Shown here one piece after another: positions 1-64,000 of a stretch of DNA of 64,000 bases. Source of the DNA: Microbispora corallina. GTDB taxonomy: Bacteria; Actinomycetota; Actinomycetes; Streptosporangiales; Streptosporangiaceae. The notes under the pieces are model-generated. The model was not told where the DNA came from. It did no database searches and worked only from the letters and a program-made list of their open reading frames with translations. The translations under genes and the position numbers were made by a program. Where the stretch lies: the NCBI RefSeq assembly GCF_016863035.1, contig NZ_BOOC01000023.1:1-64000 (forward strand), in the 5' to 3' direction. Positions within the stretch are counted from its first letter, which is position 1, and every line of letters starts with the position of its first letter.

Positions 1-1
1 A

Positions 2-928
2 GCCGCGTACCTGGACCGCGAACTGCCGCGGGCGGCGGGCAGCCGGGAGACAACCCGTACGACGACGGGATCGGGCGGGGGGCTGGCGGCGCTGCACCGG
101 CGGATGCACGACACCGGCAAGCACGACGAGGCGGCGCTGCTGCTCGTGGCGGCCTCGCACGCGCGCGGCGGCTTCGGCGCAGCGGAGCGCGACCGGCACG
201 CGCCGGCCCCGGTGACGCTCGCGACCGGGCCGGGACGGGTCTCACTGGTGTGCTTCCCCGCGCTCAGCGCCATCTCTGGGCCGCACGAGTACGCGCGCTT
301 CGGCCAGGCGTTCCGCGACGAGCGCGACGTGCACGTGGTGCCGTCCCCCGGCTTCACCCAAGGGGAGGACGAGGCCCTGCCCGACTCGCTGGAGACGCTG
401 ATCCAGATGAACGTCGAAGGCCTGCGGAAGGTGGTCCGGGATGGCCGGCCGTTCGCGGTCGTCGGCCGGTCGATGGGCGGCTGCGTGGCGCACGCGGTCA
501 GCGTGGCGCTGGAGGAGCAGGGGCTTCGCCCTGCCGGGCTCGTCCTGATCGACAGCTATCCGATCGACGCCGCCTCCCGGGAGGACATGGGGTGGTGGCA
601 GGGCGCGATGATCGGCGGGATGCTCGACCGCATCGATCGGTTCGACATGACGCTGCACGACGACAGGCTCACGACGATGGGCGTCTACAACCGGCTGTTC
701 ATCGGCTGGCAGCCCAAGCCGGTGGAGACCCCGATCCTGCTGCTGCGGGCGACCGAGCCGCTGCGGGGGACCACGGTCGACCCCGAGGGCCGTACGGACT
801 GGCGGGCGTACTGGCCGGTCGGCCACGAGGCCGTGGACGTCCCGGGCGACCACTTCAGCACGCTGGAGGAGCACTCGGGGAGCACGGCGGAGGCCGTGCG
901 CGCCTGGATCGAGCGGCTGTCCGGGTGA
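2..928 (+). CDS. Modular polyketide synthase, C-terminal thioesterase (partial)
   Basis: The reading frame is open from base 2 and ends with TGA at 926-928, so this is the last part of a much larger protein that starts outside the window. The first residues resemble the tail after an acyl carrier protein. A linker follows, then a thioesterase domain of about 230 residues. Visible motifs are the nucleophile elbow GRSMGG, a likely catalytic Asp in LIDSYP and a His in GDHFS. The family releases or cyclises the finished chain from the last PKS module. The next gene starts within this stop codon (GTGA overlap), so the two are probably co-translated. The product cannot be inferred from here. Confidence 0.85.
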   Translation, partial: AAYLDRELPRAAGSRETTRTTTGSGGGLAALHRRMHDTGKHDEAALLLVAASHARGGFGAAERDRHAPAPVTLATGPGRVSLVCFPALSAISGPHEYARFGQAFRDERDVHVVPSPGFTQGEDEALPDSLETLIQMNVEGLRKVVRDGRPFAVVGRSMGGCVAHAVSVALEEQGLRPAGLVLIDSYPIDAASREDMGWWQGAMIGGMLDRIDRFDMTLHDDRLTTMGVYNRLFIGWQPKPVETPILLLRATEPLRGTTVDPEGRTDWRAYWPVGHEAVDVPGDHFSTLEEHSGSTAEAVRAWIERLSG

Positions 929-1665
929 CGCGGCCCGCCGTGATCGTCACCGGCGCGGCGGCGGGGATCGGCCGGGCCGCCGCGCTGCTGTTCGCCGAAC
1001 GCGGGTACGGCGTCGTGGCCGTGGACGAGTCCCCCTCGGTGACGCGGCCGGCCGGCGTCCTCCCTTTGGTGGGCGACGTCTCCGGCCAGGCCGTCAACGA
1101 GGCGGCGGTCGCGCTGGCGGTCCGGGAGTTCGGGCGTCTCGACGCGGTGGTGCTCAACGCCGGCATCGGCGGCACCCCTCCGCTGGAGGCGCCGTGGGCC
1201 GTCGAACGGTTCGACCGGATGGTGGCCGTCAACCTCCGCGGCCCGGTACTGGGCATCCGCGCCGCCGTCCCCGTCCTGCGGGAAGGGGGCGGCGGGGCGA
1301 TCGTGGTGACGGCGTCCGTCTCGGGCCTGGCAGGGGACCCGGGCGTCTGGGCCTACAACGCGACGAAGGCCGCCGTCGTCAACCTGGTGCGGGGGACGGC
1401 CATCGACCACGCGCGGCACGGCATCCGGATCAACGCCGTGGCGCCTGGCCTGACCGACACCCCTCGTACGGCGGCGCACCGCGACGACCCGGCCCTGGAG
1501 GCGGAGCTCACCCGGCGGATCCCGATGGGCCGCTGGGCGCGGCCGCGCGAACAGGCGGAGGCGATCTGGTTCCTCGCCTCGCCGGCGGCCTCGTACATCA
1601 CCGGAGTGACGCTCCCCGTGGACGGCGGCCTGACCGCGAACACGGGCCTGCTTCCCCCGCCCTGA
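925..1665 (+). CDS. Short-chain dehydrogenase/reductase
   Basis: 246 residues from a GTG that overlaps the PKS stop by 4 bases. Classical SDR features are the nucleotide-binding TGAAAGIG near the N-terminus, the NAG motif (VLNAGIGG), the catalytic YxxxK as YNATK, and the C-terminal VDGG signature. The family carries out NAD(P)-dependent oxidation or reduction of alcohols and ketones. Position directly after the PKS suggests tailoring of the polyketide, which is inference. It is clearly related to the SDR at 2184-2969 on the other strand, with long shared blocks such as NLRGPVLGIRAA and PREQAEA. Confidence 0.85.
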   Translation: MTRPAVIVTGAAAGIGRAAALLFAERGYGVVAVDESPSVTRPAGVLPLVGDVSGQAVNEAAVALAVREFGRLDAVVLNAGIGGTPPLEAPWAVERFDRMVAVNLRGPVLGIRAAVPVLREGGGGAIVVTASVSGLAGDPGVWAYNATKAAVVNLVRGTAIDHARHGIRINAVAPGLTDTPRTAAHRDDPALEAELTRRIPMGRWARPREQAEAIWFLASPAASYITGVTLPVDGGLTANTGLLPPP

Positions 1666-1734
1666 GACCGGGCAGGCACGACGCGGCGCCCGGGGTCCGC
1701 ACGGGGAGCCCGGGCGCCGGCCGTACCGGAGGAG

Positions 1735-2145
1735 TCAGGCGGTGAGCTGCTGGACGATGCCGAGCCGGTCGGGAAGCACGGCGTACTCCACGATCTTGCC
1801 GTCCCTGAAGCGGATCGTGCTGATGCTCTGCCCCGTGAACCGGCGGCCGCTCGGCGGCGCGCCGAAGACCTCACCGCGCTGGACTCCTTCGATCGTCCAG
1901 TACACGACCACCCGATCCTCCTCGGCGACCGTGTCGGTCACGGTGGCCGTCACGCCCTCGACGGCCGACCGCAGCCAGGTGATGTGCTGGACGAACCCGG
2001 CTCGCCCCCGGTTGCCGCCTGCCGGTCCCGCGGCGTCCGTCGCGTCGTCGGCGATGATCTCGTCGAGGACCTCCAGCCGTCCCCGCGTGACGGCCTCCTC
2101 GTAGAAGCGCTTGGCCACCGCGCGGTTGGTCTCGGTCGTGCTCAT
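1735..2145 (-). CDS. SnoaL-like / NTF2-fold protein
   Basis: 136 residues, ATG at 2145 with a fitting AAAGGA ribosome site upstream. The pattern (N-terminal helix VAKRFYEEAV, then DDATD, W and the C-terminal STIRFRDGKIVEY block) is that of the SnoaL-like/ester-cyclase group of the NTF2 fold. Members include polyketide cyclases, hydroxylases and many proteins of unknown function. It lies 38 bases downstream of the SDR at 2184-2969 on the same strand and converges with the PKS-linked SDR. A role in polyketide tailoring is possible but not shown by the sequence. Confidence 0.7.
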   Translation of the reverse strand: MSTTETNRAVAKRFYEEAVTRGRLEVLDEIIADDATDAAGPAGGNRGRAGFVQHITWLRSAVEGVTATVTDTVAEEDRVVVYWTIEGVQRGEVFGAPPSGRRFTGQSISTIRFRDGKIVEYAVLPDRLGIVQQLTA

Positions 2146-2183
2146 CGGCAGTCCTTTCTCATCACTGGTGGGGAACGGGCGGG

Positions 2184-2969
2184 TCAGCGGCGGACGGGCG
2201 GCAGCGGGAGTATGCCGAGGCTGGCGTCGAGGCCTCCGTCCACGACCAGGGTCGTCCCGGTGACGTACGAGGCGGCGGGCGAGACGAGGAACCACACGGC
2301 CTCCGCCTGTTCGCGCGGCTCGGCGAACCGCTGGAGCGGCACCCGGCGCTCGATCTCCGCGGTGAGCACCGGGTCGCTCCGGACCCCGGCGTTGATCCGC
2401 GTCCAGGTCAGCCCGGGGGCCAGGGCGTTCACCCGGATTCCGTCCGGGGCGTGGTCGATGGCCGCCGCCCTGACCAGCTGGATCACGGCGCCCTTCGACG
2501 CGTTGTAGGCCCAGTTGCCGGGGTCGGCCCGCAGACCGGCGACCGAGGCGGTGACCACGATCGCGCCTCCGCCGGCGGCGCGCAGCGCGGGCGCGGCGGC
2601 GCGGATGCCGAGGACGGGACCGCGCAGGTTCACGGCGAGGATCCGGTCGGCGGCCTCGACGGCCCCGGGAGCCTCCCATGGCCGGGTGCCGCCGATGCCG
2701 GCGTTGAGCACGACCGAGTCGAGCCGGCCGAACTCCCCGACCGCCCGGGCGACCGCCTCCTGGTTGGTCTCCTCCAGCGACACGTCGCCGGCGAGCGTCA
2801 CCACGCCGTCGAGCCCGGCGAGCTCCTTGAGGGCGTGCTCGTCGTGGTCCACGGCGAGGACGGCGACGCCGCGCTCGGCGAACAACTCGGCGGTCGCCCG
2901 TCCGATGCCCGATCCGGCGCCGGTGACGACGGCGGCGCGGGGGGCGGCGGGCGAGGTGGGTGAGGTCAT
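2184..2969 (-). CDS. Short-chain dehydrogenase/reductase
   Basis: 261 residues. The ATG at 2969 overlaps the stop of the ABC ATPase gene (ATGA), so it is translationally coupled as the last transporter-linked gene. It carries TGAGSGIG, VLNAGIGG, YNASK and VVDGG, that is, the complete SDR cofactor and catalytic motif set. It is a close paralogue of the SDR at 925-1665 on the opposite strand, and the pair flanks the SnoaL-like gene. Substrate unknown. Confidence 0.85.
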   Translation of the reverse strand: MTSPTSPAAPRAAVVTGAGSGIGRATAELFAERGVAVLAVDHDEHALKELAGLDGVVTLAGDVSLEETNQEAVARAVGEFGRLDSVVLNAGIGGTRPWEAPGAVEAADRILAVNLRGPVLGIRAAAPALRAAGGGAIVVTASVAGLRADPGNWAYNASKGAVIQLVRAAAIDHAPDGIRVNALAPGLTWTRINAGVRSDPVLTAEIERRVPLQRFAEPREQAEAVWFLVSPAASYVTGTTLVVDGGLDASLGILPLPPVRR

Positions 2970-4819
2970 GTCGGGCCCTTCAGGTCCATGGCGGGTGCGG
3001 GGACGGCGGCCCGCCGGCCCGCGTGGAGACGCGGAACGGCGGCGAGCAGCGCGCGGGTGTAGGGGGCGCGGGGGGCGCCGAGGACCGCGGCGACGCCGCC
3101 GATCTCGACGAGGGACCCGTCCTTCATCACGGCGACCCGGTCGCACACCTGGCGGACCACTCCCACGTCGTGCGAGATGAACAGCAGCGACACCCCGGAC
3201 TCGCGGCGCAGACGGGCGAGCAGCGCGAGGATCTGCGCCTGGACCGTGACGTCGAGGGCCGACACCGGCTCGTCGCAGACGATCACCTCGGGCCCCGGGG
3301 CGAGCGCGCGGGCGATCGCCACCCGCTGCCGCTGACCGCCGGAGAGCCGGGCGGGCAGCCGGTCCAGGATCTCCGGGCCGAGCCCGACCTCGCCGAGCAG
3401 CGCCGCCACGCGTTCGCGCCGGCGGGCGCCGGTCAGGCCGCGGGGCAGCCCCTCGCCCACGACCCGCTCCACAGTGAACCGGGGGTCGAACGAGCTGAGC
3501 GGGTCCTGGTCGACGAGCTGGATGCGGGAGCGGCGGGGCCGGCGTTCCCGCTCGCGCACCCCGCTCCACGCCTCGCCGTCCAGCAGCACCTCGCCGGCGT
3601 CGGGGGCGATCTCGGCCAGCACGATCCTGGCCGTGGTGCTCTTTCCGGAGCCGGACTCGCCCACGAGCCCGAGCGCCTCCCCCGCGCGCAGCTCGAACGA
3701 CACGCCGTCCACGGCCCTCCGCCACGACCCGCCAGGCGAGCGGAACCGCTTGGCGATCCCGCGGACCGACACGACCGCGCGCTCGGACGCCACGGTGGAC
3801 GCTCGGACGGGCACGACGTCGGGCGCGACGTCGGGCACGGCCGGCCGGGCCGTCGGGCGTGGGGCGTCCTCACCGGGATGGAAGCAGCGGACCGTCCGTC
3901 CCGGCCCGTACGGCACGGGCGGCGGCAGCTCGCCGCGGCACCGGTCGTCGGCCAGCCCGCACCGGGACGCGTAAGGGCATCCCGACGGGGAGGCCGGCGC
4001 GGGACGGACCGCGCGCGGCTCCCGCACCGGGCCGTCCAGGTCCGGCACGGCGGCGAGCAGGTCGGCGGCGTACGGATGGGCGGGTGAGGAGAGGAGGTCC
4101 GCCGCGGGGCCCTCCTCCACCACGAGCCCTCCGTACATGATCGTCACCCGGTCGGCCATGCGGGCCACCACGGCCAGGTCGTGGCTGATGAGCAGCACCG
4201 CCGTGCCGTCCCGCCTCCTGGCGTCGAGCAGGTCGAGCACCTGGGCCTGAACGGTCACGTCGAGGGCCGTGGTCGGCTCGTCGGCGATCAGCAGCGACGG
4301 CCGGGCCGCGATGGCCGAGGCGATCAGGGCGCGTTGCCGGAGGCCGCCCGACAGCTCGTGGGGGTACTGCAGGAACCGGGTCTCCGGGTCGGGGACGCCC
4401 GCCTCGGCCAGCAGGGCGACGACCTGGTCGTCCAGGTCGTCCCCGGTCGCCAGGCCGTGCACCTCCAGCGGCTCGGCGACCTCGTCCCCCACCCTGCGGA
4501 GCGGGTCGAGGGAGGTCAGCGCGTCCTGCAGGACGTATCCGATCCGCCGGCCGCGCAGCCGCCGCCACTCGCGGGGCGTGAGCGCGCGCAGGTCGCGTCC
4601 CTCGAAGCTCAGCGTGTCGGCCCGCACCCGGGCGCCCGGGCCGGCCAGGCCGAGCAGCGTCCGTGCGGTGACGCTCTTGCCCGATCCCGACTCGCCGACG
4701 ACGGCCAGGCACTCCCCCGCATGCAGGGCGAAGCCGGCGTCGCGGACGGCCCGGACGACGCCGCGGCGGGTGGGGAACTCCACGGAGAGGCCGGCGACCT
4801 CGGCGAGCGGGCCGCTCAC
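2966..4819 (-). CDS. Dipeptide/nickel-type ABC transporter, fused double ATPase (DppD-DppF type)
   Basis: 617 residues from a GTG at 4819 that overlaps the upstream permease stop. Two complete nucleotide-binding domains lie in one chain: the first has Walker A GESGSGKS, signature LSGGLRQR and LLIADEPTTALD; the second has [17 protein letters not shown] and VIVCDEPVSALD. The first is followed by an oligopeptide-type HPY segment and a Cys-rich stretch (CPYASRC, then C, then C) typical of OppD/DppD. These ATPases power uptake of peptides, nickel chelates or similar ligands. The fusion replaces two separate genes and is common in actinomycetes. It is coupled to the downstream SDR. Confidence 0.92.
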   Translation of the reverse strand: MSGPLAEVAGLSVEFPTRRGVVRAVRDAGFALHAGECLAVVGESGSGKSVTARTLLGLAGPGARVRADTLSFEGRDLRALTPREWRRLRGRRIGYVLQDALTSLDPLRRVGDEVAEPLEVHGLATGDDLDDQVVALLAEAGVPDPETRFLQYPHELSGGLRQRALIASAIAARPSLLIADEPTTALDVTVQAQVLDLLDARRRDGTAVLLISHDLAVVARMADRVTIMYGGLVVEEGPAADLLSSPAHPYAADLLAAVPDLDGPVREPRAVRPAPASPSGCPYASRCGLADDRCRGELPPPVPYGPGRTVRCFHPGEDAPRPTARPAVPDVAPDVVPVRASTVASERAVVSVRGIAKRFRSPGGSWRRAVDGVSFELRAGEALGLVGESGSGKSTTARIVLAEIAPDAGEVLLDGEAWSGVRERERRPRRSRIQLVDQDPLSSFDPRFTVERVVGEGLPRGLTGARRRERVAALLGEVGLGPEILDRLPARLSGGQRQRVAIARALAPGPEVIVCDEPVSALDVTVQAQILALLARLRRESGVSLLFISHDVGVVRQVCDRVAVMKDGSLVEIGGVAAVLGAPRAPYTRALLAAVPRLHAGRRAAVPAPAMDLKGPT

Positions 4820-5691
4820 GCGGCGTCCCTTCCCTCGTAGCGGGCCTGGAGGGCGCGCCCGGCGACGGTGGCGGACATGACGGTGAGGGTGATGGCCGCC
4901 CCCGGGAACAGGGCCAGGGTCCAGCTCGCGTCGAGGTAGTCGCGTGCCTGGGCGAGCATCGCGCCCCACTCGGGGTCGGGGGGCTGCGGCCCCAGCCCGA
5001 GGAAGCTCAGCGACGCCCCCGCGATGATGGCCGTGCCGACGTTGACCGTGGCCAGGACGAGTAACGGCGCGACGACGTTGGGCACGATGTGCCGCGTCAG
5101 GATCCGCACGGGCGGGAGACCGAGGTTGACCGCCGCCCGGACGTACGGCGAGCCGCGCACGACCAGGGCCTGCACGCGGACGACGCGGGCGAAGCCGGGC
5201 GCCAGCGCGACGGTGATCGCGAGGACGGCGTTGCGGGTGCCGGGCCCGATGACGGCCACCACGAGGAGGGCCATCAGGATCGCGGGGAACGCCAGCAGCA
5301 CGTCGGCGGCCCGCATCGCCGCCCCTCCCGCCATCCGGCCGCCGAGCGCCCCGAGGAGGCCCCAGGCCGCTCCGGCGAGCCCGGCCAGCAGCGTGGATCC
5401 CGCGCCGACGAGCAGTGAGGGACGCGCGCCGTACACGATCCGGGCCAGCACGTCCCGGCCGAGCTCGTCGGTGCCGAACAGGTGGCCGGCCCCCGGGCCG
5501 CGGAGAGCGGCGGCCGGGTCGACCTGGTCGGGCGCGTGGGCGAGCAGGCCGGGGAACGCCGCGGCCGCGCACACCAGCACGAGGAACGCGGCGGCGAGCA
5601 CCGGCCCCGGCCGGAGCTGACGGCGCGGCGCCCGCGAACGGGCCTCGGCCGCGCGCACCGGGTCGTACGGCGCTGTGGTGGGCGCGGTCAT
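4816..5691 (-). CDS. Dipeptide/nickel-type ABC permease (DppC type)
   Basis: 291 residues if read from the ATG at 5691; an in-frame GTG at 5706 is an alternative. About six hydrophobic segments are present, with the permease EAA-like loop (EWGAMLAQARDYL) near the C-terminus and the family N-terminal block GTDELGRDVLARIVYGAR. It forms the inner-membrane channel with the DppB-type partner upstream. Its start codon overlaps the stop of an 18-codon frame (5688-5744) that itself begins in the dppB stop. Its own stop overlaps the ATPase GTG. Confidence 0.9.
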   Translation of the reverse strand: MTAPTTAPYDPVRAAEARSRAPRRQLRPGPVLAAAFLVLVCAAAAFPGLLAHAPDQVDPAAALRGPGAGHLFGTDELGRDVLARIVYGARPSLLVGAGSTLLAGLAGAAWGLLGALGGRMAGGAAMRAADVLLAFPAILMALLVVAVIGPGTRNAVLAITVALAPGFARVVRVQALVVRGSPYVRAAVNLGLPPVRILTRHIVPNVVAPLLVLATVNVGTAIIAGASLSFLGLGPQPPDPEWGAMLAQARDYLDASWTLALFPGAAITLTVMSATVAGRALQARYEGRDAA

Positions 5692-5744
5692 CCGGCAACC
5701 CCCCACGGGCTGCGTCCCACCCGGGACGGAAGGGTCGCGCTCAT
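5688..5744 (-). CDS. Possible 18-codon coupling peptide between two permease genes
   Basis: Bases 5744 to 5688 read MSATLPSRVGRSPWGVAG then TGA. The ATG overlaps the stop of the upstream permease (ATGA), and the TGA overlaps the ATG of the downstream permease (ATGA). Translation could therefore pass from one permease to the next through this small frame. It has no recognisable domain. An old frameshift that cut the N-terminus off the downstream permease is an equally good reading. Confidence 0.35.
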   Translation of the reverse strand: MSATLPSRVGRSPWGVAG

Positions 5745-6679
5745 GCCGGCTCCGGGCGCATGCGGGGGTCGACGAGCCGGTAGAGGAGGTCGAGCACGAT
5801 GTTGATCAGCGAGAACGTCAGTGCCGACAGCACCACCACGCCCGTCACGACGGGGAAGTCCCGGCCCCGGACCGCCGCGACGACGACGTGGCCGAGCCCC
5901 TGCCGGGCGAAGACGGTCTCCACGACCACCGCGCCGGCCAGCAGCTCCCCCAGCGCCCAGCCCGAGAGCGTGAGCACCGGCAGCGCGGCGTGCCGCAGCG
6001 CGTGGCGCAGCCGTATGCGGTTCTCCGTGGCGCCCCGGGCCCGTGCGGTGACGGCGAAGGGCTGGTCGAGCGCCCGTTCCAGCCCCTCCCTGGTCACCTG
6101 GGCCAGCACGCCCGCGATCGGCAGCGCGAGCGCGACCGACGGCAGCACGAGCGAGCGGAGCCCGCCGTCGCCGATCACGGGGAACCAGTGCAGCCGGAAC
6201 GAGAAGACGGCCAGCAGGAGGACGCCGATCCAGAAGTTCGGCGTCGAGATCGACCCGAACTCCAGCGCCCGCGAGACGGCCCGCCCGTGTGGGCGGCCGG
6301 CGGTCACCAGGGCGACCGCGACGGCCAGGGTGAACCCGAGCGCGGCGGCCCCGGCCGCCAGGGCCACGGTGGGTCCGAGCTGGTCGAGGATCACCCCGCT
6401 CACGGGCTGGTTGAGCTGGTAGGAGCCGCCGAGGTCGCCGCGCAGGAGCCGCCCGGCGAAGACGCCGTACTGGACGAGGACCGGCTCCCGCAGGCCGTAC
6501 TGGTCGCGGATCGCGTCGAGCACCTCCGGGGTGGCGTTGGCCTGCACCCCGCCCGCGATGACGCGGGCGGGGTCGCCGGGCACCAGCCGCATCCCGGCGA
6601 ACGCGAGGGTGGCGGCGCCCCACACGGCGACCAGGGTCAGCGCCAGCCGCCGCAGCAGCCGGCGCGCCAGGGACGGCAT
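5741..6679 (-). CDS. Dipeptide/nickel-type ABC permease (DppB type)
   Basis: 312 residues. ATG at 6679, five bases after the binding-protein stop. It has the DppB N-terminal pattern (LRRLALTL, then MRLVPGDPAR), the segment DQYGLREPVLVQYG, several hydrophobic helices and the cytoplasmic loop with TARARGATENRIRLRHALRHA typical of this permease class. It pairs with the DppC-type protein as the membrane channel of the importer. Confidence 0.92.
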   Translation of the reverse strand: MPSLARRLLRRLALTLVAVWGAATLAFAGMRLVPGDPARVIAGGVQANATPEVLDAIRDQYGLREPVLVQYGVFAGRLLRGDLGGSYQLNQPVSGVILDQLGPTVALAAGAAALGFTLAVAVALVTAGRPHGRAVSRALEFGSISTPNFWIGVLLLAVFSFRLHWFPVIGDGGLRSLVLPSVALALPIAGVLAQVTREGLERALDQPFAVTARARGATENRIRLRHALRHAALPVLTLSGWALGELLAGAVVVETVFARQGLGHVVVAAVRGRDFPVVTGVVVLSALTFSLINIVLDLLYRLVDPRMRPEPA

Positions 6680-6684
6680 CGGGA

Positions 6685-8394
6685 TCAGCCTCCCAGCCAC
6701 GCGCCGTAGAACACGGGGTAGGTCTGGGCGTCGAAGGCGATGCCGCGCACCTTGGCGGAGAAGGCGGTGAGCTGGACGGGCGTGTAGAGCGGCACGACGT
6801 ACGCCTGGCGGAGCACCTCCTGCTGGACCGACGAGTAGTCGCGTTCGGCGGTCGCCGGGTCGGAGGTCTCGGCCGCCTCCTCGACCCAGTGGTCGATCTG
6901 GGGCGACTTCACCAGGGCGACGTTGCCGCCGGCCTTGGCGTAGGTGTTGCCCGAGGCGAACGCGAACCGCAGCACGTCGGGCGTGGGCCGGGCGAAGCTG
7001 ACGTCGACGAGGTCGTAGGCGCCGCCGATCAGGTAGGTGCCGACGAACGCCCCGGTGTCCACAGTGGGCCGCTCGATCTTGATGCCGACGAGCTTGGCCT
7101 GGGCCTGGATGCCCTGGGCGAGGACGTCGCGCTGCTCCTTGTTGCCCTCCGCCCAGTAGGGCCAGACGAGAGTGAGCGTCTTGCCGTCCTTGACGCGGTA
7201 GCCGTTCTCTCCGGTCGTCCAGCCCGCCTCGTCGAGCAGCCGCCTGGCCTCCGCCGGGTCGTAGGAGGCGAACGCGCTCTCGGCGGAGGCGTCGTATGCG
7301 GCGGTCGTCCGGCTGAGCGGGTTGCGCGCGACCGGGAACAGCCCGAAATAGATGTTCTTCACGAGCTGGTCGACGTTTATCGACGCCGACAGCGCCCGCC
7401 GCACCCGCACGTCGCGCAGCGGCCCGCGGGTCTGGTTCAAATAGAGGTTGTAATTCAGCCCCGGCGTTTCCTGGGCGCTGAAGGAGAAATCCGCCGGCGA
7501 CTTGAGTTTCGCCGCGTTCACGGGCGGGACGCCGGCGATTCCCTGCGCCTGGCCGCTGGTGAGCGCGCCGTATCGCGTCGCGTCCTCGGAGACGAACTCG
7601 AAGACCAGGTCGTCCAGGTAGGGCGCGCCCTGATGGGAGGCTCCGGCCGGCGGCGAGGCGTACCGCGCGTTCTTCCTCAGCGTGACCCGCTTGTCCTTCT
7701 CCCACGAGACGAACGAGAACGGCCCGGTCCCCACCGGCCGGTAGTCGGCGACCGGCTTCGCCAGCGCCGCCGGGCTCTGGATGCCCAGGTAGGGCACCGA
7801 CAGCGCCTGGAGGAACGGGGTGAACGGCCGCGCGAGCGTCACCTCCACCACGTGGTCGTTCACGACCCGCGCCTCCTTGTACGGCGCGATCAGCGAGGCC
7901 GCGTACGCCGACTTGGTGGCCGGGTCGACGACGTGGTCGAGCGTGGCCTTGACGGCCTGGGCCGTGAACGGCGTGCCGTCGTGGAAGGTCACCCCCTGGC
8001 GCAGGGTGAAGGTGTAGGTCCGGCCGCCGTTCGAGACCTTCCATCCGGTGGCCAGCCAGGGGCCGAAGGTCGCGGGGCCGGTCTGGGCCACGAGCGAGTC
8101 GAAGACGTTGCGGTCGATCAGGCCCGTCACGGCGGTGGCCGCAACGGCTGGATCGAGCGACACCTGGGTGCCGGCGACGGCGTAGGTGAGCGAGCCGCCC
8201 GCGATGGGCCCGGCGCCCGCCTGGCGCGCCGGCCGGTCGTCGCCGCCTCGAGCCGAGGCGACCAGGACGGCGGCGACGACCGCGACCGCCACGACCGCCG
8301 CCGCCACGGCGACGGGGCGTCTGGAGCGCAGGCGGCGCCGCCGCCGGACGGGCCGCTCGCCGGCCCTGGTGGCTGTGTCGTCGCTCAGTGACAT
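6685..8394 (-). CDS. ABC transporter substrate-binding protein, family 5 (peptide/nickel/opine type)
   Basis: 569 residues from ATG 8394; an in-frame ATG at 8418 is less likely. The family 5 blocks GWKVSNGGRTYTFTLR, VTFHDGTPFTAQAV and the C-terminal LYTPVQLTAF region are present. The N-terminus has an Arg-rich stretch and then one hydrophobic segment (about residues 30-50), but no lipobox Cys, so the protein may stay as a membrane-anchored or Sec-cleaved form instead of a lipoprotein. It captures the ligand for the transporter below. First gene of the operon, with a leader of about 190 bases. Confidence 0.9.
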   Translation of the reverse strand: MSLSDDTATRAGERPVRRRRRLRSRRPVAVAAAVVAVAVVAAVLVASARGGDDRPARQAGAGPIAGGSLTYAVAGTQVSLDPAVAATAVTGLIDRNVFDSLVAQTGPATFGPWLATGWKVSNGGRTYTFTLRQGVTFHDGTPFTAQAVKATLDHVVDPATKSAYAASLIAPYKEARVVNDHVVEVTLARPFTPFLQALSVPYLGIQSPAALAKPVADYRPVGTGPFSFVSWEKDKRVTLRKNARYASPPAGASHQGAPYLDDLVFEFVSEDATRYGALTSGQAQGIAGVPPVNAAKLKSPADFSFSAQETPGLNYNLYLNQTRGPLRDVRVRRALSASINVDQLVKNIYFGLFPVARNPLSRTTAAYDASAESAFASYDPAEARRLLDEAGWTTGENGYRVKDGKTLTLVWPYWAEGNKEQRDVLAQGIQAQAKLVGIKIERPTVDTGAFVGTYLIGGAYDLVDVSFARPTPDVLRFAFASGNTYAKAGGNVALVKSPQIDHWVEEAAETSDPATAERDYSSVQQEVLRQAYVVPLYTPVQLTAFSAKVRGIAFDAQTYPVFYGAWLGG

Positions 8395-8686
8395 GGAGGG
8401 ACCCTTTTCCTGTCGCACGGGGGAACCGGTGCGGACCCCGACGGCCGGAACCCGGCGCGCCCCGCGACGTGCTCTCCCCTGCGCCGGGACACGCCGGGCC
8501 GGAAACGCCCTTCCGGGATTTCCTCCGGGCGGGAACCACGAAAAGCCGATTCCGTTTCTCAGGCGGCCGTCATTCGAATCCGCGCCTCGATCACACCATA
8601 AGCAGGTGTGCCCGTCAACGGATTACCCCCCATTTCGGATGGCATTTCCCGGCCACCCGCCGAGCGATTTGTTTCTCTTATGGGTG
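8395..8686 (-). promoter_or_regulatory. Promoter and inverted repeat upstream of the peptide-transporter operon
   Basis: Gene-free stretch between lysR and the binding protein. On the minus strand TTGACG (8613-8618) and TGTGAT (8590-8595) are separated by 17 bases, a plausible sigma-70-like promoter. The perfect inverted repeat CACACC-N7-GGTGTG (8592-8610) covers the spacer and the -10 box, as expected for a repressor site. The 190-base leader that would follow is purine-rich near the start codon; I recognise no riboswitch in it. Confidence 0.5.
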
Positions 8687-9589
8687 TCAATTTGAATTCC
8701 CGATGGGAATCTGTTCGGCGAGCGGTCCGGGAAAATCGGTGACCGAGGAGAAGAACCGCCGCAACGCCTCCCCCGCTCCCGCCTCGATGGCTGTGTCGAG
8801 CCCCTTCCTGCTGACCAGGCGCAGCCCGATCGACCCCTGGGGCGGCAGGTGGCAGAGTTCCTCCAACCCCTGGGGGACGCCGTACGCGGTGGGCAGCAGC
8901 GCCACGCCGAGACCCGCACGGGCCGCGCCGAGCACGCCCTCCAGGTTGGTGGCCTCGGTCGTGATCCGGACCGTCCAGCCCAGCCCCTCCAGGGTCCGCA
9001 CGGCCTGGCGCCGCAGGGCGCAGGGCTCCTGGAACGCCACCAGCGGCACCGGACCGTCCGACGGCGGCATGAACCAGCCGGGCGCCGACAGCCATCGCAG
9101 GGGCAGCGTGCCCACCTGGACGCCCCCGATGTCGGGCACGACGCCGAGGATCAGCGCCAGGTCGAGCGTCCCCCGCAGCGTGGCCTCGGCCAGCGCGGTG
9201 CTCCGGTCGAGCCGGAACGTCACCTCACGGCCGGGAAGTGCCGCCATCAGCGCGCCGAGGAGGTCGGGCAGGACCTGGTACGCCGCGTGCTCGATGGCCC
9301 CCACCGTGAGCACCGCGGGCCGTTCGGCCCCGAGGCGGCACATCGCCTCGTCGTGGACGGCGAGCAGCCGCCGGGCCTCCACCAGCAGGGTCTCCCCCGC
9401 CGCCGTGAACCGGGTCGACCTGCCGGTCCGCTCGACGAGCGGCTGTCCGACGACCCGTTCCAGGGCCCTGACGTGCTGGCTCACGGTCGGCTGGCTCGTC
9501 CGCAGGGCGGAGGCGGCCCTGCCGAAGCCGCCACACTCGGCGATGGCCACGAAAGTTCGCAGTTGCACGAGGTCGAGCAATGCTCCCAT
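8687..9589 (-). CDS. LysR-family transcriptional regulator
   Basis: 300 residues. The N-terminal winged helix-turn-helix is typical: LRTFVAIAECGGFGRAASAL, then SQPTVSQHVRALE. The rest is a LysR effector domain. The ATG at 9589 lies about 7 bases after a -10-like TATCAT (9596-9601), so the transcript may be leaderless. It lies upstream of the peptide ABC operon on the same strand and may regulate it. Effector unknown. Confidence 0.9.
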   Translation of the reverse strand: MGALLDLVQLRTFVAIAECGGFGRAASALRTSQPTVSQHVRALERVVGQPLVERTGRSTRFTAAGETLLVEARRLLAVHDEAMCRLGAERPAVLTVGAIEHAAYQVLPDLLGALMAALPGREVTFRLDRSTALAEATLRGTLDLALILGVVPDIGGVQVGTLPLRWLSAPGWFMPPSDGPVPLVAFQEPCALRRQAVRTLEGLGWTVRITTEATNLEGVLGAARAGLGVALLPTAYGVPQGLEELCHLPPQGSIGLRLVSRKGLDTAIEAGAGEALRRFFSSVTDFPGPLAEQIPIGNSN

Positions 9590-9595
9590 GAGGCG

Positions 9596-9625
9596 ATGAT
9601 AGCTAAAAACCTACATTACCTACAT
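9596..9625 (-). promoter_or_regulatory. Putative lysR promoter with direct repeats
   Basis: This AT-rich patch holds the -10-like TATCAT (minus strand, 9596-9601) placed so that transcription would begin at the lysR ATG. It also holds two copies of ACCTACAT (9609-9616 and 9618-9625, plus-strand reading) with a 9-base period over the -35 position. The repeats overlap the last codons of the esterase gene. Confidence 0.35.
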
Positions 9626-10366
9626 AGAATTAGGGCTGTGATCCTCGGTCCACCAGCGGACCGCGGCGGTCGCGAGGTCCGGGGGGACCTCGTGGCCGCC
9701 GGGGAACTCCTCGTAGGCGACCGGGTAGTCGCCGTCCCGCAGGCTCTTGGCGATGCGCCTGCCGCAGGCGACCGGGAGCACCCGGTCGTCCGCGCCGTGG
9801 GAGACGAACAGCCGCGGGCGGCCGTGCCGGAGCATGGGCGCCATGAAGCCCGGGGAGAAGGCGAGCACGGCGCGGAACAGGTCGCCGTTGGCGACCCCGA
9901 GCGACAGGGCGTAAGAGGCGCCGTCGGAGAATCCGGCGACCGCCACGCCGTCCAGGTCGACGGCGGCCCGGGCGAACACCTCCTCCAGCGCCCCGTCCAG
10001 CCGCGCGACGTCCGGCCCGTAGCCGCCGAGGATGACGTCCCAGGTCGTGGAGACCGACTTCGGCGCGAGCAGGAGGAAGCCGAGATCGTCCGCCTGGGCG
10101 GACAGCAGCCCGAGCGCCTGGTCGGCAGAGCCGCCCGCGCCGTGCAGCACGACGGCGATCCGGTGCGGGCCCGGCCCGGCGGACGGCGGCACGTAGAGCA
10201 GCGCCTGCCCGTCCAGCCGGTGGATGCCCGCCTCCGGCCCGCGGAGGGGCGGATGCGGTCCTCCGCCCGGGGACGTCGGAAGCGCGACGGGACGGGCGGT
10301 GAGACGGCCGTGCCGTACGCCCTCCTCCGGCTGCGGATGGGCCGCGGCCCCTCGCGTCACCGTCAT
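9620..10366 (-). CDS. Alpha/beta-hydrolase esterase (PHB depolymerase/phospholipase-like)
   Basis: 248 residues from ATG 10366, which has a GGGAGG ribosome site; upstream in-frame codons lack one. The alpha/beta-hydrolase triad can be read: oxyanion strand VVLHGAGGS, nucleophile GFSDGAS, acid in HGADDRVLP, and His in GGHEVPP. The layout fits small carboxylesterases and poly-hydroxyalkanoate depolymerase-like enzymes without a signal peptide. Substrate unknown. It is 130 bases downstream of cutC on the same strand. Confidence 0.8.
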   Translation of the reverse strand: MTVTRGAAAHPQPEEGVRHGRLTARPVALPTSPGGGPHPPLRGPEAGIHRLDGQALLYVPPSAGPGPHRIAVVLHGAGGSADQALGLLSAQADDLGFLLLAPKSVSTTWDVILGGYGPDVARLDGALEEVFARAAVDLDGVAVAGFSDGASYALSLGVANGDLFRAVLAFSPGFMAPMLRHGRPRLFVSHGADDRVLPVACGRRIAKSLRDGDYPVAYEEFPGGHEVPPDLATAAVRWWTEDHSPNSM

Positions 10367-10496
10367 CGGCCTCGCCTCCCGCCGTTCAGGGGGCCGGGCC
10401 GGCGCCGGCCCGCGGCGCCCGCCGGGCGGCGGGCGCTTCCCCCACCTGCCCAGTCTCCGCCCGCCCATCGGGCGGCCGGGTCAGGAATCGGCAATC

Positions 10497-11243
10497 TCAG
10501 GCCCTGGCGGCGGCGATGACCTCCGACACCAGCGCGCCCGAGGTGACGCGGCGCACGAACTCCGACTGCCGCAGCTCGCCCCCCATGTACGGGTACGGGT
10601 TGCGGTGGACGACCGGGCTCGGCTCGTCGACGAGGGCGGCGAAGTGGATCTCTTTGGCCCCTGTCGCCTCGACGACCCGGCCGGCGTTCCTGGGGGTGAT
10701 GCCGCCGCCGGGCATGACGACGAGACGGTCGCCGGCCCGCTCGACCAGCGAGGCGATCAGCGGCGCCCCCTCCAGCGCCGTGCTGTCCTGGCCGGAGGTG
10801 AGCACCCGGTCGACGCCGAGCGCGACCAGCGTCTCCAGCGCGGCGAAGGGGTCGGCGGCCATGTCGAAGGCCCGGTGGAAGGTGACCGACAGGCCCTCGG
10901 CCGCGCCGATGAGCCGCTTGGCCACCTCCTCGTCCACCTCCCCCTGGGGGGTGAGCGCCCCGATGACGACTCCCTGGGCACCCGCCTCGCGCACGGCCGC
11001 GACGTCCCGCTCCATGGCCTCGATCTCGTAGCGGTCGAAGACGAAGTCGCCGCCGCGCGGCCGGATGATGACGTGCACCCGGATCGAGGAGACCGCCGCC
11101 AGCGTGGCCTCGACCGTGCCGAGGGTCGGCGTGAGGCCGCCCTCGAACAGCGCGGCGCACAGCTCCACCCGCTGCGCCCCGGCCCGCTCGGCCGCCACGG
11201 CGCCGGCCGTGCTGTCGATGCAGATCTCGTAGGTCAGACTCAT
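10497..11243 (-). CDS. cutC: CutC-family TIM-barrel protein
   Basis: 248 residues, with CutC blocks EICIDSTAGAVAAERAGAQRVELC, RPRGGDF, TFHRAFDM, LTSGQ and MPGGGI. CutC was named for copper homeostasis. In E. coli the copper phenotype was later assigned to the MicL small RNA inside cutC, so the enzyme's real job is open. Here it starts one base after the asparaginase stop and closes an amino-acid uptake operon, which suggests a catabolic rather than a copper role. Confidence 0.88.
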   Translation of the reverse strand: MSLTYEICIDSTAGAVAAERAGAQRVELCAALFEGGLTPTLGTVEATLAAVSSIRVHVIIRPRGGDFVFDRYEIEAMERDVAAVREAGAQGVVIGALTPQGEVDEEVAKRLIGAAEGLSVTFHRAFDMAADPFAALETLVALGVDRVLTSGQDSTALEGAPLIASLVERAGDRLVVMPGGGITPRNAGRVVEATGAKEIHFAALVDEPSPVVHRNPYPYMGGELRQSEFVRRVTSGALVSEVIAAARA

Positions 11244-11244
11244 C

Positions 11245-12195
11245 TCATTCCCCCAAAGCGTGGATCTCGCCGACCGGGACGCCCCCGCCCAGCACCGGTA
11301 CCGTCGTGAACTCCGCGGCCCCCGTCACGTCGCCGCCGGCCGCGCGGAGCGCGGCGAGCGCGACGGCCGTCGTCGCCCGCGGGCTGCCGTCGATCACCTT
11401 CACCGCGGCCGCGTGCCCCGAGGCCAGCGCGACCACGAGCACCCCCTCGGCGCCACCCTTCGCCACGGCTCCCGGCAGCGCCCGCATGAGCCCCGTGTTC
11501 ACGTGGCCGGTGCCGCCGACGTACTCGGGGTGCGCCCGCATCGCGTCGGCCACGGCCAGCGGGGCCGTCCCGGGGGCCGCCAGCACGAGGGCCTGGACGG
11601 CCCGGGCCAGCCCGGCCAGGGACAGCCCGAACAGCGGCGCGCCGCAGCCGTCGACGGCGACGTGGGCGGCCTTCTCCCCTGAAAGGTCCTCGACGACCGA
11701 CCGGACCCGCTGTTGCACGGGGTGGCCGGGGTCGAGGTACGACTCCGTGGGCAGGCCGGACGCGACCGCCGCGGCCAGCATGGCGGCGTGCTTGCCCGAG
11801 CAGTTCATCCGATCGCACGAGGGCCCGAGGCCGGCGCGGATCAGGGCGTGCCTGGCCGGCTCGTCCTCCGGCCAGTCGGGCGGGCAGCCGAGCGCCTCGG
11901 TGGTGAGGCCCGCGCCGGCGAGCATCTCGGCCACCAGCCGGACGTGGCGGTCCTCCCCCGTGTGGCTCCCGGCCGCTATGGCCAGGCTGCGGCCCTCCAG
12001 AGGGGCGCCGGCGAGCAGGCAGGCGAGCGCCTGGAACGGCTTGGCCGACGACCGGGGCAGCACCGGCGCGGCGACCGCGCCGCGGGCCACGGCCGTGCGG
12101 CCGTCCGGCGTCAGCGCGACCGCGCTGCCGTAGTGGACGCTCTCCACGAAGCCGGACCGGACGACTTCGGCGAGCGGGACGAGATCAGCCGGCAC
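11245..12195 (-). CDS. Type II (asparaginase II family) asparaginase
   Basis: 316 residues from a GTG at 12195 that overlaps the end of the permease gene by 11 bases. Family blocks are RSSAKPFQALA, GSHTGEDRHV, MNCSGKHAAM, DGCGAPLFG and the C-terminal GGGVPVGEIHALGE. The family is assigned to asparagine hydrolysis (aspartate plus ammonia), although the range of substrates is not well known. No signal peptide, so cytoplasmic. It is placed between the transporter and cutC, so it likely acts on the imported compound. Confidence 0.88.
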   Translation of the reverse strand: MPADLVPLAEVVRSGFVESVHYGSAVALTPDGRTAVARGAVAAPVLPRSSAKPFQALACLLAGAPLEGRSLAIAAGSHTGEDRHVRLVAEMLAGAGLTTEALGCPPDWPEDEPARHALIRAGLGPSCDRMNCSGKHAAMLAAAVASGLPTESYLDPGHPVQQRVRSVVEDLSGEKAAHVAVDGCGAPLFGLSLAGLARAVQALVLAAPGTAPLAVADAMRAHPEYVGGTGHVNTGLMRALPGAVAKGGAEGVLVVALASGHAAAVKVIDGSPRATTAVALAALRAAGGDVTGAAEFTTVPVLGGGVPVGEIHALGE

Positions 12196-13036
12196 CGGCG
12201 GTCCTCCTGCGGGGCTGGCGCGCCTCCAGCGCGCGGGCTAGCTTCGACAGCGACGCGTTGACCACCAGGTAGATCAGCGCGACGACGATGTAGGTCTGGA
12301 TGAGCAGGCCGTTGTAGTTGGCCAGCACCTTGCCGCTGTACAGCAGCTCCGCGTAGCTGACGACGAAGCCGAGCGAGGTGTCCTTGAGCAGCCCGACCGA
12401 CTGGCTGACGATCGACGGCAGCACGCGGCGCAGGGCCTGCGGCAGCACGACCAGGCGCATCGACTGCCCGTGGGACAGGCCGAGCGCGAGGGCCGCCTCC
12501 CCCTGGCCGCGCTCGACCGACAGCACGCCGGCCCGGAAGATCTCGGCGAACGCCGCCGCGTTGGACACCGCCAGCGGCACCACGAGCTTCCAGAACAGCG
12601 GCAGGTCGACGCCGTACCGCGGCAGCGCGAACAGCACGAGGTAGACCAGCAGCAGCGCGGGGATCGTCCGCACCACCTCGACGTACGCACCGGCGGGCAG
12701 GCGCGCCCAGCGGCGGTGCGACAGCCGTCCGAGCGCGAGCGCGAGCCCGGCCGCCATGGCGAGCGCGGCCGACACCACGGCGGCGAGCGCCGTCGACCAG
12801 AGCCCGCCGAGCAGGTAGCGCCACATGGGCCAGGTCGCGTACGGCTGCCAGCGGTCGGCGGCGAGCTGGCCGTTCGCGGCGAACTGACGGACGGCGAGCG
12901 CCACCAGGGCGAGCGCGACCAGTGCCCCCACGACGGTCGCCACCCGGATCCTGCGGCGCCCGCGCGGCCCCGGCTCGTCGAACAGGAGCGTGCTCGACGG
13001 GGCGCTCGCCCGGCGGCGCCCGGGCGCGGCGGTCAC
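12185..13036 (-). CDS. Polar amino-acid ABC permease (GluD type)
   Basis: 283 residues, GTG at 13036 overlapping the stop of the preceding permease. An N-terminal basic region is followed by a hydrophobic segment and the HisM/GlnP-type permease core with the loop GQGEAALALGLSHGQSMRLVVLPQALRRVLPSI. It pairs with the protein at 13033-13677 to form the channel for glutamate, glutamine or a related amino acid. Confidence 0.9.
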   Translation of the reverse strand: MTAAPGRRRASAPSSTLLFDEPGPRGRRRIRVATVVGALVALALVALAVRQFAANGQLAADRWQPYATWPMWRYLLGGLWSTALAAVVSAALAMAAGLALALGRLSHRRWARLPAGAYVEVVRTIPALLLVYLVLFALPRYGVDLPLFWKLVVPLAVSNAAAFAEIFRAGVLSVERGQGEAALALGLSHGQSMRLVVLPQALRRVLPSIVSQSVGLLKDTSLGFVVSYAELLYSGKVLANYNGLLIQTYIVVALIYLVVNASLSKLARALEARQPRRRTAGAG

Positions 13037-13677
13037 CGGGCCACCGCCAGCCGCCGTTCGAGCCGCCCGGTGACGAACCCCGCCACGGCCGCGACGGCCG
13101 CGTACGCGAGGCCGGCGCCCACGAAGATCGGGATCGGCTGGGCCTCCAGCAGGTTGACCCGGTTGGCCGCGGCCGTGAGGTCCACGACGCCGACGGCGGC
13201 GACGAGCGAGGTGTTCATGGTGAGCGCGATGAAGATGTTCCCGAGGGGCTGGACGACGGTCCGCAGCGCCTGCGGCAGCACCACGTGGCGCAGCGACTGG
13301 CCGAACGTCAGCCCGAGCGCCCGAGCGGCCTCGCCCTGGCCCGCCGAGATCGCGTTGACGCCCGAGCGCAGGGCCTCGGCGATGTAGGCGCCCTCGTACA
13401 GGGCGATGACCACCATGGACGTGACGAGCAGGCCGGCCTCGATCCCGATCTCCGGCAGGCCGAAGACGGCGAGCACGAGCAGCACGAGCAGCGGCAGGTT
13501 CTGGAAGGCCTCGACGTACGCCGTGCCGGCCGCGCGCAGGACGGGCACCGGGCCGACCCGCATCGCGGTGATCACGACTCCGACGACCGCGGCGCCGGCG
13601 AATGACGCCGCGGTCAGCTCGAGCGTCACGACGAGCCCCTGCCAGAACTCCGGCAGGTGATCCAGGATCGCGGACAT
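13033..13677 (-). CDS. Polar amino-acid ABC permease (GluC type)
   Basis: 214 residues, ATG at 13677 sharing one base with the stop of the binding protein. It carries the typical EAA loop GQGEAARALGLTFGQSLRHVVLPQALR and about five transmembrane segments. Partner of the GluD-type permease. The tight overlaps on both sides show a single operon. Confidence 0.9.
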   Translation of the reverse strand: MSAILDHLPEFWQGLVVTLELTAASFAGAAVVGVVITAMRVGPVPVLRAAGTAYVEAFQNLPLLVLLVLAVFGLPEIGIEAGLLVTSMVVIALYEGAYIAEALRSGVNAISAGQGEAARALGLTFGQSLRHVVLPQALRTVVQPLGNIFIALTMNTSLVAAVGVVDLTAAANRVNLLEAQPIPIFVGAGLAYAAVAAVAGFVTGRLERRLAVAR

Positions 13678-14606
13678 CAGGAGCCCGGGACCGACCCGAT
13701 CGCCGGCGGCGTCGGGGCCGCGCCCTGGACGACCGTGCCGAGGGAGTTCTTCCAGATCCGCTGCCACAGGCCCTGGCCCTGGATCTTGGTGAGCCAGTCG
13801 TTGACGAACTTCTTGAACTGGTCGTCCCCGTGCTTCAGGCCGATGCCGTACGGGTCGGTGGTGAAGGGGCTGCCCACCACCTGGAGCGACGGGTCCTTCT
13901 TCGCGTCGGCGACGAGCAGCGTCTCGTCCTGGACGTACGCGACGCCGCGGTCCTGCTTGAGCGCCTGCACGCACTCGGGGTCGCCGCCGAAGGTGACGAT
14001 CTTCGCCTGCGGCGCGAGCTTCTGGATGGCCGGGATCGCGGGGGTGTTGGCCCCGGCGATCACGGTCTTGCCGTTGAGGTCCGCCGGCGAGGTGATCCCC
14101 GTCGTGCCCTTCTTGACCGCGATGCTCAGGCCCGAGGAGTAGTACGGCCCGGCGAAGGCGACCTGCTGCGCCCGTTCGGGGGTGATCGTGTAGGTCTGGA
14201 AGACGACGTCGACCGTGCCGTTGCTCAGCAGGGCCTCCCGGGTCTCGGACGCCGAGTTGACGATCTTCACCTTCGGCTGCCCGATGATGTACTTCGCCAG
14301 GGCCTTGCCGAGGTCGGCGTCGAAGCCCTCCACCTCGCCGGTCGACGGGTTCTGCTGGGACAGCAGCGGCGCGTCGAGCGAGCCGCCGACGATGAGCTCG
14401 CCGCGCTGCTTGATCTTCTCCATCGTCGAGCCCGGGAGGATGTCGGCGGCCGCGGCGACCGGCGCCGCGGAGAGAAGGTCGCCGCCGCCCTTGGCCGCGC
14501 CCGGCACGGCGGAGTCCGCCGAGTCCGTCCCGCCACAGGCAGAAAGGCCCACCAGGCCCGCCATCGACACGGCGGCGACGGCGGCCACCCGCTTCATGGA
14601 CACCAT
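13677..14606 (-). CDS. Amino-acid ABC substrate-binding lipoprotein (GluB type)
   Basis: About 309 residues. Starts at 14618, 14606 and 14597 are all in frame; 14606 is best placed relative to the AAAGG upstream. A signal peptide ends in the lipobox LSAC, so it is a membrane-anchored lipoprotein. Family 3 binding-protein blocks follow (GELIVGGSLDAP, GFDADLGKALAKY, then TDPYGIGLKHGD). It captures the amino acid or derivative outside the cell for the GluACD-type transporter. Confidence 0.9.
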   Translation of the reverse strand: MVSMKRVAAVAAVSMAGLVGLSACGGTDSADSAVPGAAKGGGDLLSAAPVAAAADILPGSTMEKIKQRGELIVGGSLDAPLLSQQNPSTGEVEGFDADLGKALAKYIIGQPKVKIVNSASETREALLSNGTVDVVFQTYTITPERAQQVAFAGPYYSSGLSIAVKKGTTGITSPADLNGKTVIAGANTPAIPAIQKLAPQAKIVTFGGDPECVQALKQDRGVAYVQDETLLVADAKKDPSLQVVGSPFTTDPYGIGLKHGDDQFKKFVNDWLTKIQGQGLWQRIWKNSLGTVVQGAAPTPPAIGSVPGS

Positions 14607-14627
14607 CGTGCCCACCATCCTTTGCGA

Positions 14628-15356
14628 TCAGTGCGTGAGTACCTTGGCCAGGAAGTCCCTGGCCCGATCGGTCGTGGGAGCGTCGAAGAAGGCGTTCGGC
14701 TCCCCGGTCTCGACGATCCGGCCGCCGTCCATGAACACCACACGGTCGGCCGCCCTGCGGGCGAACCCCATCTCGTGGGTGACGACCACCATGGTCATGC
14801 CGTCCGCGGCGAGCCGGACCATCACGTCGAGGACCTCGCCGACCATCTCGGGGTCGAGCGCCGAGGTCGGCTCGTCGAACAGCATCACCTTGGGCCGCAT
14901 GGCCAGCGCCCGGGCGATGGCGGCGCGCTGCTGCTGGCCCCCCGACAGGCGGGCCGGCAGCTTGCCGGCCTGCTCCGCGATTCCCACGCGGGCCAGCAGC
15001 TCGCGGGCGTCCCGCTCCGCCTCGGCGCGGCTCACGCCGCGCACCTTCATCGGCGCGAGCACGACGTTCTCCAGCACGGTCTTGTGCTGGAACAGGTTGA
15101 AGGACTGGAACACCATGCCCACGTCGGCGCGAAGGCGGGCGAGCGCGCGCCCCTCCGCCGGAACCGGCACGCCGTCGACGAGGATCTCGCCGGCGTCCGC
15201 CGTCTCCAGCCGGTTGAGGCAGCGGCACAGCGTGGACTTGCCCGAGCCGGACGGCCCGATCACCACCACCACCTCGCCCCGCGCCACGTCGAGATCGACG
15301 TCGTGCAGCACGTGGTGATCACCGAACCATTTGTTCAGTCCTCGTACCTGAATCAT
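14628..15356 (-). CDS. Amino-acid ABC transporter ATPase (GluA type)
   Basis: 242 residues from ATG 15356, which has AAGGA 8 bases upstream; an in-frame ATG at 15362 is too close to it. Complete ATPase motifs: Walker [11 protein letters not shown]-loop VFQSFNLF, signature LSGGQQQR, Walker [13 protein letters not shown], switch His in VVTHEMGF. First gene of the six-gene operon running to cutC, divergent from the ROK regulator. Confidence 0.93.
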
Positions 15357-15366
15357 CGCCATCTTC

Positions 15367-15441
15367 CTTCGAAATCGAAGATATGGCGGACCGTAATGGA
15401 TGATTCTGGCCCAAGTCAACGCACTGGCGCAGAAAGTCAAC
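15367..15441. promoter_or_regulatory. Divergent promoter/operator region, gluA-type operon and ROK gene
   Basis: On the minus strand TTGACT (15414-15419) and TACGGT (15390-15395) with an 18-base spacer form a likely promoter for the transporter operon. AAGTCAAC occurs twice (15413-15420 and 15434-15441) with a 21-base period, two helical turns, and covers the -35. The perfect inverted repeat CTTCGA-AA-TCGAAG (15367-15380) lies just before the gluA ribosome site. These are candidate sites for the divergently encoded ROK regulator. Confidence 0.5.
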
Positions 15442-15460
15442 TCGTGGTATTCCTCTCCTC

Positions 15461-16603
15461 ATGTCAGGCAAAGAGAGGTTGCCGGTGCGGGGGGCCCAGG
15501 GCGACCTCCTGCGCCTGGTCGCCGCCGGCCAGGCCGAGTCGCGGGCCGAGCTCGCCCGCATGTCGGGCCTGGCCGCGTCGAGCGTCTCCCTCCGGGTCGA
15601 GGAGCTCATCGGCACCGGGCTCCTCGTGGAGGAGGGGGCCGGCACCTCCCGCGGCGGGCGGCGCCCCCGCCGGCTGCGGCTCAGCCCCAGCGCGGGCGTG
15701 CTCGCGGTGGCCGACCTGGGGGCGCACCACGCCCGGCTCGGCCTGCTCGACCTGAGCGGCACCCCGCTCGTCGTCGAGGAGCGGCCCTGCGACATCGCGC
15801 TCGGGCCCGAGGCCACGATGGACTGGATCGCCGCGTCGTTCGAGGACCTGCTGCTGCGGCACGGGCCGCCCGGGGTTCCCCTGCGCGGCGTGGGCACCGG
15901 CATCCCCGGGCCCGTCGACCCCGCGACCGGCCGCGTCGTCGCGCCCTCCCGGATGCCGGGGTGGAACAACTTCCCGGTCGCCGAGCGGCTCGGCTCGCAC
16001 TTCGACCTGCCGGTCCTCGTCGAGAACGACGCCAACCTGATGGCGGCCGGCGAGGCGCGCTCCTGGCCGGGCCGCGAGACGCTGATGGTGCTCAAGGCCG
16101 GCAGCGGCATCGGCTGCGGGGTGATCGTGAACGGCGCCCTGCACCGCGGCCGCGGCGCGGCGGGCGACATCAGCCACGTCCGGGTCCGCAGCGACTCGTC
16201 CGTGACCTGCTCCTGCGGCCACCTCGACTGCCTGGAGGCGTACGCCAGCGGCGCCGCCCTGATGGCCGTCCTGGGCGAGCAGGGCATCGCGGTCGAGCGG
16301 CCCGGGGACATCGTCGCGCTGGTGGAGGACGGCGTGCCCGAGGCCACGGCGCTGGTCAGGAACGCGGGCCGGCTGATCGGCGAGGTCCTCACCGTGCTGG
16401 TGAACTTCCTGAACCCGGACGCCATCGTGGTCGGCGGCGGCCTGTCCTCGGCCGAGCCGCTGATCTCGGCGATCCGGGCCGCCGTCTACGAGCGCTGCCT
16501 GCCGCTCGCGACCCGGGACCTGGAGATCGCCGCCAGCCGCTCCGGGCCCGACGCGGCCCTGCTCGGCGCCGGGGCCCTGCTGCTCGACGCCGTGCTCGCC
16601 TGA
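15461..16603 (+). CDS. ROK-family transcriptional regulator
   Basis: 380 residues. The N-terminal winged HTH (about residues 10-60: GDLLRLVAAGQAESRAELARMSGLAASSVSLRVEEL) is followed by a ROK sugar-kinase fold with VLVENDANLMAAGE, GSGIGCG and the zinc-binding CSCGHLDCLEAY motif. ROK repressors of this build usually sense sugars or amino sugars. It is divergent from an amino-acid transporter operon, an unusual pairing. No ribosome site is visible before ATG 15461, so the mRNA may be leaderless. Confidence 0.9.
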   Translation: MSGKERLPVRGAQGDLLRLVAAGQAESRAELARMSGLAASSVSLRVEELIGTGLLVEEGAGTSRGGRRPRRLRLSPSAGVLAVADLGAHHARLGLLDLSGTPLVVEERPCDIALGPEATMDWIAASFEDLLLRHGPPGVPLRGVGTGIPGPVDPATGRVVAPSRMPGWNNFPVAERLGSHFDLPVLVENDANLMAAGEARSWPGRETLMVLKAGSGIGCGVIVNGALHRGRGAAGDISHVRVRSDSSVTCSCGHLDCLEAYASGAALMAVLGEQGIAVERPGDIVALVEDGVPEATALVRNAGRLIGEVLTVLVNFLNPDAIVVGGGLSSAEPLISAIRAAVYERCLPLATRDLEIAASRSGPDAALLGAGALLLDAVLA

Positions 16604-16630
16604 CCACCCACCGCGATTGGACAGCCGTAC

Positions 16631-17296
16631 GTGACCCGATACTGCCTCTTCGACCTCGACGGCACCCTGACCGACCCCGAGACCGGCATCGTCGCCTCCA
16701 TGCGGCACGCGCTTTCCACGGTCGGGATGCCGGAGGTGGAGCACGGGCGGCTCCGCGCCCTGATCGGCCCGCCCCTCCAGGACGGCTTCCTCCGGCTCGG
16801 CGTGCCGCCGGAGCGTCTCGATGACGCGATGCGCGCCTACCGGGAGCGCTACACCGCCGGAGGAATGTACGAGAACGAGGTCATCGCGGGAGTCCCCGCC
16901 GTGCTGGAGGCTCTCCTCGCCGGCGGCCGGACCCTGGCGGTGGCGACGTCGAAACCGGCCGTCTTAGCGGAGAAGATCCTCGTGCACTTCGGGCTCGACG
17001 GCTTCTTCGCGTACGTGGCCGGGGCGACGCTCGACGGGTCCCGGCGGCACAAGGCGGACGTGATCCGGCACGCGCTCGACGTCCTCGGCGCCCCGCCCGA
17101 GGACGCCGTCATGATCGGCGACCGCAGGGAGGACGTCGCCGGCGCGGCCGCGTGCGGCGTCCGGAGCGTCGCGGTGACGTGGGGGTTCGGCGAGGCGGCC
17201 GAATTCGCCGATCCCGGCCTCATCGCGGTGGTGGACACGCCCGGACGCCTCCTCGATGTGCTGACGCGGACGGCGGGCGCCCCTCCGGCACGCTGA
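16631..17296 (+). CDS. HAD-family phosphatase (phosphoglycolate phosphatase-like)
   Basis: 221 residues from GTG 16631. HAD motifs in order: FDLDGTLTD (nucleophile Asp), ATSKP, a Lys in HKADVI, and [12 protein letters not shown]. The helical cap between motifs one and two fits the Gph/PpaX group. Likely a cytosolic phosphatase for small metabolites; substrate not determined by sequence. It starts 28 bases after the ROK gene and may be co-transcribed. Confidence 0.88.
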
Positions 17297-17370
17297 ACGC
17301 CGGAGCGGCAGGGCTGCGTCGGCAGGAAATTGGTTCAGGCCCGGAAGGCCGAACCTCTACCGTGTACGCC

Positions 17371-17907
17371 GTGACGACTCAGGTGATCGTGCTCAACGGC
17401 GGATCGAGCGCCGGCAAGTCCGAGATCGTCCGGCACCTGCAGGCTGTCCTGCCGCAGCCGTGGCTCGCCTTCGGGGTCGACTCGCTCATCGAGGCGATGC
17501 CCCGGGCCATGCAGGCATCGGATGCGGGGATCGAGTTCGCCCCCGACGGCGGAGTGAACGTCGGGCCGGAGTTCATGGCGCTGCAGTCGGCGTGGATGGA
17601 GGGCCTCGCCGCGATGGCCCGCGCCGGGGCGCGGGTCGTCATCGACGACGTCTTCCTCGGTGGCGTGGCGACCCAGCAGCGGTGGCGGCGCGTTCTCGGC
17701 GGGCTGGACGTCCTGTGGGTCGGCGTCAGGTGTGACAGCGCGGTCGCCGCCGAGCGGGAGAGGGCCAGGGGAGACCGGATCCCGGGAATGGCCGTGACGC
17801 AGGCGGCGGTGGTCCACGAAGGCGTGGTCTACGACCTGGAAGTGGACACCACGCACACCGAGTCCTCGAAGTGCGCGGAGACCGTCGCCGCTCACGTCAC
17901 GTCGTAG
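17371..17907 (+). CDS. cpt: Chloramphenicol 3-O-phosphotransferase-like kinase
   Basis: 178 residues from GTG 17371, exactly the length I recall for the Streptomyces venezuelae enzyme; a GTG at 17362 is also in frame. P-loop GGSSAGKS at residues 10-17, catalytic Asp37 in FGVD, then IDDVFLGG and [13 protein letters not shown], all very close to Cpt as I remember it. Cpt inactivates chloramphenicol by phosphorylating the primary hydroxyl. No chloramphenicol biosynthesis gene lies in the window, so it is either self-standing resistance or a kinase with another target. Converges with glpD. Confidence 0.85.
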
Positions 17908-17922
17908 CCCCCCACCGCTTCC

Positions 17923-19623
17923 CTAGGCCACGTGTTGCGCCGGGGCGGCCGCTGCGACCCGTACGGCGTTGGCGGCGTCGTCGTCCCGCTCGCGCTGCGC
18001 GGCGAGGTCCGCCTCGACGCCGCGCCGGTAGGCGTCGATCTCGGCGCGGACCCGGTCGTCGTCCCAGCCGAGGACGGGCGCGACCAGCGCCGCCACCTCG
18101 GGGGCGGCGGCGAGCCCGCGGTCCCGCTCCTCCATGAACACGCGGGTGCGCCGGACCAGGACGTCCTCGAGGTGCAGCGCGCCCTCGTGCGACGCCGCGT
18201 AGACGGCCTCCGCCCTGAGATAGCCCTCGGCCCCCGGGATCGGCTCGCCCAGCCGCGGATCGTCCGCCACCAGAGTGAGAAGCTCCTCGGCGCAGGAGCC
18301 GTACCGGCCGAGCAGGTGGTCGACGCGCGCGACGGGCAGCCCCGAGCGCTCGGCGAGCCGCCGCCGGTTGTTCCGCAGCGCCTCGAAACCGGCGGCCCCG
18401 AGGACCGGCACCCGCTCGGTCACCGACTCGGGGACGGCCTCCCCGAGACCGGCCACCGCCACGTCGACGGCGTCCTTGGCCATGACCCGGTACGTGGTGT
18501 ACTTGCCGCCCGCGACGATCACCAGGCCGGGCTCCGGGCGGATGACCGCGTGCTCGCGCGACAGCTTCACGGTCTGCGCGGAGCCCGAGCCGGCGAGCAG
18601 CGGGCGCAGGCCGGCGTACACCCCCTCGATGTCGGCGTCGGTGAGCGGCGTCCGGAGGACGGCGTTGACGTGGTCGAGGATGTAGTCGATGTCGGCCCGG
18701 GTCGGCGCCGGCTCGACCTTGTCCAGGTTCCACGGGGTGTCGGTCGTGCCCACGATCCAGTGCGGCCCCCAGGGGATGACGAACAGCACGCTCTTCTCGG
18801 TCCGCAGGATCAGCCCGGTGTCGAGCCGGATCCGGTCGCGCGGGACCACGAGGTGCACGCCCTTGGACGCCCGCACGGTGACGCCGTGCGACGCCCCCGC
18901 GAGCCGCTGGATCTCGTCCGTCCACACGCCCGTGGCGTTGACCACCTGGCGGGCGCGGACCCGGATCTCGGCGTCGTTCTCCAGGTCGCGCACGACGGCG
19001 CCGGTGACCCGGCCGCCCTCGCGCAGGAACCCGGTGACGCGGGTGCGGGTGGTGACGCAGGCGCCGTACTGCGCGGCCGTCCTGGCCACCGTCATCGTGA
19101 AGCGGGCGTCGTCCACCTGGGCGTCGTAGTACTGGATGGCGCCGACCAGGGCGTCGCTGCGCAGGCCGGGGGCCGTGCGCAGGGCCCTGCTGTGGCTGAG
19201 CTGGCGGTGCCGCGGCAGCGCCCGGGCGCCGCCGAGCGTGTCGTACAGCAGCACCCCCGCCCCGACGTAGCCGCGCTCCCAGACGCGGTGACGGAGCGGG
19301 AACAGGAACGGCACCGGGCGAACCAGGTGCGGGGCCAGCCGCGTCACCAGCAGGCCCCGCTCCCTGAGCGCCTCGCGAACCAGCTTGAAGTCGAGCTGCT
19401 CCAGGTAGCGCAGCCCGCCGTGGATGAGCTTGCTCGACCGGCTGGAGGTCCCGGCCGCGAGGTCGCGGGCCTCCACCAGCGCGACGGAAAGGCCGCGCGA
19501 GACCGCGTCGAGCGCGACCCCCGCGCCGACCACGCCGCCGCCGACGACGAGCACGTCGAACTCGTCGTCCGACAGCCTCCGCAGCGCCGCCTCCCGGGCG
19601 CTCGGGCCCATGGCTACAGACAT
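17923..19623 (-). CDS. glpD: Glycerol-3-phosphate dehydrogenase, FAD-dependent
   Basis: 566 residues. N-terminal FAD-binding GGGVVGAG at residues 28-35, then SSRSSKLIHGGLRYLEQ characteristic of GlpD, a DAO-type oxidoreductase core and the C-terminal alpha-helical cap. It oxidises glycerol 3-phosphate to dihydroxyacetone phosphate and feeds electrons to the membrane quinone pool. Strong ribosome site AAAGGAG before ATG 19623. Last gene of the glpF-glpK-glpD operon, 45 bases after glpK. Confidence 0.94.
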   Translation of the reverse strand: MSVAMGPSAREAALRRLSDDEFDVLVVGGGVVGAGVALDAVSRGLSVALVEARDLAAGTSSRSSKLIHGGLRYLEQLDFKLVREALRERGLLVTRLAPHLVRPVPFLFPLRHRVWERGYVGAGVLLYDTLGGARALPRHRQLSHSRALRTAPGLRSDALVGAIQYYDAQVDDARFTMTVARTAAQYGACVTTRTRVTGFLREGGRVTGAVVRDLENDAEIRVRARQVVNATGVWTDEIQRLAGASHGVTVRASKGVHLVVPRDRIRLDTGLILRTEKSVLFVIPWGPHWIVGTTDTPWNLDKVEPAPTRADIDYILDHVNAVLRTPLTDADIEGVYAGLRPLLAGSGSAQTVKLSREHAVIRPEPGLVIVAGGKYTTYRVMAKDAVDVAVAGLGEAVPESVTERVPVLGAAGFEALRNNRRRLAERSGLPVARVDHLLGRYGSCAEELLTLVADDPRLGEPIPGAEGYLRAEAVYAASHEGALHLEDVLVRRTRVFMEERDRGLAAAPEVAALVAPVLGWDDDRVRAEIDAYRRGVEADLAAQRERDDDAANAVRVAAAAPAQHVA

Positions 19624-19668
19624 GTGGTGTGATCTCCTTTGTGATCGGCGGGGGGCGCGGAGGCGCGG

Positions 19669-21186
19669 TCAGTCGACGTCGACCCAGTCGAGGGTCCGGG
19701 TGACGGCCTTGCGCCAGCCGGCGTAGCCGCGCTCGCGCTGCTCGTCGGTCCACTGGGGCTGCCAGCGGCGGTCCTCGTTCCAGTTCTGCTTGAGGTCGTC
19801 GGTGGACTTCCAGAAGCCGACGGCGAGCCCGGCGGCGTACGCGGCGCCGAGGGCGGTGGTCTCGGCCACGACCGGCCGGGACACCGGGACGCCGAGGATG
19901 TCGGCTTGGAGCTGCATGCACAGCTCGTTGGCCGTCACGCCGCCGTCCACCCGCAGCACGTCGAGGACGACGCCGGAGTCCTGCTCCATCGCGCCCACGA
20001 CGTCCTTCGTCTGGTAGCAGATCGACTCGAGCGTGGCCCGGGCCAGGTGGGCGTTGGTGTTGTAGCGGGACAGCCCGACGATCGCGCCGCGGGCGTCCGA
20101 CCGCCAGTACGGCGCGAACAGGCCGGAGAACGCCGGCACGAAGTAGACGCCGCCGTTGTCCTCGACCTGCCGGGCGAGGGCCTCGCTCTGCGCCGCGCCG
20201 GAGATGATGCCGAGCTGGTCGCGCAGCCACTGCACGGCCGACCCGGTGACCGCGATCGAGCCCTCCAGCGCGTACACCGGCTTCGACGAGCCGAACTGGT
20301 AGCACACCGTGGTCAGCAGGCCGTTCTGCGAGCGGACCAGCTCGGTGCCGGTGTTGAGCAGCAGGAAGTTGCCGGTGCCGTAGGTGTTCTTGGCCGTGCC
20401 GGGCTCGAAGCACACCTGGCCGACGGTCGCGGCCTGCTGGTCGCCGAGGTCGCCCGTGAGGGGCACCTCGCCGCCGAGCGGGCCCCCGGGGCGGGTCGCG
20501 CCGTACAGGTCGGGGTTGGAGGAGGGCCGGATCTCGGGGAGCATCCGGCGGGGGATGCCGAAGAACGACAGCAGCTCGTCGTCCCAGTCGAGCGTCTCCA
20601 GGTCCATCAGCATGGTGCGGCTGGCGTTGGTCGGGTCGGTCACGTGGACGCCGCCGTCGGTGCCGCCCGTGAGGTTCCACAGCAGCCAGGTGTCGGTGTT
20701 GCCGAAGATCGCGTCGCCGCGCTCGGCGGCCTCGCGGACCCCGTCGACGTTCTCCAGGATCCACTGGATCTTGCCGCCGGAGAAGTACGTGGCCGGGGGC
20801 AGCCCGGCCTTGCGGCGGATCACCTCGCCCTTGCCCTCCCGCTCCAGCGCGGAGGCGATGCGGTCGGTGCGGGTGTCCTGCCAGACGATCGCGTTGTAGT
20901 ACGGACGGCCGGTGCGGCGGTCCCACACGACCGCGGTCTCCCGCTGGTTGGTGATGCCGAGCGCGGCCAGGTCGGACGCGGTGAGGCCCGCCGTCCGCAT
21001 CGCGGTCTCGATGACCGCCCGGGTGCGCTCCCAGATCTCGGTGGGGTTGTGCTCGACCCATCCCGCCTGCGGCAGGATCTGCTGGTGCTCCAGCTGGTGG
21101 CGGGCGATCTCGTTGCCGCCGTGGTCGAAGATCATGAAGCGGGTGCTGGTCGTCCCCTGGTCGACCGCTCCGACGTAGTCAGCCAT
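19669..21186 (-). CDS. glpK: Glycerol kinase (operon copy)
   Basis: 505 residues. FGGY kinase with DQGTTSTR at residues 9-16, [18 protein letters not shown] and the C-terminal [10 protein letters not shown] and [11 protein letters not shown] blocks. Phosphorylates glycerol to glycerol 3-phosphate. It lies between glpF and glpD, in order of pathway use. A second complete glycerol kinase lies at 23227-24738 on the other strand. Confidence 0.95.
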
Positions 21187-21261
21187 TCTCGCGTGCCTCT
21201 CGTCTCGTGTGGGTGCCGGGCTCCGGCGCGGCGTCCGCCCCGGTGGCGGCCGCCGCTGGGC

Positions 21262-22098
21262 TCAGCCGGCCTGGCCGGCGGCGGGCTCGTACGTCGCGGG
21301 CTCCGGGGTGCGGCCGGGCTCGGGAGCATCCTCGCGCGGCAGGAAGCGGGCGACCAGGACCTGGTAGAGGCCCGCCCCGATCAGGCCGCCGATCAGCGGG
21401 CCGACGATCGGCACCCAGAAGTACAGCCCGCCGTACTGGTCGCGGAACGCCGTGCCGTACCCGGTGATGAAGGACGCCAGGCGGGGGCCGAAGTCGCGGG
21501 CCGGGTTGATGGCGTAGCCGGCGTCGGTGCCCCACGCCATGCCGATGGCCACGACGAGCAGGCCGACGATGAACGGCGCGAGGTTGGCCAGCGGGGCGGA
21601 GTTGCGCTCGTCGGAGATGGCGAAGATCAGGAAGAGCAGGATCGCGGTGCCGATGATCTGGTCGCGCAGGGCGCCCCACTGCGTGACGGGCAGCGTCCCG
21701 TTGCCCGGCAGGGTGGAGAACACGCCCTGCGTCTTGACCGTGTGGCCGGGGTCGACCTTGGCCAGGACCTCGCTGTAGTTCCAGCGGACCAGCAGGGCCG
21801 CGACGAACGCGCCCGCCGTCTGCGCCAGCGAGTACGGCAGGACCTTCCGCCAGGAGAAGCCCTTGAAGGCGGCCAGGGCGACGGTGACCGCAGGGTTGAG
21901 GTGGGCGCCGCTCAGCCGGGCGGCCGTGTAGACGCCGAGGACCACGCCCAGCCCCCAGGCCCAGGCGATGCTGTCGTGGTCCCCGATGCCGCCCGCCACC
22001 ACCTGGGCCACCACACCCACGCCGAACAGGATGAGGACCGCCGTCCCCGCGAACTCGGCCGCCAGCTCGCCGAGCAGTTCTCTGCGTCCTTGCGCCAT
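21262..22098 (-). CDS. glpF: Glycerol facilitator, MIP/aquaporin family
   Basis: 278 residues with six transmembrane helices and both half-helix motifs: SGAHLNPAVT in the first half and NPARDFGPR in the second. The Asp after the second NPAR box is typical of glycerol-conducting aquaglyceroporins. Strong AAGGAGG ribosome site before ATG 22098. The charged, Pro/Glu-rich C-terminal tail of about 25 residues is cytoplasmic. First gene of the glycerol operon. Confidence 0.94.
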   Translation of the reverse strand: MAQGRRELLGELAAEFAGTAVLILFGVGVVAQVVAGGIGDHDSIAWAWGLGVVLGVYTAARLSGAHLNPAVTVALAAFKGFSWRKVLPYSLAQTAGAFVAALLVRWNYSEVLAKVDPGHTVKTQGVFSTLPGNGTLPVTQWGALRDQIIGTAILLFLIFAISDERNSAPLANLAPFIVGLLVVAIGMAWGTDAGYAINPARDFGPRLASFITGYGTAFRDQYGGLYFWVPIVGPLIGGLIGAGLYQVLVARFLPREDAPEPGRTPEPATYEPAAGQAG

Positions 22099-22110
22099 CT
22101 CTCCTCCTTC

Positions 22111-22150
22111 GTCCTCGCCCGTCCTCGCCCGTCCTCGCCCGTCCTCGCCG
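22111..22150. repeat. Tandem 10-base repeat in the glpF leader
   Basis: Four head-to-tail units of GTCCTCGCCC, the last ending in G, occupy the leader immediately upstream of the glpF ribosome site. Read as mRNA (minus strand) they give repeated GGGCGAGGAC, a purine-rich sequence similar to the true Shine-Dalgarno that follows. Copy number could vary by slippage. Confidence 0.8.
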
Positions 22151-22199
22151 TCCCCGCACAGGCGGGACCCGTTCGCTGTGAACTCTCCGGGCTGTCCGG

Positions 22200-22228
22200 A
22201 CGCTAAATCCGGTTTCGGATGACGTCAA
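22200..22228 (-). promoter_or_regulatory. Promoter of the glpF-glpK-glpD operon
   Basis: Minus-strand TTGACG (22223-22228) and TAGCGT (22200-22205) are separated by exactly 17 bases, a good match to the main actinomycete sigma factor consensus. A likely GylR site (22237-22255) sits just upstream of the -35. The mRNA leader would be about 95 bases and include the tandem 10-base repeat. Confidence 0.6.
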
Positions 22229-22236
22229 CGAATGCC

Positions 22237-22255
22237 TGTCGGCATTGTCGAACAC
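22237..22255. promoter_or_regulatory. Putative GylR operator, copy 1
   Basis: TGTCGGCATTGTCGAACAC, repeated identically at 22376-22394. The segment AATGCC-TGTC-GGCATT (22231-22246) around its left part is a perfect inverted repeat. Position next to the glpF promoter -35 fits control by the adjacent IclR-family regulator. Confidence 0.55.
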
Positions 22256-22375
22256 TGGCCACGTTCGGCGGGCCGTACTAGGCTCGCGCATGTGACGCAG
22301 GCCACTACTTTCCGCTACGAATCCCCTGTTTTACGGACGATCTTCGCGCGGCGGCCGAGGGCCCGGTCGGTGGAG

Positions 22376-22413
22376 TGTCGGCATTGTCGAACACCTTCCG
22401 GCGCCGCTAGGAT
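22376..22413 (+). promoter_or_regulatory. Putative GylR operator copy 2 and gylR promoter
   Basis: The 19-base TGTCGGCATTGTCGAACAC at 22376-22394 contains TTGTCG (22384-22389), which with TAGGAT (22408-22413) 18 bases later makes a likely promoter. Transcription would start at about 22420, so the gylR GTG at 22421 would be leaderless or nearly so. The operator over the -35 suggests autorepression. Confidence 0.5.
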
Positions 22414-22420
22414 CCCGGTC

Positions 22421-23188
22421 GTGCCGGGTTCCGTCCAGTCCATCGAGCGTGCGGCCGCTATCCTGCGGCTGCTCGCGCAGGGGTCCGGGCGGCTCGGGCT
22501 CAGTGAGATCGCCAACTCCCTCGGGCTGGCCCGCGGCACCGCGCACGGCATCCTGCGCACGCTCCAGCTCGTCGGCTTCGTCGAGCAGGACGACGCGACC
22601 GGCAAGTACCAGCTCGGGGCCGCCCTGCTGCACCTGGGCACCAGCTACCTCGACGTCAACGAGCTGCGCTCACGGGCGATCAACTGGGCCGACGCGCTCG
22701 CGGCCCGCAGCGGCGAGGCCGTGCGGATCGGCACCCACCTGCAGGGGAAGGTCCTCGTCGTCCACCACGTCTTCCGGCCGGACGACAGCCTCCAGACCCT
22801 CGACGTCGGCGTGCTCCTGCCCATGCACGCCACCGCTCTCGGCAAGGTCCTGCTCGCCTACGACGCCAACGCGGCCGCCGCCGTCCAGGACGGCGAGCTG
22901 GAGCAGTTCACCCGCCGCACGATCCGTACGGCCAAGGAGATGGGCCGCGCCCTCGCCGGCGTCCGCGACTGCGGGTGGGCGGCCGACGTCGACGAGATCG
23001 GCATGGGCGAGGCGGGGGTGGCCGCCCCCATCCGCGGGTACGGAGGGCTCGTGGTGGGCGCGATGGGCATCTCCGGCGCCGCCGAACGCATCTGCGACGC
23101 CCCCGGACGCCCTCGCCCCGACCTCGTGGGCTATGTGCGCGACGCCGCGCGGGCGGTGTCCCGCGACCTCGGCGCCTCCCGCTGGTAG
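22421..23188 (+). CDS. gylR: GylR-type IclR-family regulator of glycerol use
   Basis: 255 residues from GTG 22421, matching the usual GylR length. Upstream in-frame codons read through operator DNA and are not expected to be coding. HTH near residues 20-60 (LGLSEIANSLGLARGTAHGILRTLQ), then an IclR effector domain (LGTSYLDVNELR, LPMHATALGKVLLAYD). The opening SVQSIERAAAILRLLA closely matches Streptomyces GylR as I remember it. It likely represses both the divergent glpFKD operon and itself, with glycerol 3-phosphate as inducer in the known system. Confidence 0.88.
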   Translation: MPGSVQSIERAAAILRLLAQGSGRLGLSEIANSLGLARGTAHGILRTLQLVGFVEQDDATGKYQLGAALLHLGTSYLDVNELRSRAINWADALAARSGEAVRIGTHLQGKVLVVHHVFRPDDSLQTLDVGVLLPMHATALGKVLLAYDANAAAAVQDGELEQFTRRTIRTAKEMGRALAGVRDCGWAADVDEIGMGEAGVAAPIRGYGGLVVGAMGISGAAERICDAPGRPRPDLVGYVRDAARAVSRDLGASRW

Positions 23189-23226
23189 CCCCCTCCCCCC
23201 GTCCGCCCGCATGGAGGTAGGCCACC

Positions 23227-24738
23227 GTGGCTGAACGCTATGTGATGTCCATCGACCAGGGAACCACCTCGACCCGGTGCATCCTGTTCGACCACCACGG
23301 CCGCCTCGTGTCGGTCACGCAGCGTGAGCACAAGCAGCATTTCCCCCGCCCGGGGTGGGTGGAGCACGACGCCGTCGAGATCTGGCGCAACCTGGAGCGG
23401 ATCGGGCCCGAGGCGCTCGCCCAGGCGGGCATCGGCCCGGGCGAGGTGGCGGCCGTGGGCATCGCCAACCAGCGCGAGACCACCGTCCTGTGGGACCGCC
23501 GCACCGGCCTGCCCGTCACCCCGGCCGTCGTCTGGCAGGACACCCGCACCGACACGCTGGTCGACGAGCTGTCCCGGCGCCCGGACGCCCACGTGGTGCG
23601 GGAGCGCTGCGGCCTGCCCCTGGCGACCTACTTCTCCGCGCCCACCATCCGATGGCTGCTCGACCACACCCCCGGGCTGCGCGAGCGGGCCGAGCGCGGC
23701 GAGGTCCTGTTCGGGACCATGGAGAGCTGGCTCATCTGGAACCTCACCGGCGGCCCGGACGGCGGCGTCCACGTCACCGACGTGACCAACGCCAGCCGGA
23801 CGCTCCTGATGGACCTGCGCGCCCTCGCCTGGGACGACACGCTGCTCGACTTCTTCGGCGTGCCCCGGGCCATGCTCCCCGAGATCCGCCCGTCCAGCGA
23901 GACGTACGGCGTGGCCCGGCGGGTGGTGCCCGGCGTGCGGATCGCCGCCGCACTCGGCGACCAGCAGGCGGCGCTGTTCGGGCAGACCTGCTTCCACCGC
24001 GGCGAGGCCAAGTGCACGTACGGCACCGGCGCGTTCCTCCTGCTCAACACCGGCGACGAGCCGGTCTCCTCGACCCACGGCCTGCTCACGACCGTCGGCT
24101 ACCAGATCGGCGACCAGCCCGCGGTGTACGCGCTGGAGGGGTCGATCGCGATCACCGGGGCCCTCGTCCAGTGGTTCCGCGACCGGCTCGGCATCATCAG
24201 CACCGCCCCCGAGATCGAGACCCTGGCCCGGACCGTCGAGGACAACGGCGGCTGCTACATCGTGCCCGCGTTCTCCGGGCTCTTCGCGCCCCACTGGCGC
24301 AGCGAGGCCCGGGGCATCATCGTCGGCCTGACCTCCTACATCACCAAGGGGCACCTCGCCCGGGCGGTGCTGGAGGCCACCGGCTGGCAGACCCGCGAGG
24401 TGGTCGACGCGATGAACGCCGACGCCGGCATCGCGCTCACCACGCTCAAGGTCGACGGGGGCATGACGGCCGACAACCTGCTCATGCAGTTCGTCGCCGA
24501 CGTGCTCGACGTGCCCGTGGTGCGGCCGATGGTCGCGGAGACCGTCTCCCTCGGCGCGGCGTACGCGGCCGGGCTGGCCGTGGGCTACTGGCCCGACCTG
24601 GAGGGCCTCCGGAGCAACTGGCACCGGGCGGCGCAGTGGCTGCCGTCCATGGACGCCGGGCGGCGCGAGGAGGAGTACGACAACTGGCGCCGCGCGGTCG
24701 AGCGCACCTTCGACTGGATCAAGCCGCCCGCCACCTGA
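23227..24738 (+). CDS. glpK: Glycerol kinase (second copy)
   Basis: 503 residues from GTG 23227 with GGAGGT upstream. FGGY kinase motifs [38 protein letters not shown] and [11 protein letters not shown] are intact, so it should be active. It follows gylR by 38 bases and is probably co-transcribed with it. It is clearly homologous to the kinase at 19669-21186 but differs throughout, so the duplication is not recent. Confidence 0.93.
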
Positions 24739-24762
24739 CCACGCCGGTCGCGGGCGGCCGTG

Positions 24763-25092
24763 TCACGAGGTGGGTCCGACGCCCGGCTCCGGCTCCGGCA
24801 TGCCCGACTCGTCGTCGGGAGTCTCGACGTCGGACGGGCCGCCCAGCAACCCGGGCAGCGCCGTCGCCCCCTTCGCCGGGCCGCCGGCCGGCTCCGGCGT
24901 CTCCGGCGCCGGCGTCTCCACGTCCCCGGGACCGCCGACCAGGCCGTCGTCGGGCTGGGGAGTGCGCGGTAGGTGCCCGCCTCCGCCGGCCGTTCCGCCG
25001 CCCGCGCCGGACCTGCGGCTCACCGCGTCGCTCTCGCCCCGTACGGCGCCCTCGTCGTCCTGGCCCGCCGGCTCGCGCTCGATCTCGTTCAT
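24763..25092 (-). CDS. Small acidic Pro/Gly-rich protein of unknown function
   Basis: 109 residues from ATG 25092. No domain recognised. It is rich in Gly, Pro, Glu and Asp, likely disordered, and has an internal repeat: GGPGDVETPAPETPEP and GGPSDVETPDDESGMPEPEP. No signal peptide or membrane segment. Divergent from the BON-methyltransferase gene at 25363 and convergent with glpK. Third-position GC bias supports coding. Confidence 0.55.
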   Translation of the reverse strand: MNEIEREPAGQDDEGAVRGESDAVSRRSGAGGGTAGGGGHLPRTPQPDDGLVGGPGDVETPAPETPEPAGGPAKGATALPGLLGGPSDVETPDDESGMPEPEPGVGPTS

Positions 25093-25362
25093 CACCGTCA
25101 CCTGCCCCGACGCCCGGCGTCCATCCATCCTCGCAGAGGACTCCCGGGGCGTCCGCGTGCGGGCCGCCGCCCTCGGGGTAGACGACAGATGACCCCGCGG
25201 GGCGCGGCGGCCGTCCGATGCCGGGGACCCCCGGCCGTCCCGGACCGGTGACCGCGGTCGTGGTCGCGGCTTCCGGTCGCGTGAGGAGCGGGTTGGACCA
25301 CAGCGCGAGCCAGATGAGAGGGGACCGATGAGCCTCGTCCGCGGACCCGGCCGGAGGCCGGC

Positions 25363-26061
25363 GTGAACCGGCGGCGGCGCGACCTGCTCGACCGCGACCT
25401 GGAGTGCGCCGCGGCCGACCTGATCGCCCACGACTCTCGGCTGCGCCCTCTCGACGTGCGGGTGCGCTTCGACGGAGGCGTGGCCCACGTGGACGGCGAG
25501 GTGGCGGACGAGCGCGACCTCCCGCTGTTGCGCGAGACGCTCGGACGGCTGGGCGGGGTGCTCGCGGTGTGGGACCGGGTGCGCGTGGGCGGCGCCGAAC
25601 CCCGGGTGGTGGACATCGGCTGCGGCGACGTCAAGCAGCACCCCGGCAACATCGGCGTCGACGTGCGCCCGACGCCCTCGGTCGACGTGGTGGCCGACCT
25701 GGTCGACGGCGTCCCGCTGGCCGACGAGTCGCTGGACCAGGTCTTCGCGGTCCACGTCCTGGAGCACCTGCTCGACTTCCTGCCGCTGCTGCGGGAGTGC
25801 CACCGCATCCTGCGTCCCGGCGGCGTCCTGCACGTGCTGGCGCCCTGGTGGGGCCACGTCAACGCGGTCGCCGACCCCACCCACGTCCGGCTGGTCGACG
25901 TGCAGACCTTCAAGCACCTGTGCCGGCCCGACCGGGAGGGGCTGTGCTGGTACCCCCTGCTGGTCACCCGGGACGAGTCGACCGTCTTCGCCGACATGAT
26001 CCCGGTCAAGGGCCCCTGGACGCCGGCCGACGACCGGCGGCTGGCCCGCTTCTTCGACTGA
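25363..26061 (+). CDS. BON-domain / SAM-dependent methyltransferase fusion
   Basis: 232 residues from GTG 25363, GGAGG upstream. Residues about 8-75 look like a BON domain (DSRLRPLDVRVRFDGGVAHVDGEVADE, then LGGVLAVWDRVRV). From about 80 on comes a class I methyltransferase: VVDIGCGDVKQHPGNIGVDVRP is motif I, then DQVFAVHVLEHL and HRILRPGGVLHVLAPW. BON domains usually bind membranes or partners in secreted proteins, so the pairing with a cytosolic-type methyltransferase is unusual. Substrate unknown. Confidence 0.75.
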   Translation: MNRRRRDLLDRDLECAAADLIAHDSRLRPLDVRVRFDGGVAHVDGEVADERDLPLLRETLGRLGGVLAVWDRVRVGGAEPRVVDIGCGDVKQHPGNIGVDVRPTPSVDVVADLVDGVPLADESLDQVFAVHVLEHLLDFLPLLRECHRILRPGGVLHVLAPWWGHVNAVADPTHVRLVDVQTFKHLCRPDREGLCWYPLLVTRDESTVFADMIPVKGPWTPADDRRLARFFD

Positions 26062-26137
26062 CGTCCCGCGTTGGTGAGAGGCTGCCGACGGCCGGGCGTC
26101 CGGGACCGCCCGGGAAGCGGAGACGGACGGGGGCGCC

Positions 26138-26410
26138 ATGGGCGAGATCGGCGACGAGGGCCACCGGAGGGCCGCCTGGCGGCTGGCCGAGACGCATCTG
26201 GAGAAGGGCGACCCGCTCGGCTGGTTCGAGCCCCTCTACTCGGCGGCCGGGCGCGGGGAGGCGCTCGTGCCCTGGGCGCACGGCGTGCCCGACCCGCACC
26301 TCGTGGAGTGGCTCGGCCTCCTCAGGGGCGACGGCCGCTCCGCCGTGGTGGTGGGATGCGGGCTGGGGGACGACGCGGAGTTCCTTGCCGGGCGCGGCAG
26401 CGGTGCGCCA
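26138..26410 (+). pseudogene. Truncated TPMT-like SAM methyltransferase
   Basis: ATG 26138 opens a frame with a good methyltransferase N-terminus (EKGDPLGWFEPLYSAAGRG, VPWAHGVPDPHLVEWL) up to motif I, VVVGCGLGDDAEFLAGRG. After about residue 88 the family pattern stops; the frame then runs antisense through the next gene and carries nothing recognisable. The SAM-binding acidic strand and all later motifs are missing, so the gene has lost over half its length, presumably by deletion up to the 3' end of the neighbouring methyltransferase. Confidence 0.65.
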
Positions 26411-26443
26411 GGCGGCACGTGTGCTCTTCTTCTGGAGGCCGTC

Positions 26444-27265
26444 TCAGCCGGTCACCGGTTCACGGGGGGCGAGGGCGGCCGTGATCATGTGTCCGGTGGC
26501 GCCGAGCAGCGTCGGGTCGCCTTCGGCGCGCCGGGCCGCGTCCAGCAGCGCCGTCCGCCGTTCCGGGTCGTCCAGCCACGCGTCCAGGGTCTCGTACCAG
26601 GCGAAGACCCCCTCCAGCGCGTACCGTCGGGGGCCGGGCAGCCCCGCGTCGGCGAACTCGCCGAGGATCTCGTCCGGGTGGTGGAAGTAGGCGGTGGTGA
26701 ACCCGCTGCCCGGGTGCGAGCGCAGAAGCCCGTCTCCGGCGACGTCGTCGGCCACCCCGCGCACCGCCTCGTCGGCGTAGGCGCCCTTGCGCACCAGGTC
26801 GTGAACGGCCGCCCACCTGCTGATGGTCGCCGCCGCCACGACCCCGCCCGGCCGTACGGCACGGCGGGCCTCGGCCAGCGCGCGGACCCGGTCGGCCCGA
26901 TCGGGCAGGTGGTAGAGCGGGCCGAGCAGCAGCACGGCGTCGGCCGTCGCGTCGCCGGCGTCGAGTGCCCGGGCGTCCCCAAGCGCCGCCGTCACCCCCG
27001 GCAGCCCGGACGCCCGCTCGACGTGGGCGGGGACGGGGTCGACCAGCTCGACGGCGTACCCGTCGGCGGCCAGCCATTCCGCGTGCACCCCGGTGCCGCC
27101 GCCGACGTCGAGGACGCGGGCGGGCGGGGGCGGGAGCAGGCGGCGCAGGACGTCCTGTGTCCGCCACAGTTCCAGCCGGCCCCGGCCTGACCGGAGCCGG
27201 GCGTCCTCGCCTCCCCCGAGGTAGTACTCGAGGATCTCCGACGCGAGCTCAGGCGGTTTCCCCAT
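26444..27265 (-). CDS. Class I SAM-dependent methyltransferase
   Basis: 273 residues from ATG 27265; no clear ribosome site. Motif I is VLDVGGGTGVHAEWLA, then VELVDPVP, GDARAL, AVLLLGPLYHLPDRADR and VRPGGVVAAATI, the typical order for UbiE/small-molecule methyltransferases. The longer frame upstream reads antisense through the PP2C gene and is not coding. It converges with the truncated methyltransferase and is divergent from the PP2C gene. Confidence 0.85.
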   Translation of the reverse strand: MGKPPELASEILEYYLGGGEDARLRSGRGRLELWRTQDVLRRLLPPPPARVLDVGGGTGVHAEWLAADGYAVELVDPVPAHVERASGLPGVTAALGDARALDAGDATADAVLLLGPLYHLPDRADRVRALAEARRAVRPGGVVAAATISRWAAVHDLVRKGAYADEAVRGVADDVAGDGLLRSHPGSGFTTAYFHHPDEILGEFADAGLPGPRRYALEGVFAWYETLDAWLDDPERRTALLDAARRAEGDPTLLGATGHMITAALAPREPVTG

Positions 27266-27397
27266 GATCAGAGGGTGCCGAACCCGCCGCGCCGCGATCA
27301 ACCGGATTAGGCGGCGCAACCGCTCGGCGAGTACCGAACGTATCCGAAATAGCGTCTGCCTCTCGTCACGCCGTGGCGTAATGGTGGAGGATCGTAG

Positions 27398-28717
27398 GTG
27401 GCGACAGCCCTCCGAGGAACGGGGGTGGCCATGCGTGGGCGGGAAGCACCGAACGAGACCGGCGGCGGTCTGCTGCGGACCCTGACCGAGCTTCTCGAGA
27501 CCAGTCACCGGGCGGCGGTCGAGGACCTTCCGGCCATGGTGGGGGCGAGCGCCCGGCAGGCCGGGCTGGGCGACGTCGAGATCTACCTCATCGACCTGCA
27601 GCAGAACGTCCTGCGACGCCTGCGGGGGCGTCACTTCGGCGGAGAAGCCCCCCTCGAGACGGCCGACGCGATCCGCGCCTTGGGGGCCGACGCCGAGCAG
27701 GACGAGATCCGCGTCGACACCACCCTGGCGGGCAGAGCCTTCCAGGAGGTCCGGACCCTGGCGAAGACCGGCCCCGGCAACCGTCCCGAGCACTGGTGGG
27801 TGCCGCTGGTCGACGGCAGCGAGCGCATCGGCGTCATGCGCGTCGCCCCGGCCGGGGACGACGAGGGGGCGATCGAGGCGATGCGGCACCTCGCCTCCCT
27901 CCTGTCGCTGCTCCTGGTCAGCAAGGGCAGCTTCAGCGACACCTACGCCAGGATCGTCCGCAGCCGGCCGATGAACGTGGCCGCGGAGCTGCAATGGAAC
28001 CTCATGCCGCCGCTGACGTTCAGCGACAGCGTGGTGACGATCGCCGGCATGCTCGAGCCCGCGTACGAGATCGGCGGGGACGCGTTCGACTACTCGATCG
28101 CCGGCACGGTCGCCCACCTCGCGATCTTCGATGCGATGGGCCACGACGTGTCGGCCGGGCTGACGGCCAACCTCGCGGTGGCCGCGTGCCGCAACAACCG
28201 GCGGCAGGGCATCGGCCTGCCGGACAACAGCGAGCGGATCGAGCAGGTCCTGATCGACGAGTTCGGCAAGGCCAACCGGTTCGTGACCGCCATCCTCGCC
28301 GACCTGGACACCACCACGGGGACCCTCACCTGGGTCAACCGGGGGCACCATCCGCCGGTCGTCATCCGGCGGGGCCGCTGGATCGCCACCTTGCAGTGCC
28401 CGCCGGCCCATCCGATGGGTCTCGGGCTCGGCCTGCCCGTGACACTCTGCCGCGAGCAGCTCGAACCGGGCGACCGCGTGCTCCTCTACACCGACGGCAT
28501 CACGGAGCTGCGCACGCCGGGCGGGACGGAGTTCGGGCTGCCGCGGTTCGTCGACTTCGTGATCCGGCAGGAGGCGGCCGGGCTGCCCGTGCCCGAGACC
28601 CTCCGCCGGCTGACCCGCGCCGTCCTCGACTACCACGACCACCGGCTGGACGACGACGCCACGGTCCTGTTCGTGGAGTGGCACGGCCCGCCGCAGCGTC
28701 TCGACGACGAGGCCTGA
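27398..28717 (+). CDS. GAF-like / PPM-type (SpoIIE) protein phosphatase
   Basis: 439 residues from GTG 27398 (GGAGG 8 bases upstream); ATG 27431 is an alternative. Residues about 30-190 look like a GAF sensor domain. From about 195 a SpoIIE-type phosphatase has the metal-binding GGDAFDY, DAMGHDVSAGL, HHPP, YTDGITE and DDDATV motifs intact, so it should be active. Such enzymes dephosphorylate anti-sigma-factor antagonists in stress signalling. No partner kinase or STAS protein lies nearby. Confidence 0.88.
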   Translation: MATALRGTGVAMRGREAPNETGGGLLRTLTELLETSHRAAVEDLPAMVGASARQAGLGDVEIYLIDLQQNVLRRLRGRHFGGEAPLETADAIRALGADAEQDEIRVDTTLAGRAFQEVRTLAKTGPGNRPEHWWVPLVDGSERIGVMRVAPAGDDEGAIEAMRHLASLLSLLLVSKGSFSDTYARIVRSRPMNVAAELQWNLMPPLTFSDSVVTIAGMLEPAYEIGGDAFDYSIAGTVAHLAIFDAMGHDVSAGLTANLAVAACRNNRRQGIGLPDNSERIEQVLIDEFGKANRFVTAILADLDTTTGTLTWVNRGHHPPVVIRRGRWIATLQCPPAHPMGLGLGLPVTLCREQLEPGDRVLLYTDGITELRTPGGTEFGLPRFVDFVIRQEAAGLPVPETLRRLTRAVLDYHDHRLDDDATVLFVEWHGPPQRLDDEA

Positions 28718-28846
28718 CCGGCATCGTTCCCGCGGCTGGGCCGCAGGCCGGCAGCGGGACGGGCGGTGCGCCGGCGCCGACCCCAGGCCGGCGAGGGGAC
28801 GAGCGCCGTTCCGAATCCGGTTCGGGCGAGGTGAGCGACGCGGGGG

Positions 28847-29869
28847 TCAGGCCGGCGAGGGGGTCTGCGCCGGGCCGACCGTGCTCTCGCGCACGACGAG
28901 GCGGTGGCTCGCCCGCACCTCCCGCGGCGGGCCGCCGGGGCCCCCGTCGACACGCCGCCGCAGCAACTCGACCGCCGTACGGGCGAGCTCGGCCTTGTCG
29001 GGCGCGACCGTGGTCAGCGTCGGCGTGCTGAACCGGCCGTCCTCGATGTCGTCGACGCCCGCCAGGGCCACGTCCTCGGGCACCCGCAGCCCCGACGACA
29101 GGACGGTCCGCATCGCGCCCAGCGCGAGCAGGTCGTTGAAGCAGAAGACGGCGTCCGGAGGCTCGGGCTCCGCCAGCAGCCGGGCCATCGCGGCGGCGCC
29201 CTCCGCCCTGCTGTAGCGCTCCACGGCGGCGGTCAGCCGCGGCAGCCCATGGGCGGCCACCGCCTCGGCGTACCCGGCCAGCCGCAGGGCTGCCGTCCCG
29301 GTCGCCGGGTCGTCCTGGACGCCGAGGGCGGCGACCCTCCGCCGGCCCAGCCCGGCCAGGTGCTCGGTGACCTCGCGGGCCGCCCGCACGTTGTCGATCG
29401 CCACGTGGTCGGCGGGGCCGTCGTAGATCCGCTCGCCGAGCAGCACGAGTGCGGTGTCGTCGATGCGCGCGGCGAGCTCCTCGGCGCCGATGGCCACCGG
29501 GCTGAGGATCACGCCGTCGACGCGGTGGTCCCGTACGCCGTCGAGGACCTGGCGCTCCCGCTCCAGGCTTCCGTCGGTCTGCTCGATCACGACGATCCAC
29601 CGGTGCCCGGCCGCGGCGTGGATGACGAACCGCGACAACTCGGCGAAGTAGGGCGGGTCGAGCTCGGGCAACGCCAGCGCGATCACACCCGTCCGCCCGA
29701 GCCGGAGGTTGCGGGCCGACAGGTTGGGACGGTAGTCGAGCTGGGAGAGCGCGTACTCGACCTTGGCCCGGGTGGCCGCCGACACGTGCGCGTAGCCGTT
29801 CACCACGTTGGAGACCGTCTTCACCGACACGCCCGCCAGCAGCGCGACGTCGCGCAGACTCACTCCCAT
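28847..29869 (-). CDS. LacI-family transcriptional repressor
   Basis: 340 residues from ATG 29869. N-terminal HTH and hinge (SLRDVALLAGVSVKTVSNVVNG, then AHVSAATRAKVEYALSQLDYRPN), then a periplasmic-binding-protein-like effector domain with VDGVILSP, VAIDN and PEDVALAGVDD. It probably binds a sugar or nucleoside. No sugar operon is adjacent, so its target genes are elsewhere or it controls itself. Confidence 0.92.
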   Translation of the reverse strand: MGVSLRDVALLAGVSVKTVSNVVNGYAHVSAATRAKVEYALSQLDYRPNLSARNLRLGRTGVIALALPELDPPYFAELSRFVIHAAAGHRWIVVIEQTDGSLERERQVLDGVRDHRVDGVILSPVAIGAEELAARIDDTALVLLGERIYDGPADHVAIDNVRAAREVTEHLAGLGRRRVAALGVQDDPATGTAALRLAGYAEAVAAHGLPRLTAAVERYSRAEGAAAMARLLAEPEPPDAVFCFNDLLALGAMRTVLSSGLRVPEDVALAGVDDIEDGRFSTPTLTTVAPDKAELARTAVELLRRRVDGGPGGPPREVRASHRLVVRESTVGPAQTPSPA

Positions 29870-30026
29870 CGAGTTCAGCCCTTCGATGCCGGACGGCGTC
29901 CCCCGCCGTACCGGATCCGATCGTAACGCCGGTCGCCGACGCCCCTCTCGGCTCTCGCACCACCCTCGTACGGTCTGGGAACGAAACGGCGTGGCTCTCA
30001 CCGAGGCGGGCGGCGAAGATGGGGCG

Positions 30027-30536
30027 ATGGCGATCTCCCCCCTCGTGCTGCTGGACGTGGACGGGGTGCTCAACCCGTCGCGCCGCTCGTCCCCGCGCTT
30101 CCGGCGGCACACGTACGTCCTCGACGGCCGGCCCCACCCGCTGCTCCTCGACCCCTCCCACGGCCGGGCGCTGCTTGCGCTGGCCCGCGATACGGGCGCG
30201 GAGCTCGCCTGGGCCACGACGTGGAGCGAGGACGCCAACCGGGAGATCGGGCCGCGTATCGGGCTGCCCCTCCTCCCGGTCGTCCCGCTGGACGCCGACA
30301 CCCCTGTCCCGGCGGAGGTGCACCCCAAGACGGTCCACGTGGCGGAGTACGTGCGGGGACGGCCGTTCGTGTGGTTCGACGACAACCATGGCGAGGCGGA
30401 CCGGGAGTACCTGCGTGCGCACGCTGACGTCGGCGACTTCCTCCTCGTCGACGTGGACTCCCGGAACGGCCTGGGGGCCGGCCATCTGGACACGGCGCGG
30501 GACTGGCTCACCGCCCGGGCGTCCATGGGCGCCTGA
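30027..30536 (+). CDS. Small HAD-like hydrolase
   Basis: 169 residues from ATG 30027. The opening VLLDVDGVLNPS is a HAD motif I; ATTWSEDANR and WFDDNHGEAD match the second and fourth motifs of the cap-less HAD group often found in actinomycetes. A substrate cannot be given. Earlier in-frame codons overlap the lacI promoter region and lack coding character. Divergent from lacI. Confidence 0.75.
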   Translation: MAISPLVLLDVDGVLNPSRRSSPRFRRHTYVLDGRPHPLLLDPSHGRALLALARDTGAELAWATTWSEDANREIGPRIGLPLLPVVPLDADTPVPAEVHPKTVHVAEYVRGRPFVWFDDNHGEADREYLRAHADVGDFLLVDVDSRNGLGAGHLDTARDWLTARASMGA

Positions 30537-30552
30537 CACGGTCGGTCGCGGC

Positions 30553-30807
30553 TCAGCCCTCGGGAAGCTCGGACTCCAGTGCGCCCTCGGGCGAGACGGG
30601 ACGGCGGGGCTCGCGGACGCCGCCGGGATCGCCGGGGTCGTGGCGGACCCACACCGTGACGGTCGCCCAGCGGTGGAGACGGGTGCCGGGAGGCGGGGCC
30701 TGCGAGACGACGACGCCGTGCATCACGGGGTCCGGTCCGTCGGGGTCGGGCCCCTGGAGAAGCAGCCCATGGTCGTGACCGGCGAGCCAGGCGTTCAGCG
30801 CCTGCAT
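30553..30807 (-). CDS. Single PASTA-domain protein, start unclear
   Basis: 84 residues from ATG 30807. The PASTA pattern (QAPPPGT, then VTVWV) is clear, but the domain's first strand, VVPDFRG, lies upstream of this ATG in the same frame, between a TGA at 30856-30858 and 30808. No ATG, GTG or TTG exists in that interval; only a CTG at 30849. Either CTG is used, or the start codon was lost. PASTA domains bind peptidoglycan fragments, usually outside the cell, yet no signal peptide or membrane anchor is visible. Confidence 0.55.
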   Translation of the reverse strand: MQALNAWLAGHDHGLLLQGPDPDGPDPVMHGVVVSQAPPPGTRLHRWATVTVWVRHDPGDPGGVREPRRPVSPEGALESELPEG

Positions 30808-30989
30808 GCCGCGGAAGTCCGGAACGACGATCTCGTCGGAATGGTCCAGCTCAGGTCACCCGCAGCCCAGGGTACGGCCGCCGGCCCGGCCCGGACAAGG
30901 CCGCCGTGTCTGCTTGGGTCAGATCGCCACGCCTGCGCGTGCGACGGGTTCACGGAAGTGATCACGCGGGGACCAGCACGAATGGAACT

Positions 30990-30998
30990 GTATGCTGT
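30990..30998. promoter_or_regulatory. Candidate GntR site / promoter element upstream of the regulator
   Basis: TGTATGCTG with the preceding AC gives ACTGTATGC (30988-30996), similar to ACTGTATAC upstream of the TPP enzyme gene at 34929-34937. TATGCT also fits a -10 box with start near 31003, which would place the site over the promoter. Confidence 0.35.
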
Positions 30999-31031
30999 AG
31001 GCGGTCGACGAGAAACCGTGAGGTCTCCACC

Positions 31032-31766
31032 GTGACAACGCCCCGGCCGAGTGCGGCCGCGAAGATCCCCCGCCCCGTCCCGCTGCGGGAGAGCGTCTTC
31101 GAGGCCCTGCTCGAACTCATCATCTCCACCCAGCTCAAGCCGGGCCAGCACCTGGTCGAGAACGAGCTCGCCGAGCTGCTGGGCGTGTCCCGCCAGCCGG
31201 TGCGGGAGGCCCTGCAGCTGCTCAGCGGCGAGGGCTGGGTCGACCTCCACCCGGGCCAGGGCGCGTTCGTCCACTCCCCCAGCGCCGAGGAGGCCGACCA
31301 GTTGCTCGCCGTACGGGCGCTGCTGGAGACGGAGTCGGCCCGGCTGGCGGCGCGCAACGCGGACGAGAAGGGCGTCGCCCGCCTCCGCGACCTGTGCGCA
31401 CAGGGCCTGGCGGCGGTCGAGGCCGACGACGTCGACACCGCGGTCACTCTGAACTCCAAGCTGCACGCCACCGTGGTGGAGCTGTCCGGGAACGCGGTGC
31501 TGGGCGACCTCGCCGCCCAGGTGTCCCGGCGCGTCCGGTGGTACCACACGCCTGTGGCCCGGCGGCGGGGCCGGACGTCCTGGGAGGAGCACGAGGCGCT
31601 GATCGACGCCATCGCCGCCCACGACGCCGACCGGGCGGCCGAGCTCATGAAGCGCCACACCGAGCAGACCCGCGACCTGTACCTGAACCAGCTCGGGGAG
31701 GAGCACCCGCCGCAGCCGCTGCCCGCCCGGCGCAGGCGCCGCTCCTCGGCCTCCTTCGGCAGTTGA
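31032..31766 (+). CDS. GntR/FadR-family transcriptional regulator
   Basis: 244 residues from GTG 31032 with GAGGT 7 bases upstream. N-terminal winged HTH (LKPGQHLVENELAELLGVSRQPVREALQLLSGEGW) then an all-helical FCD effector domain (LLAVRALLETESARLAA, NSKLHATVVELSGN, HEALIDAIAAHDADRAAELMKRH). FCD proteins bind small carboxylates. It converges with the formyl-CoA transferase/TPP-enzyme operon and is the likely regulator of that operon. Confidence 0.92.
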   Translation: MTTPRPSAAAKIPRPVPLRESVFEALLELIISTQLKPGQHLVENELAELLGVSRQPVREALQLLSGEGWVDLHPGQGAFVHSPSAEEADQLLAVRALLETESARLAARNADEKGVARLRDLCAQGLAAVEADDVDTAVTLNSKLHATVVELSGNAVLGDLAAQVSRRVRWYHTPVARRRGRTSWEEHEALIDAIAAHDADRAAELMKRHTEQTRDLYLNQLGEEHPPQPLPARRRRRSSASFGS

Positions 31767-31802
31767 CACGGATGTCACCTGCCGCTCGCGTCGGTGAAAC
31801 AC

Positions 31803-31830
31803 ATCCACCCGACGATGGAGTCGGGTGGAT
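31803..31830. terminator. Bidirectional hairpin between gntR and the CoA-transferase gene
   Basis: Perfect 11-base stem ATCCACCCGAC (31803-31813) and GTCGGGTGGAT (31820-31830) with a 6-base loop. No T-run follows, as is common in high-GC actinomycetes. Placed between two convergent genes. Confidence 0.7.
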
Positions 31831-31986
31831 CGACCGCACGACGTCCGGCGACGCGCCGGCCTTCCGAGGACAGGGGATGCCTCACCGGGCCGGTCGCGTC
31901 GCCGAACGCCCCCGTCGTCTCCCTTGGCGGACGCGCTTCTGTGCCGCGTCGCCGGGGCGTCCGGGGCGACGTGCCGGGACGCCTGG

Positions 31987-33210
31987 CTAGATCACCCCGT
32001 TCGTCTTGAGCTCAGCCAGCTCGCCGGGCGGGACGCCGAGGGCCGCGTAGATCTCCTGGTTGTGCTCACCGAGCAGCGGCGACGTGGTGACCTCCACCGG
32101 CGACGCCGACAGCTGCAGCGGGCTGCCGACCGTCACGAACGAGCCGCGCTCGGGGTGCTCGACGCTGACCACCACACCCTCCTCGCGGAGGCTCTCGTCC
32201 TCTAACAGCTCGCGGGCGGACAGGATCGGCCCGCAGGGGATGTTCTCCACGTTGAGCCGGTCGAGCACGGCCCATTTGTCCTGGCGGATGCTCCACTCCT
32301 CGATGAGCTGGAACAGCTTGTCCAGCTTGGACAGGCGCGCCTCGGGCGTCGCCCACTCGGGGTCGTCGGCCAGCTCGGGACGCCCGATGATCGCGGCGAG
32401 GGCTCTCCAGCCCACCGGCTGGACGATGACGTAGACGTAGTCGTTGGGCCCGCCCGGCGCGCAGCGCACGGCCCAGCCGGGCTGGCCCCCACCGGAGGCG
32501 TTGCCCGACCGCGGCACCTCGTCGCCGAACGTCCGGTTCGGGTACTCGCGGAGCGGCCCGTGGGCCAGCCGCTGCTGGTCGCGCAGCTTCACCCGGCACA
32601 GGTTGAGGACGGCGTGCTGCATGGCCACCTGGACCCGCTGGCCGCGACCGGTCCGCGTCCGCTGGTAGAGAGCGGCCAGGATGCCGGCGGCGGCGTGCAC
32701 CCCGGTGCCGGAGTCGCCGATCTGGGCGCCCGTGGCCAGCGGCGGGCCGTCCTCGAAGCCGGTGGTGCTCATCGAGCCGCCCATCGCCTGGGCGATCACC
32801 TCGTACGCCTTGAAGCCGGCGTAGCGGCCGGGCCCGAAGCCCTTGATCGAGGCGTAGACGAGGCGGGGGTTGAGCTCGCTGAGCCGGTCCCAGGTGAAGC
32901 CCATGCGGTCGACCGCTCCGGGCCCGAAGTTCTCCACCAGGACGTCCGCCGACTTCACGAGTTCCGTGAACAGCTCTCTGCCCCGCTCGCTCTTCATGTT
33001 GAGCGTGATGCTCCGCTTGTTGCAGTTCAACATGGTGAAGTAGAGGCTGTCCACGTCCGGGACGTCGCGCAGCTGCCGGCGCGTGATGTCGCCGGTCGGG
33101 GCCTCCAGCTTGACCACGTCGGCACCGAGCCAGGCCAGGAGCTGGGTGCACGAGGGACCCGACTGCACGTGGGTCATGTCGAGGACGCGGACGCCGTCCA
33201 ATGCCTTCAT
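31987..33210 (-). CDS. frc: Formyl-CoA:oxalate CoA-transferase-like (CaiB/BaiF class III)
   Basis: 407 residues from ATG 33210 with AGGAGG upstream. CaiB/BaiF fold; the acyl-accepting Asp is in [10 protein letters not shown]. Blocks I associate with true formyl-CoA transferases are present: [24 protein letters not shown] and the Gly-rich [11 protein letters not shown] loop. The reaction swaps CoA between formyl-CoA and oxalate or a related acid. It is the second gene of an operon with the TPP enzyme upstream (8 bases apart), which would use the resulting acyl-CoA. Confidence 0.85.
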
Positions 33211-33218
33211 CGCCCCTC

Positions 33219-34895
33219 CTACCTGTACATGGTCTGGTTCATGGTCCCGGGGGCGTAGACCTCCGGATCGACCCACACGTTGATCAGTGACGGCTTGCCC
33301 GACGCGCGTGCCCGTTCCAGCGCCGGCCGGATCTCGGCGGGGTCGCGCACCTCCTCGCCGTGGCCGCCGAGAAGCTTCGCGAAGTCGCCGTACCGGATGT
33401 CGCCGAGCGTGTTGCCGACCCTGGCCCGCTCCTCGCCGTATTTGGCGGCCTGGCCGTACCGGATCTGGTTCATCGAGGAGTTGTTGCCGACGACGCCGAC
33501 GAACGGCAGGCCGAAGCGGACCATCGTCTCGAAGTCCCAGCCGGTGAGGCTGAACGCGCCGTCGCCGAACAGCGCGACGACCTCCTTGTCGGGCCGGGCG
33601 TACTTCGCGGCCATCGCGAAGGCGACGCCGACCCCGAGGGTGCCGAGCGGCCCCGGGTCCATCCAGTGGCCGGGCGACTTCGGCTGGACGACCTGCCCGG
33701 AGAAGGTGACGATGTCGCCGCCGTCGCCGATGTAGATCGAGTCCTCCGTGAGGAACTCGTTGATCTCGTGGACCAGGCGGTAGGGGTCGATCGGCCGGGA
33801 GTCCGACAGCTGCCGGGGCAGGCGCTTCTCGTAGGCCCTGGTCTCGACCGCCCGCAGTTCCTCGATCCACTCCTTGCGCCGGGCCGCGCCGCCGTCGATC
33901 CGGCCGGAGGCCGCCTGGGCCGCCGCGCTCAGGATCAGCCCGGCGTCACCGACGATGCCGAGGTCGATGTCGCGGTTCTTCCCGACCGTCCGGTAGTCGA
34001 GGTCGATCTGGACCACGGTGGCCGTGGGCGACAGCCGCTCGCCGTACCCCATCCGGAAGTCGAACGGCGTGCCGACGATGATGATCAGGTCGGCCTCGGT
34101 GAACGCGTACCGCCGCGACAGCTGGAAGTGCAGCGGGTCGCCCGGCGGCAGCGTGCCGCGGCCGGAGCCGTTCATGTACGCCGGGACGTTGAGCGCCCGG
34201 ACGAAGTCGACCGCGGCGTCGGTGGCGCGGCAGGCCCACACCTGGCTGCCGAGCAGCACACAGGGCTTCTCGCTGTGCGCGAGCAGGCAGGCGAGCCGCT
34301 CGACCGCCTCCGGGTCGCCCGCCTGGCGCGTGGAGGCGCGGTAGCGGCCCGCCCGCGGGATCCGGGCGCGCTCGAGCGGAACCCTGGCGTCGAGCACGTC
34401 ACGCGGGATCTCCAGGAACGACGGGCCGGGGGCGCCGTGGTAGCACTCGCGGAAGGCCATGGACACGATGTCGGCGACCCGCTCGGTGGACGGCACGGTC
34501 GCGGCGAACTTGGTGATCGGCGTCATCAGGTCGACGTGCGGCAGGTCCTGCAGCGAGCCCATCTTGTGCCGGCTGAGGGCGCCCTGCCCGCCGATGAGCA
34601 GCATGGGGCTCTCCGCGCGGAACGCGTTGGCGACCCCGGTGACCGCGTCGGTCGTGCCGGGTCCCGCGGTGACGACCGCGCAGCCGGGCTTGCCGGTGAT
34701 GCGCGAGTAGCCGTCCGCCGCGTGCGCGGCCACCTGCTCGTGCCGCACGTCGATGACATCGATGCCCTCGTCGACGCAGCCGTCGTAGATGTCGATGATG
34801 TGACCCCCGCAGAGCGTGAAGATCACGTCAACACCCTCGGCCTTGAGGGCCCTGGCCACAAGGTGACCGCCAGAGATCGTTTCCGGCTCGGACAT
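33219..34895 (-). CDS. TPP-dependent acyl-CoA lyase/decarboxylase (2-hydroxyacyl-CoA lyase or oxalyl-CoA decarboxylase type)
   Basis: 558 residues. Three-domain TPP enzyme: catalytic Glu in [14 protein letters not shown], and the TPP/Mg motif [13 protein letters not shown] with VGNNS. The N-terminal [14 protein letters not shown] is unlike the canonical oxalyl-CoA decarboxylase (which has GVVGIPI at this place) and more like 2-hydroxyacyl-CoA lyases or acetolactate-synthase-like proteins. Partnered with a formyl-CoA transferase, it could decarboxylate oxalyl-CoA, or cleave a 2-hydroxyacyl-CoA to formyl-CoA. Family sure, substrate not. Confidence 0.8.
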
Positions 34896-34927
34896 CGTGC
34901 CGTCCTCTCGGAGATGCGTCTACTCCA

Positions 34928-34957
34928 TACTGTATACCGCATGCAGCACTCGTCACG
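34928..34957 (-). promoter_or_regulatory. Promoter and candidate GntR operator of the TPP-enzyme operon
   Basis: Plus-strand ACTGTATAC (34929-34937) contains GTATAC and matches the motif before gntR. On the minus strand TACAGT (34929-34934) is a possible -10 and GTGACG (34951-34956) a possible -35, 16 bases apart. GTATAC-type palindromes are usual targets of FadR/VanR-type GntR proteins. Confidence 0.4.
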
Positions 34958-35069
34958 CGTCATGGCCTGGCTCTACAGTGGACGGCGGACCTTGATTTCG
35001 TCGATGGCCCGGGCGCGCCGCTGAAAGCGCCCTTCTCATGCACGTCGCCGGAGCCGCCCGTCCCCTCTC

Positions 35070-35591
35070 GTGAGCGGGCCCGCCGTACGCGTCCGGACAC
35101 CCAGAGACCTGCGGGGCGAACGACGCCGCCGTCCTCTGCGCTGCCCGGATCATCTCGTCGCCGCGCCGCTGTGGCCCATGCACGGCGCGAACCTCGGAAC
35201 CCTGCTGCGCACCTGTGATGCCGTGGGCGCCTGTCTCGCCGTACCTCGCCTGCCGTGGGTGCCGGAGGCGCTGGCACGCGGGAACACGCTGCGCCGTCCC
35301 GCCTGCGTGCACTGGACCGGCGACCCGCTGACCTGGCTGGCGCGGCAGCGGGCGGGCGGCCGGCGGGTGCTCGGCGTCGAGCTCGCCGAGGAGGCCGTGC
35401 GCCTCGCCGACCTGCCGATGGCCCGCACGCCGACGGTCGCCGTGCTCGGCCACGAGCGCGAGGGCATCCCGCCGGAGGCTCTTGACCTGCTCGACGCGGT
35501 CGTGGAGATCCCCATGATCGGCGTCGGGGCGAGCCTGAACGTCGCCGTGGCCGGGTCGCTCGTCCTCTACAAGCTCGCCGGCTTCGCCTGA
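35070..35591 (+). CDS. SpoU/TrmH-family RNA 2'-O-methyltransferase
   Basis: 173 residues from GTG 35070. SPOUT motifs in order: NLGTLLRTCDAVGA, VAVLGHEREGIP, and VEIPMIGVGASLNVAVAGSLVLYKL. The knotted SAM-binding C-terminal core is complete, but the N-terminal RNA-binding extension of larger TrmH/RlmB proteins is short. It probably methylates a tRNA or rRNA ribose. Its 3' end converges with the ADP-ribosylglycohydrolase gene. Confidence 0.85.
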   Translation: MSGPAVRVRTPRDLRGERRRRPLRCPDHLVAAPLWPMHGANLGTLLRTCDAVGACLAVPRLPWVPEALARGNTLRRPACVHWTGDPLTWLARQRAGGRRVLGVELAEEAVRLADLPMARTPTVAVLGHEREGIPPEALDLLDAVVEIPMIGVGASLNVAVAGSLVLYKLAGFA

Positions 35592-35602
35592 ACGAACCTC
35601 CG

Positions 35603-36524
35603 TCAGGCGGCACGGAGGGCGGCCAGCCGTGCCGCCAGGTCGTCCACCTCGGCGTCCTCGGGAAACCACACGCGATCCCACCACACCGGCCCGCCCTGCC
35701 CGGGGGGCGCCGCCGAGCACCCCGCCGACGATGGCGGCGACGGTGTCGGTGTCCCCGCCGAGCGTCACCGCGTACGTCTGCGCCTCGACCAGGTCGGTGG
35801 ACCGGCGGACGACGTGGGTGACGGCGGCGAGGGTCTGGACGGCGTCGATCGTGACGCCTCCGGGGGGCGGCCTCCAGTCCCCCTCGGCGGCCCGCCGCAC
35901 CTCGTCGAACTCCGGCCGGCCGAGCCATTCGGCCTCGGAGACGGCGGCGTCGAGGATTCCGTCCGTTCCGCCCAGCCCGCGGCTCGCCATGGCGGCGACC
36001 AGGCAGGCCGCGCCGATCGCGAGCGGGCTGGGGTGGGTCCCCCGCGCCAGCTCGGCCGCGAGGTCGCGGCGGCGGTGCGGATCGGACGCGGGGACGGCCC
36101 AGCCGACCGGCGCCATCCGCATGGCCGCGCCGTTGGTCGCGCCGGTACGGGGGTCTCCGGGCGGCGGCGGAAGCAGGCCGGTCGCGGCGAAGTGCCGCAG
36201 CGCCGCCCGCGTCGTCGGGCCCGTCCCGCGGATCCGGTCGGCCTCGGCGCTGAGCCGGAGCATGAAATCCTCCGCGGTGGGCCGTCCGCCGGTGTCGGCG
36301 ATGAGCCGGGCCACCAGCATCATCTGCGCGGTGTCGTCGGAGGTGGCCCCTCTCGGCCAGCCCCGCGAGGCCGGGACGTCGAACAGCCGCCCCCGGTCGA
36401 CATCCCCGGGCGGGGCGCCCTCCCACGGGACGCCGAGCGCGTCCCGGGCGACGAACGCCCGCATCGCGGCGGCGACGGCGCGGCGACCCCCCGGGTCTCC
36501 CGATGGCGTGGCGGAGTGGGACAC
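35603..36524 (-). CDS. ADP-ribosylglycohydrolase, C-terminal frameshift
   Basis: Starts at GTG 36524. Metal-site motifs are intact: SDDTAQMMLVA, TNGAAMRMAPVG and GGDTDTVAAIVGG. Just after that, at a run of six G (plus strand 35702-35707), the family pattern continues only in another frame, reading VWWDRVWFPEDAEVDD and ending at 35603. Removing one base from the run restores a normal C-terminus. As written, the frame runs on antisense through the TrmH gene. The family removes ADP-ribose from proteins or other targets. Confidence 0.75.
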
Positions 36525-36590
36525 CGCTCGATGCTAGCCCGGACCCCCGCGAAGGCCCCGCGTCCCTCCCGTGTGGGCTTGCCGCCGGCG

Positions 36591-37622
36591 TCAGACGAAG
36601 GCGGGGTTGAGGGCGGCGACGGCGATCCGGGACGGCCTGCCGGTCCCGTCGGCCGGGACCGACCACAGGTCGTCGCCGAAGTCGCCGGCCAGGCCGTAGA
36701 GCACGGTGTTCCCGCCGGCCCACACGACCTGGTCGTCCACGCTGCGCGTCTCGGCCAGCGGCGTCTCCCGCATGGTCCGCAGGTCCAGCGCGTACAGCCG
36801 CCACGGCGCGTCCGGGCTGAGGCCGGGCACGCGCTTCTTGAACACCAGGCGGGTCCCGTCCGGCGACAGCGACGGGCACTCGACGTTGGGGCGCAGCGTG
36901 GTCACCGTGCGGGCGGCGACGTCTCCGCGGACGAGGTACGTCCGGCCCCCCGTCGCCAGCGTGGCGTAGAAGTGCCCGTCGTCGGAGAAGGTGACGCCCC
37001 ACAGGTTCACGTCGGCGGCGTGGTAGGGCCGGCCGTCCTTCACGATCGCGTACGCCTCCAGGCTGGGCGTGAGCGTCCACGTCCGGGTGTCGAGGATCGA
37101 GGTCCGGGTGGAGAAGGAGCCACCGGCGTAGGAGTCGCCGCCCACGAAGACCGTCCAGGCGGCCATGCGGCCGGAGGGCGACACCCGGGTGCGCGACGGG
37201 ATGCCGGCGAGCGGGAACTCGCGCAGCGTCCGCAGGCGGGAGTCGAGGACGCTCGCCAGGTAGCTCTCCCCCACCGCCGTCTCCTCCTTGCGCAGGCACA
37301 CGCCGGTCCCGGCGGCGGCGTGGAAGCGCAGGCACCGGACCGGCGCCGCCGTGCGCGGCCCGCCGGGGTCGCCGGCCGGCACCGAGACCAGGTCGTCGCG
37401 GTACGGCCCCCAGGCCATGTTGCGGAACACCATCCGCCGTCCGCCGCCGTCGAGGGTCACGGCGCCGCCCGCGACCGACGGCCCGCCCTGGTGCGGGCGG
37501 TCACGCCGCTCCGCCCGGTCGGCGGCGCGCAGCACGGAGGCGGCGCCGATCGACCCCAGCAGCGCCACCGCGGCCAGCAGCGTGACGACGCGGGCCCGGC
37601 GGCGGGTGAGGTGCGGCGTCAT
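36591..37622 (-). CDS. TolB-like beta-propeller protein, membrane-anchored
   Basis: 343 residues. ATG 37622 overlaps the stop of the MFS gene (ATGA). A basic N-terminus is followed by one hydrophobic segment (about residues 12-32) and no lipobox. The rest repeats the TolB/WD40-like pattern, for example VSPSGRMAAW, TFSDDGHFYATL, CPSLSPDGTRLVFKK and LYALDLRTM. Function unknown; likely an extracytoplasmic binding or sensing protein co-translated with the transporter. Confidence 0.72.
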   Translation of the reverse strand: MTPHLTRRRARVVTLLAAVALLGSIGAASVLRAADRAERRDRPHQGGPSVAGGAVTLDGGGRRMVFRNMAWGPYRDDLVSVPAGDPGGPRTAAPVRCLRFHAAAGTGVCLRKEETAVGESYLASVLDSRLRTLREFPLAGIPSRTRVSPSGRMAAWTVFVGGDSYAGGSFSTRTSILDTRTWTLTPSLEAYAIVKDGRPYHAADVNLWGVTFSDDGHFYATLATGGRTYLVRGDVAARTVTTLRPNVECPSLSPDGTRLVFKKRVPGLSPDAPWRLYALDLRTMRETPLAETRSVDDQVVWAGGNTVLYGLAGDFGDDLWSVPADGTGRPSRIAVAALNPAFV

Positions 37623-38914
37623 CGGGTCTCCGGGCCGCGCAGCGCGTACGCCGCCCACCCGGCGCAGATCGCGAGCCCGCCCGCGGCCAGGGCGAGCGCG
37701 GCCCGGTCGCCGATGACGGTCCACGCCGCCCCCACCGCCAGCGAGCAGCAGAAGCGGGCCAGCGCCTGGCCCGTCCCGATCAGCGCGAGGCCGCTCGCCC
37801 GCAGGCCGGGCGGCACGGCCCCGGCCGCGGCAGCCGGCAGCACCCCGTCGGTGGCGGCGTAGAAGGCGCCGTGCAGCGCGAGCACCACGACCGGCAGCCA
37901 TCCGCTCTGCGCGGGCACGAGCAGCAGGCCGTACGCGAACAGCAGCGCGACGTGGCCGCCCAGGAACACCCGGCGGCGCCCGACGCGGTCGGCCAGCATC
38001 CCGAGGGGCAGCGCGAGCAGCAGGAAGGCGCCCGCCGTGCCGAGCGGCAGAAGCGGGAACCAGCGCTCGGCGATGCCGAGGCGATGCTGCAGCAGCAGGT
38101 AGACGAACGCGTCGCTGACCGTGGTGAGCCCGAGCAGCGTCGCGCAGACGGCGAGCCGCCGCACCTCGGGGCGGCGGAGCAGCGCGAGCGCCGACCGCAC
38201 GGTGACGGGCTCGGCCTGGGCCTCGTCCGCCTGGGCTGCCTGCCCGGGGACGGCTCGGCCGCTCGGGACGAACAGGAGCAGGACGAGCACGCCGAGGGCG
38301 GCCACGCAGAAGCTCAGTGTGAAGACCGCGTCGTACCCGTCCGCGGCCACGCCGAGCACGAGGAACGCGACGAGGGGGCCGAGGAGCGCGCCGCCGGTGT
38401 CCATGGCGCGGTGCACGCCGAACGCCCGCCCTCGGTTCTCCGGCGTCGAGTTCAGCGAGATGAGCGCGTCGCGCGGGGCCGTGCGGATGCCCTTGCCCGT
38501 ACGGTCGAGGGCCAGCACCGCGCCGATGGCCGGAAGCGTCTGCGCGAGCAGCAGGAGCGGCTTGCACAGGGCGGACAGGCCGTACCCGGCGACCGCGACG
38601 GCCTTGTGCCGCCGCCCCCGGTCGGCCAGATGGCCCCCGAACAGCCGGACCAGCCCGCTGACCCCGTTGTAGACGCCGTCCAGCACGCCGAACCCGAGGG
38701 GGCTCAGCCCCAGCCCGGCCACCACGTAGAGCGGCAGCACGGCGGTGACCATCTCCGAGGAGACGTCGGTGATGAGGCTCACCGCCCCGAGAGCGACGAC
38801 GGTTCCGGAGATCGCCCGGGTGGTCCGGCCCGGCTGAGCGGCCCGGGCCTCCCGGCCGGCGGGCGCCTCCTCGGACTCGTCGGCGGGAGCCGGGCCGCGT
38901 TCAGCCAGGTACAA
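37619..38914 (-). CDS. Major facilitator superfamily transporter
   Basis: 431 residues if started at TTG 38914, which is 2 bases after the preceding stop and has GGAG 6 bases upstream; no ATG or GTG is better placed. About 12 transmembrane helices. Typical MFS loop GGHLADRGRRHKAVAVAGY and the block DRTGKGIRTAPRDALI suggest the drug/solute-efflux-like MFS group. Substrate unknown. Coupled to the TolB-like gene. Confidence 0.85.
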   Translation of the reverse strand: MYLAERGPAPADESEEAPAGREARAAQPGRTTRAISGTVVALGAVSLITDVSSEMVTAVLPLYVVAGLGLSPLGFGVLDGVYNGVSGLVRLFGGHLADRGRRHKAVAVAGYGLSALCKPLLLLAQTLPAIGAVLALDRTGKGIRTAPRDALISLNSTPENRGRAFGVHRAMDTGGALLGPLVAFLVLGVAADGYDAVFTLSFCVAALGVLVLLLFVPSGRAVPGQAAQADEAQAEPVTVRSALALLRRPEVRRLAVCATLLGLTTVSDAFVYLLLQHRLGIAERWFPLLPLGTAGAFLLLALPLGMLADRVGRRRVFLGGHVALLFAYGLLLVPAQSGWLPVVVLALHGAFYAATDGVLPAAAAGAVPPGLRASGLALIGTGQALARFCCSLAVGAAWTVIGDRAALALAAGGLAICAGWAAYALRGPETR

Positions 38915-38916
38915 GC

Positions 38917-39798
38917 TCAGCTCCAGATTCCGGTGATGTCGGAGGCGGAGGCCGCGTTGCCCGCGTGGGTCGTCAGGCCGGCCATGTCCTCCAGCGTGCG
39001 GAGCAGGCTGTAGTGGTTGTAGGTGGTGGACGACGAGCTGCCCGCCTTCACCGGCTGGCCGTACACCACGGCGGCGATGCGGTTGCCGGCGAGCTTGTTG
39101 TCCTCGTCGAAGGTGACGACCAGCAGGCTGTTGTTCGACTTCGCCCAGGTCGCGTACGCGCCGAGCTTGTTCTTCAGCCACGTGTCGCCGGTCGAGACCG
39201 AGCAGTCGTGCATGTCGTTGCACAGGTTCGGCACCACGAAGGAGACCTTCGGGAGCTTCGTGTAGTCGGTGGGGAACTGCGCGAACGTGTACGCCGTGGA
39301 GGTCGGCACGTTGCCGAAGCCGAACCACGGGTTGTGCTTCTGGGCGTACTTGTTCGAGCTGTTGCTGCAGACGGTCGAGCCCTGGCTGGGCAGGCCCTCG
39401 TTGTAGCTCGCCCACGTCTTGCCGGCGGCGATCAGCTCGGAGCCGAGGTTGGCCGCGGAGCTGAAGCCGATCTTCACGCAGCTGTCGTCGGTGATGCCCT
39501 GCGTGCTGCCGGAGAACATGGCGTAGTAGTTGGGCTGGCTCGGGTGGGTCTCGGCGTAGAACTGGGTGAGGTTCGCGCCGCCCGTCGCCAGCGAGTTGAT
39601 GTACGGGGCGCTGGAGCTGCCGATGACCTGGGAGTAGGCGTGGTTCTCGAGGACGACGACCACCACGTGGGCGGGCGTGGGGACCGTGGCGGCGGACCCG
39701 GCCTCGGCGCCGAGGCCGATCGCGGCGGTCAGACCGAGGGCGGATGCGATCGCGACAGAGGTCCTGCGGGAGCGTGCTTTTCCAGCGGATACGACCAT
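38917..39798 (-). CDS. Secreted acid phosphatase/phosphoesterase-family protein
   Basis: 293 residues with a Sec-type signal peptide ending near residue 37 (GSAA). Phosphoesterase-family blocks: VVVVLENHAYSQVIG, ETHPSQPNYYAMFSG, FVVPNLCNDMHDC, VTFDEDN and NHYSLLRTLEDMAGL. The family hydrolyses phosphomonoesters or phospholipid head groups outside the cell. AAGAAGGA ribosome site. The following MFS gene starts 2 bases after its stop, so they are transcribed together. Confidence 0.85.
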   Translation of the reverse strand: MVVSAGKARSRRTSVAIASALGLTAAIGLGAEAGSAATVPTPAHVVVVVLENHAYSQVIGSSSAPYINSLATGGANLTQFYAETHPSQPNYYAMFSGSTQGITDDSCVKIGFSSAANLGSELIAAGKTWASYNEGLPSQGSTVCSNSSNKYAQKHNPWFGFGNVPTSTAYTFAQFPTDYTKLPKVSFVVPNLCNDMHDCSVSTGDTWLKNKLGAYATWAKSNNSLLVVTFDEDNKLAGNRIAAVVYGQPVKAGSSSSTTYNHYSLLRTLEDMAGLTTHAGNAASASDITGIWS

Positions 39799-39891
39799 GA
39801 CCGTCCTTCTTAGGGGGGTTGAGAAGCGATGTCAGAGTAGGTCCGCTTGATCGACAAGCCAGGTGAGAAACGGTTAACAGCGCCCGAACAG

Positions 39892-39897
39892 TAAGAT
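39892..39897 (+). promoter_or_regulatory. -10 box of the Nudix gene (probable leaderless start)
   Basis: TAAGAT ends 7 bases before the Nudix ATG (39905), so transcription would begin at or next to the start codon. No convincing -35 hexamer is seen. Confidence 0.4.
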
Positions 39898-39904
39898 CGG
39901 GATC

Positions 39905-40408
39905 ATGACGAGCACCGTCACCCGCACCACCGCCCGCGTCCTGCTGGCGGACGCCCGGGACCGGATCCTGCTGTTCCGCTTCCGGGCGCCGGAGCACTGG
40001 ACGGCCGCCCACTTCTGGGTGACCCCGGGCGGCGGCGTCGACGACGGGGAGAGCCTCCCGGCCGCGGCCGCGCGTGAGCTGGGCGAGGAGATCGGACTCG
40101 ACGTGCCCGAGGACCTTCTCGGCCCGGTCGTCGCCTGGACCTCGGGCCCGGCCGACCTCGGCGAGGACCTCGTCGAGGCCGTCGACTGGTTCTTCTTCCT
40201 GCGGGTGGAGGCGCACACGGTCGACGGCTCCCGCCAGGAGGAGCTCGAACGGTCGCAGATCTCGGCCCACCGGTGGTGGACGCTCGACGAACTGGCCCGG
40301 ACGGACGAGGAGATCTTCCCCGTGGACCTGCCGCGCCTGCTGCCCGGCCTGTTCGCCGGCGACCTGCCCGCCGAGCCCCTACGGCTCCCCTGGCGCCGCG
40401 GCGGGTGA
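39905..40408 (+). CDS. Nudix hydrolase
   Basis: 167 residues. A full Nudix box lies at residues 43-65: G43, E49, R57-E58, E61-E62, G64. C-terminal ISAHRWWTLDEL is common in nucleotide-sugar or (d)NTP-cleaving members. Cytosolic. Substrate cannot be assigned. No ribosome site is visible, consistent with a leaderless message. Confidence 0.88.
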   Translation: MTSTVTRTTARVLLADARDRILLFRFRAPEHWTAAHFWVTPGGGVDDGESLPAAAARELGEEIGLDVPEDLLGPVVAWTSGPADLGEDLVEAVDWFFFLRVEAHTVDGSRQEELERSQISAHRWWTLDELARTDEEIFPVDLPRLLPGLFAGDLPAEPLRLPWRRGG

Positions 40409-40473
40409 CGCGGCCCCCGGCGTACCTCGAAAGTGGGTCGACGCGGCGCCGGGCCGCGTGTCACGCTCGTGAT

Positions 40474-40977
40474 GTGTTCGAGACGTCGGAAGTCCTGCGG
40501 GTCATGGCCCTGCTGCGCGGCGCGGGCTGCGAGGTGTGGATCGGCGGGGGCTGGGGCGTGGACGCCCTCCTCGGCCGGGTCACCCGGGAGCACCACGACC
40601 TCGACCTCGCCCACCGCGCCGACCAGGAGGCCGTGGTCGTCGCGACGCTGGAGCGGGCCGGGTACGCCGAGACGGGCGACGCCCTCCCCGGGCGGCCCGT
40701 CCGCTTCGTCATGCGCGATTCCTACGGCCGCGAGATCGACCTCCACCCGATCACGTTCGGCCCTGACGGCTCCGGCGTGCAGCCGGCCGACGAGTCAGGC
40801 GGCGTCTTCGCCTACCCCGCCGACTGCTTCGTGGTCGGGGCCGTCGGCGGGGCGCGGGTCCCCTGCCTGTCGGCGGACCAGCAGGCGCGGTTCCACCAGG
40901 GGTACGAGCCGCGCGAGCGGGACCTGCACGACATGGCCCGGCTGAGCGAGGCCTACGGCGTGGCCGCGGCCTTCTGA
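40474..40977 (+). CDS. Nucleotidyltransferase-fold protein (aminoglycoside/lincosamide adenylyltransferase-like)
   Basis: 167 residues from GTG 40474. The motif GGGWGVDALLGRVTREHHDLDL is that of small nucleotidyltransferases related to lincosamide and aminoglycoside adenylyltransferases (GG and the D-x-D pair). REIDLHPI supplies a further likely metal ligand. Whether it modifies an antibiotic or a cell metabolite cannot be told. No clear ribosome site. Downstream of the Nudix gene on the same strand. Confidence 0.75.
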   Translation: MFETSEVLRVMALLRGAGCEVWIGGGWGVDALLGRVTREHHDLDLAHRADQEAVVVATLERAGYAETGDALPGRPVRFVMRDSYGREIDLHPITFGPDGSGVQPADESGGVFAYPADCFVVGAVGGARVPCLSADQQARFHQGYEPRERDLHDMARLSEAYGVAAAF

Positions 40978-40990
40978 CTCGCACCCACCC

Positions 40991-41917
40991 CTATCGGAGG
41001 AGGGACATGGCCATGCGGCGGTACGCGTGGCGGCGGCCGCGGATCGCGACGCTGTAGGCGAGGATGTTCTCCGGGACCGTGATGCCGAAGTAGCCGCAGT
41101 CGCCCAGGTGGTGGATGTCGGTCCCGGTCATCTTGGCCATCAGCGCGAGCCGCCGGATCGTGTCGGCGTCCGCGCCCTCCTGCGACGTGCCGATCGTCGT
41201 CATCGTGAGCGCCCCGGCGGCGTGGGCGGCCGCCACCCATTCCCGTACCTGCGCCTCGTGGCAGCCCGGGACAGTGCCCGGCGCGGGCACCAGCACGACG
41301 TCGGCCCCGGCCGCGACGAAGCCCTCGACGGCGGCGGCGTCCACGATGCCGGCCCCGGCCTCCGTCGCGCTGCCGGCGGCGTGCATCTTGCCGGCCATGA
41401 CGATCAGGTCGTCGCCCGCGGCGTCCCTGGCCGCGGCCACCGCCCTGGTAAGCGACGCGTTGGTCACGCCCATCCCCGGGTTGCCGGTGAGCACGACGGC
41501 GTCGGCGCCGAGGGCGGCCAGGGCGGCGATGTTCTCCGGCGTCGCGAGCCGTCCCGCCTTCTCCCCCGGCCCGAAGTCGTCGTCGGTCACCCGCGGTGCC
41601 TCAGGGTCGACCGGTTCGAGGTTGACGGCCACGATCCGCCCGGTCAGCCGCTTGACCTCACGCACCACGTCCTTCGGGGCCGCGTCCACCGCGAAGACCA
41701 CCGGCTCGCGTACGTCGAGCAGGTTGAGGACGACGATGTCCGCCCCCATCCCGGCGGCGAGCTCGGGGTTGCTCACGTCGTAGACGGCGGCCATGACCGG
41801 CGCCATCACCTCCGCCGCCACCGTCCGCCCCTCGCTGCCGCGGATGGCCGCCAGCATCTCGGCCCGGCCGTACCCGGCCAGCTCCCGCGCGGTCGTGTCC
41901 AGCAGGCGTCTGACCAT
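40991..41917 (-). CDS. TIM-barrel-like protein of unknown function
   Basis: 308 residues. Alternating strand-helix pattern with Gly-Ala-Asp strand ends: GADIVVLNLLD, GADAVVLTGNPGMG, VMAGKMHAAG, GADVVLVPAPGTVPG, TTIGTSQEGAD. These suggest an eight-stranded barrel binding a phosphate or acid. The C-terminus ends in DCGYFGITVPENILAYSVAIRGRRHAY. I do not recognise a characterised enzyme. No HAD nucleophile motif. Convergent with the nucleotidyltransferase gene; no operon partner. Confidence 0.65.
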   Translation of the reverse strand: MVRRLLDTTARELAGYGRAEMLAAIRGSEGRTVAAEVMAPVMAAVYDVSNPELAAGMGADIVVLNLLDVREPVVFAVDAAPKDVVREVKRLTGRIVAVNLEPVDPEAPRVTDDDFGPGEKAGRLATPENIAALAALGADAVVLTGNPGMGVTNASLTRAVAAARDAAGDDLIVMAGKMHAAGSATEAGAGIVDAAAVEGFVAAGADVVLVPAPGTVPGCHEAQVREWVAAAHAAGALTMTTIGTSQEGADADTIRRLALMAKMTGTDIHHLGDCGYFGITVPENILAYSVAIRGRRHAYRRMAMSLLR

Positions 41918-42090
41918 CGCGCTCTCCCGCCCTTCCGGTGATCCCCGCCAGGCTAGCCGTCGGCCTCGCCGCGCCGGCCGGTCAGTCCGTAGCGAAGAAG
42001 ATCACGAGGCCGATCGCGAGCATGGCGACGGCCGCATCTCATGCGCCGGCGGGCCGCGGGTGGCCGCGACGCCGGCCGGCCGGACGAGCG

Positions 42091-42564
42091 TCAGGTCGGC
42101 TGCGACGTCAACGCGTCCAGTGCCGTCTGGAGGAAGAGCCGTACCGCCGCCGTCTCGCGCTCGTCGAAGCCGGGCAGTACGGACACGGTTTTGTCGATGA
42201 GCGGGCCGAAGTAGCTCCACCCCAGGTCCTTGGCATGGTCCTCCACCTTCAGCAGGACCCGGCGCCGGTCGTGGACGTCGCGGACCCGGCTGACCAGGCC
42301 GAGCCGTTCGAGGCGGTCGATGACCGCCGTGGTGCCCGCCGAGTTGAGGCCCAGCCCGGCGCCGAGGAAGCCGGCGGTGGCGTCGATCCCGGCCCGCTCG
42401 GCGTCCAGCAGGCGGATGAGCGCGCGCACATCGGTGACGTGCATGCCGTGCTCGGCCGCGAACGCGGCCTGGCGCAGGCCGTACTCCACCGCGACCGCGC
42501 GCAGCAGATGGAAGATCTCCAGATCGGGATCGTCGTGCTTCCGCCTCGACCGTGCCGCCGTCAC
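42091..42564 (-). CDS. MarR-family transcriptional regulator
   Basis: 157 residues from GTG 42564, which has GAGGAGAG upstream; GTG 42579 is less well placed. MarR winged helix: HVTDVRALIRLLDAERAGIDATAGFLGAGLGLNSAGTTAVIDRLERLGLVSR, then DVHDRRRVLLKV in the wing. Divergent from an alpha/beta hydrolase with a 29-base palindrome between them, the standard layout for a MarR repressor and its target. Confidence 0.9.
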   Translation of the reverse strand: MTAARSRRKHDDPDLEIFHLLRAVAVEYGLRQAAFAAEHGMHVTDVRALIRLLDAERAGIDATAGFLGAGLGLNSAGTTAVIDRLERLGLVSRVRDVHDRRRVLLKVEDHAKDLGWSYFGPLIDKTVSVLPGFDERETAAVRLFLQTALDALTSQPT

Positions 42565-42586
42565 AGCGTCTCTCCTCACGTATTAT

Positions 42587-42615
42587 CTCGCTGAGCGATA
42601 TTATCGCTTAGCGAG
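42587..42615. promoter_or_regulatory. 29-base palindromic operator between marR and the hydrolase gene
   Basis: CTCGCTGAGCGATA (42587-42600), one T, then TATCGCTTAGCGAG (42602-42615): 13 of 14 positions pair. Each arm itself contains TCGCTNAGCGA (42588-42598 and 42604-42614), so two dimers could bind 16 bases apart. It lies in an AT-rich divergent promoter region. Confidence 0.75.
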
Positions 42616-42634
42616 CTACTTTTGGGAGGCGGGC

Positions 42635-43492
42635 GTGACGACCACCGACGACGCGTTTCTCACGGCCTACGACGCCGTCATGGCGGCGCACTGGCCGGCG
42701 TCCACCGAGCAGGCCGAGATCCGCACCCCCTTCGGCACGACCCACGTCAACACCGTCGGCCCGCCCGACGCGCCTCCCGTGGTCCTCCTGCACGGCGGCG
42801 GGACCACCTCGACCGTCTGGTACGGCACGGCGACGGCCCTCGGGTCGGCGCACCGGGTGCACGCGGTCGACCTCGTGGGCGACCCGGGGCGCAGCGTCGC
42901 CGGCGAGCGCGGCATCCGGCGACTGGGCGACCTGATGGCCTGGCTCGACGCCGTGCTCGACGGTCTCGGCGCGGAGTCGGCGTCCCTGTGCGGCCACTCG
43001 TACGGAGGATGGACTGCCCTGCACTACGCGGCGCACGCGCCCGGCAGGGTTCGGGCACTGGTCCTGGTCGACCCGACGAACTGCTTCACCGGGTTCTCCC
43101 GCCGCTACCTGCTGCGCGCCCTGCCGATGCTGCTGCGCCCGACCGTGCGGCGGCGCCGTGCGTTCCTCGCCTGGGAGACCCGGCGGGCGGCGCTCGACGA
43201 GACGTGGCTGCGCCTGTTCGACCAGGCCGCCGGCTTCCCCGCCGCCCGCCCGCTGACCGGCCCGCGGCCCGCCCCCGAGGCCCTGCGGGCGCTCCGGACC
43301 CCGGCGTTGCTGCTTTTGGCCGAACTCAGCCGGGCCCACGACGTCGGCCGCGTCGCCGCCTCGGCCGCAACGCTACTGCCCCGCCTGGAGACGGCCGTAC
43401 TGCCCGGCGCCACCCACCACACCCTGCCCCTGGCGGGGCCTCCGGAGATGAACGCACGGATCGAGAAGTTCCTCGCCGCCCACGGCGGCTGA
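42635..43492 (+). CDS. Alpha/beta-fold hydrolase
   Basis: 285 residues from GTG 42635 with GGGAGG upstream. Oxyanion region VVLLHGGGTTS, nucleophile elbow CGHSYGGW, and His in PGATHHTLPL; the acid is probably near LLAELSRAHDV. Cytosolic. The reaction (ester hydrolysis, dehalogenation or other) is not determined. Likely repressed by the divergent MarR protein and induced by its own substrate or a related compound. Confidence 0.85.
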   Translation: MTTTDDAFLTAYDAVMAAHWPASTEQAEIRTPFGTTHVNTVGPPDAPPVVLLHGGGTTSTVWYGTATALGSAHRVHAVDLVGDPGRSVAGERGIRRLGDLMAWLDAVLDGLGAESASLCGHSYGGWTALHYAAHAPGRVRALVLVDPTNCFTGFSRRYLLRALPMLLRPTVRRRRAFLAWETRRAALDETWLRLFDQAAGFPAARPLTGPRPAPEALRALRTPALLLLAELSRAHDVGRVAASAATLLPRLETAVLPGATHHTLPLAGPPEMNARIEKFLAAHGG

Positions 43493-43963
43493 CCGAGTCA
43501 TTGCGGATGGTGTAACGGCGCTGGGCCGCGTCATGCCCGGTCGCCGTTTCGTTGTGCCTGCGAAAGCCGGCGACCGTGGCGCCGCCGCTCCCCTGCTTCG
43601 GTCGCCCAGCGGTATAGACCAGTTGCGGGTCCACCGCCCTCTTCGACACAAATCTCGTACGGGACGGTATAGACCAAATCGTTTTGGTCTGTTTAAGTTA
43701 GTCCAAGATCCCGCATAAAGGATCCATCCGCCGTCCTGATCACCAATCGGTACAGACCAGTCACCCCCTCGCACGAACAAGGAGGCGGTAATCGAGACGC
43801 GCGAGAGGAACGCCGGGACGGTCGCCCTCCAGACCGCGTGACCCCCAGCATCGATCGACACCCGTACGGGCGCTCCCCTGCCGTGCGGGTGGCTCGGGCA
43901 TGCCATTGATGCCCGAATTCGACCTGTGCTGGAGGAATGCGGCACCCTCATGTAAGGAGTCAC
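43493..43963 (+). promoter_or_regulatory. GH20 upstream region with three DasR-like sites
   Basis: A gene-free, partly AT-rich stretch of about 470 bases. Three elements built on GGTATAGACC or GGTACAGACC lie at 43608-43623, 43663-43678 and 43746-43761. They match the Streptomyces DasR consensus (AGTGGTCTAGACCACT, from memory) at about 13, 9 and 11 of 16 positions. AGACCAAA-N4-TTTGGTCT (43671-43690) is a perfect inverted repeat overlapping the second. TAAGTT (43694-43699) with TAGACC (43670-43675) could be the promoter. Confidence 0.6.
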
Positions 43964-46945
43964 GTGAAGTTCGCATTCTTATCGAAGCGCGAGCAGAGGC
44001 ATGGCGGAGGCCGTCGGTCTCAGCCCCGCGTCTTCTCCGCTTTGACTATCGGTGCGCTGCTGGCCACATCACTCACCGGCGTCCTGGCGAACAGCGCCGC
44101 CAACGCCGACACTGCACCGGCCGTCCCCGTCTCCGACTCCCTCACGGATCCCTCTGCTTCCGACAGCGTCAACCTGGCCCTCCTGCCGGGTGCGGTCGCC
44201 TCCGCCAAGTCCCAGCGCATGACGGCGCCCGCCGCGACGTACGCGCCCGCCAACGCCACGGACGTCTTCGTCCACAACGGCTGGACCTCGAACTACGCCT
44301 CGGTCGGGAACGGCTATGACCCGACGCAGGACTGGTTCCAGGTCAAGCTGGCCCAGCCCGCCCCGGTCCACGAGGTGTTCACCCTCTGGACGTCGCCGGC
44401 GAAGCCGACGGAGTACGACCTGCAGGTCGCCACGGACGCCGACTGCCAGACGTGGTCGACGGTCGCCCACGTGGTGAATCCGAGCGACAAGGACTCCCAG
44501 GTCATCGATCGGACGGACCCGATCTCCTGCGTCCGGATGCAGGCTCTGGCCACGAGTTCCACGGTTGGATACACGATCAACGAGTTCGAGCTGTGGTCCG
44601 GACCGAAGCCGGCGACCGTCACGGGTCAGATCATTCCCGTGCCGGTGCGGCAGACGCCCGGCACCGGTCAGCCCTGGCAGCTCACGGCCAGGTCCCGGAT
44701 CGTGGTCTCCGACAGCGGCCTCGCCGCCACAGGCGAGGTTCTCGCGGGCTACCTGCGGCCGGCCACCGGGTACGAGCTCCCCGTGGTGACGGGTTCCGCC
44801 ACCGCGGCCGACATCGCCCTCGGCCTCGCGCCGGTGCCCGGCCTTCCCCAGGGGAACGAGGTCGCCGCGGCCGAAGGCTACTCCCTCACGGTGTCGAGCG
44901 CGGGCGTGAAGATCGTGGCCCCGAAGGCGCACGGTCTGTTCAACGGCTTCCAGACCCTTCGGCAGTTGCTGCCGGCCGCGAGCTACTCGCCTTCGGTCGG
45001 CGTGGGGCCCTGGACGGCACAGCCCATAACGGTCGTCGACTACCCGCGATACGAGCATCGCGGTCTCCAGCTCGACCCTGCCCGCAACTTCCTGACCGTG
45101 GCCGAGATCAAGTCGATGATCGACCAGCTGGCGGCGTTGAAGGGCGACCGGCTGCACCTGCACCTGAGCGACAGCCAGTCCTGGCGCCTTGAGATCAAGG
45201 GCTACCCGGCGCTGGACGGCACCGGGTGCAACGGAGCGAACTGTCTCGCGGGCTTCTACACGCAGGAGGACTTCAAGGGCCTGGTCGCGTACGCGGCCGA
45301 CCGGTTCATCGAGATCGTCCCCGAACTGGAGGGCCCGGCCCATGCCACGGCGGCGGTGACAGCCCTGGGCGGCCGCGCGATCATGGGTTGCCAGGGCCAG
45401 ACCCAGACCGACCGGTTCTGCACCAACCCGAACGACCCGGCCAGCGCGCGGGCCCTCGCGTTCTGGAAGGACGCGATCGCACAGCTCGCCGCGATCTCTC
45501 CCGCATCGATCATCCACATCGGCGGCGACGAGGCCATCGGGATGCCCCACGAGGACTACAAGTGGTGGATCGGCCAGATGGAGAAGATCGTCAACGACAA
45601 CGGCAAGCGGATGATGGGCTGGAACCCCGCGCTGGAAGGGTACGCACCGGGTTCCACCTCCATCAACCATTACTGGTCCGACTACACGGGCGGTGGGCCC
45701 GCTCTCATCAAGCCCGAGTGGTTCAACCAGGGCCGGGACGTGATCACGACACCGGAATGGAACGCCTATCTCGACTTCGCGTACGACGGATCCCCCGGCA
45801 GGACACCGGCGACGGAACTCCTCAAGTCCTACTCCTGGGACCCGGAATGGGTGTACGAGAAGTATCGGTCGGTCTGGGCGCAACCGGCCTACGGCGGGCC
45901 GAAGGCCGAGGACATCATCGGTATCGAGGCGCCCATCTGGGGCGAGCAGATGCGCGGGCTGGCCACGAACGAGTACATGGTCTTCCCGCGGCTGGCCGGA
46001 ATCCTCGAGAAGGCCTGGTCCCCCAAGGTGCTCACCCAGGACTACGACGCGTATCGGGAGCGGCTCAGCGCGGCCGGACCCCGCTGGGCGTTCGCGAACG
46101 TGAACTACGGGACCATATCCCAGGTCACCTGGGACACGGCGGCGATGGGGACGTTCACCCGTCTGGGCGCGGACAAGACCCTGAGCAACGTCACCCTGGC
46201 ACGGATGACCGCCGGCTCGGTGCCGCCCGGTCAGTTCACGGCCGTGATCGACTGGGGCGACGGATCCGCGGCGGAGCCGGCCGGCATCGCGGCACGCGAC
46301 TACGTGGCGAGCCAGCGGCAGGGCAGAAGCCTGATGTCGGTCAGCGGGAGCCACACCTATCCGACGGACGAGGTGTACCACGGCACCGTCACCTACAGCC
46401 GGCAGGACCAGACCTGGGTCGTGCCGTTCACCGCGACCGGCGTCCCGGCCTGCACGAAGACGATCACCGGGTCGCGCTCCGGCCCGTTGACCGTCACCTC
46501 GGGCGTCACGTGCCTCGATGACGCGACGGTCACCGGACCCGTGACCGTGCGTACAGGTGCCGGGCTCTACGCGTCCGGTTCCGAGGTACGCGGCCCGCTG
46601 ACGACGTCCGGGGCCGTCGACGTCCTGTTGTGCGGCACCACGGTGTCCGGGCCGGCGACCCTGACCGGTGGGGCGCGGGTCTGGGTCGGCGATCACAAGG
46701 GCGACTGCGCAGCGGCGACGATCAAGGGCCCGCTGACGGTCACCGGCACGACGCGTCAGGTCACGATCGACGGCTCGACGGTCAACGGCCCGCTCGTCCT
46801 GCAGAACAACACGGCGGCGACGATCGTCTCCGGCAACCACATCGGCGGACCACTGTCGTGCTCGGGGAACTCCCCCGCGCCGACCAACGCCGGCCAGCCC
46901 AACACCACGTCCGGCCCGAAGCCAGGGCAGTGCGCAGGGCTGTAG
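43964..46945 (+). CDS. Secreted GH20 beta-N-acetylhexosaminidase with F5/8-type and beta-helical domains
   Basis: 993 residues from GTG 43964 (AAGGAG 5 bases upstream). Signal peptide to about residue 45, then an F5/8 type C (CBM32-like) domain (about 65-205), a GH20b domain (about 215-340) and the GH20 barrel with HRGLQLDPARNFL and the catalytic Asp522-Glu523 in HIGGDEAIG. Past about 760 comes a PKD-like WGDGS stretch, then a repetitive tail of GPLTV/GPVTV units. It releases GlcNAc from chitin or glycan ends outside the cell. DasR-like sites upstream fit chitin control. Confidence 0.92.
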   Translation: MKFAFLSKREQRHGGGRRSQPRVFSALTIGALLATSLTGVLANSAANADTAPAVPVSDSLTDPSASDSVNLALLPGAVASAKSQRMTAPAATYAPANATDVFVHNGWTSNYASVGNGYDPTQDWFQVKLAQPAPVHEVFTLWTSPAKPTEYDLQVATDADCQTWSTVAHVVNPSDKDSQVIDRTDPISCVRMQALATSSTVGYTINEFELWSGPKPATVTGQIIPVPVRQTPGTGQPWQLTARSRIVVSDSGLAATGEVLAGYLRPATGYELPVVTGSATAADIALGLAPVPGLPQGNEVAAAEGYSLTVSSAGVKIVAPKAHGLFNGFQTLRQLLPAASYSPSVGVGPWTAQPITVVDYPRYEHRGLQLDPARNFLTVAEIKSMIDQLAALKGDRLHLHLSDSQSWRLEIKGYPALDGTGCNGANCLAGFYTQEDFKGLVAYAADRFIEIVPELEGPAHATAAVTALGGRAIMGCQGQTQTDRFCTNPNDPASARALAFWKDAIAQLAAISPASIIHIGGDEAIGMPHEDYKWWIGQMEKIVNDNGKRMMGWNPALEGYAPGSTSINHYWSDYTGGGPALIKPEWFNQGRDVITTPEWNAYLDFAYDGSPGRTPATELLKSYSWDPEWVYEKYRSVWAQPAYGGPKAEDIIGIEAPIWGEQMRGLATNEYMVFPRLAGILEKAWSPKVLTQDYDAYRERLSAAGPRWAFANVNYGTISQVTWDTAAMGTFTRLGADKTLSNVTLARMTAGSVPPGQFTAVIDWGDGSAAEPAGIAARDYVASQRQGRSLMSVSGSHTYPTDEVYHGTVTYSRQDQTWVVPFTATGVPACTKTITGSRSGPLTVTSGVTCLDDATVTGPVTVRTGAGLYASGSEVRGPLTTSGAVDVLLCGTTVSGPATLTGGARVWVGDHKGDCAAATIKGPLTVTGTTRQVTIDGSTVNGPLVLQNNTAATIVSGNHIGGPLSCSGNSPAPTNAGQPNTTSGPKPGQCAGL

Positions 46946-47000
46946 CCGGAGGAAAATGACCGGCCGAGGGCTTGAGGCCCAGTAGGTGAACGCCGGTCAC

Positions 47001-47038
47001 GGCGGCCCTCCTGCATCCACGAGATCGGGAGGGCCGCC
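47001..47038. terminator. Hairpin between the GH20 gene and the membrane-protein gene
   Basis: Perfect 11-base stem GGCGGCCCTCC (47001-47011) and GGAGGGCCGCC (47028-47038), 16-base loop, placed between convergent genes; no T-run. Confidence 0.65.
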
Positions 47039-47111
47039 CTGGCCGATCGGGCCCAGACAGCCGTTCAGGTACGGGGTGGCCGCATACCCGACATGCCTCG
47101 GTCGAGGGGCA

Positions 47112-47540
47112 TCAAAGACGACCTCCCAGGCCCGTGCTTTCCTTCGATTCACGTGTACGGGAGGCCAGGGAGTGCAGCAACCAGCAGAACCCTGCCCCGA
47201 CCGCGTACCAGAACAGGTCGGGCGCGTTGAACGTGGAGCCGAGCACGAGGCGCGCGACGAAGCTGCGCCGGGACAGCTCGGCGGGAACCGGGGTGAGTTG
47301 GAAGAACTCCACGGCCCAGCTGAGACCCAGCGCTATGGAGGCCACAGTGACGGGCCGCGCCTTGGGCGCGAGGACGACGAGCAGGGCGTAGATCAGGACC
47401 GTGTAGAGGGCGTCGCCGACGTACTTGGCGAGGTCTCCCTGTACGACGACCCGCAGCGCCACCCCCGCGATCAACGTCCCCGCGACGGCTGCGGACGCCG
47501 CCACACGGGTCCTCGTGACCAGCCTCCCAAGATCGGCCAT
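47112..47540 (-). CDS. DUF2809-like small integral membrane protein
   Basis: 142 residues from ATG 47540 (AGGA 8 bases upstream); ATG 47549 is also possible. Four hydrophobic helices; DLAKYVGDALYTVLIYALLVVLAP and LGLSWAVEFFQLTPVP fit the DUF2809 pattern, with a hint of VanZ-like proteins. Function unknown. Monocistronic, between two terminator-like regions. Confidence 0.7.
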   Translation of the reverse strand: MADLGRLVTRTRVAASAAVAGTLIAGVALRVVVQGDLAKYVGDALYTVLIYALLVVLAPKARPVTVASIALGLSWAVEFFQLTPVPAELSRRSFVARLVLGSTFNAPDLFWYAVGAGFCWLLHSLASRTRESKESTGLGGRL

Positions 47541-47680
47541 GACCGGCATCCTATGGCGAAGCCGTATCGCAAGACCCCGGGACGAAAGGATGCGAAGGCC
47601 CTGCGATAACTCACTCAGCAGGCCAAAGCAATAGCTCGCTGGTAAGGCGTCAACCCCTCATGATGACGTGCGGTCGCGGA

Positions 47681-48892
47681 TCAGCGGACGGGGAGGCCGG
47701 TGACGGCGCGGCCGATGATGAGGCGCTGGATCTCCGAGGTGCCTTCGAAGATGGTGTAGATCTTGGCGTCCCGGTGGAAGCGCTCGACCGGGTGCTCGCG
47801 GGTGTAGCCGGCGCCGCCGAGGATCTGGATGGCCTGCTCGCTCACCCACACCGCCGTCTCGCTGGCGACCAGCTTGCTCATCGAGCCCTCGGCCTGGTCG
47901 AACCGCCGGCCGTGCCGGGCCATCCAGGCGGCCCGCCAGGTCATGAGGCGGGCGACGTCCACCCGGGTGGCCATGTCGGCCAGGAGGAACGCGACGGCCT
48001 GGTTCTCCCCGATCTTGCGCCCGAACTGCTCCCGCTCGCGCGCGTAGTCCCTGGCGTACTCGTACGCGGCGCGGGCGATGCCGACGGCCATGGCGGCGAC
48101 GGAGGGGCGGGTGGTCTCGAACGTCCGCATGGCGGCCTGCTCGCCACTGCGCGCCCCCGAGCGGACGCGGGCGAGCCGCTCGTCGAGCTTCTCCTTGCCG
48201 CCCAGCAGGCAGCGGCCGGGAACGCGGACGCCGTCCAGGACGACCTCGGCGGTGTGCGAGGCGCGGATGCCGTGCTTGCGGAACTTCTGGCCCTGGGAGA
48301 GGCCCGGGGTGCCCGGCGGCACCACGAACGACGCCTGGCCGCGGGTGCCGAGCGACGGGTCGACGGCGGCGACGATCACGTGGACGTTCGCGATTCCGCC
48401 GTTGGTGGCCCAGGTCTTCACGCCGTTCAGGACCCATTCGTCCTTCGCCTCGTCGTAGACGGCGCGGGTGCGGATGGAGCCGACGTCGCTGCCCGCGTCG
48501 GGCTCGGAAGCGCAGAACGCGCCGAGCTTGACGTCGTCCGGCGTCCCGAACATCTGGGGCAGCCACTCCCCCATCTGCTCCGGCGTGCCGTTCGCGGCGA
48601 GCGCGGCCGCGGCCAGGCCCGTGCCGACGATCGACAGCCCGATGCCCGCGTCGCCCCAGAACAGCTCCTCGAACGCCACAGGCAGCCCGAGCCCCGACTC
48701 CTCGAACCACTGCTGCGCGAAGAAGTCCAGCGAGTAGAGCCCGATCTTGGCGGCCTCCTGGATGACGGGCCAGGGCGTCTCCTCGCGCTCGTCCCACTCC
48801 GCTCCCGCCGGGCGGATCACGTCCCGGGCGAACTCGTGGACCCAGTCGCGCACCTCACGGACGTCGTCGCTCATCTCGGGGCAGAACGTCAT
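47681..48892 (-). CDS. Acyl-CoA dehydrogenase
   Basis: 403 residues from ATG 48892, with GAGGAGAG upstream. FAD/acyl-CoA motifs: LGAFCASEPDAGSDVGSI, WVLNGVKTWATNGG, and the C-terminal block IQILGGAGYTREHPVERFHRDAKIYTIFEGTSEIQR with the catalytic Glu. It oxidises an acyl-CoA to the enoyl-CoA with electron-transfer flavoprotein. A 21-base palindrome of TetR type sits just upstream, so expression is likely induced by an acyl-CoA. Confidence 0.92.
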   Translation of the reverse strand: MTFCPEMSDDVREVRDWVHEFARDVIRPAGAEWDEREETPWPVIQEAAKIGLYSLDFFAQQWFEESGLGLPVAFEELFWGDAGIGLSIVGTGLAAAALAANGTPEQMGEWLPQMFGTPDDVKLGAFCASEPDAGSDVGSIRTRAVYDEAKDEWVLNGVKTWATNGGIANVHVIVAAVDPSLGTRGQASFVVPPGTPGLSQGQKFRKHGIRASHTAEVVLDGVRVPGRCLLGGKEKLDERLARVRSGARSGEQAAMRTFETTRPSVAAMAVGIARAAYEYARDYAREREQFGRKIGENQAVAFLLADMATRVDVARLMTWRAAWMARHGRRFDQAEGSMSKLVASETAVWVSEQAIQILGGAGYTREHPVERFHRDAKIYTIFEGTSEIQRLIIGRAVTGLPVR

Positions 48893-48907
48893 CAGGCTCT
48901 CCTCTCT

Positions 48908-48928
48908 AGTGTTACCAACGGTAACACT
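48908..48928. promoter_or_regulatory. TetR-type operator upstream of the acyl-CoA dehydrogenase gene
   Basis: Perfect inverted repeat AGTGTTACC (48908-48916), AAC, GGTAACACT (48920-48928). The GTTACC-GGTAAC form is typical of TetR-family regulators of fatty acid breakdown. No tetR gene is within the window. Confidence 0.7.
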
Positions 48929-48932
48929 TCTC

Positions 48933-49955
48933 TCAGGGGAGCCGCGTCGCGTACTGCGGCACGCTGAGCATCGGCGGCCGTTCGGCCACCGCGATCTCCC
49001 GCTCGACCGGGAGGTGCCCGTCGAGCCCGCGCTGGAACTGCGTGAGGCGCGGCGACGGGTCGTGCAGCGGGATCACCCTGCCCTGGCGTTCGAGCCGCGA
49101 CCAGGCGGTGTGCATGATCTGCCCGGCCATGCCGCCGAGGGCCTCGGTCGACTGGTGGGAGTGCACCCGGCGGCCCAGGTCGACCTGGGCGAGCGCGTCG
49201 AGGCCGGCCAGCTCCAGCAGGTCGATGAGCAGCCCCAGCTCCACGCCGTACCCGGTCACGAACGGGACGCGCTCCAGGGCGGACCGGCGGCCGGCGTACT
49301 CCCCGGCCAGCGGCTGGACGAACCCGGCGAGCAGCGGCCAGTGCATGTTCAGCAGCGGCCGCGCGACCAGCTCGGTGACCCGCCCGCCGGCCGTGGCCGC
49401 GTCGGGCCCGTCCGGGCCGGTCGTCCCCGGCGCCCCGAGCAGCGGCCGGTCGTAGCACCCCTTGACGTACGCCACGGCGGGGTCGGCCAGCAGCGGCCCG
49501 AGCAGGCCGGTCACGAACGACGTTCGGAACTCCTGTAAGTCGGCGTCGACGAACACCACCAGGTCGCCGGTGGTCACCGCGAGGGACTTCCACAGCGCCT
49601 CGCCCTTGCCGTCGTACGCCGGGCCGTCGAGCTCGGGGAGGATCTCGTCCTGGGCGAAGACCTTCGCGCCCGCCTGGACGGCGCGGGCGGCGGTGTCGTC
49701 GGTGGACCGGGAGTCGATGACCACCAGCTCGTCCACGAGAGGGACGGCCTCGACGAGGTCGCGCCGGATGGCCGAGACGATGTCCCCCACGGTCGCGGCC
49801 TCGTCGCGCGCGGGCAGGACCACGCTGACGGTCCCTCTCTTCGCGGACAGCAGCGCGCGGGCGGACCAGTCGGACGAGGTCGTGGTGCGGCGACCGAGCC
49901 AGGCCTCCACCTCAGGCAGCACGCGCGCTCTCCCCCGTGTCGGCGATGTCCACAC
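48933..49955 (-). CDS. gpgS: Glucosyl-3-phosphoglycerate synthase
   Basis: 340 residues from GTG 49955 with AAGGTGAT upstream. GT-A fold: VSVVLPARDEAATVGDIV, VVIDSRSTDDTA, the metal-binding FVDADLQEF, GYGVELGLLIDL, and VDLGRRVHSHQ typical of GpgS. It transfers glucose from a nucleotide sugar to 3-phosphoglycerate, the first step to glucosylglycerate and, in mycobacteria, methylglucose lipopolysaccharide. Downstream of ramB on the same strand. Confidence 0.85.
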   Translation of the reverse strand: MWTSPTRGRARVLPEVEAWLGRRTTTSSDWSARALLSAKRGTVSVVLPARDEAATVGDIVSAIRRDLVEAVPLVDELVVIDSRSTDDTAARAVQAGAKVFAQDEILPELDGPAYDGKGEALWKSLAVTTGDLVVFVDADLQEFRTSFVTGLLGPLLADPAVAYVKGCYDRPLLGAPGTTGPDGPDAATAGGRVTELVARPLLNMHWPLLAGFVQPLAGEYAGRRSALERVPFVTGYGVELGLLIDLLELAGLDALAQVDLGRRVHSHQSTEALGGMAGQIMHTAWSRLERQGRVIPLHDPSPRLTQFQRGLDGHLPVEREIAVAERPPMLSVPQYATRLP

Positions 49956-49981
49956 GCATCACCTTATGTGGCGCAGGAGAT

Positions 49982-51454
49982 TCAGCTCTGGGCGGCGTGG
50001 CGCTCCAGGAAGGAGTAGACGTCGGCCTCGTCGACCCCGGGGAAGGACCCGGGCGGCAGCACGGTCAGCACGTGGGAGTTCGCCCGGGCGGACGGCCAGG
50101 CGTACCCCTCCCAGCGCTGGGCCAGCTCGGCGGGCGGGCGGCGGCAGCACTCGCCGCTCGGGCAGTTGGACTTGGTCCGGTTCGTCGTCTCGCGGCCGCG
50201 GAACCAGCGCGACTCCCGGTACGGCACGCCGAGCGTGACCGCGAAGTCCTTCTCCAGCGAGGGGTCCACGTGGGCGATGCAGAAGTACGTGCCGGTCGGC
50301 GAGTCGGAGTACTGGTAGAAGAGGGAGAACCGGTCGGGCGACTGGAACACCTGCCGGCCCGACCACTGCTGGCACATCCGCTGCCCCTCGATCGCCCCCT
50401 GCTCGTCGGCCGGGAAGACGATCCCGTCGTTCTCGTACGCCTTGTAGATGATGCCGCCCGCGTCGTTGCGGACGAAGTGGCAGACCAGGTCGAGGTGCTG
50501 GGTGGCCAGGTTGGTGAAGCGGTGGGCCGCCATCTCGTAGGACACGGCGAACACGTCGCGCAGGTCCTCCACCGACAACGCCTTGTCCTGCTTCGCCTCC
50601 CGCAGGTACGGCACGGCGGCCGCCTCCGGCACCAGGACCGCGGCGGCGAAGTAGTTGGCCTCGACCCGCTGGCGCAGGAAGTCGGCGAAGTCGCGCGGCT
50701 TGTGGTGCTGGAGCGCGAAGTGCCCGAGCGTCTGCAGCAGCACGGTGCGCGGGGTGTGCATGCCGAGCTGCTCGCGCTTGAGGTAGATGCGCCGGTTGCG
50801 CAGGTCGGTGACCGAGCGGGCGGAACGCGGCAGGTCGGGCGCCGTGTGCACGGTGAACCCGTAGTGGGACACGATCGCCTGGACCGTGCTCTCCGACAGC
50901 GCGCCGGTGCGGTAGCCCACGGCGGCGAGGGCCTCGGCGGCCGCCTTCTCGATCTCCTCGAAGTAGTTGCCCAGCTCGCGCTGCTTGCGCCGCAGCTCCG
51001 CGTTGGCCGCCCGGGCCTCCTCGGGGGTCGCGGTGCCCTTGGCCTGCCGGGCCTTGAGCTCCTCGTACAGGCCGAGGATGTGCTCCAGCACGTCGTTCGG
51101 GACCCGCGCGGACACCTTCAGCCTGCTCAGCCCGAGGCTCTGGTACAGCGGGTCGCGCTGGGCCTCCTCCAGGGCGATCTCCAGCTGGGCCCGCCGGTTG
51201 GGCGCCTGCCGGCGCAGCAGCTCCTCGACCGGCACGTTCAGGGCGGCGGCCAGCGACTTCAGCAGGGACAGCTTCGGCTCGCGCTTGCCGTTCTCCAGGA
51301 GGGACAGCTGGCTGGGCGCGCGTCCCACGCGGTCGCCGAGCTCGGAGAGCGTGAGGCCGCGCTGCTTGCGCAGGTGCTTGAGCCGCTGGCCGAACGCCAG
51401 CAGGTCGAGCTCCTGCGTCAAAGACAGCGGTTCTTCGCCAAGGACGGTGGGCAT
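49982..51454 (-). CDS. ramB: RamB/ScfR-type regulator of acetate/acyl-CoA metabolism
   Basis: 490 residues. XRE-type HTH at about residues 20-75 (LRKQRGLTLSELGDRVGRAPSQLSLLENGKREPK), then an ImmA/IrrE-like region (LLQTLGHFALQHH, EANYFAAAVLVPE) whose HExxH zinc motif is degenerate, then a C-terminal Cys-rich ligand domain (CPSGECC). In Corynebacterium RamB represses aceA, aceB and acetate genes. The divergent isocitrate lyase gene makes the assignment strong. Confidence 0.9.
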   Translation of the reverse strand: MPTVLGEEPLSLTQELDLLAFGQRLKHLRKQRGLTLSELGDRVGRAPSQLSLLENGKREPKLSLLKSLAAALNVPVEELLRRQAPNRRAQLEIALEEAQRDPLYQSLGLSRLKVSARVPNDVLEHILGLYEELKARQAKGTATPEEARAANAELRRKQRELGNYFEEIEKAAAEALAAVGYRTGALSESTVQAIVSHYGFTVHTAPDLPRSARSVTDLRNRRIYLKREQLGMHTPRTVLLQTLGHFALQHHKPRDFADFLRQRVEANYFAAAVLVPEAAAVPYLREAKQDKALSVEDLRDVFAVSYEMAAHRFTNLATQHLDLVCHFVRNDAGGIIYKAYENDGIVFPADEQGAIEGQRMCQQWSGRQVFQSPDRFSLFYQYSDSPTGTYFCIAHVDPSLEKDFAVTLGVPYRESRWFRGRETTNRTKSNCPSGECCRRPPAELAQRWEGYAWPSARANSHVLTVLPPGSFPGVDEADVYSFLERHAAQS

Positions 51455-51514
51455 GGCTCATCCTAGGCGGAAAATCAGGCATTCTTCCACCCGAGAGTGA
51501 TCCACACCACACGC

Positions 51515-51578
51515 ATTGGTCTAGTCCATAGCGAAAACTCGACGTTTCTTCACTGTCAAATACCGGCGAGTATTCGCT
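51515..51578. promoter_or_regulatory. ramB-aceA intergenic operators
   Basis: Two structures share this 242-base divergent region. AGCGAAAACTCG (51530-51541) and CGAGTATTCGCT (51567-51578) form an inverted repeat with 11 of 12 pairs and 25 bases between arms, a candidate RamB site. ATTGGTCTAGTCCATA (51515-51530) matches the DasR consensus at 12 of 16 positions. TATCTT (51596-51601) with TTCGCT (51573-51578), 17 bases apart, may be the aceA promoter. Confidence 0.5.
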
Positions 51579-51696
51579 GTAACAGAAATTCTTCCTATCT
51601 TGCCTCACGGCCCTCCTTGTTGATCTCTTGATATCGACACAAACTCGGAAGCAAGCCCCAGGTGACGACATCGCACGCAACAAGGGAGTGACCAAC

Positions 51697-52989
<1,293 letters not shown>

Positions 52990-53018
52990 CCGTCGCGGAC
53001 AGCACAGGTCGAACGACG

Positions 53019-53073
53019 GGCCCCGCCGTGGCGCCGCAGGTCACCCCCGGATCTGACGGCCATCGGCGGGGCC
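53019..53073. terminator. Long-loop hairpin after aceA
   Basis: GGCCCCGCCG (53019-53028) pairs perfectly with CGGCGGGGCC (53064-53073) across a 35-base loop, between convergent aceA and the ABC ATPase gene. Confidence 0.45.
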
Positions 53074-53105
53074 TTCCGCGTGCGATGCCTTCCGCGTGGG
53101 GGCCG

Positions 53106-53906
53106 CTAGCGGGAGGCGCGGGCGTACCAGCGGCCGTCCGCGTGGTCGAGGCGCAGGCGGCGGCCGAAGCAGTCCGACAGGGCGGCCCCGGTCAGCACCT
53201 CGTGGACCGGCCCGGCCGCGAGGATCCGGGTGTCCCGCATCAGCAGGGCGTGGGTCGTGGAGCCGGGGACCTCCTCCAGGTGGTGCGTGACCAGCACGGT
53301 CGTCAGCGCCGGCCGGCTCGCGGCCAGGTCCTCCAGGGCCTCGATCAGGTCCTCCCGGGCGGGCAGGTCGAGCCCGGCGAACGGCTCGTCGAGCAGGAGG
53401 ATCGCGGGGTCGGCCATCAGCGCCCTGGCCACCCGGACGCGCGCCCGCTCGCCCTGGGAGCACACCTGGAAGGGCCGGTCGGCCAGGTCCTTGCACCCGA
53501 GGTCGGCCAGCAGCCCGAGGGCCCGCTCCCGTTCGGCGTCGCCGTACCGGTCCCACAGCGGGGCGCTCGTGCCGGTGTGCCCGGTGAGGACGACGGTCAG
53601 CGCGGTGGCGGCCTCCTCCTCCAGCAGCGCCTCGTCCACCAGCCGCTGGCTGGCCGCGACCAGCCCGATCTCGCGTCGCAGCTCACGCAGGTCGACCCGG
53701 CCGAGCCGCCGTCCGAGGACGGTGGCGGTCCCGGAGCTGGGATGCCGCACCGCGGCGGCCACCGACAGCATCGTGGTCTTCCCCGCGCCGTTCGGGCCGA
53801 GGATCACCCAGTGCTGCCCGCGATCCACGCGCCAGTCGGCGCCCGAGACGAGGGTGCGGCCCACCACCCGGACGGTCACGTCGGTCAGCTCAAGCGCAGC
53901 GTCCAT
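53106..53906 (-). CDS. ABC transporter ATPase, stand-alone
   Basis: 266 residues from ATG 53906; no ribosome site visible. Walker A GPNGAGKTT, signature CSQGERARVRVARAL (the usual LSGGQ is replaced by CSQGE), Walker B ILLLDEPFAGLD, switch His in VTHHLEE. No permease gene adjoins. The altered signature and the RRIGLVAASQRLV region recall ModF/YlmA-like ATPases of unknown partner. It follows the kinase gene by 38 bases on the same strand. Confidence 0.85.
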   Translation of the reverse strand: MDAALELTDVTVRVVGRTLVSGADWRVDRGQHWVILGPNGAGKTTMLSVAAAVRHPSSGTATVLGRRLGRVDLRELRREIGLVAASQRLVDEALLEEEAATALTVVLTGHTGTSAPLWDRYGDAERERALGLLADLGCKDLADRPFQVCSQGERARVRVARALMADPAILLLDEPFAGLDLPAREDLIEALEDLAASRPALTTVLVTHHLEEVPGSTTHALLMRDTRILAAGPVHEVLTGAALSDCFGRRLRLDHADGRWYARASR

Positions 53907-53944
53907 GGTGACCAAGGATGCACGATCGCCGGGCCGCGCGCGGC

Positions 53945-55492
53945 TCAGGGGGTGGCCGGCGATGCGGCCGTCCCGGGCGGGCTGCCGGCGGGGCTCGACG
54001 ACGACGGGCTCGGGCTCGGCTGGGGCGACTCGCCGTCGCCCCACTGCGGCTCGGTGCTGATCCCGGACGACGGCACCGGCGACTGGGTGTGTCCCGGCGG
54101 GCAGTTCTTCGGCTTCCCCTTCCGGGTGAAGCACTGGTCGGCGGGCGGGGGCACGGCGGTGGGCGGCGCCCCCGGCGGCGGCGGGGACGGCTCCTGCGGG
54201 CTCCCCGGGCCCTGCGGGGTGGACACGCGCGGCGGCAGGGTGCGGGTGGCGGTGACGGTCACGGGCGGCCGCGGCACGTGGGCGCCCACCGTCGTGGACG
54301 GCCGGGACGGCCTCGACGCGGGAGCGGGCGGCAGCGTGCTGTCCTCGCCGGGGATCACCACCGGGACGGCGGGCGGCGGCTCGGCCGTCCCCTGCATGCG
54401 GGCCGCGCCCGTCCCCGCGGCCACGACCGTCATGGCGGCGATCGTGACGGTGGCGAGCGCGGCGAAACCGGCGTGCGAGGCGTGCCCGCCCGCCCTGGCC
54501 GACCTGCGGCGCGCGGACCTGCCCTCCTCCTCGGCCAGCCGGACCCGGCCTCCCCCCGCCGGGTACGGCACGGGCTGCCAGATCTCGTCGAGCACGGCGG
54601 CCACGGCCCGCCGCGGGTCGCCCGGCTCCCGGATGCCGCCCGCTGCCAGAAGGGAGGTCAGCAGGGCGGCCGCGTCCGGCCGGTCGGCCGGGTCCTTGGC
54701 GAGCGCGCCGGCGACGCTGTCCCACAGCATCTTGGGCACCGCGGAGATCCTCGGCTCCTCCACGAGGATGCGCCGCGTGAGCACGTCGAGCTCGCCCGTG
54801 CCGAACGGGTGGAGGCCGGTGGACGCGAAGGCCACGAGGCAGCCCCACGAGAAGACGTCCGAGGCGGGCAGGGCGTGCCCGCCGGTGAGCCGCTCGGGGG
54901 CGACCCAGCCGGGGCTGCCCATGATCTGGCCCGCCTGGGTGTGCGCCACCGCCACGTCCACCTCGACGTCGCGGGCGATGCCGAAGTCGATCACGAACGG
55001 CCCGCGCGGGGACAGCAGCACGTTGGCGGGCTTGAGATCCCGGTGCACCAGGCCGGCCTCGTGGGTGGCGACGAGGGCGGCGGCGGCGCCCAGGGCCACG
55101 CCGTACGCGAGGTCGGGGGTGAGCGGCCCCCGGGCGGCGACCACCTGGGAGAGCGCGGGGCCGGGGATGTACTCGGTCACGAGGTAGGGCCGGTCGCGGT
55201 CGAGGCCGTCCTCGATCACGGCGGCCGTGCAGAAGGGCGTCACGCGGCGGGAGAACGCCACCTCCTCGGCGAACCGGGCCCGCAGCGTGGGGTCGGACAG
55301 GTGCACGGGATGCGGCGTCTTCAGCGCGACGCACCCGCCCTGCGGGTGTTCGGCGAGGTAGACGACGCCCATGCCGCCGGTGCCGAGCCTGCCCAGCAGC
55401 AGGTAGCGCCCGATGATGACCGGATCGCCCACGGTCAGCGGGCGCACGCCGGGGGGCATGCCGTTGTGGGGGCCTGTTCCGCCGCGTGCCAT
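53945..55492 (-). CDS. Transmembrane Ser/Thr protein kinase (Pkn type)
   Basis: 515 residues from ATG 55492 with GAGAGG upstream. Kinase domain at about 25-290: GTGGMG loop, Lys in VALKTPHP, HRDLKPANVLL, DFGIA, APERL. A juxtamembrane stretch rich in Arg precedes one transmembrane helix (about 350-370). The external part is Pro/Ser-rich and unstructured, without PASTA repeats, and holds one Cys pair (CFTRKGKPKNC). It senses an unknown signal through a disordered tail. Confidence 0.92.
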   Translation of the reverse strand: MARGGTGPHNGMPPGVRPLTVGDPVIIGRYLLLGRLGTGGMGVVYLAEHPQGGCVALKTPHPVHLSDPTLRARFAEEVAFSRRVTPFCTAAVIEDGLDRDRPYLVTEYIPGPALSQVVAARGPLTPDLAYGVALGAAAALVATHEAGLVHRDLKPANVLLSPRGPFVIDFGIARDVEVDVAVAHTQAGQIMGSPGWVAPERLTGGHALPASDVFSWGCLVAFASTGLHPFGTGELDVLTRRILVEEPRISAVPKMLWDSVAGALAKDPADRPDAAALLTSLLAAGGIREPGDPRRAVAAVLDEIWQPVPYPAGGGRVRLAEEEGRSARRRSARAGGHASHAGFAALATVTIAAMTVVAAGTGAARMQGTAEPPPAVPVVIPGEDSTLPPAPASRPSRPSTTVGAHVPRPPVTVTATRTLPPRVSTPQGPGSPQEPSPPPPGAPPTAVPPPADQCFTRKGKPKNCPPGHTQSPVPSSGISTEPQWGDGESPQPSPSPSSSSPAGSPPGTAASPATP

Positions 55493-55666
55493 ACGGAAGC
55501 TACCTCTCTCACGGAAGTGCCGCACTGCACACTGTCGCCGTTTGGAACGGGCCACGCGGCCAAGTAGCACCAAGCGGCATGACAGGTAAGGCCAATGGCA
55601 CCTAGAGGTAAGAGAGGGCGGCGAACGCCCAGGTCACAGGCTTCTCATACGTCACATGAGGCTACT

Positions 55667-56647
55667 TCAGGCCGCTTCCACCCCCGACGTGGCGGATCGG
55701 GCGCCCACGGCGCCGAGGAAGCGGGAGATGTGCCGGAACAGCAGCCTCGCCTCGGGCAGCACGTCCGCCAGGATGGCGAACACGTGGGGCATCCGGTTCC
55801 ACTCCTCGTACGTCACCGGGACGCCGTTCCGGCGGGCGCTCAGGGCCACCCGGCGGCCCTCGTCCCGCAGCAGCTCGGTCGAGCCGGTCACGATCATCAG
55901 CGGGGGAAGACCGGTGAAGTCGCCGTACACGGGGGAGACGAGGGGGTCGCGGCAGTCGAGGCCGTCGGTCCAGCGGCGGGCGAGCCAGTCGACACGGCCG
56001 GCGGGGAGCATGGGGTCCATCCAGCCCCTCACCCGGCGGCGGGTGGTGCTGAGGTCGGTCCAGGGGGACAGGCAGACGGCGGCCGCGGGCAGGGGCAGGT
56101 CCCGGTCGCGCAGGGAGAGCAGGGTGGCGAGGGTGAGGTGGCCGCCGGCGGAGTCCCCGGCGAGGATGATGTCGGCCGGCCGGTAGCCGCGGTCGAGCAG
56201 GCAGCGGTACGCGTCGAGGGCGTCCGACAGCGACTCGGCCAGCGAGTGCACCGGCCCCTGGCGGTAGTCGAGGGAGAACACCGGCCGCCGGGCGGTCATG
56301 GACAGTCGCCACGTGATGGGGCGGTGGGTGGCCGGGGAGCAGACGAAGTACGCGCCGCCGTGGAAGTAGAGGACCGCCTTGCCCTCGTCCAGGTCGTCGC
56401 CGCCCCGCACCCACTCGCCGGGACACGGGCCGGACCGGTCTGCCACGATGGACACGTGCTTGGGCAGGATGCCGGGCACGCGCTCCCCCAGGCACATCAG
56501 ACGGCTCGCCACCGCCATACCCGCCGTGTTGCGCAGGAGGATGGTCGACATGGGCTTCATGGTCCCGCGCAGGACGCCGTTCAGCGCGGCGGCCTGCCAG
56601 CTGACCGGATATTCCGGGCGAATGTCCACATTTAGCTCATCGTTCAT
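55667..56647 (-). CDS. Alpha/beta hydrolase, hormone-sensitive lipase type
   Basis: 326 residues from ATG 56647 with AGGAGG 6 bases upstream. HSL signature: YFHGGAYFVC oxyanion box, nucleophile GDSAGGH, acid and His near STELLRDEG and MPHVFAIL. Cytosolic or loosely membrane-bound esterase acting on short acyl esters. A hairpin-forming repeat lies in its leader. Divergent from the DUF3052-type gene. Confidence 0.9.
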   Translation of the reverse strand: MNDELNVDIRPEYPVSWQAAALNGVLRGTMKPMSTILLRNTAGMAVASRLMCLGERVPGILPKHVSIVADRSGPCPGEWVRGGDDLDEGKAVLYFHGGAYFVCSPATHRPITWRLSMTARRPVFSLDYRQGPVHSLAESLSDALDAYRCLLDRGYRPADIILAGDSAGGHLTLATLLSLRDRDLPLPAAAVCLSPWTDLSTTRRRVRGWMDPMLPAGRVDWLARRWTDGLDCRDPLVSPVYGDFTGLPPLMIVTGSTELLRDEGRRVALSARRNGVPVTYEEWNRMPHVFAILADVLPEARLLFRHISRFLGAVGARSATSGVEAA

Positions 56648-56671
56648 GTAAACCTCCTAAAAGGGACATCC

Positions 56672-56696
56672 CCCGGTAGTAAACGGTTCTACCGGG
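56672..56696. promoter_or_regulatory. Inverted repeat in the hydrolase leader
   Basis: CCCGGTAG (56672-56679) and CTACCGGG (56689-56696) form a perfect 8-base stem with a 9-base loop, 25 bases upstream of the hydrolase start codon. It may be an operator or an mRNA hairpin. Confidence 0.45.
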
Positions 56697-56751
56697 TGCT
56701 TTGTTTCACCCCCCTTACAGTCGCGTTACAGATGGGTAACGACCGGAGGTC

Positions 56752-57150
56752 ATGCGAACCCCCATGCCTGGATATTCGGGAACCCCGCTGCCCCGGAAGC
56801 TGGGCGTCAGGCCAGGACACCGTGTGCTCCTGGTCAACGCCCCGCAAAGCCTCCCCCTCGACGGCGACGCGCACGACGACGGCCGCCCCGAGCCGTACGA
56901 CGTGATCATGCTGTTCTGCCCCGACGGGGCGTCGCTGCGGGAGGGGTTCGCGCCGGCCCGTGAGCGCCTGGCCCGCGACGGCGGCCTGTGGGTGTGCTGG
57001 CCGAAGCGGTCGAGCGGGGTGGCCACCGACCTGTCGGAGAACCCGGTCCGCGACCACGGCCTGGCGCAGGGCCTGGTCGACAACAAGGTCTGCGCCGTGG
57101 ATGAGACCTGGTCCGGACTGCGGTTCGTCTACCGCCTGCGCGACCGATGA
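56752..57150 (+). CDS. DUF3052-type actinobacterial protein
   Basis: 132 residues; ATG 56752 is close behind GGAGGT, and ATG 56764 is an alternative. The opening GYSGTPLPRKLGVRPGHRV and the C-terminal WPKRSSG, DLSENPVRDHGLAQGLVDNKVCAVDETWSGLRFVYR are the conserved parts of this family. Function unknown. It lies just upstream of the ABC-2 exporter genes, same strand. Confidence 0.8.
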   Translation: MRTPMPGYSGTPLPRKLGVRPGHRVLLVNAPQSLPLDGDAHDDGRPEPYDVIMLFCPDGASLREGFAPARERLARDGGLWVCWPKRSSGVATDLSENPVRDHGLAQGLVDNKVCAVDETWSGLRFVYRLRDR

Positions 57151-57181
57151 ACTACGATCACCGGGTCCCCGAGTTCGGAGG

Positions 57182-57967
57182 TGCGCGGCCTTCTCCCTCT
57201 ACCTGCGGCTGGTCCGGTACGGCTTCCGCAAGCACGCGGCCTACTGGGGCGCGGCGGTGGCCGGCGCGTTCACCAACACCGTGTTCGGGGTGCTGCGCGC
57301 CTACGTGCTGATCGCCCTGTGGCGGTCCCGCCCGCACCTCGGGGGGTACGACCTTCCCGACGCGGTCGCCTTCTGCTTCCTCACCCAGGCGTTCATCGGC
57401 CCGATGCAGGTCTTCGGCGGCGGGCTCGACCTGACCGAGCGGATCCGCAGCGGCGACGTCGCCCTCGACCTGGTCCGGCCGGCGTCGCTGCAGCTGTGGC
57501 ACCTGTCGGAGGACCTCGGCCGCGCCGCGTACCTCTTCCTCGTCCGCAGCGTGCCCCCGACCGTCGCCGGGGCCCTGCTGTTCGGCATCGTGCCGCCGGC
57601 CGACGCGCCCGCCTACCTGGTGAGCTTCGTCCTCGGGGTGGTGGTCAGCTTCGGCTGGCGCTACCTGGTCGCGCTGGCCGCCTTCTGGATCCTCGACGAC
57701 CGGGGCCTCGCGGTGGCGTCGCTGGTGCTGACCACGTTCTTCAGCGGCCTCATGCTGCCTCTGGTGATCTTCCCGGGGTGGCTCGGGGCGCTGGCCCGGG
57801 CGCTGCCGTGGGCCGCCATGGTCCAGGTGCCGGCCGACGTCTACCTCGGCACGACCGGCCCGGGGCCCGCCCTCGCCTTCCAGGCCCTGTGGGCCGCCGT
57901 GCTGCTGGGCCTGGGCGCGCTCGCCACCTCCGTCGCCCGCAGGAGGGTCGTGATCCAGGGTGGGTGA
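57182..57967 (+). CDS. ABC-2-type permease, start unresolved
   Basis: The in-frame conserved part begins near 57191 (FSLYLRLVRYGFRKHAAYW) and has about six transmembrane helices, with AVAGAFTNTVFG and RSGDVALDLVRPASLQ typical of the paired permeases of this exporter group. No ATG, GTG or TTG lies in frame where expected: ATG 57101 is inside the preceding gene without a ribosome site, and GTG 57257 would cut the first helix. GTG 57181 would fit if one G of GCGCGGCC were absent. A start-region indel is therefore possible. Confidence 0.75.
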   Translation, partial: CAAFSLYLRLVRYGFRKHAAYWGAAVAGAFTNTVFGVLRAYVLIALWRSRPHLGGYDLPDAVAFCFLTQAFIGPMQVFGGGLDLTERIRSGDVALDLVRPASLQLWHLSEDLGRAAYLFLVRSVPPTVAGALLFGIVPPADAPAYLVSFVLGVVVSFGWRYLVALAAFWILDDRGLAVASLVLTTFFSGLMLPLVIFPGWLGALARALPWAAMVQVPADVYLGTTGPGPALAFQALWAAVLLGLGALATSVARRRVVIQGG

Positions 57968-58761
57968 TCGCCGTGGTTAGGACCTACGCGCTGCTCGCCT
58001 GGGCCTGGACCCGGGCCGCCGCGCAGTACCCCCTCTCGTTCGCCGTGATGACGGTCGCCGGGTTCGTGACCAGCGGCCTCGACGCGGCCGTCATCTGGGT
58101 CATCTTCGCCAACACCAGGTCGCTGGCCGGCTTCGGCGTCGCGGAGGTCATGTTCCTGTACGGCGCCTCGTCGCTGGCGTTCACGGTCGCCGACCTGCTG
58201 TTCGGCAACGTCGACCGGATCAGCAGGCACATCAGGGCGGGCACCCTGGACGTGTTCCTGATCCGGCCGGCCAGCCCGTTCGTCCAGGTGGCGGTCGACC
58301 AGTTCGTCCCGCACCGGGTCGGCCGGGTCGTCCAGAGGGCCGTGATGCTCGGCCTGGCCCTGTCCCGCCTCGGCGTGCCCCCCGGGCGGGCCTGGATGAT
58401 CCCCGTCATGGTCGCGTCGGGCATCGTGATCTTCGCCGCGCTCTTCGCGCTCAGCGGAGCCGTGCAGTTCCTGCTCACCGGCGCGCCCGAGGTGGCCAAC
58501 GCCTTCACGTACGGCGGGGCGCAGCTCACCCAGTACCCGCTGAACGTGTACGGCGCCGACCTCGTGCGGGGCGTGACCTACGTGCTGCCTCTGGCGTTCG
58601 TCAACTGGCAGCCCGGGCTCTACGTGCTCGGCCGGGAGGACCCGCTCGGCCTGCCGCCGCTGCTGCGCTTTCTGTCCCCGGTCGCCGCGCTGGCGCTGGC
58701 GGGCGCCGCCGCGCTCGCCTGGCGCGCCGGGATCCGCCGCTACCGATCGACGGGGAGCTGA
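57964..58761 (+). CDS. ABC-2-type permease, second subunit
   Basis: 265 residues from GTG 57964, overlapping the first permease stop (GTGA); GTG 57973 is an alternative. Six transmembrane helices; the block HIRAGTLDVFLIRPASPFVQ parallels the RSGDVALDLVRPASLQ part of its partner, so the two are ancient paralogues. It forms an exporter channel with the preceding protein and the ATPase that follows. Confidence 0.88.
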   Translation: MIAVVRTYALLAWAWTRAAAQYPLSFAVMTVAGFVTSGLDAAVIWVIFANTRSLAGFGVAEVMFLYGASSLAFTVADLLFGNVDRISRHIRAGTLDVFLIRPASPFVQVAVDQFVPHRVGRVVQRAVMLGLALSRLGVPPGRAWMIPVMVASGIVIFAALFALSGAVQFLLTGAPEVANAFTYGGAQLTQYPLNVYGADLVRGVTYVLPLAFVNWQPGLYVLGREDPLGLPPLLRFLSPVAALALAGAAALAWRAGIRRYRSTGS

Positions 58762-59565
58762 ATGATCGAGGCAACGGCCGTGGGCCGGACGTTCAGAGTG
58801 CGCGGCTCGGTCGTGCACGCCGTGCGGGACCTGTCGTTCCGGATCGAGGCCGGGGAGTTCGTGGGGTGCCTCGGGCCGAACGGCGCGGGCAAGTCGACCA
58901 CGATCAAGATGCTCACCGGCATCCTCGCGCCCACGTCGGGACGGGTGACCGTGGCCGGGCTCGACCCGTCACGCCGCCGTACGGGTCTCGCCCGCCGCAT
59001 CGGCGTGGTGTTCGGCCAGCGGACGACGCTGTGGTGGGACCTGCCGCTCAAGGACAGCTTCGAACTGGTCCGGCTCCTGTACAAAGTAGATCGCGAGGTG
59101 TTCCGCCGGCGGCTCGGCGAGCTCGCCGAGCTGCTCGACCTGGGCGGGTTCCTCGCGACGCCGGTGCGGCAGCTCAGCCTCGGCCAGCGGATGCGGGGCG
59201 ACATCGCCGCCGCCCTGCTCCACGACCCGGCCCTGCTCGTGCTGGACGAGCCGACGATCGGGCTCGACGTGGTGAGCAAGGCGGGCGTGCGCGACTTCCT
59301 GCGGCGGCTCAACGCCGAGCGCGGCACGACCGTCCTGCTGACCACGCACGACCTGGGCGACGTCGAACGGCTCTGCCGGCGGGTGCTGCTGATCGACCAC
59401 GGCCGGCTCGCCTTCGACGGCACGGTGGACGACCTGCGGGCGCTGGTGCCCGGCGAGACGTCGATCGAGGACGTCGTCGCCCACCTCTACCTCAATAGCC
59501 CAGCGTCTCCTCGTACTCCTCCGGCTCCTCGTCCCTCGGGCGACCCGCCCAGCGTGACGGCATGA
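58762..59565 (+). CDS. ABC exporter ATPase
   Basis: 267 residues, ATG directly after the permease stop. Walker A GPNGAGKST, Q-loop VFGQRTTLWWDLP, signature LSLGQRMRGD, Walker B LLVLDEPTIGLD, switch His in LTTHDLGD. The family usually ends near ETSIEDVVAHLYL; here about 24 extra residues follow, encoded antisense to the end of the next gene. Export substrate unknown; it may be a lipid or drug. Confidence 0.92.
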   Translation: MIEATAVGRTFRVRGSVVHAVRDLSFRIEAGEFVGCLGPNGAGKSTTIKMLTGILAPTSGRVTVAGLDPSRRRTGLARRIGVVFGQRTTLWWDLPLKDSFELVRLLYKVDREVFRRRLGELAELLDLGGFLATPVRQLSLGQRMRGDIAAALLHDPALLVLDEPTIGLDVVSKAGVRDFLRRLNAERGTTVLLTTHDLGDVERLCRRVLLIDHGRLAFDGTVDDLRALVPGETSIEDVVAHLYLNSPASPRTPPAPRPSGDPPSVTA

Positions 59566-59965
59566 GCACGGGAACGAACAGGGCGATCCCCAGCAGGCCG
59601 TACACGCCGGTGGACAGGAGGGTGAGCATGCCGCGCCCGGCCTCGGCGAGGTCCTGCTGCACGGCCGTCCCGGTCGGCGCGAGGCTCGCCGCCCGGGACA
59701 CGTCGAGGACGTAGACGACCGTCCACGCCAGCAGGGCCATCGACGGGAGGAACGTCGCCAGCGGGGAGACCCGGGTGACCAGGACGAGCCCCACCAGCAG
59801 GCCCACCACGGCCATGACGCCGATGGCGATCAGCATCCGCGTGTCCTTGGCCGGATCGACGTTCAGGGCGGCCCCCCTGACCGCCTCCTGGGAGGCCCAT
59901 CCCCCGCCGAGGAGGACGGCCGCGCCGACCACAACGCCCAGGAGCAGCCCGAAGAAGTGCCGCAT
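59492..59965 (-). CDS. Integral membrane protein of unknown function
   Basis: 157 residues from ATG 59965; GTG 59971 is an alternative. Four hydrophobic helices and an acidic C-terminal tail (RDEEPEEYEETLGY). No family recognised. Its last 74 bases overlap the ATPase gene on the other strand. Confidence 0.7.
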   Translation of the reverse strand: MRHFFGLLLGVVVGAAVLLGGGWASQEAVRGAALNVDPAKDTRMLIAIGVMAVVGLLVGLVLVTRVSPLATFLPSMALLAWTVVYVLDVSRAASLAPTGTAVQQDLAEAGRGMLTLLSTGVYGLLGIALFVPVLMPSRWAGRPRDEEPEEYEETLGY

Positions 59966-60028
59966 GCACACCGCCTACGTGAGAGGTCCGCGGCAACATT
60001 AGCGACAAAGACCGTCAAGTGGCACCAC

Positions 60029-61015
60029 TTATGCCGTGATGTCCTTCGAGGTGAACCGCGACCAGGCGATCGACCCGAAGATCACGATGTACGCCAGGAA
60101 GGCCAGGAGGCCGCGTCCCATCTCGTCGGTCGCCATCGGATCCCGCAGCAGGCCGTCGAACGAACTCCACCACGACGTCAGCAGGAACGGCCGGACCACC
60201 GCGATCTGCGGGATCGCCCCGAGGACCTGGCTGACCACCACGAGCACCACGCTCGCCGCGACCGCGCCGATCGCCGCCTCGGTCAGGGTGGAGACGGCCA
60301 GCGCGACCGCGCCGAGGGCGGCCATGCCGGCCGCCGAGTACAGCGCCACCAGACCCACCCGGACGAGCCCCTCGGCCGCGGAGACCGTGGTGCCGGACAG
60401 CAGCGTGACCGGGCCCACCGGGAACAGCGCCACCCCCACGGCCAGCGCCGACAGCGCGACCAGGGCGCACGCCGCGAGGCAGAACACCACCACGTCGGCG
60501 TACTTGACCGCGAGCAGCCGGGTCCGGCCCGCGGGCGCCACGAGCAGGTAGCGCAGCGTGCCCTGCCCGGCCTCGCCCGCGACGGCGTCGCCCGCCACCA
60601 CCGCGACCGCCAGCGGCAGCACGAGCGGCAGCATGACGAGGAACGCGGCGAACGTCAGCACCAGCCCGTTGCCCGCGACCTGCCCGATCAGCGACCCGCC
60701 GTCGCCGCGGGACGCGATCCGCACGGCCACCCCGATCAGCACGGGCACGGCCGCGAGCACGCCGAGCATGGCGAGGTTGCGGGGCCGCCGGAACGTCAGC
60801 CCGATCTCGGAGGCCAGCAGCCGCGCCGTATGGGCGGCCGGGTGCGCGGCCGTGTGCACGGCCGTGTGCACGGCCGTCGCGGTGTTCCGGCGGGAACGGC
60901 CGGAGCCGGACGTGTCGTCCGCCGCTCGCGTCGCCGCGTTCTGCTCGGTACGGTTGGCCGCGTCGTCCGCCACTCGCATCACGGTCTCCTCCGTCAACGT
61001 CTCACGCGCCGACAT
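60029..61015 (-). CDS. ABC-2-type permease
   Basis: 328 residues from ATG 61015 with GGGGGAGGGG upstream, overlapping the ATPase gene by 14 bases. A charged N-terminal region of about 65 residues with a small His-Thr-Ala repeat (VHTAVHTAAH, from a 12-base DNA repeat at 60851-60874) precedes six transmembrane helices with AVAGDAVAGEAGQGTLRYLLVAP typical of ABC-2 exporters. Works with the ATPase upstream. Confidence 0.88.
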   Translation of the reverse strand: MSARETLTEETVMRVADDAANRTEQNAATRAADDTSGSGRSRRNTATAVHTAVHTAAHPAAHTARLLASEIGLTFRRPRNLAMLGVLAAVPVLIGVAVRIASRGDGGSLIGQVAGNGLVLTFAAFLVMLPLVLPLAVAVVAGDAVAGEAGQGTLRYLLVAPAGRTRLLAVKYADVVVFCLAACALVALSALAVGVALFPVGPVTLLSGTTVSAAEGLVRVGLVALYSAAGMAALGAVALAVSTLTEAAIGAVAASVVLVVVSQVLGAIPQIAVVRPFLLTSWWSSFDGLLRDPMATDEMGRGLLAFLAYIVIFGSIAWSRFTSKDITA

Positions 61016-62111
61016 CGAACCCCTCCCCCGTCAGGCCGACGAAGACGTCCTCCAGGCTGGGCCGGACCACCCCGAACCCGCGCACCCGCACGCCCTCGGT
61101 CACCAGCAGGGCGCACAGGCGTTCCGGCACGGCGTCGCCGAGGTCGGCGGTCACCTCGCCGATCCCGTCGGGATGCACCGCCGCCGAGACTCCGGTCAGG
61201 CCGGCCGCCTCCAGCAGCGCCGCCGCCTCGGCCGCGTCCGCCGTCTCCACGCGCAGGCGCGGCCCGCCGCCGTCCGCCCGGAGGTCGGCGAGCGGGCCCT
61301 GGGCGACCAGCCGCCCGGACCGCATCACGCCCACGTGGGTGCACATCTGCTCGACCTCGGCGAGCAGATGGGAGGAGACGAACACCGTGGTGTCCTCCGC
61401 GGCGATCTCCTTGATGAGCGTCCGCACCTCCCGCGTACCCTGCGGGTCGAGCCCGTTGGTCGGCTCGTCCAGCACGAGCAGGTCCCGGGGCGCGAGCAGC
61501 GCGGCGGCGATGGCGAGACGCTGGCGCATGCCGAGCGAGTAGGCCCGGTAGCGCTTGCCCGCGGCGGCCGCCAGCCCCACCCGCTCCAGCGCCTCCCCCA
61601 CCCGACGCCGCACGGTCCGGCCGTCGGCCGCCGGGTCGGCCGCGTCGAAGCGGCGCAGGTTGGCCTCCCCCGACAGGTACGGGTAGAACGCCGGCCCCTC
61701 CACCACGGCCCCCACTCTCGGCAGGGACCGGGCGAGCCCGGCGGGCATGGCCTCCCCCAGGAGCGACCATTCGCCGGACGTCGGCGCGACCAGACCGAGC
61801 AGCATGCGGATCGTGGTCGTCTTGCCCGACCCGTTCGGGCCCAGGAAGCCGTACACCGAGCCGCGCGGCACCGCCAGGCCGACGGCGTCGACGGCGACCT
61901 GGCCCCCGCGGAAACGCTTGGTGAGGCCGGTCGTGACGATGGCGTGCCCACCGCGGATGTCGGATCCTGCGGGCGGGTCGCCGGGGAGGGGCGGGGGCGC
62001 CCCGAGGAGCGCCCCCGCCGCGTTCACCGCGCCCACGGGTCCCCGCCCGCGGGCTCGCCGGGGCACGCCGTCGCGCCCCCGCTCGTCGCCAGACCGGTCA
62101 TCGCGCCGCAC
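61002..62111 (-). CDS. ABC exporter ATPase
   Basis: 369 residues if started at GTG 62111, which overlaps the stop of the LolA-like gene by 14 bases. The ATPase domain begins near residue 57, so the Gly/Pro/Arg-rich first part may be untranslated and a later GTG used. Walker A GPNGSGKTT, signature YSLGMRQRL, Walker B LLVLDEPTNGLD, switch His in VSSHLLAE. The C-terminal domain ends in RPSLEDVFVGLTGE. Likely exports a peptide or lipid with the 60029-61015 permease. Confidence 0.88.
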   Translation of the reverse strand: MRRDDRSGDERGRDGVPRRARGRGPVGAVNAAGALLGAPPPLPGDPPAGSDIRGGHAIVTTGLTKRFRGGQVAVDAVGLAVPRGSVYGFLGPNGSGKTTTIRMLLGLVAPTSGEWSLLGEAMPAGLARSLPRVGAVVEGPAFYPYLSGEANLRRFDAADPAADGRTVRRRVGEALERVGLAAAAGKRYRAYSLGMRQRLAIAAALLAPRDLLVLDEPTNGLDPQGTREVRTLIKEIAAEDTTVFVSSHLLAEVEQMCTHVGVMRSGRLVAQGPLADLRADGGGPRLRVETADAAEAAALLEAAGLTGVSAAVHPDGIGEVTADLGDAVPERLCALLVTEGVRVRGFGVVRPSLEDVFVGLTGEGFDVGA

Positions 62112-63306
62112 CCGCCGCCTGATAGAGGGCCTCAGGTGTGACCGCCCCGGCGACCAGGCGGCCGTCGTCGGTCAGGAGGACCGACAGGAGCTTGGTCCGC
62201 AGCAGACGGCCGCTCCCCCACGGGCCGCTGACGCGCGTGGCCGACCGCAAAGCGGTGTCGAGCAGGTTCGCCGGGTTCGCCCCGTTCGCGCTCGCCCCGT
62301 TCGCGCTCGCCCCGTTCCCGCTCGCACCGTTCCCGCTCGCACCGTTCGCCGCGCTCGCGCCGCTCCCGCCCTTCGCGTCGGTCGCCGGCAGCGAGGTGAC
62401 CAGGACGCTGTCCCAGCCCGACCCGGCGATCCGGGTGCCGTCGGCGGCGTCCCTCACCTTGCCGGCCTCGTGCCCGGCCGCCGCGGGGGCCCGGCCCTCC
62501 TCGACCTTGGCCCCCGCCGGCGGGGTGAACGTGAAGTTCTCCGGAGCCGGGGCCGAGAACGTGACCGAGTCGAAGCCCACCTCGAACGCGGGCTCGGCGG
62601 CCCCCTTGGCGTACACCTGGACGCGCAGCGGGATCAGCGTCTCCCCGTCGATCGCCACGCGGACGTCCCGCACCAGGGAGGTCGCGGTCTTCGGGGTGAG
62701 GACGACCTGGTAGGCGGCCCGGCCCGCGACGGTGACGTCGTCGGCCACGGTGATCCGGGTGTCGCCGCCGGCCGCCCTGAGGGCCTCCTGCGCCGCGTGC
62801 TGCGGCGTGAGCGCCGTCGGCAGCGGCGAGGCCGCGGACGGCAGCGGCACGGGCGAGCCGGTCGCCGCCCCCGGGTGACCGGTGAAGTGGGTGGCGGTGT
62901 TGGCGGCGCTGTCCCACAGCCACATCTGCCCGCCGTTGACGATCAGGTCGGTCTCGCTCATCTCGCCCGGCAGCATCAGCCGCACCCGGTCCTCGTCGCC
63001 GTACCAGACCTTGAGCTGGTGGGAGCCGGACAGCAGCGACAGGGCGCTCGCGCCGCCGCCGGAGAGGCCCGGCAGCGCCGGGAGCCCGAGGGACGCCGTC
63101 TCGACGACGGTGCCGGACATCGCGGGGACCTTGCGGGAGCTCCACGAGCCCGCCATGTCGGCGAGCAGCTGCTGGGCGGTGCGGTCCGGCAGGGACGGGT
63201 CGCCCTGCACAGCCGCGATCACCGGGCCGGTCCCGACGGCGGCCGCGACCACGGCGACCGCGGCGACCGGCACTCCCCACCTCACGGCGCGTGCTCTCTT
63301 GGACAT
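62098..63306 (-). CDS. LolA-like secreted/membrane-anchored protein
   Basis: 402 residues from ATG 63306 with GGAGAT upstream. One N-terminal hydrophobic segment, no lipobox Cys. The middle resembles the LolA/LppX-type lipid-carrier half-barrel: HQLKVWYGDEDRVRLMLPGEMSETDLIVNGGQMWLWDS, YQVVLTPK, IDGETLIPLRVQVYAKG. Near the C-terminus is a low-complexity stretch of NGAS(G/A) units. First gene of a three-gene operon with an ABC-2 exporter; divergent from a response regulator. Confidence 0.85.
   Translation of the reverse strand: MSKRARAVRWGVPVAAVAVVAAAVGTGPVIAAVQGDPSLPDRTAQQLLADMAGSWSSRKVPAMSGTVVETASLGLPALPGLSGGGASALSLLSGSHQLKVWYGDEDRVRLMLPGEMSETDLIVNGGQMWLWDSAANTATHFTGHPGAATGSPVPLPSAASPLPTALTPQHAAQEALRAAGGDTRITVADDVTVAGRAAYQVVLTPKTATSLVRDVRVAIDGETLIPLRVQVYAKGAAEPAFEVGFDSVTFSAPAPENFTFTPPAGAKVEEGRAPAAAGHEAGKVRDAADGTRIAGSGWDSVLVTSLPATDAKGGSGASAANGASGNGASGNGASANGASANGANPANLLDTALRSATRVSGPWGSGRLLRTKLLSVLLTDDGRLVAGAVTPEALYQAAGAAR
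62281..62340. repeat. 15-base tandem repeat inside the LolA-like gene
   Basis: Four 15-base units based on CCCGTTCGCGCTCGC, with small changes, encode repeated Ala-Ser-(Ala/Gly)-Asn-Gly. A partial further unit follows. The length stays in frame if the copy number changes. Confidence 0.85.
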
Positions 63307-63431
63307 CTCACATCTCCATCATGTGCGGCGGACTGACATTCCCGAGCCTGCTGGGCCGGTCCTGTGCCGACGCTGAGACGTCCTGAGAGCCCTCTCAGGC
63401 ACCGGTGCCGGAATGGGTCCACTATGGGGCG

Positions 63432-64000
63432 ATGCGGGTTCTGGTGGTGGAGGACGAACGGCGGATGGCGGCGGCCCTCAAGCGGGGGCTGCAGGCCGAG
63501 GGGTTCGCCGTGGACCTCGCGCACGACGGCGTCGAGGGCCTGCACCTGGCACGCGTCGGAGAGTACGACATCGTCGTGCTCGACATCATGCTGCCGCGGC
63601 TGTCCGGCTACAACGTGTGCAAGCAACTGCGCGCCGAGGAGAACTGGGTGCCGGTGCTCATGCTCTCCGCCAAGGACGGCGAGTACGACATGGCCGACGG
63701 GCTCGACCTCGGCGCCGACGACTACCTGACCAAGCCGTTCTCGTACGTCGTGCTGGTGGCGCGGCTGCGCGCCCTGCTGCGGCGCGGCGGCGGCCGCCGA
63801 CCGGCCGTCCTGCGGGCCGGCGACCTGTCGCTCGACCCGGCCCGGCGGCAGGTGACCCGGGGCGACGCCTCGATCGAGCTGACGCCGCGCGAGTTCGCCC
63901 TCCTGGAGTACCTGATGCGGCGGCACGACGAGGTCGTGTCGAAGACCGAGATCCTCGAACACGTGTGGGACACCTACGACACCGACCCCAACGTGGTCGA
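63432..64000 (+). CDS. OmpR-family response regulator (partial, cut by window end)
   Basis: At least 189 residues from ATG 63432, open to the end of the window. Receiver domain with acidic pair at residues 7-9 (EDE), phosphoacceptor Asp51 in VVLDIMLP, and Lys in YLTKPF. The C-terminal winged helix follows (LDPARRQVTRGDASIELTPREFALLEYLMRRHDEVVSKTEILEHVWD). A sensor kinase gene probably follows outside. Divergent from the LolA-like/ABC operon, which it may control. Confidence 0.92.
   Translation, partial: MRVLVVEDERRMAAALKRGLQAEGFAVDLAHDGVEGLHLARVGEYDIVVLDIMLPRLSGYNVCKQLRAEENWVPVLMLSAKDGEYDMADGLDLGADDYLTKPFSYVVLVARLRALLRRGGGRRPAVLRAGDLSLDPARRQVTRGDASIELTPREFALLEYLMRRHDEVVSKTEILEHVWDTYDTDPNVV

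Follow-up and report, generated by a model that had tools for sequence, protein, structure and literature searches.

On balance, the genes between positions 10,497 and 16,603 of the window (the 64,000-nucleotide stretch of Microbispora corallina DNA analysed here) probably form a dedicated, locally regulated operon for the uptake and cleavage of a glycosyl-asparagine. The likeliest compound is N4-(beta-N-acetylglucosaminyl)-L-asparagine (GlcNAc-Asn), the stub which remains from the degradation of N-glycoproteins. If this reading is right, actinomycetes have a dedicated route for the glycoprotein stub, and the amidase family PF06089 is newly tied to GlcNAc-Asn cleavage, a reaction not known for this family. 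The function of CutC, a protein conserved in human and disputed in its copper role, would also become a directly testable biochemical question.

Layout and conservation of the operon

The first-pass annotation had described an amino-acid importer, an asparaginase II and CutC opposite a ROK regulator, and all seven genes are found in place and confirmed by profile matches. Six of them lie on the minus strand. They code for an ABC ATPase of the polar amino-acid type (14628-15362, PF00005), a family-3 solute-binding protein (13677-14606, PF00497), two permeases of the HEQRo 3TM polar amino-acid type (permease 1 at 13033-13677 and permease 2 at 12185-13036, both PF00528), an asparaginase II family amidase which we propose as a candidate glycosylasparaginase (11245-12195, PF06089, 346.1 bits at a cut-off of 25) and, as the last gene of the operon, CutC (10497-11243, PF03932, 240.3 bits at a cut-off of 23.3). 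The ROK regulator (15461-16603, PF00480) is encoded divergently on the plus strand. The genes had also been called tightly overlapping. This holds for the overlaps of 1, 4 and 11 bp inside the operon, but CutC is separated from the preceding gene by 1 bp and the ATPase gene from the binding-protein gene by 21 bp, or 9 bp with the alternative start at 14618.

A lack of conserved linkage in other genomes had been named as a result that would refute the first reading; the linkage is present in eight named genera as well as in an unclassified Pseudonocardiaceae. The entire block is kept in the same order in 30 of the 80 loci fetched with the asparaginase, several of which are truncated at contig ends. 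Transporter and asparaginase occur without an intact adjoining CutC in 29 of the 80 loci, one of these being cut by a contig end and one carrying an internally deleted cutC. Loci of this kind are found in Nonomuraea, in Lentzea and twice in Planotetraspora. The ATPase gene is also missing in 27 of the 80. Two Actinophytocola genomes carry the operon without CutC and encode CutC elsewhere, away from amino-sugar genes. In 121 genomes of the order there are, besides the window's own copy, 25 CutC genes of full length (scores of at least 213 bits), and 17 of them adjoin the asparaginase; the asparaginase-based and CutC-based genome sets probably overlap. The gene arrangement is more than chance.

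Importer, amidase and regulator

The transporter has the composition of a polar amino-acid ABC importer: its binding protein is of family 3, its permeases are of the HEQRo type and its ATPase matches them. Both permeases score above the TIGR01726 cut-off, and the best NCBIfam model for the ATPase is GlnQ, below its cut-off. Importers of the GluABCD and GlnH type share with it the gene order, the family-3 binding protein and the head-group Arg and Asp. These two residues of the binding protein, Arg145 and Asp227, are present in 60 of 60 sequences. The closest relatives of this protein with a solved structure take Glu or Asp as ligand. Position 76 is Lys in 5eyf and Asp in 6h1u, whereas it is uncharged in all 60 operon proteins (Ser in 54, Ala in 6). 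Ser is also found there in the binding protein of an alphaproteobacterial locus (L111, see below). The pocket argument from this position is weak, since GlnH of M. tuberculosis carries Asp at this site and has been solved with Asp and with Glu. GlnH does so without a Lys, and thus a Lys at position 76 is unnecessary for binding of these ligands.

The sole match of the window asparaginase is PF06089, and the Ntn-hydrolase domain PF01112 is absent. Lys52, Cys132, Lys135, Asp182 and Cys184, to which we assign presumed catalytic and zinc-site roles, are retained in more than 97% of both the operon clade and the housekeeping (Streptomyces-type) clade. The operon enzymes are placed apart from the Streptomyces-type clade, which has 14 members (support 0.999). 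The clades differ for example at His231 and Asn233, which are Arg and Asp in the Streptomyces-type enzymes. The rhizobial asparaginases II of the 8cly and 7os3 series, ReAIV and ReAV, belong to the same family and have the Lys/Cys/Cys/His motifs in common with the operon enzymes. The solved rhizobial enzymes are described as L-asparaginases, whereas the operon enzymes are tied to an importer and a ROK regulator. The genomic context favours glycosyl-asparagine over plain asparagine as the putative substrate. We suggest that the window enzyme, though no PF01112 member, may act like glycosylasparaginase (AGA).

The 15461-16603 protein is, judged by its motifs, a ROK transcriptional repressor: the ROK domain is present, the ATP motif of the kinases is gone, and the sugar-site and zinc motifs are retained. 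Among 54 ROK regulators, VENDAN or IENDAN is found in 49 and GAAGDISH in 50, and DxGGT is missing in 53. The N-terminal winged helix was read by eye, and Pfam gave no HTH match. The palindrome CTTCGAAATCGAAG at 15367-15380 (not assigned to a strand) is our proposed ROK operator. Across the 8.36-Mb genome, CTTCGAwwTCGAAG has its only exact match there. Promoter-like elements of the operon lie at 15390-15419 on the minus strand, with a -35 TTGACT at 15414-15419 and a -10 region at about 15390-15398; the elements and their conservation were read by eye.

CutC and its genomic neighbours

The model of the window CutC (pLDDT 90) is a TIM barrel with a Z score of 34.4 against 3iwp. The CutC proteins of Shigella, human and Bacillus (1twd/1x7i, 3iwp, 4r9x) share its fold (Z 30-34) as well as its invariant residues. 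They are named for copper homeostasis, whereas the setting of the window CutC is one of amino-sugar catabolism. The name derives from copper phenotypes. Automatic annotation likewise lists CutC as copper homeostasis, as an excerpt of PMC8565777 has it. Among the open-access papers searched, none that we saw connects CutC with NagA/NagB, glycosylasparaginase or the present operon. Glu6, Arg25, Glu27, Arg61, Asp127 and His200 are invariant in 59 of 59 CutC sequences and sit at the barrel strand ends; on the basis of the alignment this set is enzyme-like. Both Cys8 and Cys29 are kept in the operon-type CutC; the cysteines are missing in the three divergent copies aligned. Among the conserved neighbours of the operon, which were not screened with copper-gene profiles, no copper gene was noticed. 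The best fold matches listed after CutC itself, beside which unlisted relatives may exist, are MJ1099 (Z 21.1), 3-hexulose-6-phosphate synthase (19.9), deoxyribose-phosphate aldolases, TrpF (17.9) and HisA (17.3). Since these scores differ too little, the fold assigns no reaction to CutC.

Four loci from Geodermatophilaceae/Georgenia were fetched (L059, L060, L062, L065); in each of them CutC is followed by a ROK kinase, with NagB beside it in three and NagA in two. The Klenkia and Modestobacter operon continues into the ROK kinase, with NagB/NagA nearby. NagB exceeds the TIGR00502 cut-off in L059 and L060, NagA stays below its cut-off, and the ROK kinases are far below the GlcNAc kinase equivalog cut-offs. 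In L059 cutC overlaps the asparaginase gene by 4 bp. In Nonomuraea pusilla (L034) the neighbours of the ROK-asparaginase-CutC genes include a GH38 alpha-mannosidase and a sugar ABC importer. The window operon is without a GlcNAc ROK kinase, its ROK member being the divergent regulator only. The genome carries nagA, and its only PF01182 match sits in an apparent pentose-phosphate cluster and is therefore probably a 6-phosphogluconolactonase, not NagB.

These associations apply to some CutC lineages. In a phylum-wide sample, CutC is present in 12 of 149 genomes, and the reference sequences used for ROK, NagA and NagB give no match within 8 kb of CutC in any of the 12 loci fetched, which include the second copy of the window's genome. 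Furthermore, 8 of the 25 full-length CutC genes of the order are in a housekeeping setting beside glycyl-tRNA-synthetase-like genes, without amino-sugar genes. Because of these two results we dropped the idea that CutC is universally tied to amino sugars and limited the claim to some lineages. Genomic context supports the earlier suggestion of a role besides copper for one part of the family only. Two Streptomyces-like loci of the phylum-wide sample contain a MurQ-like match.

In the alphaproteobacterium Hyphomicrobiales UR115 (L111) two permeases, an ATPase, a PF01112 asparaginase and a family-3 binding protein form one set, followed by a divergent LacI-like gene and then by a ROK kinase and CutC. 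By its domain, this asparaginase is a putative non-homologous replacement of the PF06089 enzyme beside a similar importer. It is without the NHDTI motif, and its best NCBIfam model is beta-aspartyl-peptidase, below cut-off. In Phyllobacterium the importer and asparaginase set is annotated and CutC is absent nearby. Three Hymenobacter plasmids carry a cutC with a 4-bp overlap to a gene whose annotation is N4-(beta-N-acetylglucosaminyl)-L-asparaginase; these loci also contain GH92 and, in some cases, ROK and nagB. The annotated proteins retain an NHDTI motif. In Novosphingobium (L109) a PF01112 gene, GH92, CutC, SIS and NagA lie together. In a placement test on 20 plasmid records (L106-L111 left out), 11 have ROK, NagA or NagB no farther than 8 kb from CutC, compared with 1.6 expected (P about 1e-8); with one record per genus it is 9 of 17 compared with 1.39. 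The plasmid loci are a non-random choice: 27 of 67 records were fetched, ROK and glycosylasparaginase already appeared in the match list, each for a different record, and at least 15 enterobacterial records among 60 listed are represented by one. Six of the 26 non-actinomycete plasmid loci have no amino-sugar marker near CutC.

The first-pass annotation had proposed a compound with an amino-acid and an amino-sugar part. This is supported by the ROK kinase, NagB and NagA with which the Klenkia and Modestobacter operon ends, and by the PF01112 asparaginases beside CutC in other phyla; the substrate itself stays putative.

Proposed pathway and alternative explanations

We suggest that utilization proceeds in the following steps. 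The family-3 binding protein would recognise the free alpha-amino and alpha-carboxyl groups of the compound, which the ABC importer would then take in. The PF06089 amidase would then cut the side-chain amide, giving aspartate and 1-amino-GlcNAc. CutC could act on the amino-sugar half; for this least certain step the simplest guess is that it hydrolyses the glycosylamine, with release of GlcNAc and ammonia. GlcNAc would be phosphorylated and enter the NagA/NagB route, for which genes lie beside the operon in some relatives and, in the case of nagA, elsewhere in the window's genome. The divergent ROK protein would repress the operon via the one palindrome, and a sugar-containing ligand would relieve the repression.

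A simpler system would scavenge plain Asn, Gln, Asp or Glu with a GluABCD-like importer and an asparaginase, CutC being accessory or a copper protein and ROK reporting carbon status only. The importer order ATPase-SBP-permease-permease, the Glu- or Asp-binding relatives, the catalytic-type residues common to the housekeeping clade and the Nonomuraea, Lentzea and Planotetraspora loci without intact adjoining CutC all fit such a system. We nevertheless consider it rather unlikely, in view of the ROK kinase, NagB and NagA attached in Klenkia/Modestobacter, of L111, which joins a PF01112 asparaginase, a family-3 importer, a ROK kinase and CutC, and of the dedicated one-site ROK palindrome. An improbable alternative is that the substrate is another amide- or amine-linked amino-sugar conjugate, such as a muropeptide fragment, a glycosyl amide or an Amadori compound like fructose-asparagine. 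Salmonella has a fructose-asparagine pathway with an asparaginase. Such a conjugate would suit the CutC loci with murQ (L087, L090, L106, L108) and the amidase-ROK-CutC string of L090 and L108, where no PF01112 asparaginase is nearby; GlcNAc-Asn, however, is the better fit to the PF01112 asparaginases adjoining CutC, to the GH92 and GH38 mannosidases near some copies and to the NagA/NagB ending of the operon.

It would be different if CutC were a hitch-hiking copper-homeostasis gene, retained in the operon by chance with neighbours that share no pathway. Its name, the two cysteines of the operon type and the loss of CutC in several lineages which retain the operon agree with this. The plasmids of other phyla, on the other hand, have an independent ROK/NagA/NagB association, cutC overlaps the PF01112 gene in Bacteroidota and the asparaginase gene in L059 by 4 bp each, six residues are invariant at the strand ends and the three divergent copies aligned do without the cysteines. 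Mere hitch-hiking is thus very improbable.

The proposed GlcNAc-Asn pathway has a precedent in the alf-2 cluster of L. casei, which according to an excerpt of PMC6960285 serves fucosyl-GlcNAc-Asn with the glycosylasparaginase AsnA2 and the ROK GlcNAc kinase SugK. There a cytoplasmic amidase splits GlcNAc-Asn before a ROK sugar kinase acts, and the glycoamino acid induces an operon held by a local repressor; the window operon would resemble it in both respects. In contrast, alf-2 has the Ntn-type AsnA2, the MFS permease AlfH, the fucosidase AlfC and a GntR regulator, and its description in that excerpt names no CutC (PMC6960285), whereas the window operon has a PF06089 amidase, an amino-acid ABC importer, a ROK regulator and CutC instead. 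By profile matches, Ntn glycosylasparaginase and MFS permease are absent from the window operon. The families of the NagK-NagA-NagB module, attached to the operon in Klenkia/Modestobacter, are likewise absent from the window's own operon. In L. casei 1-amino-GlcNAc is said, in the same excerpt, to decay non-enzymatically at acidic pH (PMC6960285). In a neutral cytoplasm this leaves room for an enzyme.

As a tentative and rather doubtful assignment, CutC could be an amino-sugar enzyme that acts at neutral pH on 1-amino-GlcNAc, or on a related glycosylamine, by opening and hydrolysing it. If true, CutC would catalyse a step for which the known GlcNAc-Asn pathway relies on spontaneous decay. The loss of CutC from lineages keeping the operon would fit a step which also runs slowly unaided. 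TrpF and HisA both open glycosylamines and have their acid/base pair at the ends of strands 1 and 5; at these two strands the CutC barrel has Glu6, Cys8 and Asp127, all described as invariant.

The importer, asparaginase and CutC operon

The genes for the ATPase, the family-3 binding protein, two permeases, asparaginase II (PF06089) and CutC (PF03932) run from 15362 down to 10497 on the minus strand, opposite a divergent ROK gene (15461-16603, plus strand). Three joints are overlaps of 1, 4 and 11 bp, the remaining ones measure 1 and 21 bp. Both permeases score above the cut-off of TIGR01726, a polar amino-acid subfamily model. The M. corallina genome has one more CutC (108 bits) and one more PF06089 gene.

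A single genome-contig scan with the window asparaginase, which favours close relatives, yielded 80 loci whose gene content was scored by tblastn with the window proteins. The whole block including the ROK gene is present in 30 of them (Actinomadura 12, Microbispora 5, Streptosporangium 4, Planotetraspora 3, Modestobacter 2, and one each in Klenkia, Georgenia, Micromonospora and an unclassified Pseudonocardiaceae). Twenty loci (Nonomuraea 18, Actinophytocola 2) keep ROK, binding protein, permeases and asparaginase without ATPase and CutC, and seven (Lentzea 6, Umezawaea 1) have binding protein, permeases and asparaginase. Two Planotetraspora loci are without an intact CutC, three further loci hold a partial block with CutC, and with these queries none of the block was found in 18, mostly Streptomyces. 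In locus L004 the cutC directly adjoining the asparaginase carries an internal deletion. A plasmid of a further actinomycete, Embleya, also has the set. The reverse search covered 121 genomes of the order and found CutC in 65, with scores forming two groups: the asparaginase adjoins 17 of the 25 copies scoring at least 213 bits (the window's own excluded) and none of the four low-scoring copies fetched.

Several side observations concern the surroundings. The ATPase gene is absent from 27 of the 80 loci though the binding protein and both permeases are kept (Nonomuraea in L010-L033, Lentzea in L041-L057); there the importer must either rely on an ATPase encoded elsewhere or not function as an importer. 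Immediately behind the window CutC lies an esterase or PHB-depolymerase-like gene (9620-10366, minus), which recurs in five Microbispora loci (L009, L014, L015, L020, L036) and, being confined to this genus among those compared, extends the operon locally. The operon also adjoins a likely peptide importer, since a family-5 binding protein (6685-8394, minus) and an oligopeptide ATPase (2966-4819) are nearby. On the other side a chloramphenicol phosphotransferase-like gene (17362-17907, plus; PF07931, 227 bits) stands between HAD hydrolase and glycerol-3-phosphate-oxidase-like genes.

Amino-sugar genes around CutC

In Klenkia, Modestobacter and Georgenia (four loci) CutC is always followed immediately by a ROK protein with the kinase motif DxGGT, and in three of the four NagB comes next (in L059 and L060 it scores above the TIGR00502 cut-off, and in L062 it was recognised from its 90% identity to the L059 copy). 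NagA, below its cut-off, and a GntR-UTRA regulator are found in L059 and L062. In Nonomuraea pusilla the ABC genes of the set are missing, and ROK, asparaginase and CutC adjoin a GH38 alpha-mannosidase and a sugar ABC importer.

The most informative locus comes from Hyphomicrobiales UR115 (L111), where the asparaginase family differs from that of the window and the partners are the same. The order is permease, permease, ATPase, PF01112 asparaginase and family-3 binding protein, followed by a divergent LacI-like gene, ROK kinase and CutC. The PF01112 enzyme may be a glycosylasparaginase or an isoaspartyl peptidase. On a Phyllobacterium plasmid (L124, 7001-8745) a PF01112-like asparaginase lies between ATPase and binding protein of an amino-acid ABC importer, with LacI divergent; no CutC was seen within the stretch, and the set appears to serve the same purpose in its absence.

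A search of 72,556 plasmid records gave 67 CutC matches, of which 27, not a random draw, were read. On three Hymenobacter plasmids cutC overlaps by 4 bp a gene annotated as glycosylasparaginase; each of them also has GH92, two have a ROK gene nearby, and one has nagB. A Sinorhizobium plasmid has amidase-ROK-CutC alongside nagA, SIS, GlcNAc kinase and murQ, and a Kozakia plasmid ROK, CutC, GH20, nagA and nagB; amino-sugar genes also accompany CutC in Paracoccus (two), Qingshengfaniella, Sphingomonas, Loktanella, Peteryoungia and others. Of the 26 non-actinomycete plasmid loci, 20 carry at least one amino-sugar marker within the fetched stretch by a generous count that takes in two weak cases (L089, L103), and six carry none there (Persicobacter, Cetobacterium, Parabacteroides, Enterococcus, Salmonella, Entomospira). 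In a placement test on 20 whole plasmid records, ROK, NagA or NagB lies within 8 kb of CutC in 11, against 1.60 expected (P ~1e-8); when each genus is limited to a single record, this holds for 9 of 17, against 1.39 expected. PF01112 occurs in five of the 20 and adjoins CutC only in the Hymenobacter records. A string GH20 - M81 metallopeptidase - MFS - CutC recurs in L097, L100 and L107 (Rhizobiales, Rhodobacterales), and M81 is near CutC also in L088 and L113.

A possible route for GlcNAc-asparagine

The first-pass annotation had suggested an imported compound with an amino-acid and a sugar part. We propose that N4-(beta-N-acetylglucosaminyl)-L-asparagine (GlcNAc-Asn) would be imported, that the PF06089 amidase would split it into aspartate and 1-amino-GlcNAc, that CutC might assist the release of GlcNAc, and that GlcNAc would then pass to a kinase, NagA and NagB. 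The M. corallina genome has nagA; a NagB of the PF01182 type seems absent, as the sole match sits among apparent pentose-phosphate genes. Mutants and assays demonstrated the glycosylasparaginase AsnA2 and the ROK kinase SugK of the Lactobacillus casei pathway, and the authors of that study describe 1-amino-GlcNAc as not metabolisable and as decaying at acidic pH (PMC6960285). In bacteria whose cytoplasm stays neutral, catalysis of this step would be useful and loss of the enzyme tolerable, and the pattern of CutC across the loci fits such a helpful but dispensable step.

Arg145 and Asp227 of the binding protein are kept in all 60 operon sequences. Position 76 is Ser in 54 and Ala in six, and Ser also in L111, whereas it is Lys in the Glu-bound 5eyf and Asp in 6h1u. 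Judged from these residues, the protein would suit a ligand whose amino-acid head is free and whose side chain is uncharged, a weak argument because GlnH of Mycobacterium tuberculosis has Asp there and yet was solved both with Asp and with Glu.

The ROK regulator is without the kinase motif in 53 of 54 sequences and retains the sugar-site motifs in 49 and 50 of 54. The palindrome CTTCGAnnTCGAAG occurs once in each of 37 of the 80 loci and once in the M. corallina genome. Planotetraspora and L055 have a shorter core, TTCGAnnTCGAA, at the matching position, and none was found in Klenkia, Modestobacter, Georgenia, Micromonospora or Actinophytocola.

CutC residues and a second group

Glu6, Arg25, Glu27, Cys29, Arg61, Asp127 and His200 of CutC are invariant in 59 sequences, Cys8 is kept in 57 and His123 in 58; in the structure model the conserved residues sit at the barrel strand ends. 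Apart from CutC itself, the folds closest to it are those of sugar-phosphate enzymes and related TIM barrels. Both cysteines are missing in three divergent copies and in five of the seven housekeeping-type copies with a readable motif (eight copies in all). Outside the lineages described CutC may have another function. A second full-length CutC group without the asparaginase (L162-L169, genomes of the order) has, by eye, glycyl-tRNA-synthetase-like and zinc-uptake-like neighbours.
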